DNA of 64,000 nucleotides from Sphingomonas sp. M1-B02 (lineage in GTDB: Bacteria; Pseudomonadota; Alphaproteobacteria; Sphingomonadales; Sphingomonadaceae): the NCBI RefSeq assembly GCF_026167525.1, contig NZ_CP110679.1:2715501-2779500 (forward strand), given 5' to 3'. Positions 1 to 64,000 of the stretch are shown piece by piece. The notes below the pieces were generated by a model. The model searched no databases, had not been told where the DNA came from, and saw nothing but the letters and a program-made list of their open reading frames with translations. The position numbers and the translations under genes are program-made. Position 1 is the stretch's first letter. Every line of letters begins with the position of its first letter.

Positions 1-319
1 TGGCAGGCGTCGGCACCGAGATAGGCGGGGTCGCACTTTGCTCGTCCCCGCCATCGTCAACGCCGATCATGGCCAAACCGAGCGCGGTGATAAACATGCC
101 GTAGCTGAGATCGCCATCAGTACGGCAGATGATCGCAGGGTCGCTGGTTCCACGCTCTTCGATCAGGCCGCGGCCGAGCAGCTGCTCGATCGGCTTGGTG
201 GTCCCGGCTTTCGGGCTACTCTCTTTGTTCAGGCGAGCCGGTAGCGGGTACAGGCTGCCGTCCGGATGCTGCGCGCCGTGCGCAAGCAAAATCAGCTGGG
301 TGTCGGTGAGTTCGGTCAT
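1..319 (-). CDS. DUF3489-type small protein, C-terminus cut by the window edge
   Basis: The reading frame opens with ATG at 319 (AAAGGA ribosome binding site eight bases upstream) and stays open to position 1, so about 106 codons are visible. The start MTELTDTQLILLAHGAQHP, then a PDGSLYPLP motif and a GRGLIEE segment, fits the DUF3489 family, small proteins that seem to carry a winged-helix-like fold and are frequent in sphingomonads and rhizobia. Their function is not established; a nucleic-acid binding role is only inferred. The gene is read leftward, away from the sugar cluster, and is probably unrelated to it. Confidence 0.6.
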   Translation of the reverse strand, partial: MTELTDTQLILLAHGAQHPDGSLYPLPARLNKESSPKAGTTKPIEQLLGRGLIEERGTSDPAIICRTDGDLSYGMFITALGLAMIGVDDGGDEQSATPPISVPTPA

Positions 320-378
320 CGGTGGTCCTTTGCAGGGGTGCGGCACAGCGCCGTCCCAACCACCCAGAGCCCCGTCAG

Positions 379-711
379 TCATGCTGCCGGGGCGTGCGCC
401 GCAATTGCGCGGTGCGATTCGATGACCCCCTGTTCGCTCTGCTGCGAGCCGATGTCGAATGCTTTCTGGATGACGTGATCTGGCTGCATCGGCGCTTCAC
501 CCGTATGCGTGAAGATTGTCTCAAAAAAGCGTGACGCCGCTCGGCCGGCCAGGGTCGCGCCGACGCGCTGCTCCGGAAGCTCGAGGTCGCAAAGCGGTGC
601 AGACGTCGATTTAGCCCAGGCCTTCGTCCAGCGCGGCCGCGATAGCGCTCTCCGCGGCGCGTTCAAGAGCGGCGTGACCGTTTTACTCATCGGCGCCGCA
701 CGGAAGCCCAT
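379..711 (-). CDS. Hypothetical small ORF, uncertain
   Basis: An open frame of 110 codons lies just upstream of the DUF3489 gene on the same strand. It has no convincing ribosome binding site at either possible ATG (711 or 690) and no recognisable domain. The last 45 residues, around FFETIFTHTGEAPMQPDHVI, have a protein-like composition, whereas the first half is rich in Arg and Pro and looks like out-of-frame high-GC DNA. It may be the remains of an older gene or no gene at all. This is the only candidate in the 460 bases between the DUF3489 gene and the UxaA gene. Confidence 0.2.
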   Translation of the reverse strand: MGFRAAPMSKTVTPLLNAPRRALSRPRWTKAWAKSTSAPLCDLELPEQRVGATLAGRAASRFFETIFTHTGEAPMQPDHVIQKAFDIGSQQSEQGVIESHRAIAAHAPAA

Positions 712-733
712 GCGGGTTGGTTCGACCTCTTGC

Positions 734-752
734 TCGCCCCCCGGGGGGGCGA
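734..752. terminator. GC-rich hairpin after the UxaA-family gene
   Basis: A near-perfect inverted repeat, TCGCCCCCC facing GGGGGGGCGA, lies about 30 bases past the stop of the UxaA gene, flanked by CTCTT and AAGAG that can lengthen the stem. There is no clean T-run on either side, so it could act as a weak or bidirectional terminator. The position supports that reading; efficiency cannot be judged from sequence. Confidence 0.4.
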
Positions 753-782
753 AGAGTGTCCCGGAAGCGGCGGTCTACACCG

Positions 783-2297
783 TCACATCACCGCCCCGAT
801 CTGCCAGGGCACGAATTCGGCGCCGCCATAGCCGAGCTTCTCGCTCTTGCTCTCCTCCCCGGAGGCCACGCGCAGCATAAGGTCAAGTATCTCGGCGCCT
901 TTCTGCTCGATCGTCGCCTCGCCGCTAACGATTGTACCGCAATCGAGGTCGATGTCCTCTCCCATCCGCTCGAACAGGCCGCTGTTCGAACTAAGCTTTA
1001 ACGAGGGCGAGGGCTTGTAGCCAAAGGCCGAGCCGCGACCGGTGGTAAAGGCAATCAGCGTGGCGCCGGAGGCGACCTGCCCCGTAGCCGAGCAGGGATC
1101 GAATCCCGGGCTGTCCATGAAGATCAGCCCCTTGCGCTGCACCGGCTCGGCATAGCCAATTACGTCGGAGAGTGGCGCAGAGCCCGCCTTGGCCACGGCG
1201 CCCAGCGATTTCTCGAGGATCGTGGTAAGCCCGCCCGCCTTGTTTCCAGGCGAGGGATTGTTGTCCATCTGTGCGCCGTGGCGCTCAGTATATTCTTCCC
1301 ACCATTCGAGCTTGGCCCGCAGCTTGGCCGCGGTTGCGGCATCTGCGCGCTCATAGAGCAGATGCTCGGCGCCGTAGATTTCGGGCGTTTCAGACAGCAA
1401 GGCCGTGCCGCCCAGCGCCACGAGCCGGTCAACGGCGTTGCCGAGCGCCGGGTTCGAGGTGATGCCAGACCATGCGTCAGATCCGCCGCATTGCAGCCCG
1501 ACGATCAGCTCGGACGCGGGCACTTCGGTACGTTCCTGGGCATTGGCGGCGGGAAGCAGTGCCGCCAATTCCTCGAGCCCGCGCGCGATCGCCAGCCGGG
1601 TGCCGCCGCTGTCCTGGATCATAAACGAGCGCACCGTCTCCGGCGGGCGCCAGCGTCCGGCTTGCGTCAGACGCGCGATCTGAATGACTTCGCAGCCGAG
1701 ACCGACGATCAGGATCGCCGCGAAATTGGGATTGGCCGCCGTGCCCCACAAGGAGCGAAGGAGAACGTCATGCCCCTCGCCCGAAGACGCCATTCCGCAG
1801 CCGCTTGAATGCGTAACCGGCACGACGCCGTCGACATTGGGATAAGCGTCAAGCATCCCGCTGCGCTCGACCGCGTCTGCGATGTGCCGCGCGACCGTGG
1901 CCGCGCAGTTTACCGACGTCAGAACGCCAACGTAGTTACGGACGCCCACGCGTCCGTCCGCCCGGCGATAGCCGCGAAAGGTGCGTGGTGGTTCGGCTCG
2001 CATCCGCTTGACTGCCACTGCCTCGACCCGATCAGCAGAGACTGCCATGTTGTGGACATGTACGTGCGCGCCCTGCGCAATGTCTGCGGTGGCGGAGCCG
2101 ATCACCTGGCCATATTTCTTGATTGGCGCGCCCTGGGCAATCGCGGTTAGAGCGATCTTATGACCCAGCGGCACGGGCGTCGCCGCAATCAGGCTCGGCA
2201 TGCCGGCGACAGCGCAGCCGGAGGCAAGCCTGGTAGTGGCCACCGCAACATCGTCGTCGGGGTGGAGGCGAATCGCCGCGGGGGCGAAATCATTCAC
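783..2297 (-). CDS. UxaA-family sugar-acid dehydratase (altronate/galactarate dehydratase type)
   Basis: The 504-residue product matches the family length. It has an N-terminal SAF domain (about residues 1-95, starting RLHPDDDVAVA), then the UxaA core with GVRNYVGVL, an HSSGCGM motif and a GLGCE motif. Family members dehydrate D-altronate or D-galactarate to a 2-keto-3-deoxy acid using iron. I chose GTG at 2297, which has GGAG upstream and begins VNDFAPAAIRLHP; the longer frame to 2537 would overlap the upstream gene and lacks family similarity. The gene follows the enolase-superfamily dehydratase after 146 bases, on the same strand, so both may act on acids in the same catabolic route. The true substrate is open; related hydrolyases in fucose-type clusters are often annotated only as UxaA family. 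Confidence 0.85.
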   Translation of the reverse strand: MNDFAPAAIRLHPDDDVAVATTRLASGCAVAGMPSLIAATPVPLGHKIALTAIAQGAPIKKYGQVIGSATADIAQGAHVHVHNMAVSADRVEAVAVKRMRAEPPRTFRGYRRADGRVGVRNYVGVLTSVNCAATVARHIADAVERSGMLDAYPNVDGVVPVTHSSGCGMASSGEGHDVLLRSLWGTAANPNFAAILIVGLGCEVIQIARLTQAGRWRPPETVRSFMIQDSGGTRLAIARGLEELAALLPAANAQERTEVPASELIVGLQCGGSDAWSGITSNPALGNAVDRLVALGGTALLSETPEIYGAEHLLYERADAATAAKLRAKLEWWEEYTERHGAQMDNNPSPGNKAGGLTTILEKSLGAVAKAGSAPLSDVIGYAEPVQRKGLIFMDSPGFDPCSATGQVASGATLIAFTTGRGSAFGYKPSPSLKLSSNSGLFERMGEDIDLDCGTIVSGEATIEQKGAEILDLMLRVASGEESKSEKLGYGGAEFVPWQIGAVM

Positions 2298-2443
2298 GAG
2301 GCTGTTTCTCCGTTCGAAGGGCATGACGGATGTCTGCGACGAAAGGGAAAGGAGGATGCCCAAGGATCTCCCCGAATAGAACGATCTGATGCTGCTTGGT
2401 TCGCCACGCCGAAGTTTGAAGGGCACGGGTTCCGCGCGTTGGC

Positions 2444-3622
2444 TCAGCCCAACTTCGTCGCATTCTCCCAGAACAAAGCGTTCGGCGAGATCCCCAGCCC
2501 CGGCCCTTCCGGCAGCGCGAAATAGCCGTCGCTGCATTGCAGTTTGCCGTCCATCAGGCTGGCGCTGTGGTGGAAGATGCTGTGCTGATACTCATGCCAG
2601 GACAGACTAAGCACTGTAGACGACGCGTGCAGGCTGGCGGCGGCGAAAATGCCGGCGCCGATCGTCGCGTGCGGGATCACCTTGGCATGATGCGCTTGCG
2701 CTAAGTGCGCGATACGCATGAACTGGGTAATGCCGGTGTGGCCCATTTCTGGCTGAACGATTGAGACGGCGCGCGCCTCCAAACGCGGCCGCGCGTCAAA
2801 TACGGTACGCCATTCCTCGCCTGCGGCGATCGGTATGCTGGCGTGGGCTGCGATGTCGGCTAGTCCACTTACGTCTTCGGTCTTGCACGGCGCTTCAAAG
2901 AAATAGAGATTGTAGGGCGCTAGTCGTTGAAGCAGCGCTACAGCTTCTGCGGGGGTATATATCCAGTGGCAATCGAGCATAATTGCAATGTCGGGACCCA
3001 AACCCTCTCGCAAGGCTGCGATCTCGCGCTCGACCCCGTCATAGCTGGCCGTCGCGGCGATCTTGACTGCCTTGTAGCCCTTATCGATGAAGCTCCGGGC
3101 GAGATCGACCTTTGCCGGGATGGTCGGCGCAGGCAGGCCGGACACATAGGCAGGAATGCGATCACGGTGCTTACCGCCCAGCAGCTGGTGAAGCGGCAGG
3201 CAGGTCAGCTTGCCCATCAGATCCCATAGCGCAATATCGATCGCCGCGAGCGCATCGAGCCAAAAGCCACCGGTATAGCCGCGCACGCGCATGAGGTCGT
3301 ACAGATCCTCCCAGATCGCCTGTACCTCGAATGGAGAGCGGCCGGCGATGATCGGCGCGATGATATCTGACACTAGTGCGTGGATCACGGCCGGCGCGAC
3401 TAGGCCGTAAGTTTCGCCCCACCCTTCCTCCCCCGACGCTAATGTCACTCGGACGACCGCGGAACGCATCTGCGCGGGATAGATTGTGCGATTGCCGCGC
3501 CGCACGAGATAGCCCGCATTATTCACCAACTCGCCGGGGCCGAGCGCGCCAAGATAAGCCTCGTCTTGTGGAATGATCACGGTAAAGACATCGATCGCCG
3601 CGATTCGACTATCCTGGCTCAT
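2444..3622 (-). CDS. Enolase-superfamily sugar-acid dehydratase (mandelate racemase/galactonate dehydratase-like)
   Basis: The 392-residue protein has the two-domain layout of the mandelate racemase group. The three metal ligands are visible as Asp217 (MLDCHW), Glu243 (FFEAP) and Glu269 (AAGEEW), and His318 in VIPHATIG is the expected general base. On the second strand Lys187 is present (GYKAVKIAA), but the position two residues later, usually Lys in mandelate racemase, is Ala189. Such enzymes remove water from aldonates to give 2-keto-3-deoxy acids; D-galactonate, L-fuconate or a related aldonate is likely here. It diverges from the IclR regulator at 3810 and is probably controlled by it. 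The start ATG follows AGCAGGAT, a fair binding site. Confidence 0.85.
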   Translation of the reverse strand: MSQDSRIAAIDVFTVIIPQDEAYLGALGPGELVNNAGYLVRRGNRTIYPAQMRSAVVRVTLASGEEGWGETYGLVAPAVIHALVSDIIAPIIAGRSPFEVQAIWEDLYDLMRVRGYTGGFWLDALAAIDIALWDLMGKLTCLPLHQLLGGKHRDRIPAYVSGLPAPTIPAKVDLARSFIDKGYKAVKIAATASYDGVEREIAALREGLGPDIAIMLDCHWIYTPAEAVALLQRLAPYNLYFFEAPCKTEDVSGLADIAAHASIPIAAGEEWRTVFDARPRLEARAVSIVQPEMGHTGITQFMRIAHLAQAHHAKVIPHATIGAGIFAAASLHASSTVLSLSWHEYQHSIFHHSASLMDGKLQCSDGYFALPEGPGLGISPNALFWENATKLG

Positions 3623-3809
3623 CTATCCTGCTCCTGCCTGCCGGTGTTCCGGTTGCCCACCATTGGCACGCTGAGGCTTTATTAGCAACGCCACTTAACG
3701 GGAACGGTGCTATATTTCGTCAAGATACCTTTCTGGACGGGAGCGCAGCGACGCGATAGCAGCAATTTTGGCCGCGATGGACAGCCGAGCAATGACACGA
3801 GGCAAATGA
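3623..3809. promoter_or_regulatory. Divergent promoter region between dehydratase and IclR regulator
   Basis: The 187 bases separate the leftward dehydratase gene from the rightward IclR gene. A TATATT at 3711-3716 is a plausible -10 for the regulator, and TTGACG read on the minus strand at 3723-3718 a plausible -35 for the dehydratase, although its -10 is poor. IclR proteins commonly bind such divergent regions and regulate both genes. No clear operator palindrome was found. Confidence 0.35.
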
Positions 3810-4610
3810 ATGCGAAACCCAAGCAGGAGGGCAAAGGCAGGCGCGCAGCCCAACCAAAGCTTAATCGACGGTATCACGGTGCTGCAGGCGCTTGCCACAT
3901 CGACCGAGCCCGTGGGGTGCAGGGAACTCGCGCGCCGCGTCGATTTGGAAACGACGCGGGTGAACCGGCTGCTCAAGACCTTGGCCTATTTGGGCATCGC
4001 GCACCAGACGAGTGATCGCAAATACCGGCCCGGGTCGGGAATGACCGTCCTAGCGGCACAGAGCCTGTTCGCATCTGGTTTGCTGCGCCGTGCGCTTCCC
4101 GCCCTCGAGGGACTGCGGCGGTTTGGCCACACCGTGGCGATGGGCGTGCTGTGGCGCGACAACGTTAGCTATCTATTTCACGCGCCGCCCAACATGCCCG
4201 AAACAGATGCGTTGGGGCGGATAGGCCTTTATCCAGCAACGCGGGGTGGAATCGGAATGGCGCTGCTTGCCGCACAGGATGACCTGGAGGTCGAAGAAAC
4301 CTACGCTGAACACGAAATCCCCGGCTACAGCAGTCTCCAAGAGTTACTAACAAGCCTAGCTGCGGTCCGAAGTGCAGGCTTCGTCCGCCTGCGGGTCAAG
4401 GACGAGCAGGAGCAGCATACCGTCGCGATCACCATTGGCACGCCGGTCTATGCGGCCATTGGCTTGTCGGGCTGGATTCCAAGCGCCGCGATGCCCGAAA
4501 TGCTCGAGGCTCTGCATGAAGCGGCGCGCCATATAGGTGACAGCGGGAAGGAGCGGGGACCTGAATTGAACCTTTCCGATCCTGCCCTGGACTATCGCGT
4601 AGCGGTCTAG
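3810..4610 (+). CDS. IclR-family transcriptional regulator
   Basis: The 266-residue protein has an N-terminal winged helix (about residues 18-80, with LIDGITVLQAL, RELARRVDLETTRVNRLLKTL and a short wing) and a C-terminal IclR effector domain from about residue 95 onward. This matches the family layout; IclR proteins bind small organic acids or sugar acids and act as repressors or activators of the neighbouring catabolic genes. The ATG at 3810 has GAGG nine bases upstream. The gene lies between the dehydratase (divergent) and the DHDPS-family lyase (convergent, 19 bases between stops). It is the only transcription factor in the sugar island and the best candidate for its control. Confidence 0.9.
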   Translation: MRNPSRRAKAGAQPNQSLIDGITVLQALATSTEPVGCRELARRVDLETTRVNRLLKTLAYLGIAHQTSDRKYRPGSGMTVLAAQSLFASGLLRRALPALEGLRRFGHTVAMGVLWRDNVSYLFHAPPNMPETDALGRIGLYPATRGGIGMALLAAQDDLEVEETYAEHEIPGYSSLQELLTSLAAVRSAGFVRLRVKDEQEQHTVAITIGTPVYAAIGLSGWIPSAAMPEMLEALHEAARHIGDSGKERGPELNLSDPALDYRVAV

Positions 4611-4629
4611 CGCAATTGTGGGCCACGGG

Positions 4630-5541
4630 TCACGCCGCGGCTTGGCGCGGGATCACTTGATCCAGACGGACTAGAATGCGGGTCAGTTCATCGTGATCGC
4701 CTGCATCAAATTCTGGTCCGGGCGCGCGGGTGTAGGCTGAAGCGATCAGCCCACGTCGGCGCAGCGTTTCTTTGGTTAAGCGCCAGCGGAATACCGCCTG
4801 CATCATCAGGATGGGTAGCATCGCTTCGTAAAGGTTACGAACCTCTTCACTGTTGCCGCTGCGGTGGGCTGCCATCAGCGCGACATGGATTTCCGGCGTC
4901 TCGGCTGCTGGCATTGAGCCTATCGCGCCGCGTGCGAGTTCGTCGGTGATATAGCGTCCGCCCGCTCCACCGAAAACGCCGAGGAGATTGGCGGGCGGGT
5001 TCGCAAGCATCTCGCTTATCCGCTGCCCGCAGGGCATATTCTCTTCCTTGACCCAGCGAACCGCGTCAGTCGAATTGACCACATCGCGTAATTTGTCGCC
5101 CGAGAGTCCGAGGCCCATGGGCACGGGCGCGTTCTGCACCATTAGCGGCAAACCCGCGCTGTCGGCCAACGCGGCATAGAACTCACCGAGCAATACGGCG
5201 TCCGCTCCGATGTACTTGGGCGTCATAACCATCGCGCCGACTGCACCCGCCCCGGCTCCAGCCTGTGCTAATTGAGCGCTTTCCTCCAAGCTAGAACCAC
5301 TCGCTCCGACGATGAATTCTCCGCGGCCAGCCACCTGACTGCCGACAAAGGCGATCAGGTCTTTGCGCTCCTGGAGCGTGAGCATGTCATACTCGCTCGC
5401 TAGGCCCGGAAACACCACGCCATCAACTCCGCAGTTAATCGCGAAGTCGATTACGTTCGCCAAGCCGCCACTGTCGATTGCTCCATCGGCACTAAAAATC
5501 GTAGGGAGCACCGGAAATACGCCGCTGATCTGGTCTTTCAT
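4630..5541 (-). CDS. DHDPS-family lyase/aldolase with non-canonical active site
   Basis: The 303-residue product has the (beta/alpha)8 sequence pattern of the dihydrodipicolinate synthase/N-acetylneuraminate lyase family. The Schiff-base lysine is Lys165 in VRWVKEEN. The usual YNxP motif is replaced by VQNAP (Gln136 in place of the catalytic Tyr) and the GTTGE loop by GLASE. In this gene context it probably cleaves or dehydrates a 2-keto-3-deoxy sugar acid rather than making dihydrodipicolinate. The ATG at 5541 has GGAGAG seven bases upstream; the frame extending to 5622 has no family similarity. It follows the TonB receptor by 107 bases on the same strand and could be the last gene of that transcription unit. 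Confidence 0.8.
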   Translation of the reverse strand: MKDQISGVFPVLPTIFSADGAIDSGGLANVIDFAINCGVDGVVFPGLASEYDMLTLQERKDLIAFVGSQVAGRGEFIVGASGSSLEESAQLAQAGAGAGAVGAMVMTPKYIGADAVLLGEFYAALADSAGLPLMVQNAPVPMGLGLSGDKLRDVVNSTDAVRWVKEENMPCGQRISEMLANPPANLLGVFGGAGGRYITDELARGAIGSMPAAETPEIHVALMAAHRSGNSEEVRNLYEAMLPILMMQAVFRWRLTKETLRRRGLIASAYTRAPGPEFDAGDHDELTRILVRLDQVIPRQAAA

Positions 5542-5648
5542 ATCACTCTCCGGTGAGGCCTCGGATGGCAACGGCCTAATATAGTTCGTAATGAGGGGCC
5601 GAGGCGCTGCCCCGATCCCCAAGACTCCAAAACCGAATGTAGAGGTCG

Positions 5649-8366
5649 TCAGAACTTGGCGTTAAAGCCGACTGAAAAACGTCGGCCCTGCAGTCCGTAA
5701 AATGAGGTTGCTTCAGACGATTCTACATACCGCCGTTGCACCTGATCAGTCAGGTTAGAGGCGTCGGCAAAGACCGTGAACGAAGAAAATTCGTAACGAA
5801 TTGACGCATCGACCGTTCTGTACGGAGCGTAATAGATTGCCGTGTTGCCCGGACCCACGCTATCGAAGAACTTGTCGCGGTAATTGTATGCGATGCGAGC
5901 TCCAAATCCGTATTTTTCATAGTAAGCGACAAGATTGTAGTTGATCTTGGACAGGCCTAGGAACGGCAGAGCCTGACCGCGGCGATCGAGTAGCGAAGTG
6001 GAGCTGTCAATGTACGAAAAGTTCGCAACCACGCCGAAGCCGTCCAGCGGCGACGGTAGAAAATAGAGCGGAGTCTGGAGAAGAACCTCGACGCCCTTCA
6101 CCTTACCGCCTGTGCCGTTGAGTGGTCGCGTAATAATGTACCCTTGGGCCTGATCGACTGGCGCCACCTCACCAAGCGGGATCTCGAAACTCGCGCTGTT
6201 GAAGATGAAGGTTTTCACATCCTTGTAAAAGCCACCCAAGGTAAGTGCTGCGCCGGGAGCAAAATACCACTCGAGCGCGGCGTCGAACTGGTCGGCTCTC
6301 AGCGGCTGCAGGCGAGGATTGCCTGCGCTCCCGTTATACGGAACCAGACGATTAAGAGTGATATTCGGTGACAGATCTACCGAGTCCGGCATTCCAAGCA
6401 CCTTGGCATAACCGACACGAGCCACCAATCGATCAGTCAGTTCCAGCTTCGCAACCGCGCTGGGAAGCCAATCCGCCGAGCTGGTCTTCACCATTAATGG
6501 ATCAACCAGGCCGCTAGCGCGACGGATTGCACCTTGCGTATTGCGGTTGGTGTCGGTGTAGCGAACGCCAAAGTTACCGGAAAGCGGCATCGATCCAAGG
6601 TCAGCAGCGAAATTTACCTTGAGATATGCTGCCATTGTCTTCTCGACGATGCGAAAGGATTGCAGTGGGTCAATGATACGTGAAGGACATAGGCTACTAT
6701 TGCCCGCGATTGCTCGACATGCTGCCCCGACCGGCAGGGCCGACGGTAGCGCCGCCACATAATGCGTAGCGATTGCCGGCGCGTCGCCGCCAAGCAGGCC
6801 CGGATAGTTACGGACGCTGTATGCCGATGATGGACCACTGGTCATCAGAAAGGTGTTTGCCGGCGTAACACCGGCAAAAGCCGCCTGCGCCTGTATCGTG
6901 TCGCGTGTGGTACTCAGTGTCGAATAACGCAAGCCTGCATCGATCTGCGACAAAAACGATCCTTCTGTCTTGAAGGCGAAATCTAGCCTCCCGGCAGATT
7001 CTTCGCCTACGTTTCGGTTGAAATTGTCGAAAACGTTGGAATAACGGAACAACGCCGGATTAGCCGCATCGAAAGTGGCGGGCCCCGTCAACATTGGGAC
7101 ACCGTCGTCGGCTATGTTGAATTCAAAACGATATCTACTGATAGTCTGGTTTCTCACATAGGTTTGCGTGACATCCATCGTTGCGCGCGAATAATTTAAT
7201 TCAGGTCTTACAGAAAAGCGTCCGTCACTCGTACTCCACTTAAGTCCCACCGCGCCGCTAATAGTGTCGCTCTTGACGTTCAGTGCTTCGGCATTGGCCT
7301 GCGCTACCTGATTGATGATTCCTGCCGTCAAGATTTCGTTGGGCGACATTGTGTAGGAAACATAGTCCGCCGCATTGGTGCTGAGGGGTACTGCGAACCA
7401 GTCGCGGGAACGGCGGGTATTCAGGTGCGAATAGGCGACGTCACCATATAGTTCGAAGCTGTCGGTTGGACGCCATTGAAATGCTCCGTTGCCGCCAATT
7501 TTCTCGCGCTTCTCGAGCAGCCGCTGGAAGCGGAAGTCGGCGATGTATGTTCCGGGGATGCTGTCACCGTTAGGATCATTGGCCCGCGGATTGGCCGCCG
7601 TGTTGAAGGCAGAGGTTAGCGGCGTGTAACCGGTGAATGAGTTGAATGAGTCTTCGTTAACCGGCTTGTTCGAATAGGTCGCGCTCAGCAGAATTCCGAA
7701 CGTGTCGTTCGCAAGTGTAGTCGAATAAAGTGCTGAACCGTCGTAGCCCCAACGCTGGTCTTGGTCGGAATAAACCGCCGAGCCTGAAACAGAGACCAGC
7801 TGGCCGGGTTTGTCGAAGGGCTTGCGCGTGATGATGTCGACGGTACCGCTGAGCGATCCCTCGATGCGATCTGCGCCTTGCAGCTTGATGACGTCGAGAC
7901 GGCCGATCATCTCCGATGGAAACAGCGACAGCGGCCCGTAATCGGAATCGGCCACTGATGCGATGCCGACGCCCCGGCCGTTCGGATTGACAAGCGTGCG
8001 CCCGTTGATCTCGGTCCGGTTCTGACGCAGGCCGCGGATCGACACGCTCGTTCCTTCGCCTAACGCGCGACGAATCTGCACGCCGGAAACGCGCTGGAGC
8101 GATTCCGCAATTGTGTTGTCAGGAAGCTTAGCAACGTCGGTTGCGACAATCGAATCTTGGAATTGATCGGTCTGCCGCTTGACGGCGAGTGCCTCCGCTA
8201 AGCTTTCACGATAGCCACTGACGACTATGTCTTCCGCTTGGCTAGAGGCTGAAGTGGTCTCCTGGGGATCCGTTGAGCCTGCTGGTGGGGTCTGGGCGAG
8301 GGCTGGTGTGTTCGCGAGCATGGCGCCTAGGCACGCGCTTCCCATCAATGAATACTTTTTGATCAT
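5649..8366 (-). CDS. TonB-dependent outer-membrane receptor, carbohydrate type (first copy)
   Basis: The 905-residue protein has a signal peptide (MIKKYSLMG to ANTPALAQ), a TonB box EDIVVSGYR near residue 45, a plug domain with VSIRGLRQNRTEINGRT, and a long beta-barrel ending in Phe, as is typical of outer-membrane barrels. Receptors of this sphingomonad/caulobacter type import sugars and oligosaccharides with energy from TonB-ExbBD. It is a paralogue of the receptor at 22337-25018 (same plug motifs and barrel end). The ATG at 8366 has GGGAGAGGG immediately upstream. Its leader carries a 20-base palindrome and the shared element described separately, so it is likely specifically regulated. 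Confidence 0.93.
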   Translation of the reverse strand: MIKKYSLMGSACLGAMLANTPALAQTPPAGSTDPQETTSASSQAEDIVVSGYRESLAEALAVKRQTDQFQDSIVATDVAKLPDNTIAESLQRVSGVQIRRALGEGTSVSIRGLRQNRTEINGRTLVNPNGRGVGIASVADSDYGPLSLFPSEMIGRLDVIKLQGADRIEGSLSGTVDIITRKPFDKPGQLVSVSGSAVYSDQDQRWGYDGSALYSTTLANDTFGILLSATYSNKPVNEDSFNSFTGYTPLTSAFNTAANPRANDPNGDSIPGTYIADFRFQRLLEKREKIGGNGAFQWRPTDSFELYGDVAYSHLNTRRSRDWFAVPLSTNAADYVSYTMSPNEILTAGIINQVAQANAEALNVKSDTISGAVGLKWSTSDGRFSVRPELNYSRATMDVTQTYVRNQTISRYRFEFNIADDGVPMLTGPATFDAANPALFRYSNVFDNFNRNVGEESAGRLDFAFKTEGSFLSQIDAGLRYSTLSTTRDTIQAQAAFAGVTPANTFLMTSGPSSAYSVRNYPGLLGGDAPAIATHYVAALPSALPVGAACRAIAGNSSLCPSRIIDPLQSFRIVEKTMAAYLKVNFAADLGSMPLSGNFGVRYTDTNRNTQGAIRRASGLVDPLMVKTSSADWLPSAVAKLELTDRLVARVGYAKVLGMPDSVDLSPNITLNRLVPYNGSAGNPRLQPLRADQFDAALEWYFAPGAALTLGGFYKDVKTFIFNSASFEIPLGEVAPVDQAQGYIITRPLNGTGGKVKGVEVLLQTPLYFLPSPLDGFGVVANFSYIDSSTSLLDRRGQALPFLGLSKINYNLVAYYEKYGFGARIAYNYRDKFFDSVGPGNTAIYYAPYRTVDASIRYEFSSFTVFADASNLTDQVQRRYVESSEATSFYGLQGRRFSVGFNAKF

Positions 8367-8378
8367 AGTCCCTCTCCC

Positions 8379-8398
8379 ACTCGAATTATTATTCGAGT
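8379..8398. promoter_or_regulatory. Perfect 8-4-8 palindrome upstream of the receptor
   Basis: The arms ACTCGAAT and ATTCGAGT are exact inverted repeats around TATT. The site ends 12 bases before the receptor start codon and just touches the ribosome binding site, so it could be a repressor operator or an mRNA hairpin that controls translation. It is not present upstream of the paralogous receptor. Confidence 0.55.
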
Positions 8399-8403
8399 AA
8401 AGT

Positions 8404-8427
8404 GTTGCACACTTAGCTACATGTCAA
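8404..8427 (-). promoter_or_regulatory. Shared promoter element of the sugar island, copy 1
   Basis: Read on the minus strand this is TTGACATGTAGCTAA followed by four bases and GCAAC. TTGACA is a perfect -35 box and the rest is shared with the element upstream of the second TonB receptor (21 of 24 bases identical) and, with a two-base insertion, with 18056-18081. It may be a promoter with an overlapping activator or repressor site. Confidence 0.6.
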
Positions 8428-8500
8428 GCGCGTTAGCATGCGGCGGATTGGGGGGGCCGGCGGCGAATGGTATTAGAACGGGACGCGTTGATGCGCCGTG

Positions 8501-9238
8501 TCAACGGCGGGTGATGCTTGCTCCGCCATCGATCAAATAATCGACCCCTGTGATCCAGGATGCCTCGTCAGAGCATAGAAACAGCGCGAGCGAAGCCACG
8601 TCCTCCGGCGTGCCAAGTCGACCCAGCGGATGCCGCGCGATATTGTCGCGACGCGCTGCATTGGGGTCAGGCTGCGATAGAAATCCTCCGCGCAGTAACG
8701 GAGTGTCGATCGATGCTGGCCGGATTGCGTTAACCCGAATCCGGTCTTCCGCCAGCTCAAGTGCGAGCGTTTTGGTGAAGCTATCGAGGGCAGCTTTGGA
8801 CGCGGCATAGGCGGCCAGATTGGGAGTTGCGAAGGAGGAGTTTATCGAAGAGATGAACAAGAATGCGCTATTCTCTTGCATTCGCATCGCGGGTGCAAAC
8901 GCGTGCGCTAGGCGGAAAGCGCCCCCAACGTTGACGTCCATGACGGCGAGAAGGAACCCGCTGTCGGTATCTAGAGTTTTTGCCCGTGCGCCCATCGCGG
9001 CCGCGTGGACGACGATGGTCGGCTGCATGCCGCCTGATGCAATGGCCTTAGCGGCTCCATCCACCGACAAGTCGCTGGCCATATCGCAGGTCAGGTTGAT
9101 CTCGCCGCAGTCCGGCAATACCAGATCAAGGGCCGCGATGCGGCACCCTTCCAGCGCGAAGCGCTGAGCGATCGCACCGCCGATCCCACCTGCAGCTCCA
9201 GTCACAACGGCGCTATGACCTTTTAGTCTTCCGCTCAT
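8501..9238 (-). CDS. Short-chain dehydrogenase/reductase, sugar or keto-deoxy acid dehydrogenase
   Basis: The 245-residue protein is a classical SDR: TGAAGGIG cofactor loop (residues 13-20), Asp38 at the end of the second strand (NAD preference), Asn103, Ser130/131, and the catalytic Tyr144 and Lys148 (YAASK). The usual NNAG motif reads HAAA. In comparable clusters such SDRs are 2-keto-3-deoxy-L-fuconate 4-dehydrogenase, or the sugar 1-dehydrogenase; the sequence alone does not choose. Its ATG overlaps the stop codon of the kinase gene by four bases, so the two are translationally coupled and belong to the MFS-kinase-SDR operon. Confidence 0.88.
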   Translation of the reverse strand: MSGRLKGHSAVVTGAAGGIGGAIAQRFALEGCRIAALDLVLPDCGEINLTCDMASDLSVDGAAKAIASGGMQPTIVVHAAAMGARAKTLDTDSGFLLAVMDVNVGGAFRLAHAFAPAMRMQENSAFLFISSINSSFATPNLAAYAASKAALDSFTKTLALELAEDRIRVNAIRPASIDTPLLRGGFLSQPDPNAARRDNIARHPLGRLGTPEDVASLALFLCSDEASWITGVDYLIDGGASITRR

Positions 9239-10152
9239 GCGCTGTGCTCCAGTTCGGGCATCATCTGACGAAGTCGTGCAAAGCCGGTGGCTGACAGTTG
9301 GTCATTGTCCACGAGCCGAGCCTCCATACCCAGATAGTTGATCGCGGCACAGAACAGCGGCGCAACCTCGTCCCCGCCTGTGATGAAACACGCTCGATCA
9401 GTCATCGACTGGAGATTTTCGCTTACATCGGCGCCTATGAGGAGGCCCCACAAATAGGATGCTGCTTCCTTCTCGCTGAACTGTCGCGCCATTACCGCCG
9501 TTCGTGCGGAAAACAGCAAACGAGCTAGGCCGCGACCGTCCGCAGCACGATCAAGTCCGGCCCGGAAGGCATTTCCATCGCACGCCGGCGCCGTCATCAG
9601 CGGCGCCAATATACTGCGGTGCTCGAGCGCGCGATAAAGTTCGACCGTCATCGACGTGTGGAAGCTGACGATTCGTGCTTGGCTGAGTTGAAGCCACTTG
9701 CCATGCATTCCGGGCACTGACAACAAAAGGGCGTCACCGGCTTCGGTTTGATCGATGAGGCCGAGGGCAGAAACCTCCTCGCCACGTAAAACATCAGGAT
9801 CGCCGAAGCGCGACGTGCACGACAAGCCTGGCAGTATGGTCAAACTCAAATCCTCGAGTTGTACCTGGCGAGCGTGCGTCGCGATTTGCCTCGCTGTTGC
9901 GGGGCATGGTAACTGAGTATTTGACCCGATGCCTAGCGGAGATCCAATCATTCCTGCCAACAACATCGGATCCATTGCGTCAGGCCATCGTGACCGCAAC
10001 CCTCGCAACCGCGAGAACTTGCCCGCGTGGTCGAGATTGACCAGCCGCACGTCTTCAATGACGCGGTCTAGAACTGATCCATCCGTTGCGATTAGCCGCG
10101 CGGACATCCGTGTAGTGCCCCATTCAACCGCGATGAATGTGCCTTGGGTCAC
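9235..10152 (-). CDS. dgoK: 2-dehydro-3-deoxygalactonokinase (DgoK family)
   Basis: The 305-residue product fits the DgoK family in length and motifs: the N-terminal VEWGTTRMSARLI phosphate loop, DVLRGEEVSALGL, PGMHGKWLQL (usually PGTHSKW) and a C-terminal FITGGDEVAPLF glycine motif. The family phosphorylates 2-keto-3-deoxy-D-galactonate, the step after aldonate dehydration in the De Ley-Doudoroff route. No typical KDPGal aldolase gene is visible in the window; the DHDPS-family protein may replace it or the aldolase is elsewhere. The gene overlaps both neighbours by four bases (ATGA type), which marks a tight operon: permease, kinase, SDR. Confidence 0.85.
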   Translation of the reverse strand: MTQGTFIAVEWGTTRMSARLIATDGSVLDRVIEDVRLVNLDHAGKFSRLRGLRSRWPDAMDPMLLAGMIGSPLGIGSNTQLPCPATARQIATHARQVQLEDLSLTILPGLSCTSRFGDPDVLRGEEVSALGLIDQTEAGDALLLSVPGMHGKWLQLSQARIVSFHTSMTVELYRALEHRSILAPLMTAPACDGNAFRAGLDRAADGRGLARLLFSARTAVMARQFSEKEAASYLWGLLIGADVSENLQSMTDRACFITGGDEVAPLFCAAINYLGMEARLVDNDQLSATGFARLRQMMPELEHSA

Positions 10153-11432
10153 GCGCGCGCTTCCCGCTGAGCCATCGACTCACCAGTCGTTGCCAGGAAC
10201 GCCGCGACTACGCCGAGCGGATAGGCCACGGCGATAACCAGGAACATCGGACGATAGGTGAGTCCGGCGACAAGTTGGCCGACCATGTAGGTGGATGCGA
10301 TCGTGACGAGGCCGGTGACGATCGAGCCGATGCCCATGACCTTGCCAATATGGCGGGTCGGATAAAGGTCGATTGGTAGCGCGGTCTGATTAGTTACCCA
10401 TGCAGTGTGGCAGAAAGCGACGATTGCGCCCAACAGGAGGCTTATCGCGACTCGCGGCTCGAGCGCGTTAAGTGCGCCGAGCGGCGCGATCGCTGCGACC
10501 GCGCCCATGACGTACACGCGTGCGCGCGCTGGTCGCACTCCGCGCTTGACGACCATCCCGGAGGCGACCCCGCCGAGGACCGCGCCTAATCCTGCGGAGG
10601 CATAGACCACCCACGTCGTCCGTCCCATCTCCGCAACGGAAAGACCGCGTTCCTCAGTGAGATACTTGGGGAACCAAAACAGGTAAAAGAACCACACCGG
10701 GTTGGTCAGCATATTGGAGACCGCGTAGAACCAAACGCCACGCGTGCGCATCACGCTAACCCATCCTCGCCAGCCGGAATCGTCGATCGGTTCAGATCGC
10801 TCGGCTACGACCTCCACGTCGCCCGTACGGTCTTCCTGATAAATCGGGAGGGGCTGGTTGGGGCGATATAGGATCAGCCAGGCAGCTACCCACACCAAGC
10901 CGAGCGCACCACTAATAACGAACGTCATCCGCCAGCCGACCGCCAGGAACAGCATCGCCATCACAGCCGGTGCGATCGCGGCTCCGAAATGCGCTGCGGA
11001 CGAATATATCCCGATTGCCAGCGCGCGTTCTCGCTGGGGAAACCATTCGCGTACCAATTTTGGCGACGCGATCCAGTTACCCGCCTCGCCGAGGCCGAGC
11101 GCAAACCGACTGGCGCCAAGTTGCCAGATGTTGTTTGCTAGGCCAGTGCACGCGCTGGCGAGCGACCACCAGCCGACGAATATGATCATGCTCCACCGCG
11201 CGCCGACGCGATCGACGATGAATGCGGCCACTAATCCGCCGATCATATACGCGACGAGGAATGCATTGACGACGGCTGCGTAGCCCTTGTCATCAATCTC
11301 TAGTTCGCCTTGGACAGCACCAGCCATTAGCCCGAGCGTCTGGCGATCTAGATAGTTGAGCAGCGCCGCTAAGGCGAGCATCGCGACGAGCGGCCATCGG
11401 AAACGCGCCATCTTCGTGGCTGCGACTGTCAT
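10149..11432 (-). CDS. MFS transporter, anion:cation symporter (hexuronate/galactonate) type
   Basis: The 427-residue protein shows about twelve hydrophobic segments and the N-terminal signature LNYLDRQTLGLMAG found in the ACS branch of the major facilitator superfamily (ExuT, DgoT, glucarate transporters). These proteins import sugar acids with protons; the closely related sphingomonad members may take neutral sugars as well. I chose ATG at 11432 with GGAGAGG nine bases upstream instead of the longer frame to 11486. It is the first gene of an operon with dgoK and the SDR, so its substrate is likely the sugar or sugar acid degraded here. Confidence 0.88.
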   Translation of the reverse strand: MTVAATKMARFRWPLVAMLALAALLNYLDRQTLGLMAGAVQGELEIDDKGYAAVVNAFLVAYMIGGLVAAFIVDRVGARWSMIIFVGWWSLASACTGLANNIWQLGASRFALGLGEAGNWIASPKLVREWFPQRERALAIGIYSSAAHFGAAIAPAVMAMLFLAVGWRMTFVISGALGLVWVAAWLILYRPNQPLPIYQEDRTGDVEVVAERSEPIDDSGWRGWVSVMRTRGVWFYAVSNMLTNPVWFFYLFWFPKYLTEERGLSVAEMGRTTWVVYASAGLGAVLGGVASGMVVKRGVRPARARVYVMGAVAAIAPLGALNALEPRVAISLLLGAIVAFCHTAWVTNQTALPIDLYPTRHIGKVMGIGSIVTGLVTIASTYMVGQLVAGLTYRPMFLVIAVAYPLGVVAAFLATTGESMAQREARA

Positions 11433-11492
11433 TATTAGGACCTCTCCCCAAGGCTGTGCGACATGCCCATCGGACTGCAACCTCACGCGGCT

Positions 11493-11521
11493 TTCATAGG
11501 CGTACGTGTCATCTATAGCAA
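11493..11521 (-). promoter_or_regulatory. Putative promoter of the permease-dgoK-SDR operon
   Basis: On the minus strand TTGCTA (11521-11516) is followed after 17 bases by TATGAA (11498-11493), a reasonable sigma-70-like pair about 60 bases upstream of the permease start. The remaining bases between here and 11672 show no gene. Confidence 0.4.
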
Positions 11522-11672
11522 CATCGAGAATCGCCTTGGTGAGATGGGGCGTGCTCGGAAGCCTTGAGGATTTGCGGAAAGCAAAGTTAACTACCTAGCA
11601 CAATGAGCGCGGCATGGATCTCTGGCACCAGATGCTTGCTGAAATGTAAGGGTAGCTAGTGCTGCGTCATTA

Positions 11673-12713
11673 TCATCGCGCAAAGCTGATTGAGCCCGCC
11701 CAATCGACCGAGGTTACCGTGCCATGGGGTACGAACAACGTGGCCTCGAGGGTCGTTGATCGCGTCTCTCCTGGCTGCAAGGTGACTGCGCTTCCGCGTG
11801 CCGCGGCTGTCGCCACGGAGGGCAGATCGCAGGCGGGTTCAATCGCCAGCATTTGACGCGCCCCATACCACGGATACCCGGACTCGCCTCCTGCAACGCG
11901 CCATATACCCATCATTGGGAAAACTCGTTCGTCCCATCGCAGAGCGACCGCCGCCCCTCGTCGGTCGTTCGAGATCGCGAACCAGCCTTCCTCGAAGCCG
12001 TCAACGCGGTGGAAGTCGGCAATCCCCGTCGTGGCCTCTGGAAAGCGACCCAATTCGGCTAGCGTTGTGCCAAGAAGTGGGCGGTTGTCCGCTGACTTCA
12101 CAAGTGATGGCGGCAGATCGATTCGCGTGCCGTTTTCGATCAGCGGGGCGCCGAAGGTCGGGTGATGCCCCCACAAGACATCGATTGGTACCGCCGCTTC
12201 ACTGGTGATAGCCTCTTCGAGCACTAGCGTCGATGATGCCACGTCGATCGAAAAGCGTCGTTCGATCAAAAGCGGCAGGCGTCGAAGTCGCACATGCGCG
12301 CATAGCGCGACGCGATCTTCGCCGTCCTCCTCTACATGGGCATCCCAGCCAAGAAAGGTGGCTTCGCCGTGGAAGCCAAACGAGGCGCCTTGGTGCTGAC
12401 ACGGCTCGGGTCCATTCGGTAGCATGATGTACCACCCGCCCGGAAATGCATCGCGAAACGGGCCCTCAGCCAATGGTGAGCTGAACCGGTCCCCAGCTCT
12501 CGCCGTCCCCGCGGGCGCTTGGGTGAGCATCTCCGTATCGCTCGGCTTGTGAAGCAATTCGAGGATATCAGTGCCCTTGTCGATGCAAATCACCGCACGC
12601 ACAATCGCATTCTCGATGGAGATACACCGTAAGCCCCGCCACAGGAAATCGCGTGTCCGGCAGCCATGGTTCCGGTGCGCGGCCCGTGGCAGAAACCCAA
12701 GATCATTGTTCAT
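11673..12713 (-). CDS. Aldose-1-epimerase-like (galactose mutarotase fold) protein
   Basis: The 346-residue protein has features of the galactose-mutarotase superfamily: an early MLPNGPEPC motif, FGFHGEA in the region where a catalytic His is expected, WGHHPTFG with paired histidines, and a late LAIEPACDLP with the acidic residue. Related proteins (aldose 1-epimerase and DUF4432 types) interconvert sugar anomers or bind sugars. It reads leftward toward the permease operon, with 240 bases between, and diverges from the Zn alcohol dehydrogenase. A role in presenting the correct anomer to the sugar dehydrogenase fits the cluster. GGGAG lies eight bases before the ATG. Confidence 0.75.
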   Translation of the reverse strand: MNNDLGFLPRAAHRNHGCRTRDFLWRGLRCISIENAIVRAVICIDKGTDILELLHKPSDTEMLTQAPAGTARAGDRFSSPLAEGPFRDAFPGGWYIMLPNGPEPCQHQGASFGFHGEATFLGWDAHVEEDGEDRVALCAHVRLRRLPLLIERRFSIDVASSTLVLEEAITSEAAVPIDVLWGHHPTFGAPLIENGTRIDLPPSLVKSADNRPLLGTTLAELGRFPEATTGIADFHRVDGFEEGWFAISNDRRGAAVALRWDERVFPMMGIWRVAGGESGYPWYGARQMLAIEPACDLPSVATAAARGSAVTLQPGETRSTTLEATLFVPHGTVTSVDWAGSISFAR

Positions 12714-13234
12714 TATCCACTCCCGTTGAATCTCACTTTCCGTTGCTAAAAAAGGGATGTCAATTCGATTTACGAGAAGGATATGGCTGTTTCGAAAGGA
12801 CGTGGATCGGAGGGAGCGGCGCAGCCGGAACTAAGCTGTAAAGCCCGAAGCAGCGGCATAGCGCATCAAGCCGCGTTCTTATTATTGCGCATTGATAGGT
12901 AGCCGCACAAAACCTGGCTGAAAGGGATTAAGACGCGACCGCTGACTGGGTCAAAGATAGCCTCACCTTCTGTGTTGTGATTAGCTTCCAGTGCCATCAG
13001 GTGTGCGTTTCCAGGCTGGTGCCTTCGCGTGCCGGCCCACAATAGTTAAGGGCAAAGATAAACGGCATTCGCCCAACAGCTTCCGATCCGCCCCCGATGG
13101 ATGCCCTAAATTGGTCGAACCGGACTGGGACGCTGTTAACTAGGCCGATACGATCGCGGTGGCTTCCTACCGTGGCCTTGCGAAACCCGGCGTCCCTCTA
13201 TAAGGTTGCTTTAATAGACATAGAGAGGGGGCTG
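12714..13234. other. Divergent intergenic region, no gene seen
   Basis: These 521 bases separate the epimerase-like gene from the Zn alcohol dehydrogenase. No supported ORF is present. A possible promoter for the dehydrogenase is TTGCGA at 13178-13183 with TATAAG at 13199-13204 (spacing 15, short). The shared TTAGCTACAT element was not found here. Confidence 0.4.
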
Positions 13235-14257
13235 ATGAGAGGGCTTGTAATAGATCGCCAAGAAAGTACGCGGATGGTTGAAATCCATGGCAGCGCACCG
13301 GGCCCTGGCGAAGTAGAAGTCGCTGTCCGTCACGTCGGACTCTGCGGAAGCGATCTGAGCACCTTCGTCGGCGCCAACCCGTTGGTCACGCTGCCGCGTA
13401 TTCCCGGACATGAGATTGGGGGCGAAATCGTCGCACTAGGTGAGGGCGTATCTGGCATCGCCTTGGGACAGCGTGTCACTATCATGCCGTATACCGCTTG
13501 CGGCACTTGTACTTCATGTCGGCGGGGACGCATCAACGCGTGCCGCTACAATCGCACTCTTGGGGTGCAGCAGGATGGCGCCTTAACGGAGCGCATCGTG
13601 GTTCCCTTCGACAAGGTGCTCCCCAATGACACCCTGCCGCCACGATTTCTGGTTTTGATTGAACCAATTTCTGTCGGTTTTCACGCGGTCGCGCGCGGAC
13701 GCGTCAAGCAGGGTGACCGCGTGCTCGTCATCGGTGTCGGCATGATAGGCGCGGGCGCTATCCTGGCGGCAGTGCGCGCCGGTGCGGAGGTCACGGCGAT
13801 GGACATTTCCGACGAAAAAACCGCAATCGCGCGCCGGCTCGGTGCCCAACACACGATTAACAGCGCTACAGAGGATGCCACCGCCCGAACTGAGGCGATC
13901 ACTAACGGAGATGCCTTCGATGTCGTGATCGAGGCCGTGGGTGCGCCGCAGACTTTCACTCTTGCGGTCGATCTTGCCTGCTATTGCGGCCGGGTTGTCT
14001 ACATTGGCTATTCGAAGACACCGGTAAGCTATCGCACCGAACTCTTTAACCTAAAGGAGCTCGATATTCTAGGGTCGCGGAATGCAACACTCAACGACTT
14101 TAAAGCCGCCGCGGATTGCCTTGAGACAATGGGTGCATGTGCCGGCATGCTGATCTCCAAGACATTCAGCTTCAAGGATGCGTGCCAAGCCCTGCCCTAC
14201 TTCAACGCAAATCGAGCAAGCACCCTCAAGGTGGTAATCGAAATTGCGAAAAGCTGA
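13235..14257 (+). CDS. Zinc-dependent medium-chain alcohol dehydrogenase, polyol/aldonate type
   Basis: The 340-residue product has the MDR layout: catalytic Zn ligands in VGLCGSD and GHEIGGE, a structural zinc loop [15 protein letters not shown], and the Rossmann motif [11 protein letters not shown]. Such enzymes oxidise a secondary hydroxyl of polyols or aldonates (sorbitol, threonine, L-galactonate 5-dehydrogenase types). The ATG at 13235 has GAGAGGGG just upstream; the frame upstream to 13097 is not similar to the family. The next gene, an aldo/keto reductase, overlaps its end, so the two dehydrogenases are made together and may work in sequence on the sugar and its acid. Confidence 0.85.
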
Positions 14258-15293
14258 CCGAGTGGTTCCCTCAGCAAGCCATATACTGGACCGAACCGGT
14301 CTATCGTTGCCCCAAGTCGGCTTCGGGGCCAGCGGAATTGGCAATCTAGGCCGAGCAATAGGTGACACAGAAGCAGACGCAGCCCTCTCCAGCGCGTGGG
14401 ATGCGGGGTTTCGCTATTTCGACACCGCGCCCCTTTACGGATTTGGGCTGAGCGAACTTAGATTGGGCCGTTTCCTCCGCCTTCAATCGCGCGCGGACTA
14501 TGTGGTTTCGACAAAGGTCGGACGCTATTTCGTTCCAACTCATGGCGCGCCCTCCAATAGCGGTCTTTGGACCGACCCACTACCGATGCGGCCGGTACTG
14601 GATTATGGATACGACGCAACATTCCGTGCCCTGGAACAATCACACGCCCGTACCGGTATCGACAAATTCGACGTGGTCTATATTCATGACCTCGACCGCC
14701 GAAACGCCGGCGGCGCCTTCGATCGCCAGTATGACGCCGCGATCCAGGGGGCCTATCGCGCCCTTACCGAGTTGCGTGCTGCTGGCGTAGTGAGGGCGAT
14801 AGGCTTTGGTATCAACGAAGCCGATGTCGCCTCCACGCTGATGAATGACACGGACTGCGATCTGCTCATGTTGGCCGGACGCTATACCCTGTTAGAACAA
14901 TCCGCCCTCGACGAGGCCCTACCACTTGCACTCAGGCGCGGGATTGGCATCGTCGCTGCCGGAATCTACAACTCCGGAATTCTTGCGACAGGGGCGGTCG
15001 GGGGTGGGAGCTACGATTACGGTTTGGCGCCTCCGAGAATCGTCGAACGCGTGCGGTCGATTGAGGCGATATGCCGGCGCCACGCCGTAACTCTAATTAC
15101 CGCGGCGACGCAATTTCCGATGCTGCACCCTGCAATATGCTCTACGGTGATCGGCCTCACCCAGCCGGACCGTATCCGTGCGATCCCGGCCATGTTCGAA
15201 ACTCCCGTGCCCGCCGCACTTTGGGAGGAGTTACATAGTGTGGGGTTGCTCCGACGGCCCGGCGACCCTCCAGCACGGGACCCTTTTTTGTAG
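14244..15293 (+). CDS. Aldo/keto reductase, L-fucose (D-threo-aldose) 1-dehydrogenase type
   Basis: The product (349 residues from TTG 14244, or 343 from GTG 14262) is a TIM-barrel aldo/keto reductase with the tetrad Asp60 (YFDTAPLYG), Tyr65, Lys91 (STKVGR) and His148 (YIHDL). Its length, early [14 protein letters not shown] and late ATQFPMLHP and STVIGLT segments resemble the L-fucose/D-threo-aldose 1-dehydrogenase and L-galactose dehydrogenase group, which oxidise the anomeric carbon to a lactone. The TTG start has AAGGTGG nine bases upstream and overlaps the preceding gene by 14 bases. With the lactonase at 27063 and the mutarotase at 25650 it forms the entry steps of a non-phosphorylating sugar route. 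Confidence 0.82.
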
Positions 15294-15832
15294 CGTTGAT
15301 CGACGCAACCGGCGTCCTGGTTATCACGCAGGCGCGCTTCGGATAGGTTACAAAAGTAAGCGCTATCTAGAACCCGAACGTACAACGATGCCAAGCAATA
15401 TGCGGGCCGACTAGAGATACCCTGATATCGAGATCATCGGCCCTCGCAGTCCGTACTCGATCAAGAGGAGGCCCATAATCAACGGAAATTCTGCGCGCGT
15501 TACACTGACATGCGATCGTTAATCGGAAGACGCTGGCCTGCAAACGTCCAGTTCCCGCTTATACCCTTGACCCACCTAGGGCGGACCGAGCCTAGTACAC
15601 CACTCTCTGCAATAACTGATTGTAGACAGTGCCCATGCCCTTGGGCAGGTTCGCCGCGCCAGCACGAGCGCGGGGATGGCGGCTGCTACGTTGCGGTGCC
15701 GGCCCACCGATCCCTCAATCGCCGGCGCACGCGATCTAGTAAATTTCAATAGCAATGCCAGTCTATTTCCCTAGACACACGCTACACAATTGCTACTATC
15801 GCCACAAAATATTGAGGAGATGGAGCGTGGAT
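15294..15832. other. Intergenic region before the FAD enzyme, no gene seen
   Basis: About 540 bases without a supported gene. Short frames lack ribosome binding sites and family similarity. Near the right end AATTGCTACTATC and an AT-rich stretch precede GAGGAG and the start of the FAD-dependent oxidoreductase, so the promoter of that gene probably lies within the last 100 bases. Confidence 0.4.
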
Positions 15833-17614
15833 ATGAGTTCGTGGAGGACGATACCCAAGGTTCGAGACGGCCTCCGGCTAATCGGTCGATCTTGGTTCGC
15901 GAGCCGGACCGTTGCGCGAATTACAGGCTCCTCCGTCTTTGCTAATCTCGTTGCCCTAGCGTTCGCGATCTTCGCTGTCGGCCCGGTCAACGCGAATGGT
16001 TTGCGAAACGTCGATGTCGTCGTTTACGGCGCGACGCCTTCTGGCATTATGGCTGCAGTGGCCGCGAGACGACAAGGTCGGTCGGTGCTTGTAGTGGAAG
16101 CGTCGGGCCATATCGGCGGGATGGTGACCGGGGGCATAGGGTCGACCGACACAGGAACTCCCGAATTGGTGGGCGGTCTCGCGAGTGAATTCTTTAGCGA
16201 AGTGCACCGGCGCGGACTCGCGCGGCGCACGACTAAGCACGTCGTGCAGTTTCGCGGAACGACAATACCTTGGTACGAACCTCGCCCTTGGGATCTCGAG
16301 GCGCACATTGCGGCAGGCGTGATGCGAGACATGATCCGCAAAGATAACATCGACGTGATGACGGGCCATGGAATTAAGCGGGTCACGTCGCGCGATGGTA
16401 AAATACAGCAAATTCTTCTGTCCAGCCGCACGCGAATTCGCGGTAAAGTCTTCATAGACGCGAGTTACGAAGGAGATCTCCTCGCCCTGAGCGGTGTTCC
16501 TTTTACCCACGGTCGGGAGAGTGCAGCGAAATACGGGGAAAGCCTCGCTGGTATACGCTCACCTCATTATATCAAGGACTATACAGAGGCTGAATACGCT
16601 ACGCCGACTAAGACGTATATGCACCACGGTCAGTTCGGCGCGCCGTTGCGCGCAAGGCGCAACGGCAAACTGTTGCCGGGCGTGGAGGCGGGGCCGCTTG
16701 GTATTGTTGGTTCTGCAGATAGCCGATTACAGGCGTTCTGTTTCCGGCTGAGCGTTACTCAAGACAAGCGGCTGAAGCGTGATTGGTGGAAACCAAAGAA
16801 TTATGATCCAGAACAATACCAGGTTTTGCTAGACTATGTTCTCGCACATCCCGGCATAACTTTCACGAGACTTATTCATGTCAGTCCAGTGCCGGGTGGA
16901 AAGTGGGACCTGAACGCAAGCGGCCCCTTCTCCACCGACTTCGTAGGCGGGAACCGGGGATTTTTGGAACTCACCCCGTCCGGACGTGCTCGCATGGTCG
17001 AAGCTCACAAGGCTTACCAGCAGGGTTTTCTATGGTTCCTAGCGCACGATCCGCGGCTGCCGGCACAATTGCGCGAAGAGGTGACGAGCTGGGGCCCATC
17101 TCGTGACGAATGGGTCGACAACGACAATTGGCCTCCTCAACTCTATATACGCGAAGCTCGCCGGATGATCGGTAGCTATGTGATGACGCAGATGGATCTC
17201 ACCGAGCGCAAGGTACAAGTGGACTCAATCGGAATGGGCTCGTTCATCATGGATTCGCACTGGGTCCGACGCTATGAAGATGACGATGGTACGATTAAGG
17301 TTGAAGGCCATCTTGATGAGTCGGTTCGATTGGAAAAGGCGCCTTATGAGATTTCGTATCGAGCTATCATTCCCAAACGGGAGCATGCCGAAAATTTGAT
17401 TGTGCCGGTGGCTCTATCGGCGACGCACGTGGCAATCGGCTCAATTCGTATGGAGCCAGTCTACATGATCCTTGGTCAAGCGGCTGGGACCGCCGCTGCC
17501 ATCGCGCTGGAAGACAAAGTCCCCGTCCAGAAAATCAATATTCGTACGCTCCAGTCGCGGCTGATTGCTGAGGGCCAGATTCTTCATAAGACTCAAGCGA
17601 GAACAGGGACCTGA
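15833..17614 (+). CDS. Exported FAD-dependent oxidoreductase (FAD_oxidored/xanthan-lyase-associated family)
   Basis: The 593-residue protein starts with a long basic N-region and a hydrophobic stretch (SVFANLVALAFAIFAVG) ending near NANG, a likely export signal. The FAD site follows at once: VVVYGATPSG, then VLVVEASGHIGGMVTGG. The C-terminal part has the second FAD motif (RMEPVYMILGQAAGTAAA). This fits the FAD-dependent oxidoreductase family PF12831, frequent in carbohydrate utilisation loci of Bacteroidetes, Planctomycetes and sphingomonads. The substrate is unknown; a periplasmic oxidation of the sugar or a linked group is plausible. ATG at 15833 has TGGAG seven bases before; GTG at 15827 with GAGGAG is a near-equal alternative. 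Confidence 0.78.
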   Translation: MSSWRTIPKVRDGLRLIGRSWFASRTVARITGSSVFANLVALAFAIFAVGPVNANGLRNVDVVVYGATPSGIMAAVAARRQGRSVLVVEASGHIGGMVTGGIGSTDTGTPELVGGLASEFFSEVHRRGLARRTTKHVVQFRGTTIPWYEPRPWDLEAHIAAGVMRDMIRKDNIDVMTGHGIKRVTSRDGKIQQILLSSRTRIRGKVFIDASYEGDLLALSGVPFTHGRESAAKYGESLAGIRSPHYIKDYTEAEYATPTKTYMHHGQFGAPLRARRNGKLLPGVEAGPLGIVGSADSRLQAFCFRLSVTQDKRLKRDWWKPKNYDPEQYQVLLDYVLAHPGITFTRLIHVSPVPGGKWDLNASGPFSTDFVGGNRGFLELTPSGRARMVEAHKAYQQGFLWFLAHDPRLPAQLREEVTSWGPSRDEWVDNDNWPPQLYIREARRMIGSYVMTQMDLTERKVQVDSIGMGSFIMDSHWVRRYEDDDGTIKVEGHLDESVRLEKAPYEISYRAIIPKREHAENLIVPVALSATHVAIGSIRMEPVYMILGQAAGTAAAIALEDKVPVQKINIRTLQSRLIAEGQILHKTQARTGT

Positions 17615-18333
17615 GTCGAAATCGATGCATCGCCTTTAGGCTGATAATGAATCAGAATTGATCCCGGCCGGATCGCGCTATCTCTTCGCGGCGAAGCCTA
17701 GGGCCCAGCTTCGAGCTGCTTAGAAGCCCAGATGTTGCTTCGGGTAACCCGATACCGGGTCGCGGCTTCGCCGGGGTAGGGATTTAAAGGAAGCGAGACC
17801 GACCCGACAATTTAGTGCGCCTCTGGCCCCGGTCGTTTGGCCATCCTCGTGCAGGTGTTGACGTACCTGACTGCTTCCAGCTCCCACAATGCAGGGGCGG
17901 GCCCAGTCTCCAATGCCCGGAAAGGAATGGCATGTGAACGGTCTGCTGTCAGCAGGTTCGGGGAAGCCGTCGCAATGCGACATTACCATCGAAAACCGAA
18001 ACCGCCCCACGATTGGTCCGTCGCGATTGCCCCGTAAAGATGGTGCCGTCTCAGATTGACATATGTAGCTAAAACCGCAACATTCCGTATGAACATGGAT
18101 GGGAATTTATGTCGCTATCAGGCAGAGTTCGCGGCTTCAATTTTTCCGCACGCGCAAGTCGACGTCCGTTTGCGCGTAGCCCGTCCGGATATCTCAGCCG
18201 GTCTCCATTATACCTTATGAATGCCGGCCGCCTCTGAGTTGGATGGGCAGTATCGTGAGCCTGAGGCGAAGCACTTCTTAATAAGAGATTTTCCGAGCTA
18301 GCAGGAAGCGAGCCGGATCACAGGAGTTGGATG
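17615..18333. other. Long intergenic region with a copy of the shared element
   Basis: About 720 bases between the FAD enzyme and the second MFS gene hold no supported gene; frames on both strands lack start signals and similarity. The only structured part noticed is the shared promoter-like element at 18056-18081. The distance from that element to the MFS start (about 250 bases) is unusually long, so the leader could carry regulation or be the scar of a lost gene. Confidence 0.4.
18056..18081 (+). promoter_or_regulatory. Shared promoter element of the sugar island, copy 3 (with 2-base insertion)
   Basis: The plus strand reads TTGACATATGTAGCTAA, four bases, then GCAAC at the end. Compared with the copies before the two TonB receptors it has an extra AT after TTGACAT and otherwise keeps GTAGCTAA and GCAAC at the same distance. 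It would serve the MFS-CstA operon downstream. The insertion changes the helical phase, so it may be a weaker or non-functional site. Confidence 0.45.
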
Positions 18334-19611
18334 ATGGATGGCAGGTTAAGTTCCAGGTCGCGCCTGTGGACCGTCGGCTTTGTACTCCTGCTCGCCACGG
18401 CGGGCTTGCTCAATTATCTCGACCGCCAGATGCTTTCGATTCTTGCACGTCCGATCCAAGACGAACTGGGGATGTCCGAGCGCGATTATGCGTGGATAGT
18501 ATCGTTGTTTCTGATTGCTTACACGATCGGGAACGTCATTGCCTCGGCAGTGATAGACCGCATTGGGGCCCGGTACGCCTTGCTCTGGATGGTTGGAATC
18601 TGGTCCGTTGCGAATGCTCTCACCGGCTTGGCCCAAGACGCCAATCAGGTAGCTTTTACGCGTATGGTTCTCGGCTGCGCCGAGATTGGCGGATTTGTCG
18701 CTATGGCCGTCATCATGCTCGAGTCGTTCGATGCGTCCACACGGGGGCATGTCAACGGCATCTGCAACGCCACCACGATGGTTGGGGCCGCGATCAGCCC
18801 GCCGTTGGTTGTGGGGATATATCTTGCCACAGATTGGAGGACGACTTTTTTCGTTGGGGGCGCCGCGGGTATTCTATGGTGCGTTGCCTGGTTGGCATTG
18901 GTGCGACCGAGACTGGAAAAACGCGAGCGGCATAAAGATATGCGCTCCAGCTCGATATATCCAAATCGCCAAATGTTCGAAGTCGCTCGGTCGTACATCT
19001 TGGATGCTAGAGTATGGACGATCGTTTTTGGGAAAATGCTTGTTTATCCTGTGTGGTACTTCTACCTTTTCTGGTTCCCGAAGTATTTGATTGATGAGCG
19101 CGGGCTGACACTCGCTGATGTCGGCGCGGTAGCGTGGATAGTTTATCTCGCCGCAGCCGTGGGTTCCGTTTGCGGAGGTGCACTGTCCAGCATCCTCATC
19201 CGGCGCGGCATGGCGCCGTTCAAAGCACGGCTATCGAGCCTTGGACTAGCTGCATGCATCGCGCCCGCAGGTGGCGCAATAGCATGGGAGCCGACTATCA
19301 CCGTGACGTTTGCGCTCGCCTCCGTCGTCGCCTTCGCGCAAATGACCTGGCAAGTTAATATCAGTTCGATGGTTGCCGACCTTCTCTCGAGAGAAGAAAT
19401 AACGAAGGTGGTCGCTTTTGCGGGCGTGCTCACAGGAATAGTCGGTGTTCTAACCACGTACCTTATTGGCATACTAGTGTCTGAATTGTCGTATCGCCCG
19501 AGCTTTCTAGTTATGGCGGCAGCCTGTCCGTTAGCTTTCTCGCTATTATTCACGCTGTCGAAGCGAGTTCGGCTGCGTGCCGTATCGCCTGCAAGTTACA
19601 TGGGTTCGTAA
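18334..19611 (+). CDS. MFS transporter, ACS type (second copy)
   Basis: The 425-residue protein has about twelve membrane segments and the signature LLNYLDRQMLSILARPIQ, and is a clear paralogue of the permease at 10149-11432 (both share WYFYLFWFPKYL-like and LSYRP segments). It probably imports a sugar or sugar acid into the cytoplasm. Two adjacent ATG codons lie at 18331 and 18334; AGGAG at 18322-18326 is better spaced for the second. The CstA-like gene follows after 23 bases, which suggests a shared transcript. Confidence 0.88.
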   Translation: MDGRLSSRSRLWTVGFVLLLATAGLLNYLDRQMLSILARPIQDELGMSERDYAWIVSLFLIAYTIGNVIASAVIDRIGARYALLWMVGIWSVANALTGLAQDANQVAFTRMVLGCAEIGGFVAMAVIMLESFDASTRGHVNGICNATTMVGAAISPPLVVGIYLATDWRTTFFVGGAAGILWCVAWLALVRPRLEKRERHKDMRSSSIYPNRQMFEVARSYILDARVWTIVFGKMLVYPVWYFYLFWFPKYLIDERGLTLADVGAVAWIVYLAAAVGSVCGGALSSILIRRGMAPFKARLSSLGLAACIAPAGGAIAWEPTITVTFALASVVAFAQMTWQVNISSMVADLLSREEITKVVAFAGVLTGIVGVLTTYLIGILVSELSYRPSFLVMAAACPLAFSLLFTLSKRVRLRAVSPASYMGS

Positions 19612-19634
19612 AAGATAGTTGCGAGGAGAGGCTG

Positions 19635-21680
19635 ATGTTTGAAAAGGTAGGCTGGTTCGCACTGTCGGCGCTGGCAGCTTTGGCACTAGGCGTTGTCGCG
19701 GTATCTAGGGGGGAGGATGTCAATGCGCTCTGGATCGTTGCCGCAGCGATCTCCGTCTATCTCATAGCATATCGCTTCTATGCCCTGTTCATCGCCAAAA
19801 CCGTCCTGCGGCTCGATCCAACCCGGCTGACGCCCGCCCTGCGGCGGACCGACGGGCTCGATTACGTACCCACCCACCGCTACATTCTATTCGGCCATCA
19901 CTTCGCTGCGATTGCGGGCGCTGGCCCGCTCGTCGGCCCGGTACTCGCGGCGCAAATGGGGTATCTGCCGGGCGTCTTGTGGATTCTCGCCGGCGTCGTG
20001 ATCGCCGGCGCCGTTCAGGACTTCATCGTCCTTTTCATCTCGATGCGCCGCGATGGGCGATCGCTTGGTGAGATTATTCGACTCGAGATGGGGCCGGTGG
20101 CCGGTACAATCGCACTAATTGGCACCTTCATGATCATGGTGATCATTCTTGCAGTTCTCGCCTTGATCGTCGTAAGGGCCCTCGCGGACAGCCCTTGGGG
20201 GCTATTCACCGTCGTCGCCACCATACCGCTCGCTTTGTTGATGGGCATTTACACGCGCTGGATAAGGCCGGGGCGCATCGGCGAGGTCTCGGCGATCGGC
20301 TTCGTCGGCCTCGTCGTTGCTATAGTCTATGGACAGAATGTGGCGGCATCGCCGGTGCTGGCGCCGATCTTCACGTTGTCGCCGTTGGAGCTCTGCTGGC
20401 TGCTTATCGGTTATGGCGGGATCGCCTCGATCCTCCCAGTCTGGTTGTTGCTGGCCCCGCGCGACTACCTTTCAACCTTTCTGAAAATCGGTGCGATGCT
20501 GGCGCTAACGATCGGCATTGTCATCATGGCTCCTCCGCTCCGCATGCCGGCGGTGACGGTCTTCGCAGCCGGGGATGGTCCGGTCTGGTCGGGCTCGCTA
20601 TTCCCGTTCCTTTTCATCACCATCGCATGTGGAGCCGTGTCGGGATTTCACTCGCTGATTGCGAGCGGCACGACCCCGAAGCTGATCGCGAGCGAAGTCG
20701 ATGCGCCCTTCATCGGTTATGGGGCGATGCTGATGGAAAGCTTCGTCGCGGTGATCGCGCTCGTCGGCGCTGCGATCTTGGACCCTGGCCTCTACTTCGC
20801 CATGAACAGCCCGGCCGCTATCACCGGAGGAGAACCTGCAACTGCAGCCGCAGCGGTGACAGCGATGGGGTTTCCTATCTCCGCAGAGGCTCTCTCCGCG
20901 ACAGCCAGGGATATAGGGGAAACGTCGATCATATCGCGGACAGGTGGAGCGCCGACCTTGGCGGTCGCGATGGCCCAGATTTTCAGCCACGCTATAGGCG
21001 GTAGGGCGATGATGGCCTTCTGGTATCATTTTGCGATCCTTTTCGAGGCGCTGTTCATTCTAACGGCGGTTGACGCCGGGACGCGAGCGGGCCGCTTCAT
21101 GCTGCAGGACCTCATCGGCCTTGCCGTCCCCAGGTTTCGCGAGTCCTCCTCGATTCTGCCGGGCCTAGTGGCGACGATGCTTTGCGTTGGTGCTTGGGGT
21201 TTCTTCCTCTACCAGGGCGTCACCGATCCCCTCGGGGGTGTGAACACGCTGTGGCCCCTTTTTGGAATTGCGAATCAGATGCTTGCGGCAGTCGCGCTGC
21301 TCCTAGGCACTGTCGTGCTCTTCCGAATGAAGCAGGAGCGCTTCGCTTGGGTCACGATCGTGCCAGCAACGTGGCTGGTCATTTGTACCGTCACCGCCGG
21401 TTTGATGAAGCTTGTGTCGGCCGACCCGAAGGTGGGCTTTCTCGCCCACGCCAGCCTCTTTTCGGAAGCGGCGGATCGCGCGGAAGTCCTGAAGCCGGCG
21501 GCCTCTCTCGATGAAATGCAACGCATTGTGATGAACGATCGAATTGACGCGGCTCTCTGTTTGATCTTTCTAGTCGTGGTGCTCTCGATCCTGTTCTACG
21601 CAATCCGAAATTGCCTCGCCGCATGGCGAGTTTCCGTGCCGACAGTGAGTGAGACTCCAAGTGCCGCTGCGCTGGAGTGA
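19635..21680 (+). CDS. cstA: CstA-family permease (carbon starvation protein A)
   Basis: The 681-residue membrane protein has many hydrophobic segments and the CstA landmarks: GHHFAAIAGAGPLVGPVLAAQ, QDFIVLFISMRRDGRSLGE, SGFHSLIASGTTPKLI and a C-terminal DPLGGVNTLWPLFGIANQ. CstA and its relative BtsT take up pyruvate, and peptide transport has been proposed. GAGGAGAG precedes the ATG. Finding it within a sugar island is notable: oxidation and aldol cleavage of deoxy sugar acids give pyruvate and lactate or lactaldehyde, so it may recapture secreted pyruvate. The small DUF466 partner gene follows directly. Confidence 0.92.
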   Translation: MFEKVGWFALSALAALALGVVAVSRGEDVNALWIVAAAISVYLIAYRFYALFIAKTVLRLDPTRLTPALRRTDGLDYVPTHRYILFGHHFAAIAGAGPLVGPVLAAQMGYLPGVLWILAGVVIAGAVQDFIVLFISMRRDGRSLGEIIRLEMGPVAGTIALIGTFMIMVIILAVLALIVVRALADSPWGLFTVVATIPLALLMGIYTRWIRPGRIGEVSAIGFVGLVVAIVYGQNVAASPVLAPIFTLSPLELCWLLIGYGGIASILPVWLLLAPRDYLSTFLKIGAMLALTIGIVIMAPPLRMPAVTVFAAGDGPVWSGSLFPFLFITIACGAVSGFHSLIASGTTPKLIASEVDAPFIGYGAMLMESFVAVIALVGAAILDPGLYFAMNSPAAITGGEPATAAAAVTAMGFPISAEALSATARDIGETSIISRTGGAPTLAVAMAQIFSHAIGGRAMMAFWYHFAILFEALFILTAVDAGTRAGRFMLQDLIGLAVPRFRESSSILPGLVATMLCVGAWGFFLYQGVTDPLGGVNTLWPLFGIANQMLAAVALLLGTVVLFRMKQERFAWVTIVPATWLVICTVTAGLMKLVSADPKVGFLAHASLFSEAADRAEVLKPAASLDEMQRIVMNDRIDAALCLIFLVVVLSILFYAIRNCLAAWRVSVPTVSETPSAAALE

Positions 21681-21683
21681 TCG

Positions 21684-21878
21684 GTGAGGAGACTTGCCGC
21701 CTTGCTAACGATGATGCGGGACACCGCCCGTTTAATGGTGGGCGTGCCTTCCTACCAGGCCTATCGCCGGCACATGGCCGATCGGCATCCGGACCGGATT
21801 CCAATTAGCGAGCGGACCTTTTTCGAAGAGCGACAGCAGGCCCGTTATGGAGGCCGCGGAGGCGGCCGCTGCTGCTAA
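21684..21878 (+). CDS. YbdD/YjiX family (DUF466) small protein
   Basis: The 64-residue protein starts at GTG 21684, three bases after the CstA stop, and has the family's features: a basic start (VRRLAAL), GVPSYQAYRRHMADRHPD and an end rich in Gly, Arg and Cys. These small proteins are nearly always encoded after cstA or btsT and are thought to help the permease. The tight spacing predicts translational coupling. Confidence 0.88.
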   Translation: MRRLAALLTMMRDTARLMVGVPSYQAYRRHMADRHPDRIPISERTFFEERQQARYGGRGGGRCC

Positions 21879-22336
21879 GATCCTAAATCCCCGTGGCGTT
21901 CTTGGGCTGTCCTGCTGGCGGCCGAAAGACCGCAGGGGCTCGTTTTCTAACGCGATCGTATTGATCAACTTCGTGTCTTGGAAGGACCGCCAAGCTGGGA
22001 TGGCCCCAAATTCCACGAGCGCACTCAAGGCATGGAATTCTAAATTTGGGCGGACCATTAGTGCAAGAAGCCACTTCCTAGCAACGAGGTTGTAAACAAG
22101 CTCTTGACCTGATCTTGATATAAACCCGCGTGAGCGGCCAGAGCCCGGCGTCAACCTCCGAGCGCCCCGGCCGGGGCGCGGCGGCGGAATGTTCAGACGC
22201 CGGCCTGCATACCCAACCTCAACGGCCCCGGCTTCCACCGAGAACCAACTAACGGCGAGTTGCACCCGCGTTGACCGCGGTCTCAAAACCCTTCATGGCA
22301 CCATCGCCGCCGGCGACATCTGAAATAGGTGCGGTC
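21879..22336. other. Intergenic region after cstA with an 18-base palindrome
   Basis: About 460 bases between two convergent genes. A perfect palindrome, GCGCCCCGG followed by CCGGGGCGC, lies at 22161-22178; with no loop and no T-run it is a poor terminator but could form a cruciform or bind a dimeric protein. Frames such as 21847-22095 have no family similarity. No gene is supported. Confidence 0.4.
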
Positions 22337-25018
22337 CTAAAACCTTCCACTTACTCCCAAAGTAAACCGACGTCCTTGGATGCCATAGAGTGAGGTTGCT
22401 TCAGAAGACCCCGTGTACTTTCTTTGATACGAGTCACTAAGGTTGGTGCCCTCTAGGTATATCGCGAAGGAACCAAAATCGTATCGAATAGATGCGTCCA
22501 CACCCGAGTAGGCGTCAAAAAATATGCCCTCCCCGGTCGTCGCAACGCTATCAAAGAACCGGCTCCGATAATTGTATGCTAACCGTGTGCTTAGGCCATT
22601 TTTCTCAAAGTACCCTACTAGGTTGTAGTTCACCCTCGATAGCCCCTGCAGAGGGAGTTTTTCTCCCGTCCTGGCGTTAATCAGCGAAGTGGAGCTATCA
22701 ATGAACGAAAAGTTCGCGAGGACGCCGAGTCCATCCAGCGGAGCAGGAAGAAACGTGAGTGGTTGCTGAAGTAGAATTTCTACTCCGCGAGCCATTCCTC
22801 CCTCCCCATTGTAGCTACGGCGGACAGAATACTGCGTGGTGGAACCACTTGGCGTCTCAAACGCGGACTTTTGTACCACGAAAGAGTCTATGTCTTTATA
22901 GAAAAGTCCTAACGTCAGCGCTGCCCCCTTCCCATGGTACCATTCAATGGCCGCATCCACCTGATTTGCTCGAAATGGCTCAAGGTTTGGATTGCCCGCT
23001 GAGCCAGTGAATGGGGGCGCTGCCGATAACGAGATACCTGGGCTAAGATCCTCAAAATCCGGCAATCCGACCACCTTTGCGGCACCGAGTCGAAGCACGA
23101 GATTGTGCGTCATATCTGCTTTCAAGATGAAGCTTGGAAGCCAATCCTCGTACTCGGGCTCCGCAACCACGGGAGACAGGGTGGCACCAATTTGCTGGGT
23201 GCCAACAGCATTTCGGGCGGTATGACTGTAGCGGACACCGATATTCCCGGACAAAAACCCTGCCTCGTATTCAATCTTTAAGTACGCGGCGCGCGTCTTC
23301 TCCCCGATCACGAAGGAGTTGAGTGGGTTCGTTTCGCCGGGCGTGCAAGTCACCCCGATCGCAGAACACGCGAATTTCTCACCGGTGGCAAATGGGTTTG
23401 CGGCCAAGAAGCCGGTGTACACCCCCGATGGTGCGTTATTATCAAGCAAACCCGGAAACTGGACGGTTTCATACAACGAGGGCGATTGAGTCGTAATCGG
23501 TATGCTGATCGTTGGCTGAGAAGTGGACGTAACCCTGCGGTGTTCCAAGTCAGCATATCGTAGCCCTATGTTGAGCGACTTTATGAGCCCGCTGTCCATC
23601 TTATAAGTAGCGTCAGTGCGAGCCGCCACTTCTACAGTTCTTGCGTCATACGCATTATCGAAGACGTTAGAATAGCGGAATAACGAAGGATTGAGTAGAT
23701 CGAGATTGCTGGGCAGCTCTAGTTTTGGAACTTCGTTTCCGGTAAAATCGAACGAGGATACATAGTTGCTGATCGTCTGCAGTCGCACAAAAGTCTGAGT
23801 ATTTTCCAATCTGGCGTAGTTGTAACTTATTTCTGGCCTCACCTCGAAGCGTCCGAAACGGATTATCGCGCCGCTTCCGGCTGAAATGGTGTCGCTTTTA
23901 ACCGTGAGCCGCTCATCATTAGTTTGGATCGGACGTCTTACAGTGCCGGCAACCAGTACCTCATTTTCTGACAAACTATAATCCAGGTAGTCTGAAGCAT
24001 TAGTAGTCAGGGGGAGCGAGAGCCATGTTCGGCGGCGGTCAGTATCCAAATTTGAATAAATTGCATCTGCGTACAATTCTAGGTGTTCACTTGGTTTGAA
24101 CTGCAATGCGATGTTGGCGCCTAGCCGGCTCCGATTCTCAGATAGGTCTTGGTATCGAAGGTCTGCAATGTAGATACCGGCAAGTCCATCTCTGTTCGGA
24201 TCATTAGCGCTCGGGTTGCCAGATGTGTTGAACGCTGTCGTCAGAAAGTTGAAACCGGAAGAGGAGTCGAACGATTCGTCGATCACAGGGCGTTCGGAAT
24301 ACGTCACCCCAACCAGGACACCGATGGTGTCATCAGCGAATGTTTTGGATACCAGCGCCGAGGCGGCGTAACCTTTTCGTTCGGAAAGGTCCGCATAAAC
24401 TCCCGAGACGTCGAAAGCGAAGGTCGGGCCCTTGCCGTCCAGTGGTTTCCTGGTGATGACGTTGACGGTCCCTCCCAGAGAGCCTTCAGCTTGATCCGCC
24501 GAAAGAAGCTTAATGACCTCCAACCGGCTGATCAGTTCAGAAGGAAAGAGTGAGAGAGCATTATAGTCCGCGTCGCGAACTGTGCTGTTCCCCCGGCCGC
24601 GGCCAAACGGGTTGGCCAACGTCCTGCCATTTACCTCTGTACGATTCTGCCGAAGGCCGCGTATCGAAACGCTCGTTCCTTCACCCAGGGATCTTCGAAT
24701 TTGCACGCCGGATACTCGCTGCAGCGATTCGGCAATATTCGCATCGGGCAATTTTCCAATGTCGGACGCTACAACCGCGTCGACAAACTGCGAGGAATTT
24801 CGCTTCACATCCAGAGCGGCCTCAAGGCTGCTTCGAATGCCGGACACCACGATATCCTGGGCATCGTCTGCCGGTGGCTCAGAGGGGTTAGCTGCAGTAT
24901 CGCCAGCTGTTTCGTTTTTAGCAGGGGCATCTACAATCTGAGCAGAGACGCCCGGACAGTAGGCAGCCGCACCCGCAAGCAACAAGCCGCCAAAAAATCG
25001 AAGTTCAGGTATCGCCAT
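22337..25018 (-). CDS. TonB-dependent outer-membrane receptor, carbohydrate type (second copy)
   Basis: The 893-residue protein has a signal peptide (GGLLLAGAAAYCPGVSAQ), a TonB box QDIVVSGIR, a plug with RGLRQNRTEVNGRTLANP and a barrel ending in Phe. It is a paralogue of the receptor at 5649-8366: the plug and the C-terminal barrel (SSEATSLYGIQGRRF versus SSEATSFYGLQGRRF) are nearly superimposable. Codon use is strikingly AT-rich compared with the right half of the window, consistent with recent transfer. I chose ATG at 25018 because GGAGG lies six bases upstream; the frame to 25066 would run over that site. The shared promoter element lies about 50 bases upstream. Confidence 0.92.
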   Translation of the reverse strand: MAIPELRFFGGLLLAGAAAYCPGVSAQIVDAPAKNETAGDTAANPSEPPADDAQDIVVSGIRSSLEAALDVKRNSSQFVDAVVASDIGKLPDANIAESLQRVSGVQIRRSLGEGTSVSIRGLRQNRTEVNGRTLANPFGRGRGNSTVRDADYNALSLFPSELISRLEVIKLLSADQAEGSLGGTVNVITRKPLDGKGPTFAFDVSGVYADLSERKGYAASALVSKTFADDTIGVLVGVTYSERPVIDESFDSSSGFNFLTTAFNTSGNPSANDPNRDGLAGIYIADLRYQDLSENRSRLGANIALQFKPSEHLELYADAIYSNLDTDRRRTWLSLPLTTNASDYLDYSLSENEVLVAGTVRRPIQTNDERLTVKSDTISAGSGAIIRFGRFEVRPEISYNYARLENTQTFVRLQTISNYVSSFDFTGNEVPKLELPSNLDLLNPSLFRYSNVFDNAYDARTVEVAARTDATYKMDSGLIKSLNIGLRYADLEHRRVTSTSQPTISIPITTQSPSLYETVQFPGLLDNNAPSGVYTGFLAANPFATGEKFACSAIGVTCTPGETNPLNSFVIGEKTRAAYLKIEYEAGFLSGNIGVRYSHTARNAVGTQQIGATLSPVVAEPEYEDWLPSFILKADMTHNLVLRLGAAKVVGLPDFEDLSPGISLSAAPPFTGSAGNPNLEPFRANQVDAAIEWYHGKGAALTLGLFYKDIDSFVVQKSAFETPSGSTTQYSVRRSYNGEGGMARGVEILLQQPLTFLPAPLDGLGVLANFSFIDSSTSLINARTGEKLPLQGLSRVNYNLVGYFEKNGLSTRLAYNYRSRFFDSVATTGEGIFFDAYSGVDASIRYDFGSFAIYLEGTNLSDSYQRKYTGSSEATSLYGIQGRRFTLGVSGRF

Positions 25019-25649
25019 CTCCATCCTCCCTCTCAATGGCTTCTCTAACGGCGCCAATATCGCCATTCTGTTGCGATCTTAGCTACATGTCAATGGCTTC
25101 AGCCGCGCCACGATTCTCCTTCAGAGATAAAAACCTCGGTTGCGTGTGAGTACGGATTGTTCAGCGCCTGACTCTCGGTCGGGAAATCGTAGGCGTCGTT
25201 GCCAGCGCGCGGTCTGCCTGACACGAGCAGAATCAGGTTGAGCACCTGTATGGAAAGTATGGAGATCCGCATTTGCTGGGAGCGCCGGAGCCGTGCCTGG
25301 CGTCTTAGCGAGAGAGGATGCTTCCCGAGATATTGCTAACTATGCAATGCCGTGAGCATTCAGGATTTGGGCAGTGGCGTTGCAACATTGATCGTGCGGT
25401 TCGACGAAACGGCGCGCTTGAGAGTTCGCTATACGAGATTTCGGATCGAGGTTTCATTGCCACGCGCGAGTGTGCTCTCATCCTGATCGTTCCCGTAGGC
25501 GGCTCCATCAAAACCCGCTTTCGCCGTCCAATCGTGATCTCGTGAACCTCGTCCGTTCCGATAGCGTGAGTTCGATCGAAGTCTCTCCCGGTGGGCTGTG
25601 GCGGAAAATGAGCGAATGCGGATGAGCGGTCGGTCTTTGAGCGAACCGA
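25019..25649. other. Intergenic region upstream of the second receptor
   Basis: About 630 bases between the receptor start and the end of the mutarotase gene on the same strand. The shared element at 25070-25093 lies close to the receptor. The remaining sequence has no supported gene on either strand. Confidence 0.4.
25070..25093 (-). promoter_or_regulatory. Shared promoter element of the sugar island, copy 2
   Basis: On the minus strand TTGACATGTAGCTAAG is followed by three bases and GCAAC, matching the element before the first receptor at 21 of 24 positions, including 16 consecutive identical bases. The sequence between the element and the coding region differs in the two copies, so the conservation is not explained by simple recent duplication of the whole leader. 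A CAGAAT lies 17 bases after TTGACA and could be a -10. Confidence 0.6.
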
Positions 25650-25982
25650 TTACTGTTCCCTCAAGTCGTAAATGCGACTCATGGGCACCCATTTTTCGCC
25701 GGGCGCAGCGTGCGGCAGCGGCTTTTGGAACCGCCACATAAGCTGCTGCCACGCAGCGTCGCGGGGCTCTGATCCCGACGAGCGAGGATAGTCTTTGGCT
25801 ACTTCCATGATCATGAAAAGTCGGTTGCCGGTCCGCCATATTTCCATGCCGATTATTCCTGTCGCGCGTATGTCCGCCGTGACCTCGGGCCATACCCGCC
25901 CGGCGGCGTGATGCGCTTCATACTCGGCAATTAGATCCGGATCATCGACGAGGTCCAAAGCAAAACATTGGCGTCGCGTCAT
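25650..25982 (-). CDS. L-rhamnose/L-fucose mutarotase family protein (RhaM-like)
   Basis: The 110-residue protein matches the small RhaM-type mutarotase family (PF05336): CFALDLVDDPDLIAEYEAHH, a central VWPEV and ATGIIGMEIWRTGNRLFMIMEV, and a closing WQQLMWRFQKPLP with KWVPMSRIYDL. These dimeric alpha+beta barrel enzymes speed exchange between anomers of L-rhamnose or L-fucose. I chose ATG at 25982 (AGAGGA seven bases upstream) because the longer frame has no similarity. It supports a 6-deoxy-L-sugar as substrate of the cluster. It is followed leftward by the second TonB receptor. Confidence 0.85.
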   Translation of the reverse strand: MTRRQCFALDLVDDPDLIAEYEAHHAAGRVWPEVTADIRATGIIGMEIWRTGNRLFMIMEVAKDYPRSSGSEPRDAAWQQLMWRFQKPLPHAAPGEKWVPMSRIYDLREQ

Positions 25983-26109
25983 CGGGTGTCCTCTCATTGG
26001 CAGCGATCTCCGCGCGACCTGCATAGTGCCGGGGGTAGTGCGGGTTTTGGAGCGCGGGCGGCCCCCTGCTTTCTCAGCTTCATTGCATCCCTCCAATGTG
26101 CTATTTGGA

Positions 26110-26400
26110 CTAGTCACAAAGACTGGCTCTCTTGGAGGCAAAACGAACGCCGAACCAACCATCCGTTAGCGATGAAGACTGGTGAGTTATCCGTTGTTGA
26201 TATTCGTGCCGAGCTACACTCCGCATCGTCGAAGAGCCTTGAAGGCTAACAGCCGCGAAGACGCAGGTCGTATTATCGCCCAGGAATAACATGCGCGCGC
26301 AAGACTTGCATCAAGTTGGCGTTTCGCAGGAAGCGAGTGAATCCGATATGACGCATTTCGGTCCGCAGCGCGCCAAATGGGAAATCCGAACGACAGTATA
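26110..26400 (-). pseudogene. Decayed C-terminus of a second enolase-superfamily dehydratase
   Basis: Two minus-strand frames together match the last 130 residues of the intact dehydratase at 2444-3622. The first, from about 26385, reads EMRHIGFTRFLRNANLM and then AHVIP, against EMGHTGITQFMRIAHLA and AKVIP in the intact gene, and then hits a stop. A shift to another frame continues FAAVSLQGSSTM, ARHEYQQRITHQSSSLTDG, against FAAASLHASSTV and WHEYQHSIFHHSASLMDG, to a stop at 26110. At least one frameshift and an in-frame stop show that it is not functional. The rest of the gene, which would lie toward 27 kb, is not recognisable. Confidence 0.75.
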
Positions 26401-27062
26401 ACGGCCGCCGCCGCTCGCATGTCTACAAGATAGATTGTTCGAGTACTCTCGAGCCAAATAGCTTCCACCATCGTCTCTTTAAAAGGGCACATCCCGCCGA
26501 CGTAAGGTACGTCCTGGAGGATTGTGCCGGAACAAACGTCGATGAGACTTGCCTCGTTTTATCATCGGCCTCACTTTTCGCTTTCCGATCGTACGCCTAC
26601 GAAGCGTTAACAGCAACAACGATGTGTTCTCTTTCCCGGATCTGCGATGGCCTAAGCCGGGGTCGAGACGTGGGCCGCTAGCGAGGCCGCCCATGCCTCA
26701 CTTGCACCCATCTTCTGAATGGTGTTACATATATAGCAACGAATCGTCGCGGGAACTAGATTGTGGATCTACCTCTGTCGCCATCCGAGATTTGGAAGAT
26801 CCGAGTCGCGTCCGAGGAGAACACTGCCTCGTCGAAGAGAAGCAGGACCCTGAACTTGGCCACGACGCGATGCCAACGCCCCGCCAGTTGTGCCTTGGGT
26901 GCAGATGGCCAGGCATTACTCGTCATGACTGCGGCATTTGGTTTGGAACCGCAGGCGTCTGGATTCGGCGGAGCCGGTAACATCCACTCCAATCGTGTTG
27001 AAAGTCCAGGAGCTCCGCTGGTCTTTTCCGGTCGCTTGAGTCGTTCGGAGGGGTGATAGGCC
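26401..27062. other. Region between pseudogene and lactonase, no gene seen
   Basis: About 660 bases where the N-terminal two thirds of the decayed dehydratase would be expected, but no clear similarity was recognised in any frame. Short frames (for example 26479-26694 and 26756-27094 on the minus strand) have no start signals. It also contains the leader of the lactonase gene; GGAGGGG at 27048 precedes its start. Confidence 0.4.
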
Positions 27063-27920
27063 ATGCGTACGAAGCGCCGGACGCAGGCTGACATGCAGAT
27101 AGACGCCCACCAGCATTTTTGGAGACTTGCGCGGGGTGACTATGACTGGCCGACGCCCAACTTGACCCCAATCTATCGTGATTTTGGGCCCGACGACCTC
27201 AGCCCACTTCTACGCGAAGTCGGTATAGACGGAACGATCCTTGTTCAGGCAACGCCCACACTCGAGGAAACACTTTTCCTGATCGAGACAGCACGGCAAA
27301 ACCCCATGGTGCGCGGTGTAGTGGGCTGGATCGATTTTGACGCTGGTTCGGCGGCGCGGACAATTGCACGACTCGCCGATGAGGCGCCGCTCAAAGGGTT
27401 GCGGGCGATGATGCAGGGAATGGCGGACGACAGCTGGATCCTTAGCAAGGAGCTTGCGCCAAGGTTTGAGGCGATGGCGACGGGTGGCCTTGTTCTCGAT
27501 GCACTAGTTCGGCCTCACCAACTTCCCGCTCTTGCCAAGTTCGCTTACAAAAATGCTGATTTATCGATCGTCCTCAACCACGCGGGGAAGCCGCAAGTTG
27601 GATATGGCATGTCCCAGCATTGGCGTGATGATATTGCTCGACTGGCAGCAAACCGCAACGTCGTTTGTAAGTTGTCTGGCTTATGGACCGAAGCAGCCGG
27701 TGCGATCCAAGACGGTAACATCCATCCCTACGTAGATCATATACTGTCAGAGTTTGGCGTCAGTCGATTGTTGTGGGGAAGCGATTGGCCGGTCATTCGA
27801 TTGGCTGGGGACTATGTTGATTGGCACACCCAGTGTCGTACTCTCCTCAGGCATTTGTCGCAGCCAGATCAGAGCGCGATTTTCGGTGGGAATGCTAAAA
27901 GGATTTATGCAATCGACTGA
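27063..27920 (+). CDS. Amidohydrolase-family sugar lactonase (L-fuconolactonase type)
   Basis: The 285-residue product is a cog3618-type amidohydrolase: the metal site IDAHQHFW (His16 and His18), IVLNHAGKP in the middle, and WGSDWPV near the C-terminus with the catalytic Asp. This group includes L-fucono-, L-rhamnono- and 2-pyrone-4,6-dicarboxylate lactonases; here the mutarotase and the fucose-type dehydrogenase point to a sugar lactone. The ATG at 27063 has GGAGGGG upstream; the family usually starts at the second Met (27093, MQIDAHQHFW), which has a weaker site. The gene ends 70 bases before the IS element, so it marks the present right end of the catabolic set. Confidence 0.87.
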   Translation: MRTKRRTQADMQIDAHQHFWRLARGDYDWPTPNLTPIYRDFGPDDLSPLLREVGIDGTILVQATPTLEETLFLIETARQNPMVRGVVGWIDFDAGSAARTIARLADEAPLKGLRAMMQGMADDSWILSKELAPRFEAMATGGLVLDALVRPHQLPALAKFAYKNADLSIVLNHAGKPQVGYGMSQHWRDDIARLAANRNVVCKLSGLWTEAAGAIQDGNIHPYVDHILSEFGVSRLLWGSDWPVIRLAGDYVDWHTQCRTLLRHLSQPDQSAIFGGNAKRIYAID

Positions 27921-27990
27921 TGTAGTTCTGGAACCCCTAAGGCGATTAGTAACAGCTGCATTAGACCCCATGCAACCGATGGTAATGGAG

Positions 27991-28830
27991 GGCTCTGTCA
28001 GAGCAATGTGGCGCCGGTCCGCGGTGCTCGTTAACGGGCTGGGCATGAGCCGCAATCGAGAGCGTTGCCACCGAGCCCATTCCGGCGCTTCAACTCCTCA
28101 CCCGAGGTGATCCGCCTCGTAGTGATGATGTACGTTCGGTTTCCTCTCAGCTTACGGAACGTGGAGGACCTGCTGTTCGAGCGCGGCATCGACATCTGCC
28201 ACGAGACCGTGCGGCATTGGTGGAATCGGTTCGGCCCGATGTTTGCCGGCGATATTCGCCGTCAGAGGATCAGTCGGATGCGCGGCTTCCGGCAGTGGCG
28301 GTGGCATCTCGACGAGATGTACGTGAAGCTCAACGGAGAGATGGTCTACCTCTGGCGTGCTGTCGACCATGAGGGCGAGATCCTTGAGAGCTACATCACC
28401 AAGGCCCGCGATAAGAACGCCGCGTTGCACTTCATGAAGAAGGCGCTGAAGCGGCATGGTTCGCCCGAGGCGATCACCACTGATGGGCTCCGGTCGTACA
28501 AGGCGGCGATGAAAGAACTTGGCAATACCGAGAAGCAGGAAGTGGGACGTTGGGCCAACAACCGCGTCGAGAATAGCCACCTCTCATTCCGAAGACGAGA
28601 GCGAGCAATGCTCCGATTTCGACGGATGAAGACGCTGCAGAAATTCGCCAGCGTGCATGCCAACGTTCACAACCACTTCAACCTGGAGCGCCATCTAGTC
28701 GATCGAAAAACGTTCAAGGAACGCCGCTCAGCCGCCCTGGCTGAGTGGCAGATCCTTGCGAGCTAGGCCGCCGCGCTCGAGGGCCAAACTGCATCGTGTG
28801 GAGAGCGGTTCGCATTAGACTGACAGGACC
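27991..28830 (+). mobile_element. IS6-family insertion sequence, 840 bases
   Basis: The element holds one transposase gene and imperfect terminal inverted repeats: GGCTCTGTCAGAGCAATGT at the left and, read from the right end inward, GGTCCTGTCAGTCTAATGC (13 of 19 identical, sharing CTGTCAG). Size and repeats fit IS6. The eight bases outside the ends are TAATGGAG and GCCACCTG, which do not match, so the expected 8-base target duplication is absent. IS6 elements move by replicative fusion and often border deletions or inserted segments. Confidence 0.8.
28065..28766 (+). CDS. IS6-family transposase (DDE)
   Basis: The 233-residue protein has an N-terminal helix-turn-helix-like region (LRNVEDLLFERGIDICHETV, then RHWWNRFGPMF) and a DDE catalytic core: Asp in HLDEMYVKL, Asp in ITTDGLRSYKAA, and Glu in NRVENSHLSFRRRERAMLRF. 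Length and motifs fit intact IS6/IS26-like transposases. TTG at 28065 gives the usual full-length N-terminus; ATG at 28125 would cut into the helix-turn-helix. No frameshift is visible, so the element may still be active. Confidence 0.93.
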   Translation: MPPSPFRRFNSSPEVIRLVVMMYVRFPLSLRNVEDLLFERGIDICHETVRHWWNRFGPMFAGDIRRQRISRMRGFRQWRWHLDEMYVKLNGEMVYLWRAVDHEGEILESYITKARDKNAALHFMKKALKRHGSPEAITTDGLRSYKAAMKELGNTEKQEVGRWANNRVENSHLSFRRRERAMLRFRRMKTLQKFASVHANVHNHFNLERHLVDRKTFKERRSAALAEWQILAS

Positions 28831-29046
28831 GCCACCTGACCTTTTTCCAGGGGATTTCAGGAGATCCGACACTATCCCACAAAATTGTGGGCTGGTTTGG
28901 GGTGACGCGATGGAAAGCTCGCTGCATCCAAGGTCGGGGTGCTGGCAGAGCCAAGGCGACACCGATGGCGACGACATCAATCCGGAAGCCGCCATCGCGC
29001 CCGCCAATCTCGCTGCGCCTCTGCAATGAGGGCGCGGCAATGCCGC

Positions 29047-31002
29047 TTACCGCACCTCGCTATAGACATATTCGTGCTGGCTGTCCCGAATGGTCAGCGT
29101 GCGGGCGCGGTCCTTGTTTCCGATCGAGGCGTCGACGCCGATCCCACCGCCGCCTATCGAAACCAGCGAAACGCTTCCGTCGGGGTTTTTGCGCGTGGCA
29201 ATCGGACCTTCGATGAAGCCGGCCTTCAACCATTTCGCGCCGCCCTGATCGCGGATCGTGATCGAGTTGCCCTCGGGGCTGCGATAGGACGCAGCGAGAT
29301 TGGCGAGCACAGCCGGATCGCCTGGCACCGTCAGACGCGCGCGGCGGGCTGCGGCCTGGGCCTTCATGCGCGCCGCAGCGGAGGCAATGTCCTGCGCGGC
29401 CTCCGGCTGGCCGTCATAGACGACCTCGAGCAGGCGGCGGAGGAAGGGCGCCAGCATCGCCGCGCCGGGATCGGCGTTGGTCAGGATCACTGCGCCGATT
29501 TGCGCCTCGGGCAGGACGTAGAAGTTGCTGTGATAGCCCTGCAGGGTGCCGCCATGCGTCACGACGGGGACGCCCCAGGCGACTCGTTCGAACAGTCCCA
29601 TGCCGTACCAGCTGTCTTCGCCCACTGCGACGCCGCGCCGGCGCCGCTCGACGATATTGGCTTCGCTCACCAGCCGCTTGCCTTCGGGCGTGACGCCCTT
29701 CGACATTTCGAGCTGTGCGTAGCGCGCCATATCGGCAGTGCTCGACCAGGCGCCGCCTGCGGGGCGATGCGGCACGATCAGATGGTTGAATTGGTTCGAA
29801 ATCTCGATCATCCGGCCGTCGACGTCTAGCCCGTGCGGCCGCGCCCAATTGCCGCGTTCTGCCGCTGCATTGTCGAAGGTCGTATCGCGCATGCCCAGCG
29901 GACCGAAGATGCGGCTCTGCATTGCCTTGTCGAACGCGGCGCCAAGCTCCATGCCTGGATAAGCGAGCGAGCCGCCCAGATAGCCGGCCGCCGACGCCAT
30001 CAGGTTGTTGTACTGGAACAGCTCGCCGAATTTGCTGGTTGGCTGGGTAACCGCCAGCTGGCGGAACGTGTCCGAGGCAGGCGCGCCGGCGTCGGCGAGG
30101 ATGAAGGCATAATCCTTGCGCGGCAGCCCGGTGCAGGCACAGACGAGATGGCGCACGAGCACCGACTTGGTCACTTCATCGCTGCCGAGGCGGAAGGCGG
30201 GATAGAGATCGGTGACGTGCTGATCCCAGCGCAATTTGCCTTCGTCGGCGAGCACCGAAAGCAGAAGCGTCGCCATGCCCTTGGTATTGGAGGCGACCAT
30301 GAACTTGGTATGCTCGTCGATCGGCGCGGGTTTGCCGAGCTCGCGCACGCCGACGCCGCCCTGCCAGACGACCTTGCCCTGATCGATCAGGGCAATGCCG
30401 ACGCCGGGCACACCGAGCGCATTCGCGGACTCCGCCACGAAGTCGCGGAGCGCCTGGACTCGGTCGGGCGTCAGCCGATGTGCGGTCTTGCCCGCGAAGC
30501 TTTCGCGGATATAGCCGGCTGGTCGCAAGCTTGACTGGAGAATCGCGGTGGCGGCAGAACGCTTGTTGGCGGTCGCCTCGGCACCGTCGACGATCAGGAC
30601 GGTCCAGGACGTGCCTTTGCGCATTGCGACTGCCGATGCGACCGCGCGTTCGCTTGGGGACGTCTCGTAGGCGATGCTGACGCGTTCGTCCCAGCCCTCG
30701 CTCCGCGTGCCCGGGACGCTCAGCCGGACCTTGCGGGTGACACCGGGCTTATAGAGCGCCCAAGCCTTGGCCGCAGCTGCCTGCGCATTGGCGGCATCGC
30801 CGGCGTCGATCACTGCGATGCTGAGGTCGGACTCGGGCGCCGTGAAGACGGTCGTCGGACCTTGCGTGGTCCCGCGCCAGTCCTTGGGCTGGGTATAGGC
30901 AGTGCCGGACGTCGTCTTGCCGTGCGTATCGGATGGCGGGGCCACTTGCGCGACCGCGGTAAGCGGCAGGCTCATCAGGGCTAGAGCGAACAGAAGTTTC
31001 AT
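29047..31002 (-). CDS. Exported S12-family serine hydrolase (beta-lactamase class C/D-aminopeptidase fold), copy 1
   Basis: The 651-residue protein has a signal peptide (MKLLFALALM to AVAQ), an N-terminal domain of about 170 residues of unknown type, and a class C-type catalytic domain with Ser238-xx-Lys241 (VASNTKGM), Tyr331-x-Asn333 (FQYNNLM) and a THGGTLQGYHSNF motif in place of KTG. The C-terminal 100 residues resemble the DUF3471-like barrel that follows many such hydrolases. S12 proteins act on D-amino-acid peptides, esters or beta-lactams. The ATG at 31002 has GAGG six bases upstream. It is the last of three similar genes read leftward, probably in one operon with the dipeptidase-like gene. 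Confidence 0.88.
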   Translation of the reverse strand: MKLLFALALMSLPLTAVAQVAPPSDTHGKTTSGTAYTQPKDWRGTTQGPTTVFTAPESDLSIAVIDAGDAANAQAAAAKAWALYKPGVTRKVRLSVPGTRSEGWDERVSIAYETSPSERAVASAVAMRKGTSWTVLIVDGAEATANKRSAATAILQSSLRPAGYIRESFAGKTAHRLTPDRVQALRDFVAESANALGVPGVGIALIDQGKVVWQGGVGVRELGKPAPIDEHTKFMVASNTKGMATLLLSVLADEGKLRWDQHVTDLYPAFRLGSDEVTKSVLVRHLVCACTGLPRKDYAFILADAGAPASDTFRQLAVTQPTSKFGELFQYNNLMASAAGYLGGSLAYPGMELGAAFDKAMQSRIFGPLGMRDTTFDNAAAERGNWARPHGLDVDGRMIEISNQFNHLIVPHRPAGGAWSSTADMARYAQLEMSKGVTPEGKRLVSEANIVERRRRGVAVGEDSWYGMGLFERVAWGVPVVTHGGTLQGYHSNFYVLPEAQIGAVILTNADPGAAMLAPFLRRLLEVVYDGQPEAAQDIASAAARMKAQAAARRARLTVPGDPAVLANLAASYRSPEGNSITIRDQGGAKWLKAGFIEGPIATRKNPDGSVSLVSIGGGGIGVDASIGNKDRARTLTIRDSQHEYVYSEVR

Positions 31003-31063
31003 GGCCAACCTCTTTCTTGATGGGGCCGTAGATTCGGCCATTCGGATGGTGTCGAACGGATAG

Positions 31064-31294
31064 TCATTTCGTCGTGCAACGGCGCCGGGGCCCGGCGGCG
31101 TGCTGGATGCTCTCGAAAGCGCCGAGAGCGGCGAAGTCGAGGATCAGGTTCGGGCCTTCGATCACGTCGCCGGCGACGGCGTCGATCGCCTGCTGGAGCG
31201 CGGCGTCGGGCGCGGCCTGCGCGTTCGCGACCGAAATCGGGCCGGCACCGGCCAACGCCGCCACAAACAGCAAGGCCGTTGCCACGTGCTTCAC
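31064..31294 (-). CDS. Small exported protein of unknown function
   Basis: The 76-residue product starts at GTG 31294, with a GA-rich GAGGGGGG site eight bases before, and has a clear signal peptide (VKHVATALLFVAALAGAG to VANAQ). The mature part of about 50 residues includes GDVIEGPNLILDFAALGAF and a basic CT end. It sits between two serine hydrolase genes on the same strand with 61 and 103 bases on either side. It could be a small periplasmic partner, or the remnant N-terminus of a larger gene; no family is recognised. Confidence 0.45.
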   Translation of the reverse strand: MKHVATALLFVAALAGAGPISVANAQAAPDAALQQAIDAVAGDVIEGPNLILDFAALGAFESIQHAAGPRRRCTTK

Positions 31295-31397
31295 GGGATC
31301 CCCCCTCTCGAGCGGGTGCCGGGGTGGGATCCCGCCGTCGGGTGCGCGCAACGGGATCGCGGCAAGGCTCGCACTGCCCGTGTGCGATCGACCAGGC

Positions 31398-32999
31398 TCA
31401 TTTCGGCCCGACGACTGGGGTGAACAGCAGGTCGTGATAATCCCAGCTAAAATCGGCGGCGGGGGAGACGGCCTTCATCGTGATCCGTTCTACCTTGCCG
31501 TCGGCATTCAGACCGAAATTGACGTAGGCCGGCTCGAAACTCTTATCGTCCCAGCGGGTGCGAAAGCTGTCATACTGCCAATGTTCGAGCGTCCCCGTCA
31601 TTCCAGGCGACTGCTTGAAGTCGATGTGGAGCTTGCCGCGCTCGGCGCGAATGCTGATCGGCCCATACCAGGGATCGGTGAAGTCGCCGGCATAGCGCGC
31701 GAGGGGGAGCGACGGGCCGGCCTTGGCGGGCTTGGCCGCTTCGCCGCCCAGCGCCTTCAGCGCGCGCTCCTGCCGCTGCTGCTTGAAGGTGCGCCATGTC
31801 GATACCCAATCCTGCGTGGACGTGCCCAGATAATGGTCGAGCAGCTGATAGGTCAGCCCCTGGATCGTCTCGCCATCCTCTGAATTGATCATCATCGCGA
31901 AGCCGATATTCTTTTCGGGGATCAGCACCACGGTGGCCTGGAAGCCGAAGACGGCGCCGCCGTGCGAGATGATGCGTGCGCCCTTATAATCCTTGACCCC
32001 CCAGCCGAGCGCGTAGGTGCTGAACAGCGGCTGCGCGGCCTTCATCGCCTCGGGCATCGTACCGGTCGGCTGGAGGACGACGGGCTTCCACATCTCGGTC
32101 GCCTGCGCGGGGCTGTACAATTGGCCACCCTCGGGGAGTTTGCCCTGCGCCAGCTGGATCGAGAGCCAGCGCGCCATATCGTTGGCGCTGACCGCCAGGC
32201 CGCCCGCGGGTGCTGCATTGTCGCCCAGGCCCTTGCGCTCGTCGAGAAGCTCTTGCGCGCCGATGCCGCGGAAAGCGCCGCTGGTGCGCGCATGCGGATG
32301 CGCTCGGTCGGCGGTGGTGAAGCGATGCTGGTCGTCGGTGGTAGCGGTCGTCATGCCGCCCTTGCGCAGAACATGTTCTGCGACGAATGCCTCCCAGGTC
32401 TGGCCGCTGACCTCCTCGATCAGCTGGCCGGCGACCATGTAGAGGATGTTGTCATAGGCATAGCCGCTGCGAAAGCTCGTCGCCGGCTTGATGAAGCGCA
32501 GCCGCCGCACGCTTTCCTTGCGGGTCAGATTGGTGCTGGGCACGAACAGCAAGTCGCCCGCGCCGAGGCCGAGGCCGCTGCGATGCACGAGCAGGTCGCG
32601 GATCGTCATTTCGCGCGTCACCCAGGGGTCATACATCTGGAAGCCGGGCAGTCGGTCGATCACCTTGTCATCCCAGCCGATCTTTCCCTGATCGACGAGC
32701 ACCGCGAGCGCGGCGACGGTGAAGGCCTTGCCGGTCGACCCGTTGGGAAAGATCGTGTCGGGCGTGACCGTCTCGGGTGCGCCCAGCTTGCGGACGCCGA
32801 ACCCCTTGGCGAGCGTGACCTTGCCATTCTCGACGATCGCAATCGACATTCCGGGCACGCCGGCCGACTTGCGCAGATCCTCGACGATCCGCTCGAATTC
32901 CGCAGGCGGATCCGCCAGTGCGATCGAGGGGGCGGTCAGCAGCCACAACAGCGTCGCGCCAGATACGAGTCTCGAACGCGAGGGGATCGGGTGCGCCAT
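31398..32999 (-). CDS. Exported S12-family serine hydrolase, copy 2
   Basis: The 533-residue protein has a signal peptide ending near SIALA, a class C-type catalytic domain with Ser88-xx-Lys91 (PNGSTGKAF), Tyr182-x-Asn184 (GYAYDNILY) and SHGGAVFGF, and a C-terminal DUF3471-like beta domain (from about residue 430, YAGDFTDPWYGP). It is a paralogue of its neighbours, but not a close one, so the three likely have different substrates. The promoter is not obvious; only 31 bases separate it from the upstream hydrolase gene, so it is probably cotranscribed with it. Confidence 0.9.
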   Translation of the reverse strand: MAHPIPSRSRLVSGATLLWLLTAPSIALADPPAEFERIVEDLRKSAGVPGMSIAIVENGKVTLAKGFGVRKLGAPETVTPDTIFPNGSTGKAFTVAALAVLVDQGKIGWDDKVIDRLPGFQMYDPWVTREMTIRDLLVHRSGLGLGAGDLLFVPSTNLTRKESVRRLRFIKPATSFRSGYAYDNILYMVAGQLIEEVSGQTWEAFVAEHVLRKGGMTTATTDDQHRFTTADRAHPHARTSGAFRGIGAQELLDERKGLGDNAAPAGGLAVSANDMARWLSIQLAQGKLPEGGQLYSPAQATEMWKPVVLQPTGTMPEAMKAAQPLFSTYALGWGVKDYKGARIISHGGAVFGFQATVVLIPEKNIGFAMMINSEDGETIQGLTYQLLDHYLGTSTQDWVSTWRTFKQQRQERALKALGGEAAKPAKAGPSLPLARYAGDFTDPWYGPISIRAERGKLHIDFKQSPGMTGTLEHWQYDSFRTRWDDKSFEPAYVNFGLNADGKVERITMKAVSPAADFSWDYHDLLFTPVVGPK

Positions 33000-33030
33000 A
33001 TTGAAGTTCCTTGCGAGTGCGGCCGCCGGG

Positions 33031-34509
33031 TCAGGGCTTTACGAAATGGTAGGTCGCGTAAGGTTGCGACGTGAACGACAGGCGCGGATCCTTGGGCGTG
33101 CCATAGAATTCGATCTGGTCGTACGGACCACCCGCGCGCGCGCCGGTGACCTGCTCGTACAGGCGCGGCCCGATCTGGCGCCAGGCGGTCTTCACGCCCT
33201 CTGCCTCGATCGTCAGCATGCGCGCGCCGGCGGCGGCGACGATCAGGTCGCGCTTGGGATCCGGCGTCCGGTTATAGTCGCGACGATTGCCGCGATAGCT
33301 TCCCAGCTGCGGCGGGCTCGCGTCGCCGGCCCATGCGGGCGCGGGCGCTTGCGGGAACAGCCGCCCGATGATCGCGTCGCGCAACTCGGTGCGCGCGGGA
33401 GAGCTTTTCTGCCCACCCGTGGTCGAGACGAAGAAGCCGAAGCCGGCCTGCGGCACGATCACCAGATCGGAATGGAAATCCCCGGTGTTGCCGGCGTGCC
33501 CGATCATCCGGGGTCCGGCATTGCGTTCGACCAGGAAGCCGTGCGCCATGCCGTTCACGCGCGGCGCGTTGGCAAACGAATTGCTGTGTAGCAGGCGTAC
33601 CGATTCGGGCTTCAATATCCGCGCACCGCCCAACCTCCCTTCGCCCAGCATCGCGAGCATGAAGCGCGCCATGTCGGGCCCGCTCGCCGTCGCTGAGCCG
33701 GCAGGCATGATCGAGCTCAGATATTCGAAAGGTTTGGCTACGAACACGCCGTCCGCGAACCTGTAGCCGGTCGCCATATGGTCGCGCATCGCCCGCGGCA
33801 GTGGCTCGCGGAAGGTCGTCGCATTCATGGCGAGCGGTCTGAAAATATGCTTGTCGGCATAGTCGGCGAAGGGCTCGCCCGAAACGCGCTCGACGATAAA
33901 TCCAGCCAGCGCGGCGCCGAAGTTGGAATAGGAAATCTCGGTGCCCGCGTCCCACAGCCGGGCCGGGATGTGCGCCTTGAGCCAATCGCCATAAGGGACG
34001 AGCTTGCTCTCGTCGGCAAAGATGAAGCCGCCGACGTCGCTCATGCCGGGACTGTGCGACAGTAGATCGCGGACGCGGATCGGCTTGCTGCCGAATTCGG
34101 GAATCTTGAAATCGAGATAGCTATTCACGTCCGCGTCGAGCGAGACGCGGCCGAGCTCGACCTGCTGCATCAGCGCGGTCCAGGTGAACAGCTTGGAGAC
34201 CGATCCCGGGCGGAACAAGGTTCGCTGCGGATCGACTGCCAGCCCCTTGTCGATATCAGCAAAGCCGTAGCCGCGCGTGAACAGCACCTTGCCCTGATAG
34301 ACCACGGTCACGACCGCACCGGCCACTTCACGGGTTGCGATCTGCTGGGCGACCACGCCGTCGACAAAGTCCGCCAGGCCCGCGATCCGCGGTGCGGCGA
34401 TCGACGTCGGTCGTGCCTGGGCAAGGGCAGGGCCGACTGCCAGCTGCGAGGAGAGCAACGGCAAGGCCAGCGCGCCGAGCGCGAGGCGAGTGTGAAGTGC
34501 GACCTTCAT
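33031..34509 (-). CDS. Exported S12-family serine hydrolase, copy 3
   Basis: The 492-residue protein has a signal peptide (LGALALPLLSSQLAVG, then PALAQ), a class C-type domain with Ser103-xx-Lys106 (RPGSVSKLF), Tyr194-x-Asn196 (EISYSNFGA) and MIGHAGNTGDF, and a C-terminal beta domain. It is the first of the three tandem serine hydrolases in reading order. I chose ATG 34509 with GGAG seven bases before; the frame to 34701 overlaps the DgcN gene and lacks a signal peptide. A gap of 179 bases separates it from the DgcN-like gene, so an internal promoter is possible. Confidence 0.9.
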   Translation of the reverse strand: MKVALHTRLALGALALPLLSSQLAVGPALAQARPTSIAAPRIAGLADFVDGVVAQQIATREVAGAVVTVVYQGKVLFTRGYGFADIDKGLAVDPQRTLFRPGSVSKLFTWTALMQQVELGRVSLDADVNSYLDFKIPEFGSKPIRVRDLLSHSPGMSDVGGFIFADESKLVPYGDWLKAHIPARLWDAGTEISYSNFGAALAGFIVERVSGEPFADYADKHIFRPLAMNATTFREPLPRAMRDHMATGYRFADGVFVAKPFEYLSSIMPAGSATASGPDMARFMLAMLGEGRLGGARILKPESVRLLHSNSFANAPRVNGMAHGFLVERNAGPRMIGHAGNTGDFHSDLVIVPQAGFGFFVSTTGGQKSSPARTELRDAIIGRLFPQAPAPAWAGDASPPQLGSYRGNRRDYNRTPDPKRDLIVAAAGARMLTIEAEGVKTAWRQIGPRLYEQVTGARAGGPYDQIEFYGTPKDPRLSFTSQPYATYHFVKP

Positions 34510-34688
34510 TGAGGGGCTCCCAGAGATGGGCCGGCACCGTGCGACCGCTTCCATGCTCCGATGGTTAGCAGCGGGATCACATGGACCGGCAGGATAGTGT
34601 AAGCGAGAAACCACTGGCTTGAACGCGAACCCGGGCAACAGGAAACGCTGAAACCAGCTCGATCTGCCGCCGCTGTCCGCCGCGCGGC

Positions 34689-35744
34689 TCAACGAAGGCA
34701 TTCCTCGATGAGCAGGTCAAACGCGGGCCCGCGCCGGATCGGATCGGCGACGGGCAATCCCAGCCGTTCGCTGTCTTGGGCCATCAGTCGGGCCGCCTCG
34801 ACTTCGTCGAGCGCCGACGTATTGTACGCAAGGCCACCGCAGCGGATCGCGGGGTTGGTTCGTCGTCCGAGCAGCAGCGTCAATTCGATGATTTCCTCGA
34901 CGCTCGGCAACGTATATCCGGGAGCACCCAGCACCGTTTCGCGGCCCGGCTCATGGCAGAGAACGAACACATCGGGCTGGCTGCCGTGGAGTAGGCCGAG
35001 CGCCACCCCCGCATAAGCCGGGTGAGCAAGCGAGCCCTGGCCTTCCACCACGTCCCAGTGATCGGGATCGGCATCGGGCGACAAGATCTCGGCCGCGCCC
35101 GCCTCGAAATCCGAGATGATCGCGTCCATCGGTATGCCGCCGCCGGCAATCATGATCCCGGTCTGGCCGGTCGCGCGGAAATCGACATCTAGTCCGCGCT
35201 CCGCAAACGCGCGCGACAATGCCAGCGCAGTATATTTCTTGCCCAGCGCGCAATCGGTTCCGACCGTGAGCAGGCGCTTGCCGGAGCGTTTGCGCCCGGT
35301 CCCGACCGGCAACCCCTCCGGCGGCACCCGCACGTCGATCAGTCGCCGCCCGAGCAGGTGCGCGGTCTCGGCAAGTTCGGGAATGTCGGTGAGACGGACA
35401 TGCATTCCGCTGACGATGTCGAGACCCGATTCGAGCGCTTCGACCAGCGAGGCACGCCAATTTGCCGGGATGATTCCGCCGCTATTGGCGACGCCGATCA
35501 CGAGCGCCCGCGCGCCCGCTGCGAACGCCTCGCCGGATGACATTTGCGGCAGGCCGGTGGTCACCGTCGCGCCCGGTAGCGAAAGCTCTCCGACGCACTT
35601 GTCTCGGGCCCAGTCTCGCAATCCGAACGCCGTCTTTGCAAAGCCTCGCTCGGTCGTGTCTCCCAGGAAGAGCAGATAGGGCTGGGGCAGGACCAACGTT
35701 CCGGCACCGGGGTCGAATGGAGCGTTCACGGTCAGCCGCCCCAT
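34689..35744 (-). CDS. DUF1611/DgcN-family protein (D-glutamate N-acetyltransferase type)
   Basis: The 351-residue protein matches the DUF1611 family: an N-terminal Rossmann-like domain, then a P-loop ATPase-like domain with TVGTDCALGKKYTALAL, RATGQTGIMIAGGGIPMDAI and VEGQGSLAHPAYAGV. Members called DgcN act in D-glutamate catabolism with the epimerase DgcA, by N-acetylating D-Glu. No DgcA-like epimerase is visible here. Instead the gene overlaps the end of the dipeptidase-like gene by 13 bases, so the two are coupled. A role in handling D-amino acids released from peptides is an inference from this context. Confidence 0.8.
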   Translation of the reverse strand: MGRLTVNAPFDPGAGTLVLPQPYLLFLGDTTERGFAKTAFGLRDWARDKCVGELSLPGATVTTGLPQMSSGEAFAAGARALVIGVANSGGIIPANWRASLVEALESGLDIVSGMHVRLTDIPELAETAHLLGRRLIDVRVPPEGLPVGTGRKRSGKRLLTVGTDCALGKKYTALALSRAFAERGLDVDFRATGQTGIMIAGGGIPMDAIISDFEAGAAEILSPDADPDHWDVVEGQGSLAHPAYAGVALGLLHGSQPDVFVLCHEPGRETVLGAPGYTLPSVEEIIELTLLLGRRTNPAIRCGGLAYNTSALDEVEAARLMAQDSERLGLPVADPIRRGPAFDLLIEECLR

Positions 35745-36865
35745 GTCGAGGTAAGAAGGCGCTGAAAATTGCCGCCGAGCACCGCGAGGATGTTCGCATC
35801 GGAATATCTGCGGCGGATCAGCTCCTCCGTCAGGTCGAACATCTTGAGCGGGTGATCGAAGCCGTCGATATCGATCTTCTCGCGAAAGGCGTAGCTGTCC
35901 TTGTAGGCGCCGCGCAGCATCTTGTTCATCTCGGGCGAGGTGTCGTCATAGCCATAGAGATCGGAATCGGTGCCGATGCCGACGTGGTCGATGCCCACCA
36001 GCTTGACGACATGATCGATATGATCGGCATAGTTCACGATCGTCGTCGGATCGGTCTTACTCACGAAATTGCGTACACCGGTGATGCCCATCACGCCGCC
36101 TTTCGCGGCGAGCGCCTTGATCGCTTCATCGGTCTTGACCCGCGGATGATCGATCAGCGCACGACAATTGCTGTGCGTGATGGCGATCGGCTTGGGCGAG
36201 ATGGCGATCGCATCGAGCGTGGTGCGATCTCCGCTGTGCGACACATCGACCAGCATGCCGACGTCGTTCATCGACTTGATGATTTCGGCGCCGAAATCGC
36301 TGATGCCGCCGTCTACGCGGTCGGTCGATCCCGATCCGATGCGGTTCTGCGAATTATAGGTAAGTTGCGCGCAGCGCTGGCCGAGGTCGTAGAATGCCTT
36401 CACGTCGGCGGGTCGCAGGAAGTGATCGGCATTCTGCAGGCCCATGATCACCGCGACCTTGCCATCGCGCTTGGCGCGCTGAATGTCGGCGAACTTGTCG
36501 ATGCCGGTGAAGACATGGCTGTTGCGGGCTACGAAATTGCCCCAGACCGCGAAGAAGTTGAGCGCCTGCTCCTTGGCATTGGGGCCGCCCAGGCCCACTG
36601 CGTGATGGATGGCGGTGATGCCGCTGGCACGCCAGTCGGCCGCCTCCTTCTCGCTCAGCGGCTTGCCATAATATTCGGGGGAGAAGTCGATCTTGATCGG
36701 GGCGAGCATATCGATGACCACCGAGCGGTGGACGAGATCGAGCGCGCGCTTCGAATAGGTTCGCGCCGGCGCCGCACGGGCTCTGAAGCTGCCGAGATTG
36801 AGCATCGGGGCGCTCATCATGGCCATCGTTCCGCCGAGCATCTGGCGCCGTGAAACCCTCGGCAT
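35732..36865 (-). CDS. Tat-exported membrane-dipeptidase-like (M19) protein
   Basis: The 377-residue protein carries a twin-arginine signal (VSRRQMLGG, hydrophobic stretch, then RARAA) followed by a renal-dipeptidase-type amidohydrolase barrel. His210 (VDVSHSG) and His231 (THSNCRAL) of the second metal site are present. The usual first-site HxD is absent (IDMLAP instead) and the bridging Glu appears as Gln144 (MGLQNADHF), a pattern seen in a bacterial subgroup. The family splits dipeptides, often with a D-residue at the C-terminus. GGGGGAAG precedes the ATG, and a good promoter lies about 30 bases upstream. It is the first gene of the peptide operon. Confidence 0.85.
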   Translation of the reverse strand: MPRVSRRQMLGGTMAMMSAPMLNLGSFRARAAPARTYSKRALDLVHRSVVIDMLAPIKIDFSPEYYGKPLSEKEAADWRASGITAIHHAVGLGGPNAKEQALNFFAVWGNFVARNSHVFTGIDKFADIQRAKRDGKVAVIMGLQNADHFLRPADVKAFYDLGQRCAQLTYNSQNRIGSGSTDRVDGGISDFGAEIIKSMNDVGMLVDVSHSGDRTTLDAIAISPKPIAITHSNCRALIDHPRVKTDEAIKALAAKGGVMGITGVRNFVSKTDPTTIVNYADHIDHVVKLVGIDHVGIGTDSDLYGYDDTSPEMNKMLRGAYKDSYAFREKIDIDGFDHPLKMFDLTEELIRRRYSDANILAVLGGNFQRLLTSTWGG

Positions 36866-36892
36866 TATCTTCCCCCACTATTTCCAAACAGG

Positions 36893-36921
36893 ATGCTATG
36901 ATCCTAAATAGAGAACGTCAA
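36893..36921 (-). promoter_or_regulatory. Promoter of the dipeptidase-serine hydrolase operon
   Basis: Read on the minus strand, TTGACG (36921-36916) and TAGCAT (36898-36893) are separated by 17 bases, a good sigma-70-like pair whose start would leave a short leader before the dipeptidase ATG at 36865. The spacer contains CTATTTAGGATC; a similar CCTAAAATAG with AGGAT occurs at about 37130-37144 on the receptor side, so a regulator might bind both. Confidence 0.5.
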
Positions 36922-37088
36922 CCGGCCTGGAATTTTCCGGCGCTGCCGATCGCCCCGTGGAGTGCCGGATAGCTCTCGTGGTGATAACGACTGGCGCACA
37001 CCCTGCCGCCTAATCCCTGGTCGCTTCTTGCGCAGGTATGAATCTGCTCACGAATCGGAGGCTTGATGGTCCCGTCCCGGGCCCATTA

Positions 37089-37117
37089 TTGACGGATCAT
37101 CCTGCACGCACAAAAAT
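37089..37117 (+). promoter_or_regulatory. Weak candidate promoter of the third TonB receptor
   Basis: TTGACG followed after 17 bases by AAAAAT lies about 150 bases upstream of the receptor start. The -10 is poor. The intergenic region 36866-37264 holds no gene. Confidence 0.3.
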
Positions 37118-37264
37118 TGCCGTGTATCAGCCTAAAATAGCAGGATAAGAAACTATTGTCTCAATCAGGACGATATGTAATCATTCTGACGCCTGCGAGA
37201 ATGCATCAGCGCGGCAGGCGGGAGGGCGCTCATAGACGGCGTTGGAAATTCAAGGGGAACGGTA

Positions 37265-40096
37265 ATGCGAACGGGTCTGCAACGGACGGGTGCGCAAATC
37301 GCGCGTGGCGGCAGCGCAATGGCGGTAGCCATCGCGCTCTTCTCGGCCAGCGCTGCCATGGCACAAACCAGTGCGGTGCAAAGCACCGGCAGCCCTGCCG
37401 AGGAGGCAGGCGCGAACGAGACATCCGAGGATACCTCGATCGTCGTGACCGGATCGCGAATCGCCCGCGCCGGCTTTGACCAGCCGACTCCGACAACGGT
37501 TTTGGGCGACGTCGAATTGCGTCAGGGCGCGCGACCCAACATCCAGCAGGTTCTGAACGACCTGCCCCAGGTCCGCCCGACCGTCACGCCGCAGGTGTCG
37601 GTAGGCAACACCTCGGCCGGCACCGCGCCGGTCGATCTGCGCGGGCTGGGCACCGCGCGCACGCTGACACTCCTCAACGGGCGCCGCTTCGCGGGCGAGA
37701 ACAATCTGAACTTCGTGCCGATCAGCTTGGTCGAGCGGCTGGAAGTCGTAACCGGCGGTGCCTCCGCGGCATGGGGCTCGGGCGCGGTCGCAGGAGTCGT
37801 CAACATCATCCTCAAGGACGATCTCGAGGGCTTCGCGGTCGGCGGTCAGACCGGCATCTCGTCGCGCGGCGACGGCATGCGATACGGGGCCGATGCCAGC
37901 TTCGGCACCAGCTTCGCCGGCGGCAACGGCCATTTCATCGTTGGCGCCGAATATGTCGACGACGAAGGCATCCCCGACCGTAATTCACGGCCCAACCTGG
38001 GCAGCGCTGCCATCGTCCGTGTTACTCCAGGCAGCCTGGCCGACCTCCGCAACGAGCTGGTACGCGACGTCAACCTGTCTGCCTTCGGCACCAACCAGAG
38101 CGTCGATGGCCTTATCACCAGCGGCGTGCTGGCCGGACAGGTGTTCAACTCGGACGGTACGCTTCGGACCTTCGCGGCCACCGACTCGCGCGGCATTGGC
38201 GGAGAGGGCCGCGCCCTCTATGACGACGTGCTCGCCGCGACGCCTTTCGAGCGGTTCAACGCCTATGCGCGCCTGAGTTACGACATTGGCGGAGCGAAGG
38301 TGTGGATCGACGGCACCTATGGCCGCGCCGCCACCGACGCGAAGTTCGTCCCCGATTTTACCATCGCGCCGCCTACTATCCAGGCGACCAACCCCTTCCT
38401 CTCGTCCGCAATCCGCGCCCGACTGGCGGCAGCGGGCCAGACCAGCTTCACGCTGGGCCGGGTCTATAACGACCTGTTTCTACTGAACTTCGATACCGTG
38501 CGCGAGAATAAGGAAGTGGCGGTCGGCATTGACGGCAGCTTCGGCGGCGAGCGCTTCAAATATAGCGCTTATTATAGCCACGGCGAAGTCGAGAGCCACC
38601 AGACGGTCACCAACAACCGCATGGCGGCGCAGTTCGCCAATGCGATCAACGCCGTCTCGATGAATGGTCAGGTCGTTTGCGCGATCAACGCCGATGCATC
38701 GACCGCCAATGACGATCCGGCCTGCCGCCCCCTGAACCTGTTCGGCCAGGGCAATGCGTCGGCCGAGTCGATTGCCTATGTCCGCGGCACGCAGCAATCC
38801 TTCTCGACCAACAAGCTCGACGCTGCCGGTGTTGAGGTCCAGGGCGATATATTCTCGCTGTGGGCCGGCCCGGTCACCGTCGCGGTGGGCGCGGAGGCGC
38901 GGTGGGAAGAATCGGTCTCGACGCGCGACGCCGCCACCCTGGCCGGCGGCTTCGGCATTCCGCTGTTCACCAGCGACCTCGCCGGCGGCTTCAACGTGAA
39001 GGAAGCCTTCGGCGAAATTGCGCTGCCGCTGCTCGATGTGAGCGACACGATACGCTTGGATGTCAACGGCGCCGCGCGCTATTCGGACTATAGCAACAGC
39101 GGCGGGATCTGGTCATGGAAGGTCGGCGGCACTGCGCGGCTGTTCGACGATCTGCTGCTGCGCGCCACAAAGTCGCGCGACATCCGATCGCCCGGCATCG
39201 GCGATCTGTTCTCGGTGCGCCGGATCACTGTGGGCGCCCTTGTCGATCGCGATACGGCCGGCCGCGCCGGCGTCATTCCGGGCTACAATGCGACGCCCGC
39301 GACGGTCACGACCTACAGCGGCGGCAATCCCGACCTGCAGCCGGAAATCGGCAAGACGCTGACGATCGGCGCTTCCTATGCGCCGTCCTTCATGCGCGGC
39401 TTCAATGTCTCCGTCGACTATTACGACATCGAGATCGAAGGTGCGATCGCGACGCTTTCGGCAGCCAATCTCACCTTCGCTTGTTCGCAGGGGAACCAGG
39501 CCGCCTGCGATCGGATCACCCGCGATCCCACGACGCAGACGGTCGTCGAGGCGCGGGCGAACGCGCAGAACGTCGCCAGCGTCCAGACCCGCGGCGTCGA
39601 CGTTGAGATGTCCTACCTGCTGCAGATGTCGCAGCTCGGCGCGAACATGGGCGGCTCGCTGCGCTTCCGCGCGCTCGCCACTTATGTCGATCGGTACATC
39701 CAGAGCACCGGTGTTCCCCCGATCCTCAACACCGCGGGCGATGTGGGCGATGCGGTGGCGCTAGGCCTTCCCAAGTGGCGGGGAACGTTCGGCGCTACCT
39801 ATCAGGACAGCAATCTCGGCTTCGATGCCCGGGTGCGCTACGTCGATGGCGGCAAGTTCAACCAGCTGCTCATCGACAATCCCGCCACCGTGGCCCTCGA
39901 AGGGCTGATCAACAATGAGATAAAATCGCGCACCTATGTGGACCTGGGGATCCAGTTCAAGGTGCTCGACTCGTTCACCTTGTCTGCCAACGTCAACAAT
40001 GTCTTCGATGTCGCTCCGCCGATCAGCACCGCGGGCAACCCGCATTACGATATCGTCGGCACCTATTTCTCGATGGGCGCACGCGTAAAGTTCTGA
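37265..40096 (+). CDS. TonB-dependent outer-membrane receptor, third copy (peptide locus)
   Basis: The 943-residue protein has a signal peptide ending AAMAQ, a TonB box TSIVVTGSRI, a plug with DLRGLGTARTLTLLNGRR and GGASAAWGSGAVAGVVNI, and a barrel ending KF. The plug differs from the two sugar-island receptors and belongs to the IVVTGSRI subgroup, often linked in sphingomonads with peptide or aromatic substrates. AAGGGGA precedes the ATG. It diverges from the dipeptidase/serine-hydrolase operon, so the two halves probably form one locus for import and breakdown of a peptide-like compound. A strong terminator follows it. Confidence 0.93.
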   Translation: MRTGLQRTGAQIARGGSAMAVAIALFSASAAMAQTSAVQSTGSPAEEAGANETSEDTSIVVTGSRIARAGFDQPTPTTVLGDVELRQGARPNIQQVLNDLPQVRPTVTPQVSVGNTSAGTAPVDLRGLGTARTLTLLNGRRFAGENNLNFVPISLVERLEVVTGGASAAWGSGAVAGVVNIILKDDLEGFAVGGQTGISSRGDGMRYGADASFGTSFAGGNGHFIVGAEYVDDEGIPDRNSRPNLGSAAIVRVTPGSLADLRNELVRDVNLSAFGTNQSVDGLITSGVLAGQVFNSDGTLRTFAATDSRGIGGEGRALYDDVLAATPFERFNAYARLSYDIGGAKVWIDGTYGRAATDAKFVPDFTIAPPTIQATNPFLSSAIRARLAAAGQTSFTLGRVYNDLFLLNFDTVRENKEVAVGIDGSFGGERFKYSAYYSHGEVESHQTVTNNRMAAQFANAINAVSMNGQVVCAINADASTANDDPACRPLNLFGQGNASAESIAYVRGTQQSFSTNKLDAAGVEVQGDIFSLWAGPVTVAVGAEARWEESVSTRDAATLAGGFGIPLFTSDLAGGFNVKEAFGEIALPLLDVSDTIRLDVNGAARYSDYSNSGGIWSWKVGGTARLFDDLLLRATKSRDIRSPGIGDLFSVRRITVGALVDRDTAGRAGVIPGYNATPATVTTYSGGNPDLQPEIGKTLTIGASYAPSFMRGFNVSVDYYDIEIEGAIATLSAANLTFACSQGNQAACDRITRDPTTQTVVEARANAQNVASVQTRGVDVEMSYLLQMSQLGANMGGSLRFRALATYVDRYIQSTGVPPILNTAGDVGDAVALGLPKWRGTFGATYQDSNLGFDARVRYVDGGKFNQLLIDNPATVALEGLINNEIKSRTYVDLGIQFKVLDSFTLSANVNNVFDVAPPISTAGNPHYDIVGTYFSMGARVKF

Positions 40097-40126
40097 GGTC
40101 GATCTCTCCCCCGACTGCAGAACCGG

Positions 40127-40170
40127 CGAATGGGGGCGTCCGCCTTGGCGGATCGCCCCCATTCGTTTCC
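40127..40170 (+). terminator. Strong hairpin terminator after the third receptor
   Basis: CGAATGGGGGCG pairs exactly with CGCCCCCATTCG; between them CCGCC and GGCGG extend the stem around TT. A short T-rich tail (TTTCC) follows. It lies 30 bases after the receptor stop and between two convergent genes, so it may serve both. Confidence 0.8.
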
Positions 40171-40297
40171 CTGTCGAAGCCAGCGGGCCCTCCCAAAGGG
40201 ACCCATCGAGCCGACTCCAAACGAAAGCGGCGCTGGCACGCAACCGTGAGAGGCGGACATGTTGCGCGCACAACCCGGCCGTGATGCTCCCCGCTGC

Positions 40298-43198
40298 CTA
40301 CGGCCCTTTCGCGAACACCGCCGCCCCATTCACGATGCTTCCGCTCGGCCCCGACAGGAAGTGATAGGTCAGCCCGGCATGAGAAGCGCCTGACCCCGCC
40401 AGGAAGCCGAAGGTCTCGGCGAAGCAGTTGGTGCCGCTGCAGCCATTGCCGGTGACCAGCGGGCCTTCCGAATCACGGAAAGACGAGGTGAAGCGCCCGC
40501 CGCTGGTCACGGCCAGGCTGGGTGCTGCCGATCCGCCGCGCGACTGGAAGCCATAGGTCGCGCCGCCGAACTGAACCGAGAGATCGTAGCCGACCCGCAT
40601 CGTCGCGAAATCGACGGCCAGGCTGCCGGAGGCAAGCGTTCCGGGCGCAACCGACCCGTTATTGTCGGTCGGCTTGGTCGCCCCGGCAAGCGTATAGCTT
40701 GCGGTGCCGCTGGTGGGCAAATTGGTCACCTGCTTGCCCCAGACCATATGCTGCCCGCCATTTTCGGCGATCGTCGCGGTCCCCCGCCCGACAACTTGCG
40801 CCTGGGTGGTGCCGCCCGACCAGCGCGTCCAGCCGATCGCGCCGGCCAGCCCGCCATATTCGCGGTCGACATTGGTGCCGCGGCCATTGGCGCGGATGCT
40901 CTCCAGCTTGCCGTCGGAGGCGGCGACCGATTGGGTCTGGACGCTGGTGCCGTTGAGTTCGGTGAACGCACCGATCCCGGCGAACTCGACGAAGCCGGTG
41001 GGCGCCCCCGTTGCCACCGGAGTCACCGGTGGCGTGACGGGCGTCACCGGCGCCACCGCGGTATCGCGGCTGGTCTGGGTGAAGACCGCGCCGCCGGTCA
41101 GCACCGCATTGGTTGCGAGCAGCGAGTAGGTCCCGGCGATCACTTGCCCATCGGCGCCGCTACCGAACATGTTGGGAGCAAAGCGGCATCCTGCCGTGCA
41201 GCGTGCGTCCTTCGTCGTGACGGGCGCCTGGCCGAACAGGTAGAAGCCGTTTGCGGTGACCGAGCCCGTGAGCGAAGGCGCGGTCAGCCCACCGGCGCTG
41301 ACAAAGTCATAGCGCTGCGCCTGCCCCGCCGCCATCGTGGTCAGCGATCCTTCCACGCCATATTTGAGCTGGCTGCCGAACTGGACGAGCATCGACCCGG
41401 TCAGCGACGCTGCGGTCACCGCCGCGCCATCGGCATAGGTCGGGGTGGTGAAGCCTGCGATCTGATAGCGGGCGCTGCCGCGATTGCCGGTGAAGGGGAC
41501 GTAGGACGTCCCCAAGGCGAAATGCAGGCTCTCGTTCGGCGATAGCGTCACTTCGGTGGAAGTGCCCTGCGCGGTACGGCTCAAGGTGCCGTCGGTATAG
41601 CGGCCGATCACCCAGCCTTCGCCGTTCGCCGACTCGGCCAGCCGGGCAGTGCCGACACGCTGGTTGCCGTAGAAAGAGCGCGGATAGCCCGCCGCGTCGA
41701 TCTCCACCGCAACTGCACCGGCGTCGCCGCCGAAGGAGGTCGTGCCCGCACGACCGCTGAACGCGCCGGCATAGGTAGCGGGGGTGGTGGTCGGCGGAGT
41801 AACAACGGGGGGTGTGACAACCGGCGGGGTCACCACCGGCGGCGTCGTCGTCGGAGAGGTCGCGATGCTGCCGCCCGCCGCGATATGCGCGTAGAAAGCG
41901 AGCAACCGTGCGACCGCGTCGGGATCGGTGCCCTGGGGAAAGCCGACGCTGCGCAGATAATCGAGATAGATGGCGATGAGGTTCGTCGAAGCGCCGGTGT
42001 AATTCGCGGCGATGCCACCGCTTGCCAGGAAAGCGAGATAGCGATCGACCACCTCCACCCCTGCCGCCGCGGACGCCGAACCGCCTGCCGCCTGGAGCCG
42101 CTGAAACGCCTCGATCTGCGCGCGGCGGCCCGCGTCGAAAGTCTCGCCGAAGCCGAGCGAGCGGACATAATTCTCATAGGCGGCGAGGACGGCGGGGCTC
42201 AGTCCGCCATTGGCCGCCCCCGCGGCGAGCTGACGCACGTAATCGGAGTATGCCGTGCCGATCGTCGCGTCGTTGAAGCTGCCGGACGAGCCGCCTGCGG
42301 CCAGGATGCGCGTATAGGCCTCGATGATCGCTCGCTGCTGCGCCGCGAGGCCGGTCAGTCCGTCGGCGGAGAAATAGCCGAGATAGGCGTTGGCCAGGGT
42401 CGCGCCGGCAGGGGTCGCGCCGCTGCGCAGCGCCGACAGATATTGCTGGAGCGTCGAGCCTGCGAGTGCCGGAGAGAAGCCGCCGGCTGTTCCGCCGGCG
42501 CGCAAGAAGGCCAGGTTCACGTCCGCCGTCGCCCGCGAAACCGACTCGAAGTTCACGCCGATCGCGGTGTCGCGTAGCGCCAGCGCCTGTGCCAGCACAT
42601 CGGCGCGGTTGGCCTCGCGATAGATCGGCAGCAGCGGATTCTCCGACTCCAGCGCGAAGCTCGGGGCGGCGGCCACGACGGTCGCAGCCGAGGACGGCTG
42701 CACCCCGGCGGTCACCACCGCGGAGACATCCTGCGCGTCGGCCGCGAACGCGTCGCCGACGCCGAAGCGGCGGCTTTCCGAACCCGAAGCGATCGACACC
42801 TGACCGCTCAGCGCGCGCCCGGTCAGTCCGCCATTCGTCACGCCGAAGCTGGCCGCATTGCCTGCGCCCAGCGTCGCCGTAGTGCCATCGGGCGCCACGA
42901 TGCGAAGCGCATTCCTGCCGGCCCGCGCCGTGAATTTCCCCATGGCGATCTTCACGGTCGAGCCCTCGACCTCGAAGGTGGAATCTCCGACGAAGGACAG
43001 CAGGCCGCCATCATCGGTGCGCAACTGGGTGATACCCCCGCGCACCGCGAGCGGGCCCGAGAGCGGGCCGGTGGGGGCCGCGCCTGCGTCGGTCGTTCCG
43101 GTGCTGAACAATATGGTCTGGGCTGCGGCGGGGGTTGCGAGCGCCAGCAGGGAGGCGCCGGTCGCAAGCGCCAGCAGCGCGGTGCGCGAAGAAATCAT
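40298..43198 (-). CDS. Exported FecR-domain protein with helical repeats and two tandem TbpB-like barrel domains; likely Slam cargo
   Basis: The 966-residue protein has a signal peptide (cleavage near PAAAQ, no lipobox), a FecR-like beta domain (about 55-155), and an alpha-helical region (about 190-445) with repeated AYxxYLRSxGF-like units. A Thr/Pro/Val linker (449-473) follows, then two related domains: about 475-710 and 735-966, separated by a second PVTP linker. The two share matching segments (GSARYQIAGFTTPT / GTASYTLAGATKPT) and each has a Cys pair (CTAGC / CSGTNC) before a final strand GGAVF/GAAVF. This pattern resembles the C-terminal barrel of TbpB/HphA-type cargo of type XI secretion. 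The gene is 17 bases downstream of a Slam-type gene. Function unknown; surface or secreted binding protein is an inference. Confidence 0.7.
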   Translation of the reverse strand: MISSRTALLALATGASLLALATPAAAQTILFSTGTTDAGAAPTGPLSGPLAVRGGITQLRTDDGGLLSFVGDSTFEVEGSTVKIAMGKFTARAGRNALRIVAPDGTTATLGAGNAASFGVTNGGLTGRALSGQVSIASGSESRRFGVGDAFAADAQDVSAVVTAGVQPSSAATVVAAAPSFALESENPLLPIYREANRADVLAQALALRDTAIGVNFESVSRATADVNLAFLRAGGTAGGFSPALAGSTLQQYLSALRSGATPAGATLANAYLGYFSADGLTGLAAQQRAIIEAYTRILAAGGSSGSFNDATIGTAYSDYVRQLAAGAANGGLSPAVLAAYENYVRSLGFGETFDAGRRAQIEAFQRLQAAGGSASAAAGVEVVDRYLAFLASGGIAANYTGASTNLIAIYLDYLRSVGFPQGTDPDAVARLLAFYAHIAAGGSIATSPTTTPPVVTPPVVTPPVVTPPTTTPATYAGAFSGRAGTTSFGGDAGAVAVEIDAAGYPRSFYGNQRVGTARLAESANGEGWVIGRYTDGTLSRTAQGTSTEVTLSPNESLHFALGTSYVPFTGNRGSARYQIAGFTTPTYADGAAVTAASLTGSMLVQFGSQLKYGVEGSLTTMAAGQAQRYDFVSAGGLTAPSLTGSVTANGFYLFGQAPVTTKDARCTAGCRFAPNMFGSGADGQVIAGTYSLLATNAVLTGGAVFTQTSRDTAVAPVTPVTPPVTPVATGAPTGFVEFAGIGAFTELNGTSVQTQSVAASDGKLESIRANGRGTNVDREYGGLAGAIGWTRWSGGTTQAQVVGRGTATIAENGGQHMVWGKQVTNLPTSGTASYTLAGATKPTDNNGSVAPGTLASGSLAVDFATMRVGYDLSVQFGGATYGFQSRGGSAAPSLAVTSGGRFTSSFRDSEGPLVTGNGCSGTNCFAETFGFLAGSGASHAGLTYHFLSGPSGSIVNGAAVFAKGP
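41780..41854 (-). repeat. Tandem repeat encoding the PPVVT linker
   Basis: Within the FecR-domain gene, about three 12-15 base units code for repeated PPVVT steps flanked by TTTP runs. Such low-complexity linkers vary in length between strains through slippage. A shorter related PVTP linker lies near residues 717-727. Confidence 0.7.
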
Positions 43199-43215
43199 GG
43201 GTGAGATCCTTTCGA

Positions 43216-44520
43216 TCAGAACTCGGCGCGCAGGCCGAGCGAGGCCGTGACGCGGCGATAGTCGTAGAGGTCGTTGTTGCTGGCGTTGCGCGTCCAGGAA
43301 ACGCGCGGGCGCAGGCTGATCCCGGTGGCGACCACCGCGCGCAGCCCGATCGAGGCATCGAGCTGGGAATCGCGCCGGCCACGCAGGAAAAGCGGGTCCG
43401 CCCCGGCATAATCGCGATACTCGAACGCCGCCGCGCCGGTCAGCGCGATGCTGCGGGAGAGCGGATATTCGGTGCCGGTCTGGATGCCGACGAAGTCGTT
43501 GCCCAGGTGGCGCGCCGGGTTTTGGAGGGTCCGCTCGGTGCCGCCGCTAAGCGCCGCATAGACGATGCGGCCGGCATAAGTGATGCTGCCGGCAAAGCGA
43601 TCCGCGTCGCGCAGGCGATCGCGGTGATAGTCGAGCCGCGTATAGCTCGCCGCGAACGAGAGCGCCTCTCCGCCCGCCAGCCGATGCGTGAACTGACCGA
43701 TAGCCCCGAAGCTCGCGCGGAAGGGATCGTGGCCGAGCCAATATTGCTGGACCTGGCCCGACAGCGAAAGCACGTCGCGATTGGCAAGCGTATGGCCGAT
43801 CCCGATCGTGCCGGTCAGCGCCGCCTGATCGAACGCGCTATTCTCGGCATTGTCGCGAATAAATCCCAGCACCGACGCGAAGGCGCGGGTCTGGCGGCCC
43901 AGCGCATTCTGCGCGCTGATGCCGCCCTGGAGCTGGCCGAACGCCGCGTCGATCCGCCGCGCCGATCCGCCGAGGGTCGCCGGGCCGAGAAAGGCAAAGG
44001 CCGGCAGCGTGACGGTGCCGGCCGCGGTCGCCTGGTTGATGTTGCCGTCATAGCCGGCCTCGAGATCGGCGAATCCGCTCAGCGTGTTCCCGCCCCCGGC
44101 AATCTCGCGATCATAGTCGCGCACGAGCCGATCGAAGCGCTGGCGCACCGGATCGGGGAGCGACGGATCGGCGACTACCGTGTCGAACTCGGCGCGCGCC
44201 GTGTCGATATCGCCCGCCATCGCATAGACGCGCGCAATCTCGGCACGGGCCTGGACGTTGCCGGGCTGCTTCGCCAGCACGCGCTGAAGCGCCGGGAGCG
44301 CCACGCCCGGCAAGTTGGCGTCCGCCGCGGCAAGGCCGAGCGCATAGTCGAAATCGGGATCGCCGGCCCGCTGCGCCTCGAACGGGAGGAGCAATTCGAC
44401 CGCGGCTCGCGCCTGGCCACCCGCGTGCAGCGCCATCGCCCGGCCGACCAGTTCATCACTCTGCGCGGCGGCCATCGACGATATCGTCATGCACGCAGCC
44501 ACCATTCCCCACTTCACCAT
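43216..44520 (-). CDS. TPR plus outer-membrane barrel protein, Slam/DUF560 type (type XI secretion)
   Basis: The 434-residue protein has a signal peptide (ending SSMAAAQ), an N-terminal tetratricopeptide region (about 20-135, with ALHAGGQARAAVELLL, LPALQRVLAKQPGN, ARVYAMAGDIDTARAEF) and a C-terminal beta-rich part of about 285 residues beginning FADLEAGYDGNINQAT and ending RAEF, as barrel proteins do. Length, the TPR-barrel order and the GYDxNIN start of the barrel fit the surface lipoprotein assembly modulator family. It precedes the FecR-domain gene on the same strand by 17 bases, so the two form an exporter-cargo pair. ATG 44520 or GTG 44526 are both possible (GGGGGA upstream). Alternative reading: a generic TPR outer-membrane protein. 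Confidence 0.7.
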   Translation of the reverse strand: MVKWGMVAACMTISSMAAAQSDELVGRAMALHAGGQARAAVELLLPFEAQRAGDPDFDYALGLAAADANLPGVALPALQRVLAKQPGNVQARAEIARVYAMAGDIDTARAEFDTVVADPSLPDPVRQRFDRLVRDYDREIAGGGNTLSGFADLEAGYDGNINQATAAGTVTLPAFAFLGPATLGGSARRIDAAFGQLQGGISAQNALGRQTRAFASVLGFIRDNAENSAFDQAALTGTIGIGHTLANRDVLSLSGQVQQYWLGHDPFRASFGAIGQFTHRLAGGEALSFAASYTRLDYHRDRLRDADRFAGSITYAGRIVYAALSGGTERTLQNPARHLGNDFVGIQTGTEYPLSRSIALTGAAAFEYRDYAGADPLFLRGRRDSQLDASIGLRAVVATGISLRPRVSWTRNASNNDLYDYRRVTASLGLRAEF

Positions 44521-44650
44521 CACCACGCTTGATCCCCCAACGGACTGTTGGTCCGGGGCTGTGATGGATCGCAGGGGCGGCGGCATCCCTAGGTTCAGGG
44601 GGGTGTCGAAAATTCTCCCTTCTTCATCTAGGGATGGAGGTGCGGCAGGC

Positions 44651-45355
44651 TCAGCGCAGAGGCGACGGAGGCGCGACCAGGCCCCGTTCGACGGCCGCCA
44701 GCGTGGCTTCCGCGCGAGACTGCACGTTGAGCTTCTGGTACAGGATCTTGATGTAGCTGGTCACCGTGTGCGGCGTCAGGCCCAGTTTCTGGGCCGCCTC
44801 GGTCGTGGTCATGCCGGCAGATATCAGCGTCAGCACCTCCACTTCCCTGGGCGTGAGCCCGGCTTCGTCGCGGCGACTGGCCCGGGGCCGCTCCTGGAAA
44901 TGCTGCATCATCCGCCATGCGATCGACGGCGACAACGGAGGCTCCCCTGCCTCCATCCGCCGCAGCAGCGTCGACAGGGTGGCCGCGTCGCGATCCTTGA
45001 GGAGATAGCCGCCGGCGCCCGCCGCGATCGCGTCGAACAGGTGCGCGTCGTCGTCATAGATAGTCGCGACGATCGCGGTGGTCGCGGGGTGGCGCGCGGC
45101 GATATGGCGCAGGAGATCGATGCCCGATCCGTCGGGCAGGCCGAGATCGATCAGCGCCATCGTGAAGGGAAGCGTCGCCCCGCGCTCCTGCCCGTCCAGC
45201 CAGCGGCGCGCCTCCGCCAAATTGGAAGCCTGGGCCACGGCCATGTCGGGAAACGTTTCGTGCAGCGCGTGGACCAGCCAGGCGCGCACGCTTTCCTGGT
45301 CCTCGACCACAAGACACTGGCGCGTCATGCCCCCGGACTCCGCTTCAACGGCCAT
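44651..45355 (-). CDS. NarL/LuxR-type response regulator
   Basis: The 234-residue protein has a receiver domain (CLVVEDQ acidic pocket, phosphorylatable Asp in MALIDLGLPDGSG, Lys in GYLLKDRD) and a C-terminal LuxR helix-turn-helix (LTPREVEVLTLISAGM, then TTEAAQKLGLTPHTVTSYI). It overlaps the end of the histidine kinase gene by 11 bases if ATG 45355 (GGAGG six bases before) is used; ATG 45328, beginning MTRQCLVVED, is the alternative. It is clearly the partner of that kinase. The Slam-type gene starts 130 bases downstream on the same strand, so the Slam/cargo operon is a likely target. Confidence 0.92.
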   Translation of the reverse strand: MAVEAESGGMTRQCLVVEDQESVRAWLVHALHETFPDMAVAQASNLAEARRWLDGQERGATLPFTMALIDLGLPDGSGIDLLRHIAARHPATTAIVATIYDDDAHLFDAIAAGAGGYLLKDRDAATLSTLLRRMEAGEPPLSPSIAWRMMQHFQERPRASRRDEAGLTPREVEVLTLISAGMTTTEAAQKLGLTPHTVTSYIKILYQKLNVQSRAEATLAAVERGLVAPPSPLR

Positions 45356-47519
45356 AGGAGACCTCCGTGGGCACCGCTTCGCGCGGGCGATAGGCATCGA
45401 GCGGCCAGCTGAGCGTCAGCTGTGCCCCGACCGCGGGGTATTCGATCGTCAGCGCACCGCCGATCCCGGCCAGCCGCCCCGCGATCCCCGTCAGCCCCGT
45501 CCCATGCTCGGCGCCGACCGCGATGCCGAGACCGTCGTCGGAAATCTCGATAGTGCCGGTATCGCCGGAGAGGGTCATCCGCACCGTCAGGCGCCTCGCA
45601 TCGGCATGGCGTATCATGTTGGTGACCGCTTCACGAATGGCGGACGTGATCGCTTTCGAATGGTGATAGGGCATCAGCTGGCCGGTTGCCTGGGGGAGGA
45701 TCGGCCAATCCAGTTCCATCCCGGCAGCCTCAAGCCGAGAGGCGGTCTCGTGGCGAATGTCCGCGATCACCCGCGAGAGCGGCGCGCTTTCGCCGATCAG
45801 CCCGGTCACGAGCGTGCGGATATCGCGCAGGGCATCCTGGAGCAGCGATTTGACCGGCCCGTCGGCCACATGGATCCCCGACAACAACCGCGCCCCGATA
45901 TCGTCGTGCAGGTCCTGCGCCATGCGCTTGCGCTCGTCTGCCGCCCCCCTTTCATACGATTGCAGCGCATCTGCCGCCTGCCCGCAGAGGGCGGCGATTT
46001 CCTCGACCAACTGGCGATCGTCGGGGGCGAAGAGGCGCGTCCCCCTTCCGGGATAGGCCAGCCGCGCGGTTCCGCCCGCCGGATCGCCGACCAGCATCGC
46101 GACGCCCTCTTCGGCAATTCGCGCCGAGCGCGTCTCCAGATCCTGCGTAGTAATCTCCAGCGGGTCGAACAGGCGCCGCATGAGCGCCTGCCAACGAGCC
46201 GCCCGGGCGGCAGGCGGCGCGAACGCGACTTCCATCACTGCGGCGAACATCTCGCTCCGTCGCAGTTCGGATCGCCTGGCGAACCGTGACGAGAGCGCCG
46301 CCCGTGCCGGCTGGTAGCCCAACCCGACCAGGATGAGCGAGAGCCCCAACGCCGGCCCCTGATCGAGCCCCAGGCCGTAAATCATCGCTGCATCGACGAG
46401 CCACAGCGCCGCCGTTCCGCACACCGCGAAGAGGATGCGAAAGCTCCAGGTCTTTGCCTCGAACAATCGATAGCGCAGCAGCCCGAAGGTGAGGCCGGCG
46501 TAGATCAGAAGCAGCAGCGGGAAGCCGAAGCTGCCATCGACGACCGCTCGTGCGCCCACCAGATTGGGCACTGCCAGCAAAGCGATGAATCCGCCGGCGC
46601 CCAGCACGACCGAGAGGCCGAACCACGTCAGCGCCGCGCGCGCCAGCGGATCGCCGCGGGTGGAGCGGAACTGGGCGATAAGCGCGGCGCACAATGCAAG
46701 GAAGAGCAATGTCACCAGCACCTGCGACCCGCCCGTGGTTTCACGCAGCCACACCAGCGTCCCCGCCAGGCCGTCCCCCGGTGGGTTGGTCCATTCCAGA
46801 AAGCGCCCGGTCGCCGTTACGACCGCCCACAGGGCGACGATCACGGTCCCCGGCCACACCAGCCTGGTCGACACGATCCGGCGCGGATAGATGCAGAACA
46901 GCGCGACCATCACGACCGCGAACAGCGTCCCCGCGATCTCGTGCGAAGACATCAGCCAGCGATAAAGTTCGCCGTCGATTGCCAGACTCCGGGAAATTGC
47001 GATCGACGAGCCCGCAACGACGAACGGGAACAGCAGTCCGGTCAACGCCACGAGGCGGTTCGGCATACTTTTAGGTTCTGCCGCGAGGACGATCGCGGAT
47101 ACTGCGATGCCCAAAAGACCCGGGATCAATATGAGCCAGAAGCTTAGCGGATTTCCCAATATTCCGCGACGGGCATCCACGGGATAGCGTTGACCCGCCA
47201 CGACCAATGAGGCGCCGGGCGCGCGCAGCATCGCGGCGAGCAGCGTCTGTCGCTGATAAAAATGATTGAGGGCCGCGGCATTGCCGAACTCGTCGGAGTC
47301 CTTGGCAATGTCCATAGGCTGGATTCGAACGCCGCGCCCCGCCTGCTCCAGCTCTACCGGGCCGATCGCCTGGCCATCGACTAATGCGACCACCGCACCT
47401 TCGCGCTCGACAAGCGCAACGCTCGTGGCCGGTTGCAGCGCGCCGATCCACACCGCGGCAACGGCAACGGCGAAGCCCAGCAACAGCATCGCTCGGACGA
47501 TGTTCACGGGCACCAGCAT
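45345..47519 (-). CDS. Membrane sensor histidine kinase, NarX/DesK (HisKA_3) type
   Basis: The 724-residue protein has an N-terminal membrane segment (10-28), a periplasmic part of about 95 residues, some eight further hydrophobic segments (about 125-400), a GAF-like region (about 430-520), the dimerisation helix with the phosphorylated His538 (RMAQDLHDDIGARLLSG) and a C-terminal ATPase domain (IREAVTNMIRHADA, DDGLGI, GTGLTGIAGRL). This fits kinases that pair with LuxR-type regulators. The many membrane segments suggest it senses a membrane or lipid-derived signal. It is the first gene of the kinase-regulator pair. Confidence 0.9.
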   Translation of the reverse strand: MLVPVNIVRAMLLLGFAVAVAAVWIGALQPATSVALVEREGAVVALVDGQAIGPVELEQAGRGVRIQPMDIAKDSDEFGNAAALNHFYQRQTLLAAMLRAPGASLVVAGQRYPVDARRGILGNPLSFWLILIPGLLGIAVSAIVLAAEPKSMPNRLVALTGLLFPFVVAGSSIAISRSLAIDGELYRWLMSSHEIAGTLFAVVMVALFCIYPRRIVSTRLVWPGTVIVALWAVVTATGRFLEWTNPPGDGLAGTLVWLRETTGGSQVLVTLLFLALCAALIAQFRSTRGDPLARAALTWFGLSVVLGAGGFIALLAVPNLVGARAVVDGSFGFPLLLLIYAGLTFGLLRYRLFEAKTWSFRILFAVCGTAALWLVDAAMIYGLGLDQGPALGLSLILVGLGYQPARAALSSRFARRSELRRSEMFAAVMEVAFAPPAARAARWQALMRRLFDPLEITTQDLETRSARIAEEGVAMLVGDPAGGTARLAYPGRGTRLFAPDDRQLVEEIAALCGQAADALQSYERGAADERKRMAQDLHDDIGARLLSGIHVADGPVKSLLQDALRDIRTLVTGLIGESAPLSRVIADIRHETASRLEAAGMELDWPILPQATGQLMPYHHSKAITSAIREAVTNMIRHADARRLTVRMTLSGDTGTIEISDDGLGIAVGAEHGTGLTGIAGRLAGIGGALTIEYPAVGAQLTLSWPLDAYRPREAVPTEVSYGR

Positions 47520-47645
47520 TCGAAACAGCGCCCCCCATATGTATCGCCTGCCTATTGCCCGTTTGGCATCGCCCGCGCCCTTATCGCAAGGGTGATGCAG
47601 CCTCGTAGCAATCCCGGGGAATATTCGACCAGCGTCCGATCGGGG

Positions 47646-48776
47646 TCACCATGCCCCGGCGAGGCGCTGCAGGAACATAGCCTGCACTGCCTTCAGATTT
47701 TCCTCCGCGGCGGCCGCGTAAGCGGCCTTGTCCGGCGTGGCTGCGACATTGTGGCTCTGCTTCAGATTGATGCCGCCTCCACCGCCGAAGCTGCTCGACA
47801 CCGCACCCGCCAGGAACAGGCCGCGAGCCGCGATATTGCTGGCGCTGGCGGTGCCGCTGTTCGCCATCGCCAGGCGCTCGCTCAGCAGATCCTGCGCGAA
47901 CAACAGGTCCGCAGGGATCCGGATGTCCGCCCGCCCACCCTTGCCCGCATAGGACGTCACATCGACGCTCGATCCGCCCGCCTCGATCGCGAAACGCGGA
48001 TCGCCGATAAACGCGTCGCCGGAGCGAAGCGCCGCAAACAGGCGCGAGGGCTTGTCGGTCTCGCGGATTCCGATGACCAGGCGAACGTGCATGACGGCTG
48101 CGTTCGCCTCCTGCCCCAGCCGCATCTCGCCCAGTTGCGCACCGCCTGCCTTCATCGCCTTGCCCATGCCCATGAAGCCCCTGGCCATGCCGCCGAACGG
48201 GACTAGGCCACCCAAGCCCGAAGCCGTCCTCGCCGCGCCCGATTGCGCCGCAGCGCGTTCGCCCTCGAGAAAATAATAAGGCGTCGCCCGCGCGCCGAAG
48301 ATGCGGTTACGCCCCATCGGCGTATCGACCATCGCCGGCGTGGCCTTCGCCAGCCCGGCGATGCCGCGGTTCCAGCTCGCCATGGCTGCGGCCGCGTCGG
48401 GGCCGATGACGGTGATGCCTTGGCTCTGCAATCCTGCAGTCCATGCGGCATAGAGCTGATCGACCAGCGCCTGCGCCGCGACATCCTCGAGACCGGCGAT
48501 CGCGTAGTTCACCGCGACCGCACCGTCGCGCTGGCGCATCGAAAGGCCGGTGCTCCGATCGACGAACTCCACGGTGAATTGCGGGATCACGACCGAGCGG
48601 ATGCCGCGCAGGACCTCGAGCTTGCTTGCTTTTGTCAGCCGCGCCGCATCCGCCGCCCGGGCGTCGAACGCTATCGGCTTCGCCTCCCGCTTCCCACCCA
48701 GCAGCTGTGCCGAAGCGGGCGTCGACAAGAATGACAGCGCGATCGCCATCGCTACCGCATTTCTAAACTTTAGCAT
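47646..48776 (-). CDS. Exported protein of unknown function
   Basis: The 376-residue product has a signal peptide (MLKFRNAVAMAIALSFLSTP, then ASAQ) and a mature part without recognised domain. Features seen: an early AARLTKASKLEVLRGIRSVV segment, GITVIGPDAAA, a Gly/Met-rich stretch GLVPFGGMARGFMGMG, and a late NLKQSHNVAATPDKAAYAAA. The ATG at 48776 follows GGGAC; the frame to 48899 is not needed. It reads leftward toward the kinase gene with 126 bases between. A periplasmic or outer-membrane-associated role is all that can be inferred. Confidence 0.7.
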   Translation of the reverse strand: MLKFRNAVAMAIALSFLSTPASAQLLGGKREAKPIAFDARAADAARLTKASKLEVLRGIRSVVIPQFTVEFVDRSTGLSMRQRDGAVAVNYAIAGLEDVAAQALVDQLYAAWTAGLQSQGITVIGPDAAAAMASWNRGIAGLAKATPAMVDTPMGRNRIFGARATPYYFLEGERAAAQSGAARTASGLGGLVPFGGMARGFMGMGKAMKAGGAQLGEMRLGQEANAAVMHVRLVIGIRETDKPSRLFAALRSGDAFIGDPRFAIEAGGSSVDVTSYAGKGGRADIRIPADLLFAQDLLSERLAMANSGTASASNIAARGLFLAGAVSSSFGGGGGINLKQSHNVAATPDKAAYAAAAEENLKAVQAMFLQRLAGAW

Positions 48777-49193
48777 GTGCTTCGTCCCTTCGCCTGCCAG
48801 TGCAGTTGCAGCCGGGGCGTGAGGGTGCACCCCTGGAGTCAGGGGGTTGGTTGGAAGAATCGTGCATCGCGCCGCTATTGAGAAGCGATTAGCGGCCACG
48901 CACGCCGCGCAGCTACCAACATGGCCGAAACTGGTTCCGCACCCCAGCCTGCAGGCATGCTCGGCTCAGGGCTCCCGGACGGCTCCACCAGAACGATCGC
49001 CGCTTGCTTAAAAGACAAACGAATCGATCGCTTCCAATCCCGGTCGTTTCGCTCAAAGTCGCCGATCCTGCGCGGCCTCAATAGTCTCGTCCCTGTATCC
49101 AGCGACCAGTTTCGGGAAAACGCAAAGGAGAACAGATATCAGGAGCGCGACCTCACCGAAAACCTTGAGGGGATCGAATGCGCCCTGCGGCGG
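48777..49193. other. Intergenic region, no gene seen
   Basis: About 417 bases between the exported protein and the XRE regulator, both on the minus strand. An ORF on the plus strand (48921 onward) runs into the antisense of the regulator and has no similarity. No repeat or strong hairpin was noticed. Confidence 0.4.
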
Positions 49194-49436
49194 TCAGGGC
49201 GATGGATCGCCATCAGCTGCGGCGTCGTCGTCCGATCGTTCATAGCCGAGCAGGTCGCCCGGCTCGCAATGAAGATAGTGGCAGATCGCCGCCAACGTGG
49301 AGAATCGCACTCCCTTCACCTTGCCCGATTTCAGCAGCGAGAGGTTCGATTCTGTGATCCCGATCGCCTCGGCCAACTCCTTGGAACGGACCTTGCGCCG
49401 GGCGAGCATGACGTCGAGGTTGACGATGACAGGCAT
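49194..49436 (-). CDS. XRE-family helix-turn-helix regulator (YozG-like)
   Basis: The 80-residue protein is almost entirely an HTH domain: MPVIVNLDVMLARRKVRSKE, then LAEAIGITESNLSLLKSGKV and FSTLAAICHYLHCEPGDLL, followed by an acidic tail. This small XRE type is regularly paired with a DUF2975 membrane protein, as here: its ATG shares one base with the stop codon of that gene. The pair is thought to regulate itself or a membrane-linked response; the target is unknown. Confidence 0.9.
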   Translation of the reverse strand: MPVIVNLDVMLARRKVRSKELAEAIGITESNLSLLKSGKVKGVRFSTLAAICHYLHCEPGDLLGYERSDDDAAADGDPSP

Positions 49437-50062
49437 CAGACGATTTCGGCCATGTCCGCGCGTGCCTTGAGCCCCGCCGAGATCGTCCACGTAGCCGCCA
49501 ATATGCCGGCGGCGATCAGGAGCATGATATAGCTCGTGGCGCCGGTATCGGGATCGTACCAGAAGAGGTCGTGGCCCGGCAGCACGCCTTGCACCAGCAT
49601 CCCCGTCCTAAAGCCATCGACGATCGGGAAGCCGAGCGAGATCGCGACGCACGCCCACCCCACGGCCATCAGCCATGGCAGGCCCGATTCGACCGCCTCG
49701 GGCACCAACCGCGTCGATCGCCACAGCGCCACCCCCATCCCGCACAGGATGACGATCACCGGAACGTCGATCAGCAGGGTGAGGAGGAAGTGAGCGGTTC
49801 GCACGTCGGGCGTCTCGAGCCGCCGGAGGTAGCGCGTCCTGAGCGCCGGATCGGCCGCGAGCTTGAACCGCGCCGCCTCGGGCAGCAGCGCCTCCGGCTC
49901 GCCGATGACGCCTCGGCTCAGGCTCCCGCTCCAGCCGATATAGCCGGGCGCCACCAACGGCAGCGGCGCCTCGGCGATCCTGACGGCGCCGAGCACGAAG
50001 AATAAGAGCGCGATGGCCCGCACCGCGGCACGTTTGCCACGCGACAGCATATATCTGTCCAA
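49436..50062 (-). CDS. DUF2975 membrane protein
   Basis: The 208-residue protein has four hydrophobic segments (about 14-36, 93-113, 128-148, 176-196), the typical DUF2975 layout, and a large loop after the first. Proteins of this family occur next to small XRE regulators and may sense a membrane signal and control the regulator. Both genes overlap by one base. Function is not established. Confidence 0.82.
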   Translation of the reverse strand: MDRYMLSRGKRAAVRAIALLFFVLGAVRIAEAPLPLVAPGYIGWSGSLSRGVIGEPEALLPEAARFKLAADPALRTRYLRRLETPDVRTAHFLLTLLIDVPVIVILCGMGVALWRSTRLVPEAVESGLPWLMAVGWACVAISLGFPIVDGFRTGMLVQGVLPGHDLFWYDPDTGATSYIMLLIAAGILAATWTISAGLKARADMAEIV

Positions 50063-50155
50063 CAGCTATGACTTTCTGTTTTACGAAAATTAATAATGGT
50101 ATTACATCATGGCCATCGGGCTTCGGCAAGAGCGGGCGCGAAAGGGAGGTGGCAC

Positions 50156-50818
50156 ATGAAGCGTTTAGCATGGTGGGCATGGCTACTAATGCCGGGGGCG
50201 GCGGCAGCGCAGGAGCGGGTCGAAACGCCAGAGACGGACCGCCAGCCAGAGATAGCGGTCGGGGTGTTCGAGCACGGCGCGAATTTTCACCCACTTGGCG
50301 ACCGGCTGTTCTTCCCCCGGACGCCCCCCGGCGTGCTGGTAGAGGGTGCGGAGGAGGATGGCACGGTCGACATCCAACTCGTCGGCCGCACCGCACCGAT
50401 CCAAGTGCTTCTCAAGCCGCGGCTTGCGGCCAAGCTACAGGTCAGTACCGCGGGCCGTACCAGCTTCGCCAGCGTGGGCTTGGAATGGCGCCAACATGCC
50501 TTTCGCGGACGCGTCTATGGACAGGTGGGCATGGGCCTGACCGTTATCGATGGCTACAGCTTCACCCCCGATCCCTTCGCGCCCGACCTGTCGCGCGGCG
50601 AAGCGCTGCGTCGATACGATATCTATCGGCGGCGCACCGCCTTTGGTTCGCGATTGATGTTCAATCCCAATGCGTCACTGGGCTTGCGGATCGACCGGCG
50701 CCTGGCGATCGAACTGGCGTGGGAGCATTTCAGCCACCGCCAGATCTTCAGCGAGACGAACCCCGGTATCGATAATCTGGGCCTGCGCCTAGTAAGGACA
50801 TTAGGCCCGCGTCGATGA
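50156..50818 (+). CDS. PagL-like acyloxyacyl hydrolase (lipid A 3-O-deacylase family)
   Basis: The 220-residue protein has a signal peptide (MKRLAWWAWLLMPGAAAAQ) and a beta-rich body expected to form a small outer-membrane barrel. The C-terminal motif WEHFSHRQIFSETNPGIDNL matches the PagL active-site region, with the conserved His and Ser two residues apart; the Asn that normally follows Ser is His. PagL removes the 3-O acyl chain from lipid A. Sphingomonads use glycosphingolipids rather than LPS in their outer membrane, so its substrate may be different. GGGAGG lies seven bases before the ATG. The DUF2975 gene diverges from it with 93 bases between. Confidence 0.75.
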   Translation: MKRLAWWAWLLMPGAAAAQERVETPETDRQPEIAVGVFEHGANFHPLGDRLFFPRTPPGVLVEGAEEDGTVDIQLVGRTAPIQVLLKPRLAAKLQVSTAGRTSFASVGLEWRQHAFRGRVYGQVGMGLTVIDGYSFTPDPFAPDLSRGEALRRYDIYRRRTAFGSRLMFNPNASLGLRIDRRLAIELAWEHFSHRQIFSETNPGIDNLGLRLVRTLGPRR

Positions 50819-51256
50819 TATTCTTGCGAAGCTTATCGCAATTCAGTCGGTACCGGCCCGTGATAAATCAAGATGATATCGACGTTTAAACGCCGGAGCG
50901 GTAACACTCCGCTCGACGCTATAATCGGTGACGCAGCGCTCTCGCGCCGAGTGGGAAGAAAAAATGTGAGGAAACAGCGGCATTATTTAGCTAAAGCAAG
51001 CCACCTCGGTTGGATCCTAGATTTATTCTGATCGAACAATTTCGCAATCATGAGAATTCCTTTCGCTCTTCGGCGTATCCGGGCCGTCGGCTACCGGGCG
51101 TCTATCGGACGACGATCAGCGAAAAAGCAGAGTTCAGGAGCGTCGAGCGCATGGCCGCCGCATTGCCACGGCGCCCCGGCAGCATGCATTTGGCGCTTTC
51201 GCCGCGGCATATTTTCACGCTACCAATTACGAAACGATAATTGGGGGGAGACCAGT
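50819..51256. other. Intergenic region, no gene seen
   Basis: About 440 bases between the PagL-like gene and the Gfo/Idh/MocA gene, both rightward. The in-frame extension of the latter from 51050 lacks a signal and family similarity. The AT-rich part at 50870-51010 probably holds the promoter of the oxidoreductase gene. Confidence 0.4.
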
Positions 51257-52579
51257 ATGACCGCCAGCTTCGACCGCCGCAGGTTGCTCGCCGGCGGTCT
51301 CGCCGCTTCGGCCACCCTGACTCCCCTCAGCGAAGCCTTTGCCCAGCGCCGCCGCTTGTCCGCCAACGACAAGGTTCAGGTGGGCTTGATCGGTTGCAAG
51401 GGCATGGGCTGGTCGAATCTCACCGCGATGCTGAAGGGGGCCGATGTCGAGACGGTCGCGCTTTGCGACGTGGACGCCAGGGTCCTCGCCGAGCGCGGCG
51501 CCGAGCTCAAGAAAGCCACCGGCCGCGCCCCTCGCCTCTATGACGATTATCGCCGCATGCTCGACGACAAGTCGGTGGACGCGGTGATCATCGCCACGCC
51601 CGACCATTGGCACGCGCTCCAGCTTGTCGACGCGATGTCGGCGGGCAAGGATAGCTATTGCGAGAAACCGCTCGGCAACTCGATCGCCGAATGCCGCGCG
51701 ATGGTCGCCGCCAAGCAACGCCACAACCGCGTCGTTCAGGTCGGCCAGTGGCAGCGCAGCAACCAGCATTGGGCCGACGCCATCGCTTATGTCCATTCGG
51801 GCGGCATCGGCCGGGTGCGCAAGGTCAAGGTCTGGGCCTATATCGGCTGGAAGAAGAATCTTCCTGTCCAGCCGGACCAGGCGGTGCCCGAAGGCGTCAA
51901 CTATGACCGCTGGTTGGGGCCGGCGCCGCAGCGGCCGTTCAATCCCAATCGCTTCCACTTCACTTGGCGCTGGTATTGGGATTATGCGGGCGGCTTGATG
52001 ACCGATTGGGGGGTGCACCTGATCGACATCGCGCTGCTCGGCATGAGGGCCCAGGTGCCACGCTCGGTCAGTTCGCTGGGAGGCCCCTATGGTTATCCCG
52101 TCTCGGCCATGGAAACGCCGGACACCCAGACCGCAATCTACGACTTCGGCGACTATTCGGTGGAATGGGAACATGCGGTCGGCATCGGTCACGGCCCCTA
52201 TGGCGGCCATGGCCATGGCGTCGCCTTTGTCGGCGAGACCGGCACGCTGGTGGTGGATCGCGACAAATGGTGGGTCTCGCCCGAGATGAGCGACGGCAAG
52301 CCAGTGATCGCGGCGATTCCTGTGGCGCCGGCCTCGGACAAGGGGCTCGATCGCCATACGGCGGACTTCATCGCCTGCATCAAGGATCGCGCGCGCACGC
52401 CCGCTTGCCCAATCGAATCGGCGGCCAACACCGCGATCGTCTGCCAGATGGGCAACATCGCCTGGCGCACCGGCCGCAAGGTTCACTGGGACGCGAAAGC
52501 GGGCGAGTTCACCGACGACGCCGAAGCCAACGCCCTGATCACGCCGCGCTATCGCGCACCGTATCGCCTGCCGGCGTGA
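51257..52579 (+). CDS. Tat-exported Gfo/Idh/MocA-family oxidoreductase
   Basis: The 440-residue protein has a twin-arginine signal (SFDRRRLLAGGLAASAT to AFAQ), a Rossmann fold (VGLIGCKGMG), the family lysine in CEKPLGNS, and a C-terminal domain with DWGVHLIDIA. Proteins of this periplasmic subgroup, with bound NAD(P), act on sugars or glycosides; glycoside hydrolases and epimerases are known among them. GGGGGGAG lies six bases before the ATG at 51257. No operon partner lies close, but a beta-galactosidase and receptor follow 1 kb further right on the same strand, so a role in glycoside breakdown is plausible. Confidence 0.88.
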   Translation: MTASFDRRRLLAGGLAASATLTPLSEAFAQRRRLSANDKVQVGLIGCKGMGWSNLTAMLKGADVETVALCDVDARVLAERGAELKKATGRAPRLYDDYRRMLDDKSVDAVIIATPDHWHALQLVDAMSAGKDSYCEKPLGNSIAECRAMVAAKQRHNRVVQVGQWQRSNQHWADAIAYVHSGGIGRVRKVKVWAYIGWKKNLPVQPDQAVPEGVNYDRWLGPAPQRPFNPNRFHFTWRWYWDYAGGLMTDWGVHLIDIALLGMRAQVPRSVSSLGGPYGYPVSAMETPDTQTAIYDFGDYSVEWEHAVGIGHGPYGGHGHGVAFVGETGTLVVDRDKWWVSPEMSDGKPVIAAIPVAPASDKGLDRHTADFIACIKDRARTPACPIESAANTAIVCQMGNIAWRTGRKVHWDAKAGEFTDDAEANALITPRYRAPYRLPA

Positions 52580-52700
52580 GCCACGCTCATTCACCGAACA
52601 CTCTTGCTCGCGTTCTGCGCATCCGCCGCTCGGCGGCTTGGCCGATGTCGACTGGACATAACGCCCGACTTGGCCACCGAGTCAGCCAGATTCGTCTCCG

Positions 52701-52952
52701 TCAGCGGCGCCCGCGCAGCGAGTTGAGGATGGCGACGGCGGCGACGCCGACGAAGGCGGCGCTGGTCCAGGGCCGCGCCTTGGCGAAGCTCTTGGCCTTT
52801 TCGGTGAGCGGCGCGTCGCCCGAAAAATGTGTACGAAAGGCGTCGGTCAATGCGGTCTTGCCGTTCGATGCGGGCGCGGTGTTGGCGTCGGCATCGGCGC
52901 GGGCATTGCCGGTAGCCATATCATCGGGTGCGGTGGTCGTAATGTCGTTCAT
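52701..52952 (-). CDS. Small single-pass membrane protein, ElaB/YqjD-like (DUF883 type)
   Basis: The 83-residue protein has a polar, Ala/Thr/Asp-rich N-terminal half, a KAKSFAKARPWTSA linker, and a C-terminal hydrophobic stretch (AFVGVAAVAIL) with a final RGRR. This resembles the C-tail anchor of the DUF883/ElaB proteins that bind ribosomes at the inner membrane in stationary phase, though it is shorter. GAGGG lies before ATG 52952. Probably stress-induced. Confidence 0.65.
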   Translation of the reverse strand: MNDITTTAPDDMATGNARADADANTAPASNGKTALTDAFRTHFSGDAPLTEKAKSFAKARPWTSAAFVGVAAVAILNSLRGRR

Positions 52953-53067
52953 GAGATCCCTCTTCGGTCGCAACAATATGCGTCACCCGACGCTAAACGC
53001 ATCTGACCGCCGCCCGCTCCCGATCCGCCTTAAAAAGGACAAGCCCTGACGGTCGACCCGTGCGGAC

Positions 53068-53307
53068 TCAGTCGCCGATTTCTTGCCAGCTCTTCTCGCT
53101 CACCTCTACGTCGAACTTCTTGGCCGCAGCCTTGATCCGCCGCCACGCCGCATCGCGCTCGGCGTCGGACACGTCCCTGACCTGGTTGAAGCGTGCGATT
53201 GCGTTTCGCACGTGGCTAGCATTTTCGAGCGGTTCCTTGCGCTGCTCGGGGAAGGCGAAATCGCCCTTGTCGAGTTCGTTGCGGTCTTCGGTGCTGAGCT
53301 CGCCCAT
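53068..53307 (-). CDS. Small soluble protein, DUF6582-like
   Basis: The 79-residue product starts at ATG 53307 with GGAGG five bases upstream; the longer frame is not supported. It contains LPEQRKEPLENASHVRNAIA-like content (FAFPEQRKEPL, then SHVRNAIARFNQV) and a helical end ERDAAWRRIKAAAKKFDVEV. The PEQRKxP and HVRNAIARF motifs are typical of a small family found alone and at the ends of phage-related proteins. Function unknown; possibly stress linked. Confidence 0.7.
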   Translation of the reverse strand: MGELSTEDRNELDKGDFAFPEQRKEPLENASHVRNAIARFNQVRDVSDAERDAAWRRIKAAAKKFDVEVSEKSWQEIGD

Positions 53308-53446
53308 CATCGCCTCCATTGAATGGCGAGGGGTGAACGCATGGTCCGGCAATTCGTCTCCGACGCAGCACGAAGGCGCAAGCGCGTTGCCCAACCCCGG
53401 CGCCTGTGCATATACTCAGACTAATAAGATAAAGGGAGAGTGGGGC

Positions 53447-56227
53447 ATGGGCGTCTTGAGGCGGTGGCGACGGTTCGCGCTTGGATGCCTGACCTTGATT
53501 GCCGGAACCTCGCCGGCTCTGGTCGACGCGCAGACGGCGCCGCGCGAGCGGATCTCGATCAATGCGGGTTGGCGTTTTGCAAAGGGCGATCCGGCGGGGA
53601 TCACGACCGATCTCCGCTACGATGTGCGGCCAGACTATGACAATAGCGGCGACGGCAAGGTCGCCGACGCGCGGCCCGAGGAAGCTGCCCGGGTCGCGAA
53701 CGCATCGACCGTATTGAAGCGCTGGATCCTGCCTTCCGCCAATTCCTTCATCAAGGACCCGGCGAAGCGGCACGTGCGCCCCGCCGGGCATCCGGGGAAC
53801 GATGTCGCTTATGTCCAACCAGGGTTCGACGACCGAGGCTGGACCCAGGTGAACCTGCCGCACGACTGGGCGATCGCCGGCCCGTTCATCACCGAAGGCC
53901 CCTATGGCGGCATGGGCAGGCTGCCGAGCTGGGGGATCGGCTGGTATCGGCGCGCGCTCGACATCGCGGCGGGCGATGCAGGCAAATCGATCTTCCTCGA
54001 CGTCGACGGCGCCATGTCGCATGCGACGGTGTGGCTCAACGGCAAGCTCGTCGGCGGCTGGCCCTACGGTTATAACAGCTTCCGGCTTGATCTTACGCCT
54101 TATGTCGTGCCGGGCGGCGCCAACATGCTGGCGATCCGGCTCGACAATCCGCCCGCGTCGGCGCGCTGGTATCCGGGCGGCGGCCTCTATCGCGACGTCT
54201 GGTTGACCAAGACCGGCCCGGTCCGCGTCGCGCAGTGGGGCGGGGTGGTCACGCCGCGCGACGTCTCCGCCCAGCGCGCGACGATCGGCGTGCGAACGAC
54301 GGTCGAAAATGCCGGGGCTGTCCCCGCGACGGTGTCGGTCGTAAGCGAACTTTATGCGCTCGATTCGGCGGGCAAGCGCAGCGCCAGGCCCGTCGCGCAG
54401 CTTGCGCCCAAAGCCGTTCTGGTCGCGCCCGGCGGCAGTGTCGTCGTCGAGGCGGACACCCTTCTCGCCAATCCGCGGCTGTGGGGGCCGCCGCCGACGC
54501 AGCGGCCCAATCTCTACGCTGCGGTCACCCGGGTGATGCAGGACGGCCGCGTCGTCGACCGCACCGAAACCCGTTTCGGCATCCGCGACATCCGCTTCGA
54601 TGCGGACAAGGGCGTTTTCGTGAACGGCGAGCAGGTGCGGTTGCAGGGGGTGAACAACCATCACGATCTCGGCGCGCTGGGCGCGGCCTTCAATCGCCGG
54701 GCGGCACAGCGTCAGCTCGAGATCCTGCGCGATATGGGCGCGAATGCCGTGCGGATGAGCCACAATCCGCCGGCGCCGGGGCTGCTCGACCTTGCCGACG
54801 AGATGGGTTTTCTGGTGATCGACGAGGTCTTCGATTCGTGGGAGCGCAAGAAGACCGCGCTCGATTTCCACCTGATCTTTCCCGACTGGCACGAGCCCGA
54901 TCTGCGCGCGATGCTGCGCCGGGACCGCAACCACCCCTCGATCATGCTGTGGAGCATCGGCAACGAAGTCGGCGAGCAATATACCGGCGAGGAAGGCGCC
55001 GCGATCGCGCGAAAGCTCGTCGAGATCGTCCGCGAGGAGGATCCCAGCCGGCCCACCACGGTGGCGATGAACTACGCAAAGGCGGATATGCCGATGCCGG
55101 GCACGGTCGATGTGATCGGGCTGAACTATCAGGGCGCAGGCATTCGATCGGCGCCCGGGCAATTTCCCGCCTTTCGCGCCAAATATCCGGACAAGCTGAT
55201 CTTCAGCAGCGAGAGCGCATCGGCGCTGAGCAGTCGCGGAGAATATCTGTTTCCCGTGTCGGGCAGCATCAGCGGGCCGGTGCGGCCCGGTTCGGGCGGC
55301 GATCCGAAGCGGATGCAGGTCAGCGCCTACGAAATGCACGCCGCCGATTTCGGCTCTTCGCCGGACCGTTCCTGGGCGGCGGACGACCAGAACCCCTATG
55401 TCGCCGGCGAGTTCGTGTGGACCGGGTTCGACTATCTCGGCGAGCCGACACCTTATTATTCGGCACGCAGCTCCTATTCGGGGATCGTCGATCTGGCCGG
55501 CTTCCCCAAGGACCGTTTCTATCTCTATCAGTCGCGCTGGCGGCCCGATCTCAAGTTCGCGCACATCCTGCCGCACTGGACCTGGCCCGGGCGCGAGGGG
55601 GAGGTCACGCCGGTCCATGTCTTCACCTCCGCGGACGAAGCGGAATTGTTCGTCAACGGCGTCTCACAAGGGAAAAAGACTCGGGGCCCATATGAGTATC
55701 GGTTCCGCTGGGATTATGTCACCTACGCGCCGGGCGAAATCCGGGTGGACACGTGGAAGTCGGGCCAGCCCTGGGCCAGCGAGTCGGTTCGGACGGTCGG
55801 CGCGGCCGCGCGGCTCGATCTCGTCGCCGATCGATCTGTAATCGCCGCGGACGGGGCCGACCTGGCGTTCGTGACGGTGCGCGTGCTCGACGCCAAGGGG
55901 AAGCGCGTGCCGATGGCGAAGCATGCCATCGCTTTCGACGTGGAGGGCCCTGCGCAGATCGTCGCGACCGACAATGGCGATCCGACCGACATGACCGCCT
56001 TCCCGTCGCATCGGCGCAATGCGTTCAACGGCCTGGCGCTTGTGATCCTGCGCGGCCTGCCCGGCAGTGCGGGCGGCGTGACGCTGCGCGCGAAGGCCCC
56101 GGGCCTGATCGACGGGAAGATTTCGATCCACATCCGAAATAGGGGCGATCGGCTCCCGCAGGAGAAATCAGGCCGGTGGGCCTGGGCTCGACACAGAAGT
56201 ATTGACACCAGTACTCATACATTTTAG
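53447..56227 (+). CDS. Exported GH2 beta-galactosidase-type glycoside hydrolase
   Basis: The 926-residue protein has a signal peptide (FALGCLTLIAGTSPALVDAQ), then the GH2 order: sugar-binding domain (about 90-260, LPHDWAI and WYRRALDI), immunoglobulin-like domain (260-400), TIM barrel (400-720) with acid/base Glu507 (WSIGNEVGE) and nucleophile Glu589 (FSSESASAL), and C-terminal beta domains (DUF4982-type FTSADEAELFVNG and a bacterial Ig-like domain). It probably removes beta-galactosyl or related residues in the periplasm. AAAGGGAG precedes ATG 53447. The TonB receptor promoter lies within its last bases, so the two form a small glycan-use locus. Confidence 0.92.
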   Translation: MGVLRRWRRFALGCLTLIAGTSPALVDAQTAPRERISINAGWRFAKGDPAGITTDLRYDVRPDYDNSGDGKVADARPEEAARVANASTVLKRWILPSANSFIKDPAKRHVRPAGHPGNDVAYVQPGFDDRGWTQVNLPHDWAIAGPFITEGPYGGMGRLPSWGIGWYRRALDIAAGDAGKSIFLDVDGAMSHATVWLNGKLVGGWPYGYNSFRLDLTPYVVPGGANMLAIRLDNPPASARWYPGGGLYRDVWLTKTGPVRVAQWGGVVTPRDVSAQRATIGVRTTVENAGAVPATVSVVSELYALDSAGKRSARPVAQLAPKAVLVAPGGSVVVEADTLLANPRLWGPPPTQRPNLYAAVTRVMQDGRVVDRTETRFGIRDIRFDADKGVFVNGEQVRLQGVNNHHDLGALGAAFNRRAAQRQLEILRDMGANAVRMSHNPPAPGLLDLADEMGFLVIDEVFDSWERKKTALDFHLIFPDWHEPDLRAMLRRDRNHPSIMLWSIGNEVGEQYTGEEGAAIARKLVEIVREEDPSRPTTVAMNYAKADMPMPGTVDVIGLNYQGAGIRSAPGQFPAFRAKYPDKLIFSSESASALSSRGEYLFPVSGSISGPVRPGSGGDPKRMQVSAYEMHAADFGSSPDRSWAADDQNPYVAGEFVWTGFDYLGEPTPYYSARSSYSGIVDLAGFPKDRFYLYQSRWRPDLKFAHILPHWTWPGREGEVTPVHVFTSADEAELFVNGVSQGKKTRGPYEYRFRWDYVTYAPGEIRVDTWKSGQPWASESVRTVGAAARLDLVADRSVIAADGADLAFVTVRVLDAKGKRVPMAKHAIAFDVEGPAQIVATDNGDPTDMTAFPSHRRNAFNGLALVILRGLPGSAGGVTLRAKAPGLIDGKISIHIRNRGDRLPQEKSGRWAWARHRSIDTSTHTF

Positions 56228-56245
56228 CTCTGGGTTAGCGCTAAC
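56202..56245 (+). promoter_or_regulatory. Promoter and LacI-type operator of the fourth receptor
   Basis: TTGACA (56202-56207) lies in the final codons of the glycoside hydrolase gene. A perfect palindrome GTTAGCGCTAAC follows at 56234-56245, the core recognised by many LacI-family regulators of carbohydrate genes in Proteobacteria. The -10 is not clear (TAGCTC at 17 bases). The operator lies downstream of the presumed start, a position that suits repression. No LacI gene is visible in the window. Confidence 0.65.
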
Positions 56246-56299
56246 ATGGCGTGCATCGTCGCCTGTCAAAGCAGGGACATATCAAAGGGGAGGACTGAA

Positions 56300-59200
56300 A
56301 TGGTATCTCGTGCCGTGCAGCTTCGTCGCGCGCTTTTGGGCGCCGCCGGCATCACTGCTTTCGCGCTTCCGGCCGTGGCGATGGCGCAGACCGCCCCCAC
56401 GGATCCGACGGCATCCACTTCCGACCAGGAGGTGGCCGAGACGACCGACGATATCGTCGTAAGCGGCTATCGCGCGTCGCTGGAGAGCCAGACGAACGCC
56501 AAGCGCAATTCGATCGGCTTCACCGACACGATTTTCGCCGAGGATATCGGCAAGTTCCCCGACACCAACATCGCCGAATCGCTGAACCGCATTCCCGGTG
56601 TGACGATCGGACGCGAAGTGACCGGCGAGGGCTCGTCGGTTGCGATCCGCGGGCTCGGCACCAATTTCACCCGCGTATTGCTCAACGGCGCACCCGTCGC
56701 GATCGCCTCGGTGCGCTTCGACGCGCAGAGCACCAATCGCGAAGTCGATCTCGATCTGATTCCGACCGAATTGTTCACTCAGCTGACGGTCAGCAAATCG
56801 CCCGTCGCGAGCCAAATCGAGGGCGGCGCTGCCGGCACCGTCAATCTGCGGTCGGCGCGTCCGTTCGACAATCCCAAGCCCTATGTCAGCTATGGCCTGC
56901 AGGGATCGAAGGTGAGCTCGGCGGACAAATGGGGCTATCGCGGCCACATGCTGGCGAGCGCCACCTTCGGGGATTTCGGCATCCTCGTGGGCGGCGCTGC
57001 GGTCCGCAACAATTTCCGGGTCGACGGCTATGAGACGATCGGCTGGACCAATCCGAATCTGACCGCGGCGCAACGCACGAGCGGCACGCTGAACGCGACC
57101 GGCGGCGGCAACTTCACCATCCCGGCCACCGTGCCTGCCAATGCCGGCAACGGCCTGACGACCGGCACGCCGATTACCCAGGCACTACTGCTCGCGCTCA
57201 ATCCGGGTGCGACGATCGACCAGATCGACAATGGGCTGCTGCCGCGCCTCAGCCGGCCGCGCACCGAAGTCGGCCAGCGCACCCGGTATAACGGCCTCGT
57301 CTCGCTCGAATGGCGGCCCAGCGACGCGCTGCATTTCTATGTCGACGGCATGTATGCCAAGCGGGATACCGAATTCACCCGCACCGCGATGAACTGGGTC
57401 GGCCGCAACGGCGCGGTAATCCCGATCAATACCCAATATGATCGCACCGATTGCGTCGCCGGCTGCGTCGTGACCAGCGGCACCTATGCCAACGCTCAAT
57501 TCTTCCTCGAATATCGCCCCTACAAGGACACGCAGGATTATTGGGGCGTGAACCCGGGCCTCGATTTCGTCGTCAACGACTGGATCAAGGGCGACCTGCA
57601 GGCCAATTACACCAAGAGCAACTTCCGCCGCGAAAGCCCGACGGTGCTGGTCATCACGCGGCCGAGCAGCGGCACGACGGTCAGCTATCAGAACGACGGC
57701 GGGATCCCGCAGGTCACGCCGAACATCGATCTCAACAATCCCGCCAATTTCGGCTGGGATGGCGGCGGGCGCGTCAACCTGAACGGCGAGGAGCGCGAGA
57801 CCGAGACCAAGGGCGTTCGCGGTAGCTTGCTGTTTGGCGATGCTGCGCGATTCAGCGTGCGGGTGGGCGCCGCCTATGACGATACGCAGCGGCGGATTAC
57901 CCCGTTCGACAATACCAATCCCTGGCAGAATGCGATCTGCGGCAACGGGCCGAACATTTCGTTGCTGGCACCCAATACGGGCACCACGCCCTGCTCGGGC
58001 TTGAACCAGCCCGGCACGGTAGCGCCGACCGGGTTCCCGACCTTCCCCGGCTATGGGACCAACTTCACTGCGGGCGGCCCGCCGATCCGCTATGCCGGTT
58101 CGCTGATCCCAACCGCGGCGGTGCCCAGCTATCTGATGCCGGGAGACAATGGCTTCATCACCGTCAACTGGGACAAGTTCCGCGCCGACACCGGCTACCA
58201 GACCCTGCTCGACCAGGCGACCGAGACGGGATCGGGCAGCAGCGGCGCCAATGGCGGCCTGGTGCGCGAGAAGGTCACGGGGACCTTCGTCGAAGGCAAT
58301 GGCGTAATCGATATCGGCGACAACAGGCTGCGCCTGAATGCCGGCATGCGCTATGTCCGCACCGAGCAGATCATCGGCGGGCGCGTCAGCGTTCCCGATC
58401 CGCGCAGCGCGACGATCGCGGACGGCGGTCGGTATCCGAACACCATCACCTTCCCGACGACGACCACGCTTTATTCCAACTTCCTGCCCTCGGCGAGCGC
58501 GGCATTCGAGATCGGGAACATCGCAGTCGCCCGTGCATCGGTGTCGCGGACGATGACTCGCCCCGATCCAAACGCCATGCTGCCGGGCGCCAGCTTCGTG
58601 CAGCCCTCGGCGGATATCGGGACGGTCGGCAATAGCGGTCTCGATCCCTATATCTCGAACAACATCGATCTGGGTTTCGAAATCTACACCGGCGGCGAGG
58701 GCGTCATCGCTTTCGCGGCGTTCCGCAAGTCGATTACCGGCTTTACGGTGAACGGGACGCGCACCGTGCCCTTCTCCTTCTACAACCAGTTCGGGATCAC
58801 GCTCGATTCGCTGACCCAGGCGCAGCGCGACGCGCTCGCCTCACGCGCTGCTCCGGGGCAATCGCTCAACAACGTCAACGTCGTCGTGCAGCAGCAGGTC
58901 AATTCCGACGGCAAGCTGAAGGTCAACGGGCTGGAATTCCAGATCACCCAGCCACTCGATTTCCTCACCGGCTTCCTGGGCGTCACCGGCTTCGGCTTCC
59001 AGGGCAACCTGACCATGATCGAGCAGAAAGGCGACGGCGCCGGCGCTCCGGCAGTGGCGATCGGCGTGGCCCCCACGACCTACACGGCGACCGGCTATTA
59101 TGAAGGCAACGGCATTTCGACTCGCCTGACCTACACCTTCAACGAGGGGTCTCAGGGATCGAACCCGAACCAGAACGGCATCCCGGCGGCGGCGATCTTC

Positions 59201-59404
59201 GGACGTTCTTATTCGCAGCTCGATTTCTCGGGCAATCTCGATCTCGGTCACATCTTCAATAACAAATATCTGCCGACGCTGGTGGTCAACGTGATCAACA
59301 TCACCAAGCAGGCGCAGAGCAGCTACTTCCAGTTCGAAAATGCGACTTTCAACGAATATAATCCCGGGCGCACCGTGCTCGTCGGTATTCGCGGGCGTTT
59401 CTGA
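56300..59404 (+). CDS. TonB-dependent outer-membrane receptor, fourth copy (glycan type)
   Basis: The 1034-residue protein has a signal peptide (ALLGAAGITAFALPAVAMAQ), a TonB box TDDIVVSGYRASLESQ, a plug with IAESLNRIPGVTIGREVTGE, and a large barrel ending GIRGRF. It belongs to the oligosaccharide-type sphingomonad receptors (often annotated TonB-dependent receptor of the sucrose/maltose class). ATG 56300 has GGGGAGG eight bases before; the frame to 56246 runs through the operator and is unlikely to be used. With the adjacent beta-galactosidase it forms a two-gene uptake and hydrolysis unit. A perfect hairpin terminator follows the stop. Confidence 0.93.
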   Translation: MVSRAVQLRRALLGAAGITAFALPAVAMAQTAPTDPTASTSDQEVAETTDDIVVSGYRASLESQTNAKRNSIGFTDTIFAEDIGKFPDTNIAESLNRIPGVTIGREVTGEGSSVAIRGLGTNFTRVLLNGAPVAIASVRFDAQSTNREVDLDLIPTELFTQLTVSKSPVASQIEGGAAGTVNLRSARPFDNPKPYVSYGLQGSKVSSADKWGYRGHMLASATFGDFGILVGGAAVRNNFRVDGYETIGWTNPNLTAAQRTSGTLNATGGGNFTIPATVPANAGNGLTTGTPITQALLLALNPGATIDQIDNGLLPRLSRPRTEVGQRTRYNGLVSLEWRPSDALHFYVDGMYAKRDTEFTRTAMNWVGRNGAVIPINTQYDRTDCVAGCVVTSGTYANAQFFLEYRPYKDTQDYWGVNPGLDFVVNDWIKGDLQANYTKSNFRRESPTVLVITRPSSGTTVSYQNDGGIPQVTPNIDLNNPANFGWDGGGRVNLNGEERETETKGVRGSLLFGDAARFSVRVGAAYDDTQRRITPFDNTNPWQNAICGNGPNISLLAPNTGTTPCSGLNQPGTVAPTGFPTFPGYGTNFTAGGPPIRYAGSLIPTAAVPSYLMPGDNGFITVNWDKFRADTGYQTLLDQATETGSGSSGANGGLVREKVTGTFVEGNGVIDIGDNRLRLNAGMRYVRTEQIIGGRVSVPDPRSATIADGGRYPNTITFPTTTTLYSNFLPSASAAFEIGNIAVARASVSRTMTRPDPNAMLPGASFVQPSADIGTVGNSGLDPYISNNIDLGFEIYTGGEGVIAFAAFRKSITGFTVNGTRTVPFSFYNQFGITLDSLTQAQRDALASRAAPGQSLNNVNVVVQQQVNSDGKLKVNGLEFQITQPLDFLTGFLGVTGFGFQGNLTMIEQKGDGAGAPAVAIGVAPTTYTATGYYEGNGISTRLTYTFNEGSQGSNPNQNGIPAAAIFGRSYSQLDFSGNLDLGHIFNNKYLPTLVVNVINITKQAQSSYFQFENATFNEYNPGRTVLVGIRGRF

Positions 59405-59411
59405 ATCACAA

Positions 59412-59443
59412 GACGATGTCGCGATCATGGTCGCGACATCGTC
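59412..59443 (+). terminator. Perfect hairpin terminator after the fourth receptor
   Basis: GACGATGTCGCGA pairs exactly over 13 bases with TCGCGACATCGTC around a six-base loop, eight bases after the stop codon. The following TGATTCTATT is only moderately T-rich. Confidence 0.8.
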
Positions 59444-59650
59444 TGATTCTATTCCCCTCCTGCTCCGCCGCTTGCTCGCGGCGGGGCATCTTTTTTGCCA
59501 TGATCGGTGCCTGCCTCTCTTTTCAAGGAAGGGGCGACGCGATAAGATCCTGCGTTCCGCGCGACTGGCGACTGGATGGAGCACCATCGGGAAGCGCGAG
59601 AGCTGGCAAGCCGCATCGCCTGGGCGCCCCTTCCCGAAACGGAGGATATT

Positions 59651-60361
59651 GTGCCCGACGATGCCCCGCTCCACATCGCTTTCCTACTCTTTCCGGATGT
59701 GACCCAGCTCGACCTGACCGGCCCCGCGCAAATTCTCTCGCGGCTCGGCAATGCCCGGCTCGATCTCGTCGCCAAGACCCCCGATCCCGTTCGCACCGAC
59801 GCGCAATTTTCGTTGACGCCCACCGCAACCTTCGCCGACCTGCCGCGCACCGACATCCTCTGCGTGCCGGGCGGCTTCGGCACCGTGGCGGCGATGGAGG
59901 ACGAAGCGACGCTCGCCTGGGTTCGCCAGGTAGCGGCGGAGGCGCAATGGGTCACCAGCGTCTGCACCGGGTCGCTGATCCTCGCCGCCGCCGGCCTCCT
60001 CACCGGCTATCGCGCCGCTTGCCACTGGGCTTCGCGCGAACAGCTTGGCTGGTTCGGCGCGGTGCCGGTGGCCGAGCGCGTGGTATTCGATCGCAATCGC
60101 GTCACCGGCGGCGGGGTCACTGCAGGCATCGACTTCGCGCTCGCTTTGACTGCCGCGATCCGAGGTGAGGCGCATGCGAAGCTCGTCCAGCTCAGCCTCG
60201 AATATGATCCCGCGCCACCCTATGACAGCGGCTCTCCCGCCCGCGCCGAGCCGGAAACTCTCGCCCGATATCATGCGATGGTCGATGAATTCGCGCCGGG
60301 CCGCGCAGAGAAGGTTCGCGCCATCGCCGAGCGGGTGGCGGAGCGCGGGGCAGGGGGCTAA
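59651..60361 (+). CDS. DJ-1/PfpI-family protein, isonitrile-hydratase-like
   Basis: The 236-residue product has the class I glutamine amidotransferase-like fold: IAFLLFPDVTQLDLTGP, a nucleophile elbow with Cys105 (TSVCTGSLIL), ACHWASREQL and RVTGGGVTAGIDFAL. This set of motifs fits the isonitrile hydratase branch, which hydrates isonitriles to N-formamides; AraC-linked relatives have other roles. GTG at 59651 has GGAGG five bases before; the in-frame start at 59576 would add 25 residues without similarity. The aldo/keto reductase follows after 30 bases, perhaps cotranscribed. Confidence 0.82.
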   Translation: MPDDAPLHIAFLLFPDVTQLDLTGPAQILSRLGNARLDLVAKTPDPVRTDAQFSLTPTATFADLPRTDILCVPGGFGTVAAMEDEATLAWVRQVAAEAQWVTSVCTGSLILAAAGLLTGYRAACHWASREQLGWFGAVPVAERVVFDRNRVTGGGVTAGIDFALALTAAIRGEAHAKLVQLSLEYDPAPPYDSGSPARAEPETLARYHAMVDEFAPGRAEKVRAIAERVAERGAGG

Positions 60362-60391
60362 GCGGACCGGCTATATCCAGAAGGAGCTGCC

Positions 60392-61201
60392 ATGTCCGCC
60401 AACCTGCTGACAATGAACGACGGCCGGACGATCCCTCCGATCGGCTTCGGCACCTATCTCGTTCCCAGCGAGGATGCGCCGCGAATCACCCGCGAAGGGA
60501 TCGATGTCGGCTACCGGCTGGTCGATACCGCTGCATTCTACGGCAATGAGAGCGGCGTCGCCGAGGGTATCGGCGACAGTTCGGTGTTTGTGACCACCAA
60601 GCTGTGGCGCAGCGATCTTGGCTTCGATTCGGCGCTCGCGGCGTTCGATCGCAGCCTCGAGAAGCTGGGCCGCGCCAGCGTCGATCTCTATCTGATCCAC
60701 TGGCCGATGGCGTCGCTCGGGACCCGCTATGTCGATGCCTGGAAGGCGCTGGTACGGCTGCGGGGGGAAGGCCGCGCCAAGTCGATCGGCGTATCCAATT
60801 TCGAGCCCGACCATATCCGTGCGATCCTGGACGCGACCGGCGTGGCGCCGGCGGTCAATCAGATCGAACTTCACCCCCGTTTTCAGCAACGCGCGCTACG
60901 CGAAGTCCATGCGGAGCATGGCATCATCACTCAGAGTTGGGCGCCACTGGGGCAGGGGACGTTGCTCGAACATCCTCAAATCGTCGAGATCGCCGACAAA
61001 CGCAGCTGCTCGCCGGCGCAGGCTATCCTCGCCTGGCATCTGCACCACGGCCTGGCCGCGATCCCCAAAGCATCGTCGCGCGAACGTCTCGCGGCGAACC
61101 TTGCTGCGGGTGCGGTGGACCTGACGCCGGCGGATATCGCCAGGATCGACGCGCTGGACGATCCTGACGGCCGCCTTGGTCCCGATCCGGCGACGCTCTA
61201 G
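60392..61201 (+). CDS. Aldo/keto reductase, 2,5-didehydrogluconate reductase-like
   Basis: The 269-residue protein is a short AKR with Asp45 (LVDTAAFYGN), Tyr50, Lys70 (VTTKLW) and His103 (LIHWPM), plus IGVSNFEPDHI and an AIPKASS cofactor segment. Such enzymes reduce 2,5-diketo-D-gluconate, methylglyoxal and other carbonyls with NADPH. AAGGAG precedes the ATG. Its stop codon overlaps that of the convergent UdgX gene by four bases, so the two transcripts interfere unless one is weak. Confidence 0.87.
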   Translation: MSANLLTMNDGRTIPPIGFGTYLVPSEDAPRITREGIDVGYRLVDTAAFYGNESGVAEGIGDSSVFVTTKLWRSDLGFDSALAAFDRSLEKLGRASVDLYLIHWPMASLGTRYVDAWKALVRLRGEGRAKSIGVSNFEPDHIRAILDATGVAPAVNQIELHPRFQQRALREVHAEHGIITQSWAPLGQGTLLEHPQIVEIADKRSCSPAQAILAWHLHHGLAAIPKASSRERLAANLAAGAVDLTPADIARIDALDDPDGRLGPDPATL

Positions 61202-62580
61202 CACAGCGCCTTCGCCGCGCCCTTCAAATCCTCGACGAATGCGGCATACTCCTCCTCGACGCGGGTTTTGTCGGGCAGGCGGAGCAGGAAGCTTGGGTGG
61301 ACCGTCACCCAGCCCATACCGCCCTCGGCCAACTCGATCGCGCGCCCGCGGGCGCCACTGATCGTCACGACCTTGCCCAGCATCTGGCGTGCCGCGGTGG
61401 CGCCCAACGCCACGGTCATTTCGGGTTTGATCAGCAGCCGTTCCTGCTCGTACCACCAGCGGCATGCGCTGATCTCGCCGCCATCGGGCTTGGCGTGGAT
61501 GCGGCGCTTGCCACGCGGCTCGAACTTGAAATGCTTGACTGCATTGGTGACGTAGACACCGCTTCGGTCGATCCCCGCCTCGGCCATCGCGCGATCGAAC
61601 ATCTGTCCGGCCGGGCCGACGAACGGGCGCGCTGCGAGATCCTCCTGGTCGCCCGGCTGCTCGCCCATGAACAGCATCCGCGCGTCCACCGGGCCCTCGC
61701 CGAACACAGTCTGCGTCGCGGGCTTGTGGAGGTGGCAGCGGGTGCAGCCCTTGGCTTCGTCGCGCAATGCCTCCCAGGCGCCGGCGATGTTGCCGCCGAC
61801 GCTGTCGCGCGCCGTCTGTACCATCGCCGTCTCCCGCGCCCGTGCGCCCGCAACCAGTTCCTTGACCAAAGCCGTCTCGGGCATATTCTTCCAATATTTC
61901 TTCGGCATCTCCTTCAGCATCGCGCCGGTCTTCAGCCGCGCCGGATTGAAGATCGAGGCGTAATAGGTTTTCCACATCTCCTCGATCGGATCGCCTTCGG
62001 GGGCGTCGGCCCTGGTTGCGGGCGGGCCCTCGGCCAGCGTTTCGCCGTCCCAGTGCAGCGACAGTTCGGGGGTCAGGATCGACCAGTGCATCGCCGCGAA
62101 ACGATCGACGAAGAAGCGCGCATTGGCGCGGACGATATGATGTTCGGGCTCGAACCAGGCGACGAAGCGCACCGTCCCTGCGTCCTCGACCTCGCGGAAG
62201 CGGAGGAAGGCGCGCATCTTGTGGATGTCCCGGCGGACGTGCTTGGCCATCTCCTCGAGCCTACGCACCAGCGGATCGGCGCGGTCGTCGATCCGGCGAG
62301 GCTGCTCGATCAGCCCGACGAGGAGCGTGTAGAGCAAGGCGAAGCGCTGCGGATCGCTGTGGAGGATCACGCTCTGCGCGAGGTCGAGGAAGGCGCGGGG
62401 CACGCGGAACGCGGCGGGGGCGGCGGGCTCCAGCACGGCTTCGTCGCCGAACAGGTCGGTGGGGGCATCGCCCACTTGCCACAGGATTTCGGATGGCGGC
62501 ACGCGGCCCTGGGCCAGCGCCCGCGCGGCATCGCGCCAGCCCTCATAATCGTCTTCGCTCGTCAGCGTCACCACCCGCAT
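61198..62580 (-). CDS. UdgX-family uracil-DNA binding protein with N-terminal DUF4130 domain
   Basis: The 460-residue protein combines an N-terminal DUF4130 domain (about 1-200, as in TIGR03915 proteins linked to a radical SAM partner) with a C-terminal family 4-like uracil-DNA glycosylase (about 270-455). The UdgX hallmark is present: GEQPGDQEDLAARPFVGPAG and the KRRIHAKP loop with His362, which in UdgX forms a covalent bond with the uracil-derived sugar. CTRC at 279-282 supplies iron-sulfur ligands. No radical SAM gene lies upstream in the window; instead the cytochrome gene ends six bases before it. Role: DNA uracil repair or protection. Confidence 0.88.
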   Translation of the reverse strand: MRVVTLTSEDDYEGWRDAARALAQGRVPPSEILWQVGDAPTDLFGDEAVLEPAAPAAFRVPRAFLDLAQSVILHSDPQRFALLYTLLVGLIEQPRRIDDRADPLVRRLEEMAKHVRRDIHKMRAFLRFREVEDAGTVRFVAWFEPEHHIVRANARFFVDRFAAMHWSILTPELSLHWDGETLAEGPPATRADAPEGDPIEEMWKTYYASIFNPARLKTGAMLKEMPKKYWKNMPETALVKELVAGARARETAMVQTARDSVGGNIAGAWEALRDEAKGCTRCHLHKPATQTVFGEGPVDARMLFMGEQPGDQEDLAARPFVGPAGQMFDRAMAEAGIDRSGVYVTNAVKHFKFEPRGKRRIHAKPDGGEISACRWWYEQERLLIKPEMTVALGATAARQMLGKVVTISGARGRAIELAEGGMGWVTVHPSFLLRLPDKTRVEEEYAAFVEDLKGAAKALC

Positions 62581-62586
62581 GCCGGC

Positions 62587-63606
62587 CTAACGCGCGGACG
62601 CGTCCTTCGGCATCGCGGCGATCCAGTCGCGCAGCAATTTCACCCCTTCGGCATGCACCGTCGCGCGACCGAGTTCGGGCATGGCGATGCCGGGGTCGAC
62701 GCTTTCCATTCGGTAGATCAGGATCGAGTCGTCCGGGCTTCCCGGCGCAATCGCGAAGTCGCGCCCGCCGCTGCCGCGTCCCGCCGCCACGGGGCGCTTG
62801 CCGATCCCCAGCGCGATCGGACCGGCTTGCGCCTGTTCTAGGAACAGCCCGGAGTTGGACGCGGCGCCCTGCGGATTGTGGCAATGCGCGCAATTGATCT
62901 CGAGATAGGCGCGCGCGCGTGCGTCGAGCGGCGCCTTCGCATCGTCCCAGCGCGCCACCCGCGGCGCATCGGCGGGGGCGCGGTCGAGCAAGCCGCTCGC
63001 CGCGAGCCGCTGCAATTGGCCGTCATGGTTGAGATAGCGAGCCTTCACCCCGATCGGGGCGATCGCGCCGGCAAGGGCATGGCAATCCTTGCACTGGTTC
63101 TGGTTGGGCGCCGCATAGCTGATGCTGCGCCGTGCGCCTGACGGATCGGTGAAGGTAACCGGCACGCGCGTGCCCGCGCGCTTGAGATCGGCATCCGTGC
63201 CGGCCGCGTTCCACACATAGGGAATCGCCACCCAGCCCGACGCGCGGCGCAGCAGCAGCCGGGTCTCGAGCGGTTTGAACGTCCCCGCCTGCTTATAGCC
63301 AAAGGTCTTGATCAGAGCGCTGCCGACCGGAAGGTCGAAAGCCGCCACATCGTCATAGCGGGCGACCTTGCCCCTCGGCACATAAAGGAACCGCCGCTTC
63401 TCGGCATAGTCGGAGAAAAGCGGCGTCTCCAATCCATAAGACGCGACCCGCGGCGCGGGAGTCTCCGCGGCCAGATCGGCGAAGAAGCCGTAGTCCGAGA
63501 GATGCGCCGGATAGCCATCTGCCAGGATCGTCGCGTCGTTGACTCCACCGGGCCTCGCGACCGCGAAGGCGCAGAACAATAGGAACGCGGCGACGAGCGC
63601 CTTCAC
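62587..63606 (-). CDS. SO2930-family dihaem c-type cytochrome
   Basis: The 339-residue product begins with a signal peptide (VKALVAAFLLFCAFAVA) and has two haem motifs, CKDCH (about residue 185) and CAHCH (about 245), which matches the SO2930 family in number and spacing. Early segments LSDYGFFADL and LETPLFSDYAEKRRF are family-typical. It probably works in the periplasm with the parallel beta-helix protein encoded just upstream; the pair is widespread, with unknown electron partner. GTG 63606 overlaps the TGA of the upstream gene (GTGA), so the two are translationally coupled. Confidence 0.85.
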   Translation of the reverse strand: MKALVAAFLLFCAFAVARPGGVNDATILADGYPAHLSDYGFFADLAAETPAPRVASYGLETPLFSDYAEKRRFLYVPRGKVARYDDVAAFDLPVGSALIKTFGYKQAGTFKPLETRLLLRRASGWVAIPYVWNAAGTDADLKRAGTRVPVTFTDPSGARRSISYAAPNQNQCKDCHALAGAIAPIGVKARYLNHDGQLQRLAASGLLDRAPADAPRVARWDDAKAPLDARARAYLEINCAHCHNPQGAASNSGLFLEQAQAGPIALGIGKRPVAAGRGSGGRDFAIAPGSPDDSILIYRMESVDPGIAMPELGRATVHAEGVKLLRDWIAAMPKDASAR

Positions 63607-64000
63607 CGTGCAGCGGCCTCCATCGCGGCGGGCAGCACCACTGCGGCGGGCTGCGGCGCCTGCACCCCGTTCAGCGCAACGGGGCCGGGCTTGGCGGTCT
63701 CCACCGCCGCGCCGGCTGCGAGCCCCATGCCGAGCACCGGCACTCCATCGGCGACGCGCAGCCCCGATGCATCCCCGGTGCCGTCCCACAATATGGGTGG
63801 GATGCTGCCGCCGAAGGCCGCGGTCAGCATCGCGCCGCCGGGCAGCTCCGGCGCGAAGCCCGCACGGCCATGCTTGTTGCCCGAAACCATGATCCGCCGC
63901 GGCAGCGGATTATAGTTCGCGTCGGCATATTTCTCGCGATAGGCGATGATCATCACGTTGCTGGTGGCGTTGCCCGACAATTCGTTCGCGAAGACATGGA
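63603..64000 (-). CDS. Parallel beta-helix domain protein, C-terminal part only
   Basis: The frame is open from the window edge (reading HVFANELSGNATSNVMIIAY) to a TGA at 63603, so 131 codons of the C-terminus are visible. The sequence ends in an Ala/Pro-rich tail after a Gly-rich section. It is the partner normally encoded before SO2930-type cytochromes, and the visible ENExSGNATxNVMIIAY-like segment is typical of those beta-helix proteins. The start lies beyond the window, so the signal peptide cannot be checked. Confidence 0.75.
   Translation of the reverse strand, partial: HVFANELSGNATSNVMIIAYREKYADANYNPLPRRIMVSGNKHGRAGFAPELPGGAMLTAAFGGSIPPILWDGTGDASGLRVADGVPVLGMGLAAGAAVETAKPGPVALNGVQAPQPAAVVLPAAMEAAAR

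Follow-up and report, generated by a model that had tools for sequence, protein, structure and literature searches.

A predicted type XI (Slam-type) secretion unit with a FecR-headed partner in Sphingomonas sp. M1-B02

In type XI secretion (T11SS), represented by Neisseria Slam1 and Xenorhabdus HrpB, an outer-membrane protein composed of TPRs and a SlipAM barrel is accompanied by a neighboring cargo that carries TbpB- or hemophilin-type lobes. According to a recent survey (Grossman et al. 2025, PMC12282271), the experimentally verified systems are found in animal-associated bacteria and their cargo are adhesins, hemophores or metal-binding proteins, laid out as an effector N-terminus, a pedestal and a C-terminal barrel, which is held to direct the cargo in the systems studied. 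The same survey predicted "Sphingomonas surface proteins", i.e., T11SS partners in which N-terminal Pro-Thr repeats accompany two to three handle-barrel pairs, and noted for marine cluster 3 a gap in that DUF560 neighbors have no known barrel. Sphingomonadaceae are also named for DUF560 subcluster 1C in Grossman 2021. The Xenorhabdus cargo HrpC is unlipidated (PMC8406197).

The FecR domain is familiar from a different context, the FecR/PupR anti-sigma regulators of cell-surface signaling, where it is linked to an outer-membrane protein that is TonB-dependent. In E. coli, the periplasmic end of FecA is the docking site for FecR.

Here, we analyzed a window, i.e., a whole stretch of 64,000 nucleotides of the Sphingomonas sp. 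M1-B02 genome, that contains a gene pair (Table 1) predicted to constitute a dedicated secretion unit of type XI (Slam-type) and to belong to a FecR-partnered branch; this explanation, including the docking role proposed below, we regard as an even call.

Table 1. Positions of the gene pair, its domains and the adjoining regulators in the window
Feature	Coordinates	Strand	Details
Membrane histidine kinase	45345..47519	minus	overlaps response regulator gene; Pfam HATPase_c 30.5 bits
NarL/LuxR-type response regulator	44651..45397	minus	Pfam Response_reg 58.2, GerE 57.9 bits
Slam/SlipAM-type outer-membrane protein	43216..44520	minus	434 aa from ATG at 44520
Slam-type signal peptide			N-terminus; by eye
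TPRs of Slam-type protein			residues about 59-120; Pfam TPR_19 (PF14559) 30.4 bits, cut-off 25
C-terminal beta-barrel of Slam-type protein			residues 227-430; Pfam SlipAM (PF04575) 29.9 bits, cut-off 22
Exported partner (cargo)	40298..43198	minus	966 aa; start 17 bp after Slam-type gene
Cargo signal peptide	43121..43198	minus	residues 1-26, AxA-type, no lipobox; by eye on translation
FecR-like beta domain	42713..43117	minus	residues 28-162
Helical region	41873..42613	minus	residues 196-442, 11 helices; AlphaFold2 model
Pro-Val-Thr linker 1	41789..41863	minus	residues 446-470; translation; pLDDT < 50 at 451-469
First TbpB-like lobe (handle + barrel)	41060..41788	minus	residues 471-713, Cys pair 667/671
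Pro-Val-Thr linker 2	41000..41059	minus	residues 714-733; translation; pLDDT < 50 at 715-730
Second, C-terminal TbpB-like lobe	40301..40999	minus	residues 734-966, Cys pair 920/925

The Slam-type protein and its genomic setting

The coordinates confirm the gene order, the 17-base gap and the cargo length given in the initial annotation, which had also described the upstream gene product as Slam-type. This placement holds, because the barrel scores above the curated SlipAM cut-off, and the TPRs likewise exceed theirs; the TPR_Slam model is not reached (14 vs a cut-off of 35.2). SlipAM is matched at E < 0.001 by 16 of 18 aligned sequences, including that of the window. With a SlipAM barrel, N-terminal TPRs and a TbpB-type cargo next door, the protein has the composition of a type XI secretion outer-membrane protein. 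An alternative, longer reading of its gene starts at 44586. A promoter scan found no site, and terminators were at chance level.

The genome holds a second pair composed of a Slam paralogue, 55% identical to that of the window, and its own FecR-headed partner, a further difference from the described type XI systems. Elsewhere in the genome, near C1:494,000, a canonical Slam adjoins a lipobox protein.

Architecture of the exported partner

Compared directly with Pfam and NCBIfam, the cargo scored above no cut-off; it gave no match to Pfam FecR (PF04773) or TbpB_B_D even at E values up to 10, and no meaningful match to the PDB by sequence. The AlphaFold2 model of the whole cargo (mean pLDDT 77, pTM 0.36) supports the FecR domain and helices that had been proposed from the translation. 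Fold comparison, together with profile comparison with relatives, indicates that the N-terminal domain adopts the FecR fold: all 21 beta/gamma N-termini match the Pfam FecR model, as do, weakly, six of 34 sphingomonad-type ones (best 9e-4). While the fold and the link to an outer-membrane protein are shared with FecR/PupR, the domain here directly follows a signal peptide, i.e., the cytoplasmic anti-sigma domain and membrane helix are absent and there is no room for the former, and the partner is Slam-type rather than TonB-dependent. The helical region, when modeled separately (pLDDT 61), had no PDB match at E < 0.001 (best Foldseek E 0.43). Weak Pfam similarity of helical repeats to a diatom pyrenoid protein appeared in 5 of the 12 relatives, with 1e-4 as the lowest E value, and was judged to be due to chance.

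The two C-terminal domains are related to each other (BLAST E 2e-13; local score 137, while 500 shuffles averaged 51 and did not exceed 91), and the repeat noted earlier at residues 575-590 and 831-846 lies inside the alignment. All four Cys residues of the two pairs are invariant across 12 aligned sequences, the window's own included. Each domain is modeled as a handle and an eight-stranded barrel, in agreement with the earlier suggestion of TbpB-like barrels. In fold, each predicted lobe resembles those of TbpB, hemophilin HphA, NHBA and fHbp (7-19% identity among the structural alignments listed), and the tandem arrangement of two lobes is that of TbpB; the cargo differs from these proteins in having no lipid anchor and in its additional FecR and helical parts. 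Because the cargo does not match PF01298 (TbpB_B_D), a model that gave weak scores in two of seven beta/gamma partners scanned (15.9 and 18.3 bits vs a cut-off of 26), we write that the lobes fold like a TbpB lobe and not that they are members of this family. The two PxVT linkers are found as Pro-Val-Thr segments, and the cleavable Sec-type signal peptide without a lipobox was likewise recognized by eye; a loose lipobox pattern occurs in only 2 of 70 cargo. The absence of lipidation is a trait shared with HrpC.

The window cargo, with its two lobes and short Pro-Val-Thr linkers, may be akin to the "Sphingomonas surface proteins", and the paralogous partner in the same genome (C1:1372435-1375206) fits their architecture by eye; the accessible text of PMC12282271 mentions FecR 0 times. 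The initial annotation considered the system a candidate for an undescribed one; as a class, however, multi-lobe sphingomonad cargo had been predicted in that survey. Among papers available without subscription, no published demonstration of export was found for the FecR-partnered branch.

Pairing, phylogeny and neighboring genes

A cargo-based scan of genome contigs yielded 89 pattern matches, none of which was confirmed, and an alignment of the Slam-type protein was used afterwards. Among loci with room for a neighboring gene, and with profiles built partly from those same loci, a FecR-headed protein is found directly downstream of the Slam gene in 49/49 sphingomonad-type and 27/28 beta/gamma-type cases (the 28th has it upstream), and lobes are found in 47/49 of the sphingomonad-type loci, the remaining two being cut by contig ends. 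Of 149 family genomes, 7 have a full-length Slam, and these are also the 7 that have the cargo. In a phylum-level sample, FecR is encoded downstream in all 19 best-scoring loci; the samples overlap in that G014, G036 and G094 look like L024, L039 and L033. The expected co-occurrence therefore holds almost without exception among loci with room, and FecR is a constant element of the whole Slam branch, not, as had been assumed, an oddity of one cargo. The lobes are variable: eight partners in the phylum sample (L107-L114) have retained FecR, terminate in a low-complexity tail and give no lobe match. That relatives in other Proteobacteria retain FecR even without lobes suggests a little-known branch of type XI secretion, possibly one tied to signaling.

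In a phylogenetic tree, 40 of 42 FecR-partnered Slams fall together on the same side of a branch supported at 97/91, while the FecR-adjacent L126 and L128 group with lipoprotein-type Slams. The lobe-less partners form essentially one clade. Among the labels used in the tree, "with lobe" was assigned to L099 from visual inspection, and "FecR only" to L115, L118 and L119 for lack of a profile match, although their ends look barrel-like by eye.

The branch also differs from described type XI systems in that the partner starts with FecR, carries several lobes, and is found near two-component, CHASE2 or GT41 genes. In the window, the NarL/LuxR-type regulator gene ends 130 bp ahead of the Slam start codon. 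L017, L052 and L061 (3/51 sphingomonad-type loci) carry a homologue of this regulator close to the Slam gene, and L052 and L061 (2/51) one of the kinase; L129 has both there (the kinase at 32%). Used as queries, the window's own genes suggested no conservation; this changed with other query genes, with which an OmpR-type regulator was found in 35 of the 51 loci, a kinase in 34 and both in 28. A TonB-dependent receptor (37265-40096) was considered as a member of the unit and rejected, its homologues being near only 2/80 loci.

Proposed working of the unit and alternative readings

We propose that the cargo would cross the inner membrane by means of its Sec signal peptide and that its FecR domain, by analogy with FecR and FecA, would most likely be recognized by the periplasmic TPRs of the Slam-type protein and dock on them. 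The TbpB-like lobes at the C-terminus, the number of which can vary, would be transferred to or across the outer membrane, where they would act outside as ligand-binding or adhesive modules, with the helices and Pro-Thr linkers as spacers. Because it is not lipidated, the cargo would either leave the cell or stay attached through the contact between FecR and Slam. Control or readout of the unit is probably the task of the adjoining two-component system, and it is possible that the NarL/LuxR-type regulator controls the pair. A more far-reaching reading would make the FecR-partnered branch a trans-envelope system of its own: FecR, and not the C-terminal barrel, would be what the outer-membrane protein recognizes, and the complex would connect surface-exposed lobes of the exchangeable TbpB-like kind (or disordered tails) with receptors in the inner membrane, as an analogue of FecA-FecR surface signaling built on a secretion barrel. 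This combined reading is in our view unlikely.

Ordinary T11SS export, which we consider possible but doubtful, would leave the pairing unchanged and assign the roles as in TbpB and hemophilin, with the C-terminal lobe as the targeting signal and the FecR domain and helices as a displayed effector, e.g., an adhesin or ligand binder, that does not dock. This arrangement corresponds to the published cargo layout and to the near-universal presence of lobes in the sphingomonad-type loci; in 28/49 multi-lobe cargo (17 expected), the C-terminal lobe profile scores highest on the C-terminal lobe itself, which fits a targeting role and counts against FecR docking. It is at odds with the eight lobe-less partners, the clustering of which in one clade may be explained by a single lobe loss with a change of function, and with the co-divergence data, where distances between Slam barrels correlate with those of FecR (r 0.78) and hardly with those of the first (0.21) or last lobe (0.14; 46 loci, profile-defined lobes; 0.06 if the C-terminal 235 residues are taken from every cargo, not all of them being lobes). 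Linkage alone could increase the FecR correlation, as this domain is encoded closest to Slam, and those of the lobes could be decreased by duplication.

A trans-envelope sensor, in which the outer-membrane protein and FecR partner relay signals from outside the cell to a receptor in the inner membrane, appears rather improbable. The receptor would be a two-component kinase in sphingomonads and, in more distant relatives, a kinase or cyclase of the CHASE2 kind. Such a role is consistent with the two-component genes near many sphingomonad-type pairs, with the retention, rearranged, of the window's NarL-type pair in a same-genus genome, and with CHASE2 proteins near the pair in 10/18 loci from other genomes, being the only CHASE2 found in G424, G496, G270, G450 and G439. 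A precedent is found in Sinorhizobium, where the cyclases CyaK and CyaD1/D2, which are CHASE2 proteins (PMC13001267), function downstream of outer-membrane NsrA (PMC7529298). However, a FecR gene adjoins smc02178, near cyaD1, and no relationship connecting NsrA of S. meliloti with the Slam branch emerged: tblastn of the alphaproteobacterial Slam relative L147 against a plasmid collection, which may lack NsrA, returned one partial match of 29%, in Shinella. Moreover, the one CHASE2 gene of the source genome adjoins neither pair, the window's own two-component type is rare near such loci, and neighboring regulators may merely control expression.

It is very improbable that nothing is secreted, with the Slam-type protein being a porin with TPRs or an EpsL/PgaA-like barrel for polysaccharide export and the cargo a periplasmic scaffold. 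The protein does match EpsL (21.1 bits, cut-off 275) and BcsC weakly, and porin-type BBP2_2 is found at E < 0.001 in 5/18 and 10/18 relatives of two sets, but both EpsL and BcsC are below their cut-offs while SlipAM is above, 18/18 beta/gamma relatives match SlipAM at E < 0.001, and in sphingomonad-type loci the pairing with proteins that bear lobes is constant, which also argues against this reading.

With FecR as its constant partner and no barrel in one clade, such an environmental branch would allow domain swaps to test directly what Slam recognizes. It also provides candidate cargo for those DUF560 proteins that lack a neighbor with a known barrel. Other leads are glycosylated cargo, given the GT41 genes beside it, and FecR proteins outside sigma-factor control.

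The Slam-type protein and its FecR-headed partner

The initial annotation described a Slam-type outer-membrane protein followed by an exported protein, referred to as the cargo; re-reading of the genes in the window confirmed the coordinates and features of this pair (see table). Its assignment to Slam rather than to another barrel family also stands: the protein passes the cut-offs of the Pfam models SlipAM (29.9 bits, cut-off 22) and TPR_19 (30.4 bits, cut-off 25), EpsL and BcsC, the identities tried and rejected, both score far under theirs, and its relatives match SlipAM as well (at E <0.001, 16 of the 18 aligned sequences, the window's own included, and all 18 beta/gamma relatives do so). 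Judged from these matches, it is a SlipAM protein, though a remote one (a canonical Slam elsewhere in the same genome reaches 82.8 bits). The porin-type model BBP2_2 is also matched by 5 of 18 sequences in the window-type alignment and by 10 of 18 beta/gamma relatives; the two alignments match each other at hhalign E 5e-97.

The FecR domain proposed for the cargo was likewise borne out. PF04773 is matched by only 6 of 34 sphingomonad-type N-termini, weakly, and by 21 of 21 beta/gamma N-termini, with which the former align (hhalign E 1.7e-10 over 158 columns). On this profile evidence, the domain is real; it is also constant.

Features of the window and of related loci (L, fetched loci, mostly holding Slam relatives; C1, contig of the same genome)
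Feature	Position	Strand	Remark
M19 membrane dipeptidase	35732-36865	minus	
TonB-dependent receptor	37265-40096	plus	beyond the cargo gene, convergent with it
Exported protein (cargo), 966 aa	43198-40298	minus	17 bp after Slam-type gene
Slam-type outer-membrane protein	44520-43216	minus	third of the four genes
NarL-type response regulator	45397-44651	minus	overlaps histidine kinase gene
Membrane histidine kinase	47519-45345	minus	first of the four genes
ZMP/ZTP riboswitch	59551-59632	plus	51.3 bits, gathering score 39
Second Slam-FecR-lobe pair	L010:4508-9596 = C1:1371507-1376595		Slam is a 55% paralogue of window Slam
Canonical Slam and adjoining lipobox protein	L011:6878-9783 = about C1:493877-496782		SlipAM about 80 bits
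Surroundings of the one CHASE2 gene found in the same genome	L149:5575-11685 = C1:1658574-1664684		adjoins FecR-profile protein
Second Slam-type gene within some beta loci	L066:6162-7496, L074:4762-6135, L079:1488-2813		that of L079 has its own lobe-bearing partner
Cluster of two Slam-type genes with three FecR proteins	L146:5220-14285		about 9 kb, mixed orientation
TPR-GT41 genes downstream of cargo, examples	L067:9735-11927, L073:4533-6830, L079:10638-12833		
Distant Slam-FecR pairs with a CHASE2 cyclase or kinase nearby	L130, L132-L135, L139-L142, L147		

Three SlipAM-type loci are found in the 3.6-Mb genome. The paralogous Slam is followed by a 931-aa partner, in which a FecR-like N-terminus is combined with two lobes and a Pro-Thr tract of great length. 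The protein adjoining the canonical Slam has a lipobox (by eye) and scores 22.8 bits with TbpB_B_D (cut-off 26).

Pairing across genomes and relation to known systems

A scan of species genomes yielded 167 Slam relatives, the best 80 of which were retained, i.e., 51 of sphingomonad type (46-59% identity) and 29 of beta/gamma type (32-36%). Among those of the 80 with at least 600 bp downstream, a FecR-headed protein lies directly downstream of Slam in 49/49 sphingomonad-type and 27/28 beta/gamma-type loci, and a lobe is detected in the downstream protein in 47/49 and 25/28, respectively, with profiles partly built from the same 80 loci. The sole beta/gamma exception (L082) has its FecR-headed, lobe-bearing neighbour upstream. 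By the first-Met rule, cargo starts mostly 10-35 bp after the Slam gene. Among 149 family genomes, cargo is present in seven and full-length Slam in the same seven, adjacent, at least three of which apparently overlap records among the 80 loci; the genomes without cargo gave one partial Slam match (E 4e-74) and two weak ones (E about 1e-21). Co-occurrence in sphingomonads, proposed as a check in the initial annotation, is found. In two same-genus genomes among the 149, neither Slam nor cargo was found; a subset of candidates was scored in each genome, which leaves every absence in this set provisional. A FecR-lobe protein also lies upstream of Slam in L088, a 4.1-kb contig classified under Limisphaerales, possibly through a binning error.

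In a phylum sample (397 genomes drawn, 28 with a match, 30 loci examined), a FecR protein is directly downstream in 19/19 loci scoring at least 140 bits, which include the own genome's two pairs and one more that apparently equals L039. The same holds for L118, L119 and L126; in L122 and L128 it is present in another position, and in six (L117, L120, L121, L123, L124, L125) no FecR neighbour was found, four of these adjoining lipobox proteins (by eye). In a tree of 49 selected Slams, a branch with support 97/91 separates 40 of the 42 FecR-partnered ones from the rest, which comprises L126, L128 and the seven others; the tree is rooted at its midpoint only, eight of its rows deviate in composition, the placement of six long branches is unsure and part of the labelling was done by eye.

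In the available texts, mostly environmental Sphingomonadaceae DUF560 proteins were assigned to the uncharacterized subcluster 1C (Grossman 2021, PMC8406197), and a class of "Sphingomonas surface proteins", each combining Pro-Thr repeats with two to three handle-barrel pairs, was predicted (Grossman 2025, PMC12282271). The term FecR is absent from the main texts of both, and in the openly accessible literature searched, judged in part by title, no paper joining FecR with type XI secretion (T11SS), DUF560, SlipAM, Slam or TbpB was found. The candidate "undescribed system" of the initial annotation is therefore narrowed to a variant: type XI secretion is known and multi-lobe sphingomonad cargo has been predicted, and the FecR head appears to be the new part.

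Possible docking through FecR or export through the C-terminal lobe

The pair would constitute a dedicated type XI unit, the cargo of which is predicted to be an unlipidated, FecR-headed, modular protein, at the surface or released. From the constancy of the cargo FecR domain we infer that it would act as a docking module, a step supported by the precedent in E. coli, where the FecR domain contacts the periplasmic part of FecA (PMC5498481). Other parts vary: merged lobe hits number from one to five in sphingomonad-type cargo (three hits in 23/47), the helical repeats of which also differ, and beta/gamma cargo mostly has one lobe (20/25). No lobe hit was obtained for ten of the 19 phylum-sample FecR partners. 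Of the ten, L107-L114 terminate in acidic or Pro/Gly/Thr-rich tails, their Slams forming one clade with L122 (support 96/95), and L099 and L115 have barrel-like ends by eye. Across 46 sphingomonad-type loci, Slam-barrel distances correlate with those of FecR at r 0.78 (0/2000 permutations as high) but hardly with those of the first lobe (r 0.21, 0/2000) or the last lobe (r 0.14, 94/2000). Against this, FecR is encoded nearest to Slam and lobe duplication blurs orthology. A further point against it is that in 28/49 cargo (17 expected) the profile of the C-terminal lobe finds its best match in that lobe, which fits the published view of the C-terminal barrel as the T11SS export signal; nothing on targeting was found in the available text of PMC9090332.

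Neighbouring genes

The fetched flanks of 35/51 sphingomonad-type loci contain an OmpR-type regulator (matches at E up to 1e-20, some of which, only 36-40% identical, may be other OmpR-type genes), those of 34 a kinase, of 28 both and of 41 either; among 29 beta/gamma loci the regulator is found at one, and the kinase and a 300-aa exported protein at none. The 300-aa protein occurs near 23/51 sphingomonad-type loci, 18 of which share the gene order Slam, cargo, 300-aa protein, regulator, kinase; its 296-aa counterpart behind the L010 cargo has a weak SH3_3 match. The window has the NarL-type pair instead, with homologues of one or both genes near L017, L052 and L061 and, in a rearranged order around Slam and cargo, in a same-genus genome. 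A CHASE2 protein is near the Slam-FecR pair in 10/18 wide phylum-sample loci, all picked for having FecR, and adjoins FecR in six of the ten; in five genomes (G424, G496, G270, G450, G439) it is the only CHASE2 found.

These neighbours suggest a signalling role for the Slam-FecR unit, as does the pathway of S. meliloti in which outer-membrane NsrA acts upstream of CyaK and CyaD1/D2 (PMC7529298), cyclases for which CHASE2 is named in PMC13001267 (both as available in part). However, the S. meliloti FecR gene smc02177, required for control of secondary infection, is dispensable for signal perception (available text of PMC5498481), and the neighbours may simply regulate the pair. Next to the own genome's CHASE2 gene, a divergent gene resembles, by eye, that of a two-partner-secretion (TpsB) transporter.

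A TPR-GT41 glycosyltransferase gene is downstream in 18/29 beta/gamma loci, directly behind cargo in at least nine; in a 19th, L082, the GT41 query matches in TPRs only. Among the partial texts available, glycosylation of T11SS cargo is suggested as possible in PMC12282271, and GT41 or HMW1C occurs together with T11SS in one type 5 secretion review (PMC8151025). The TPR-GT41 genes behind cargo offer a lead towards glycosylated T11SS cargo.
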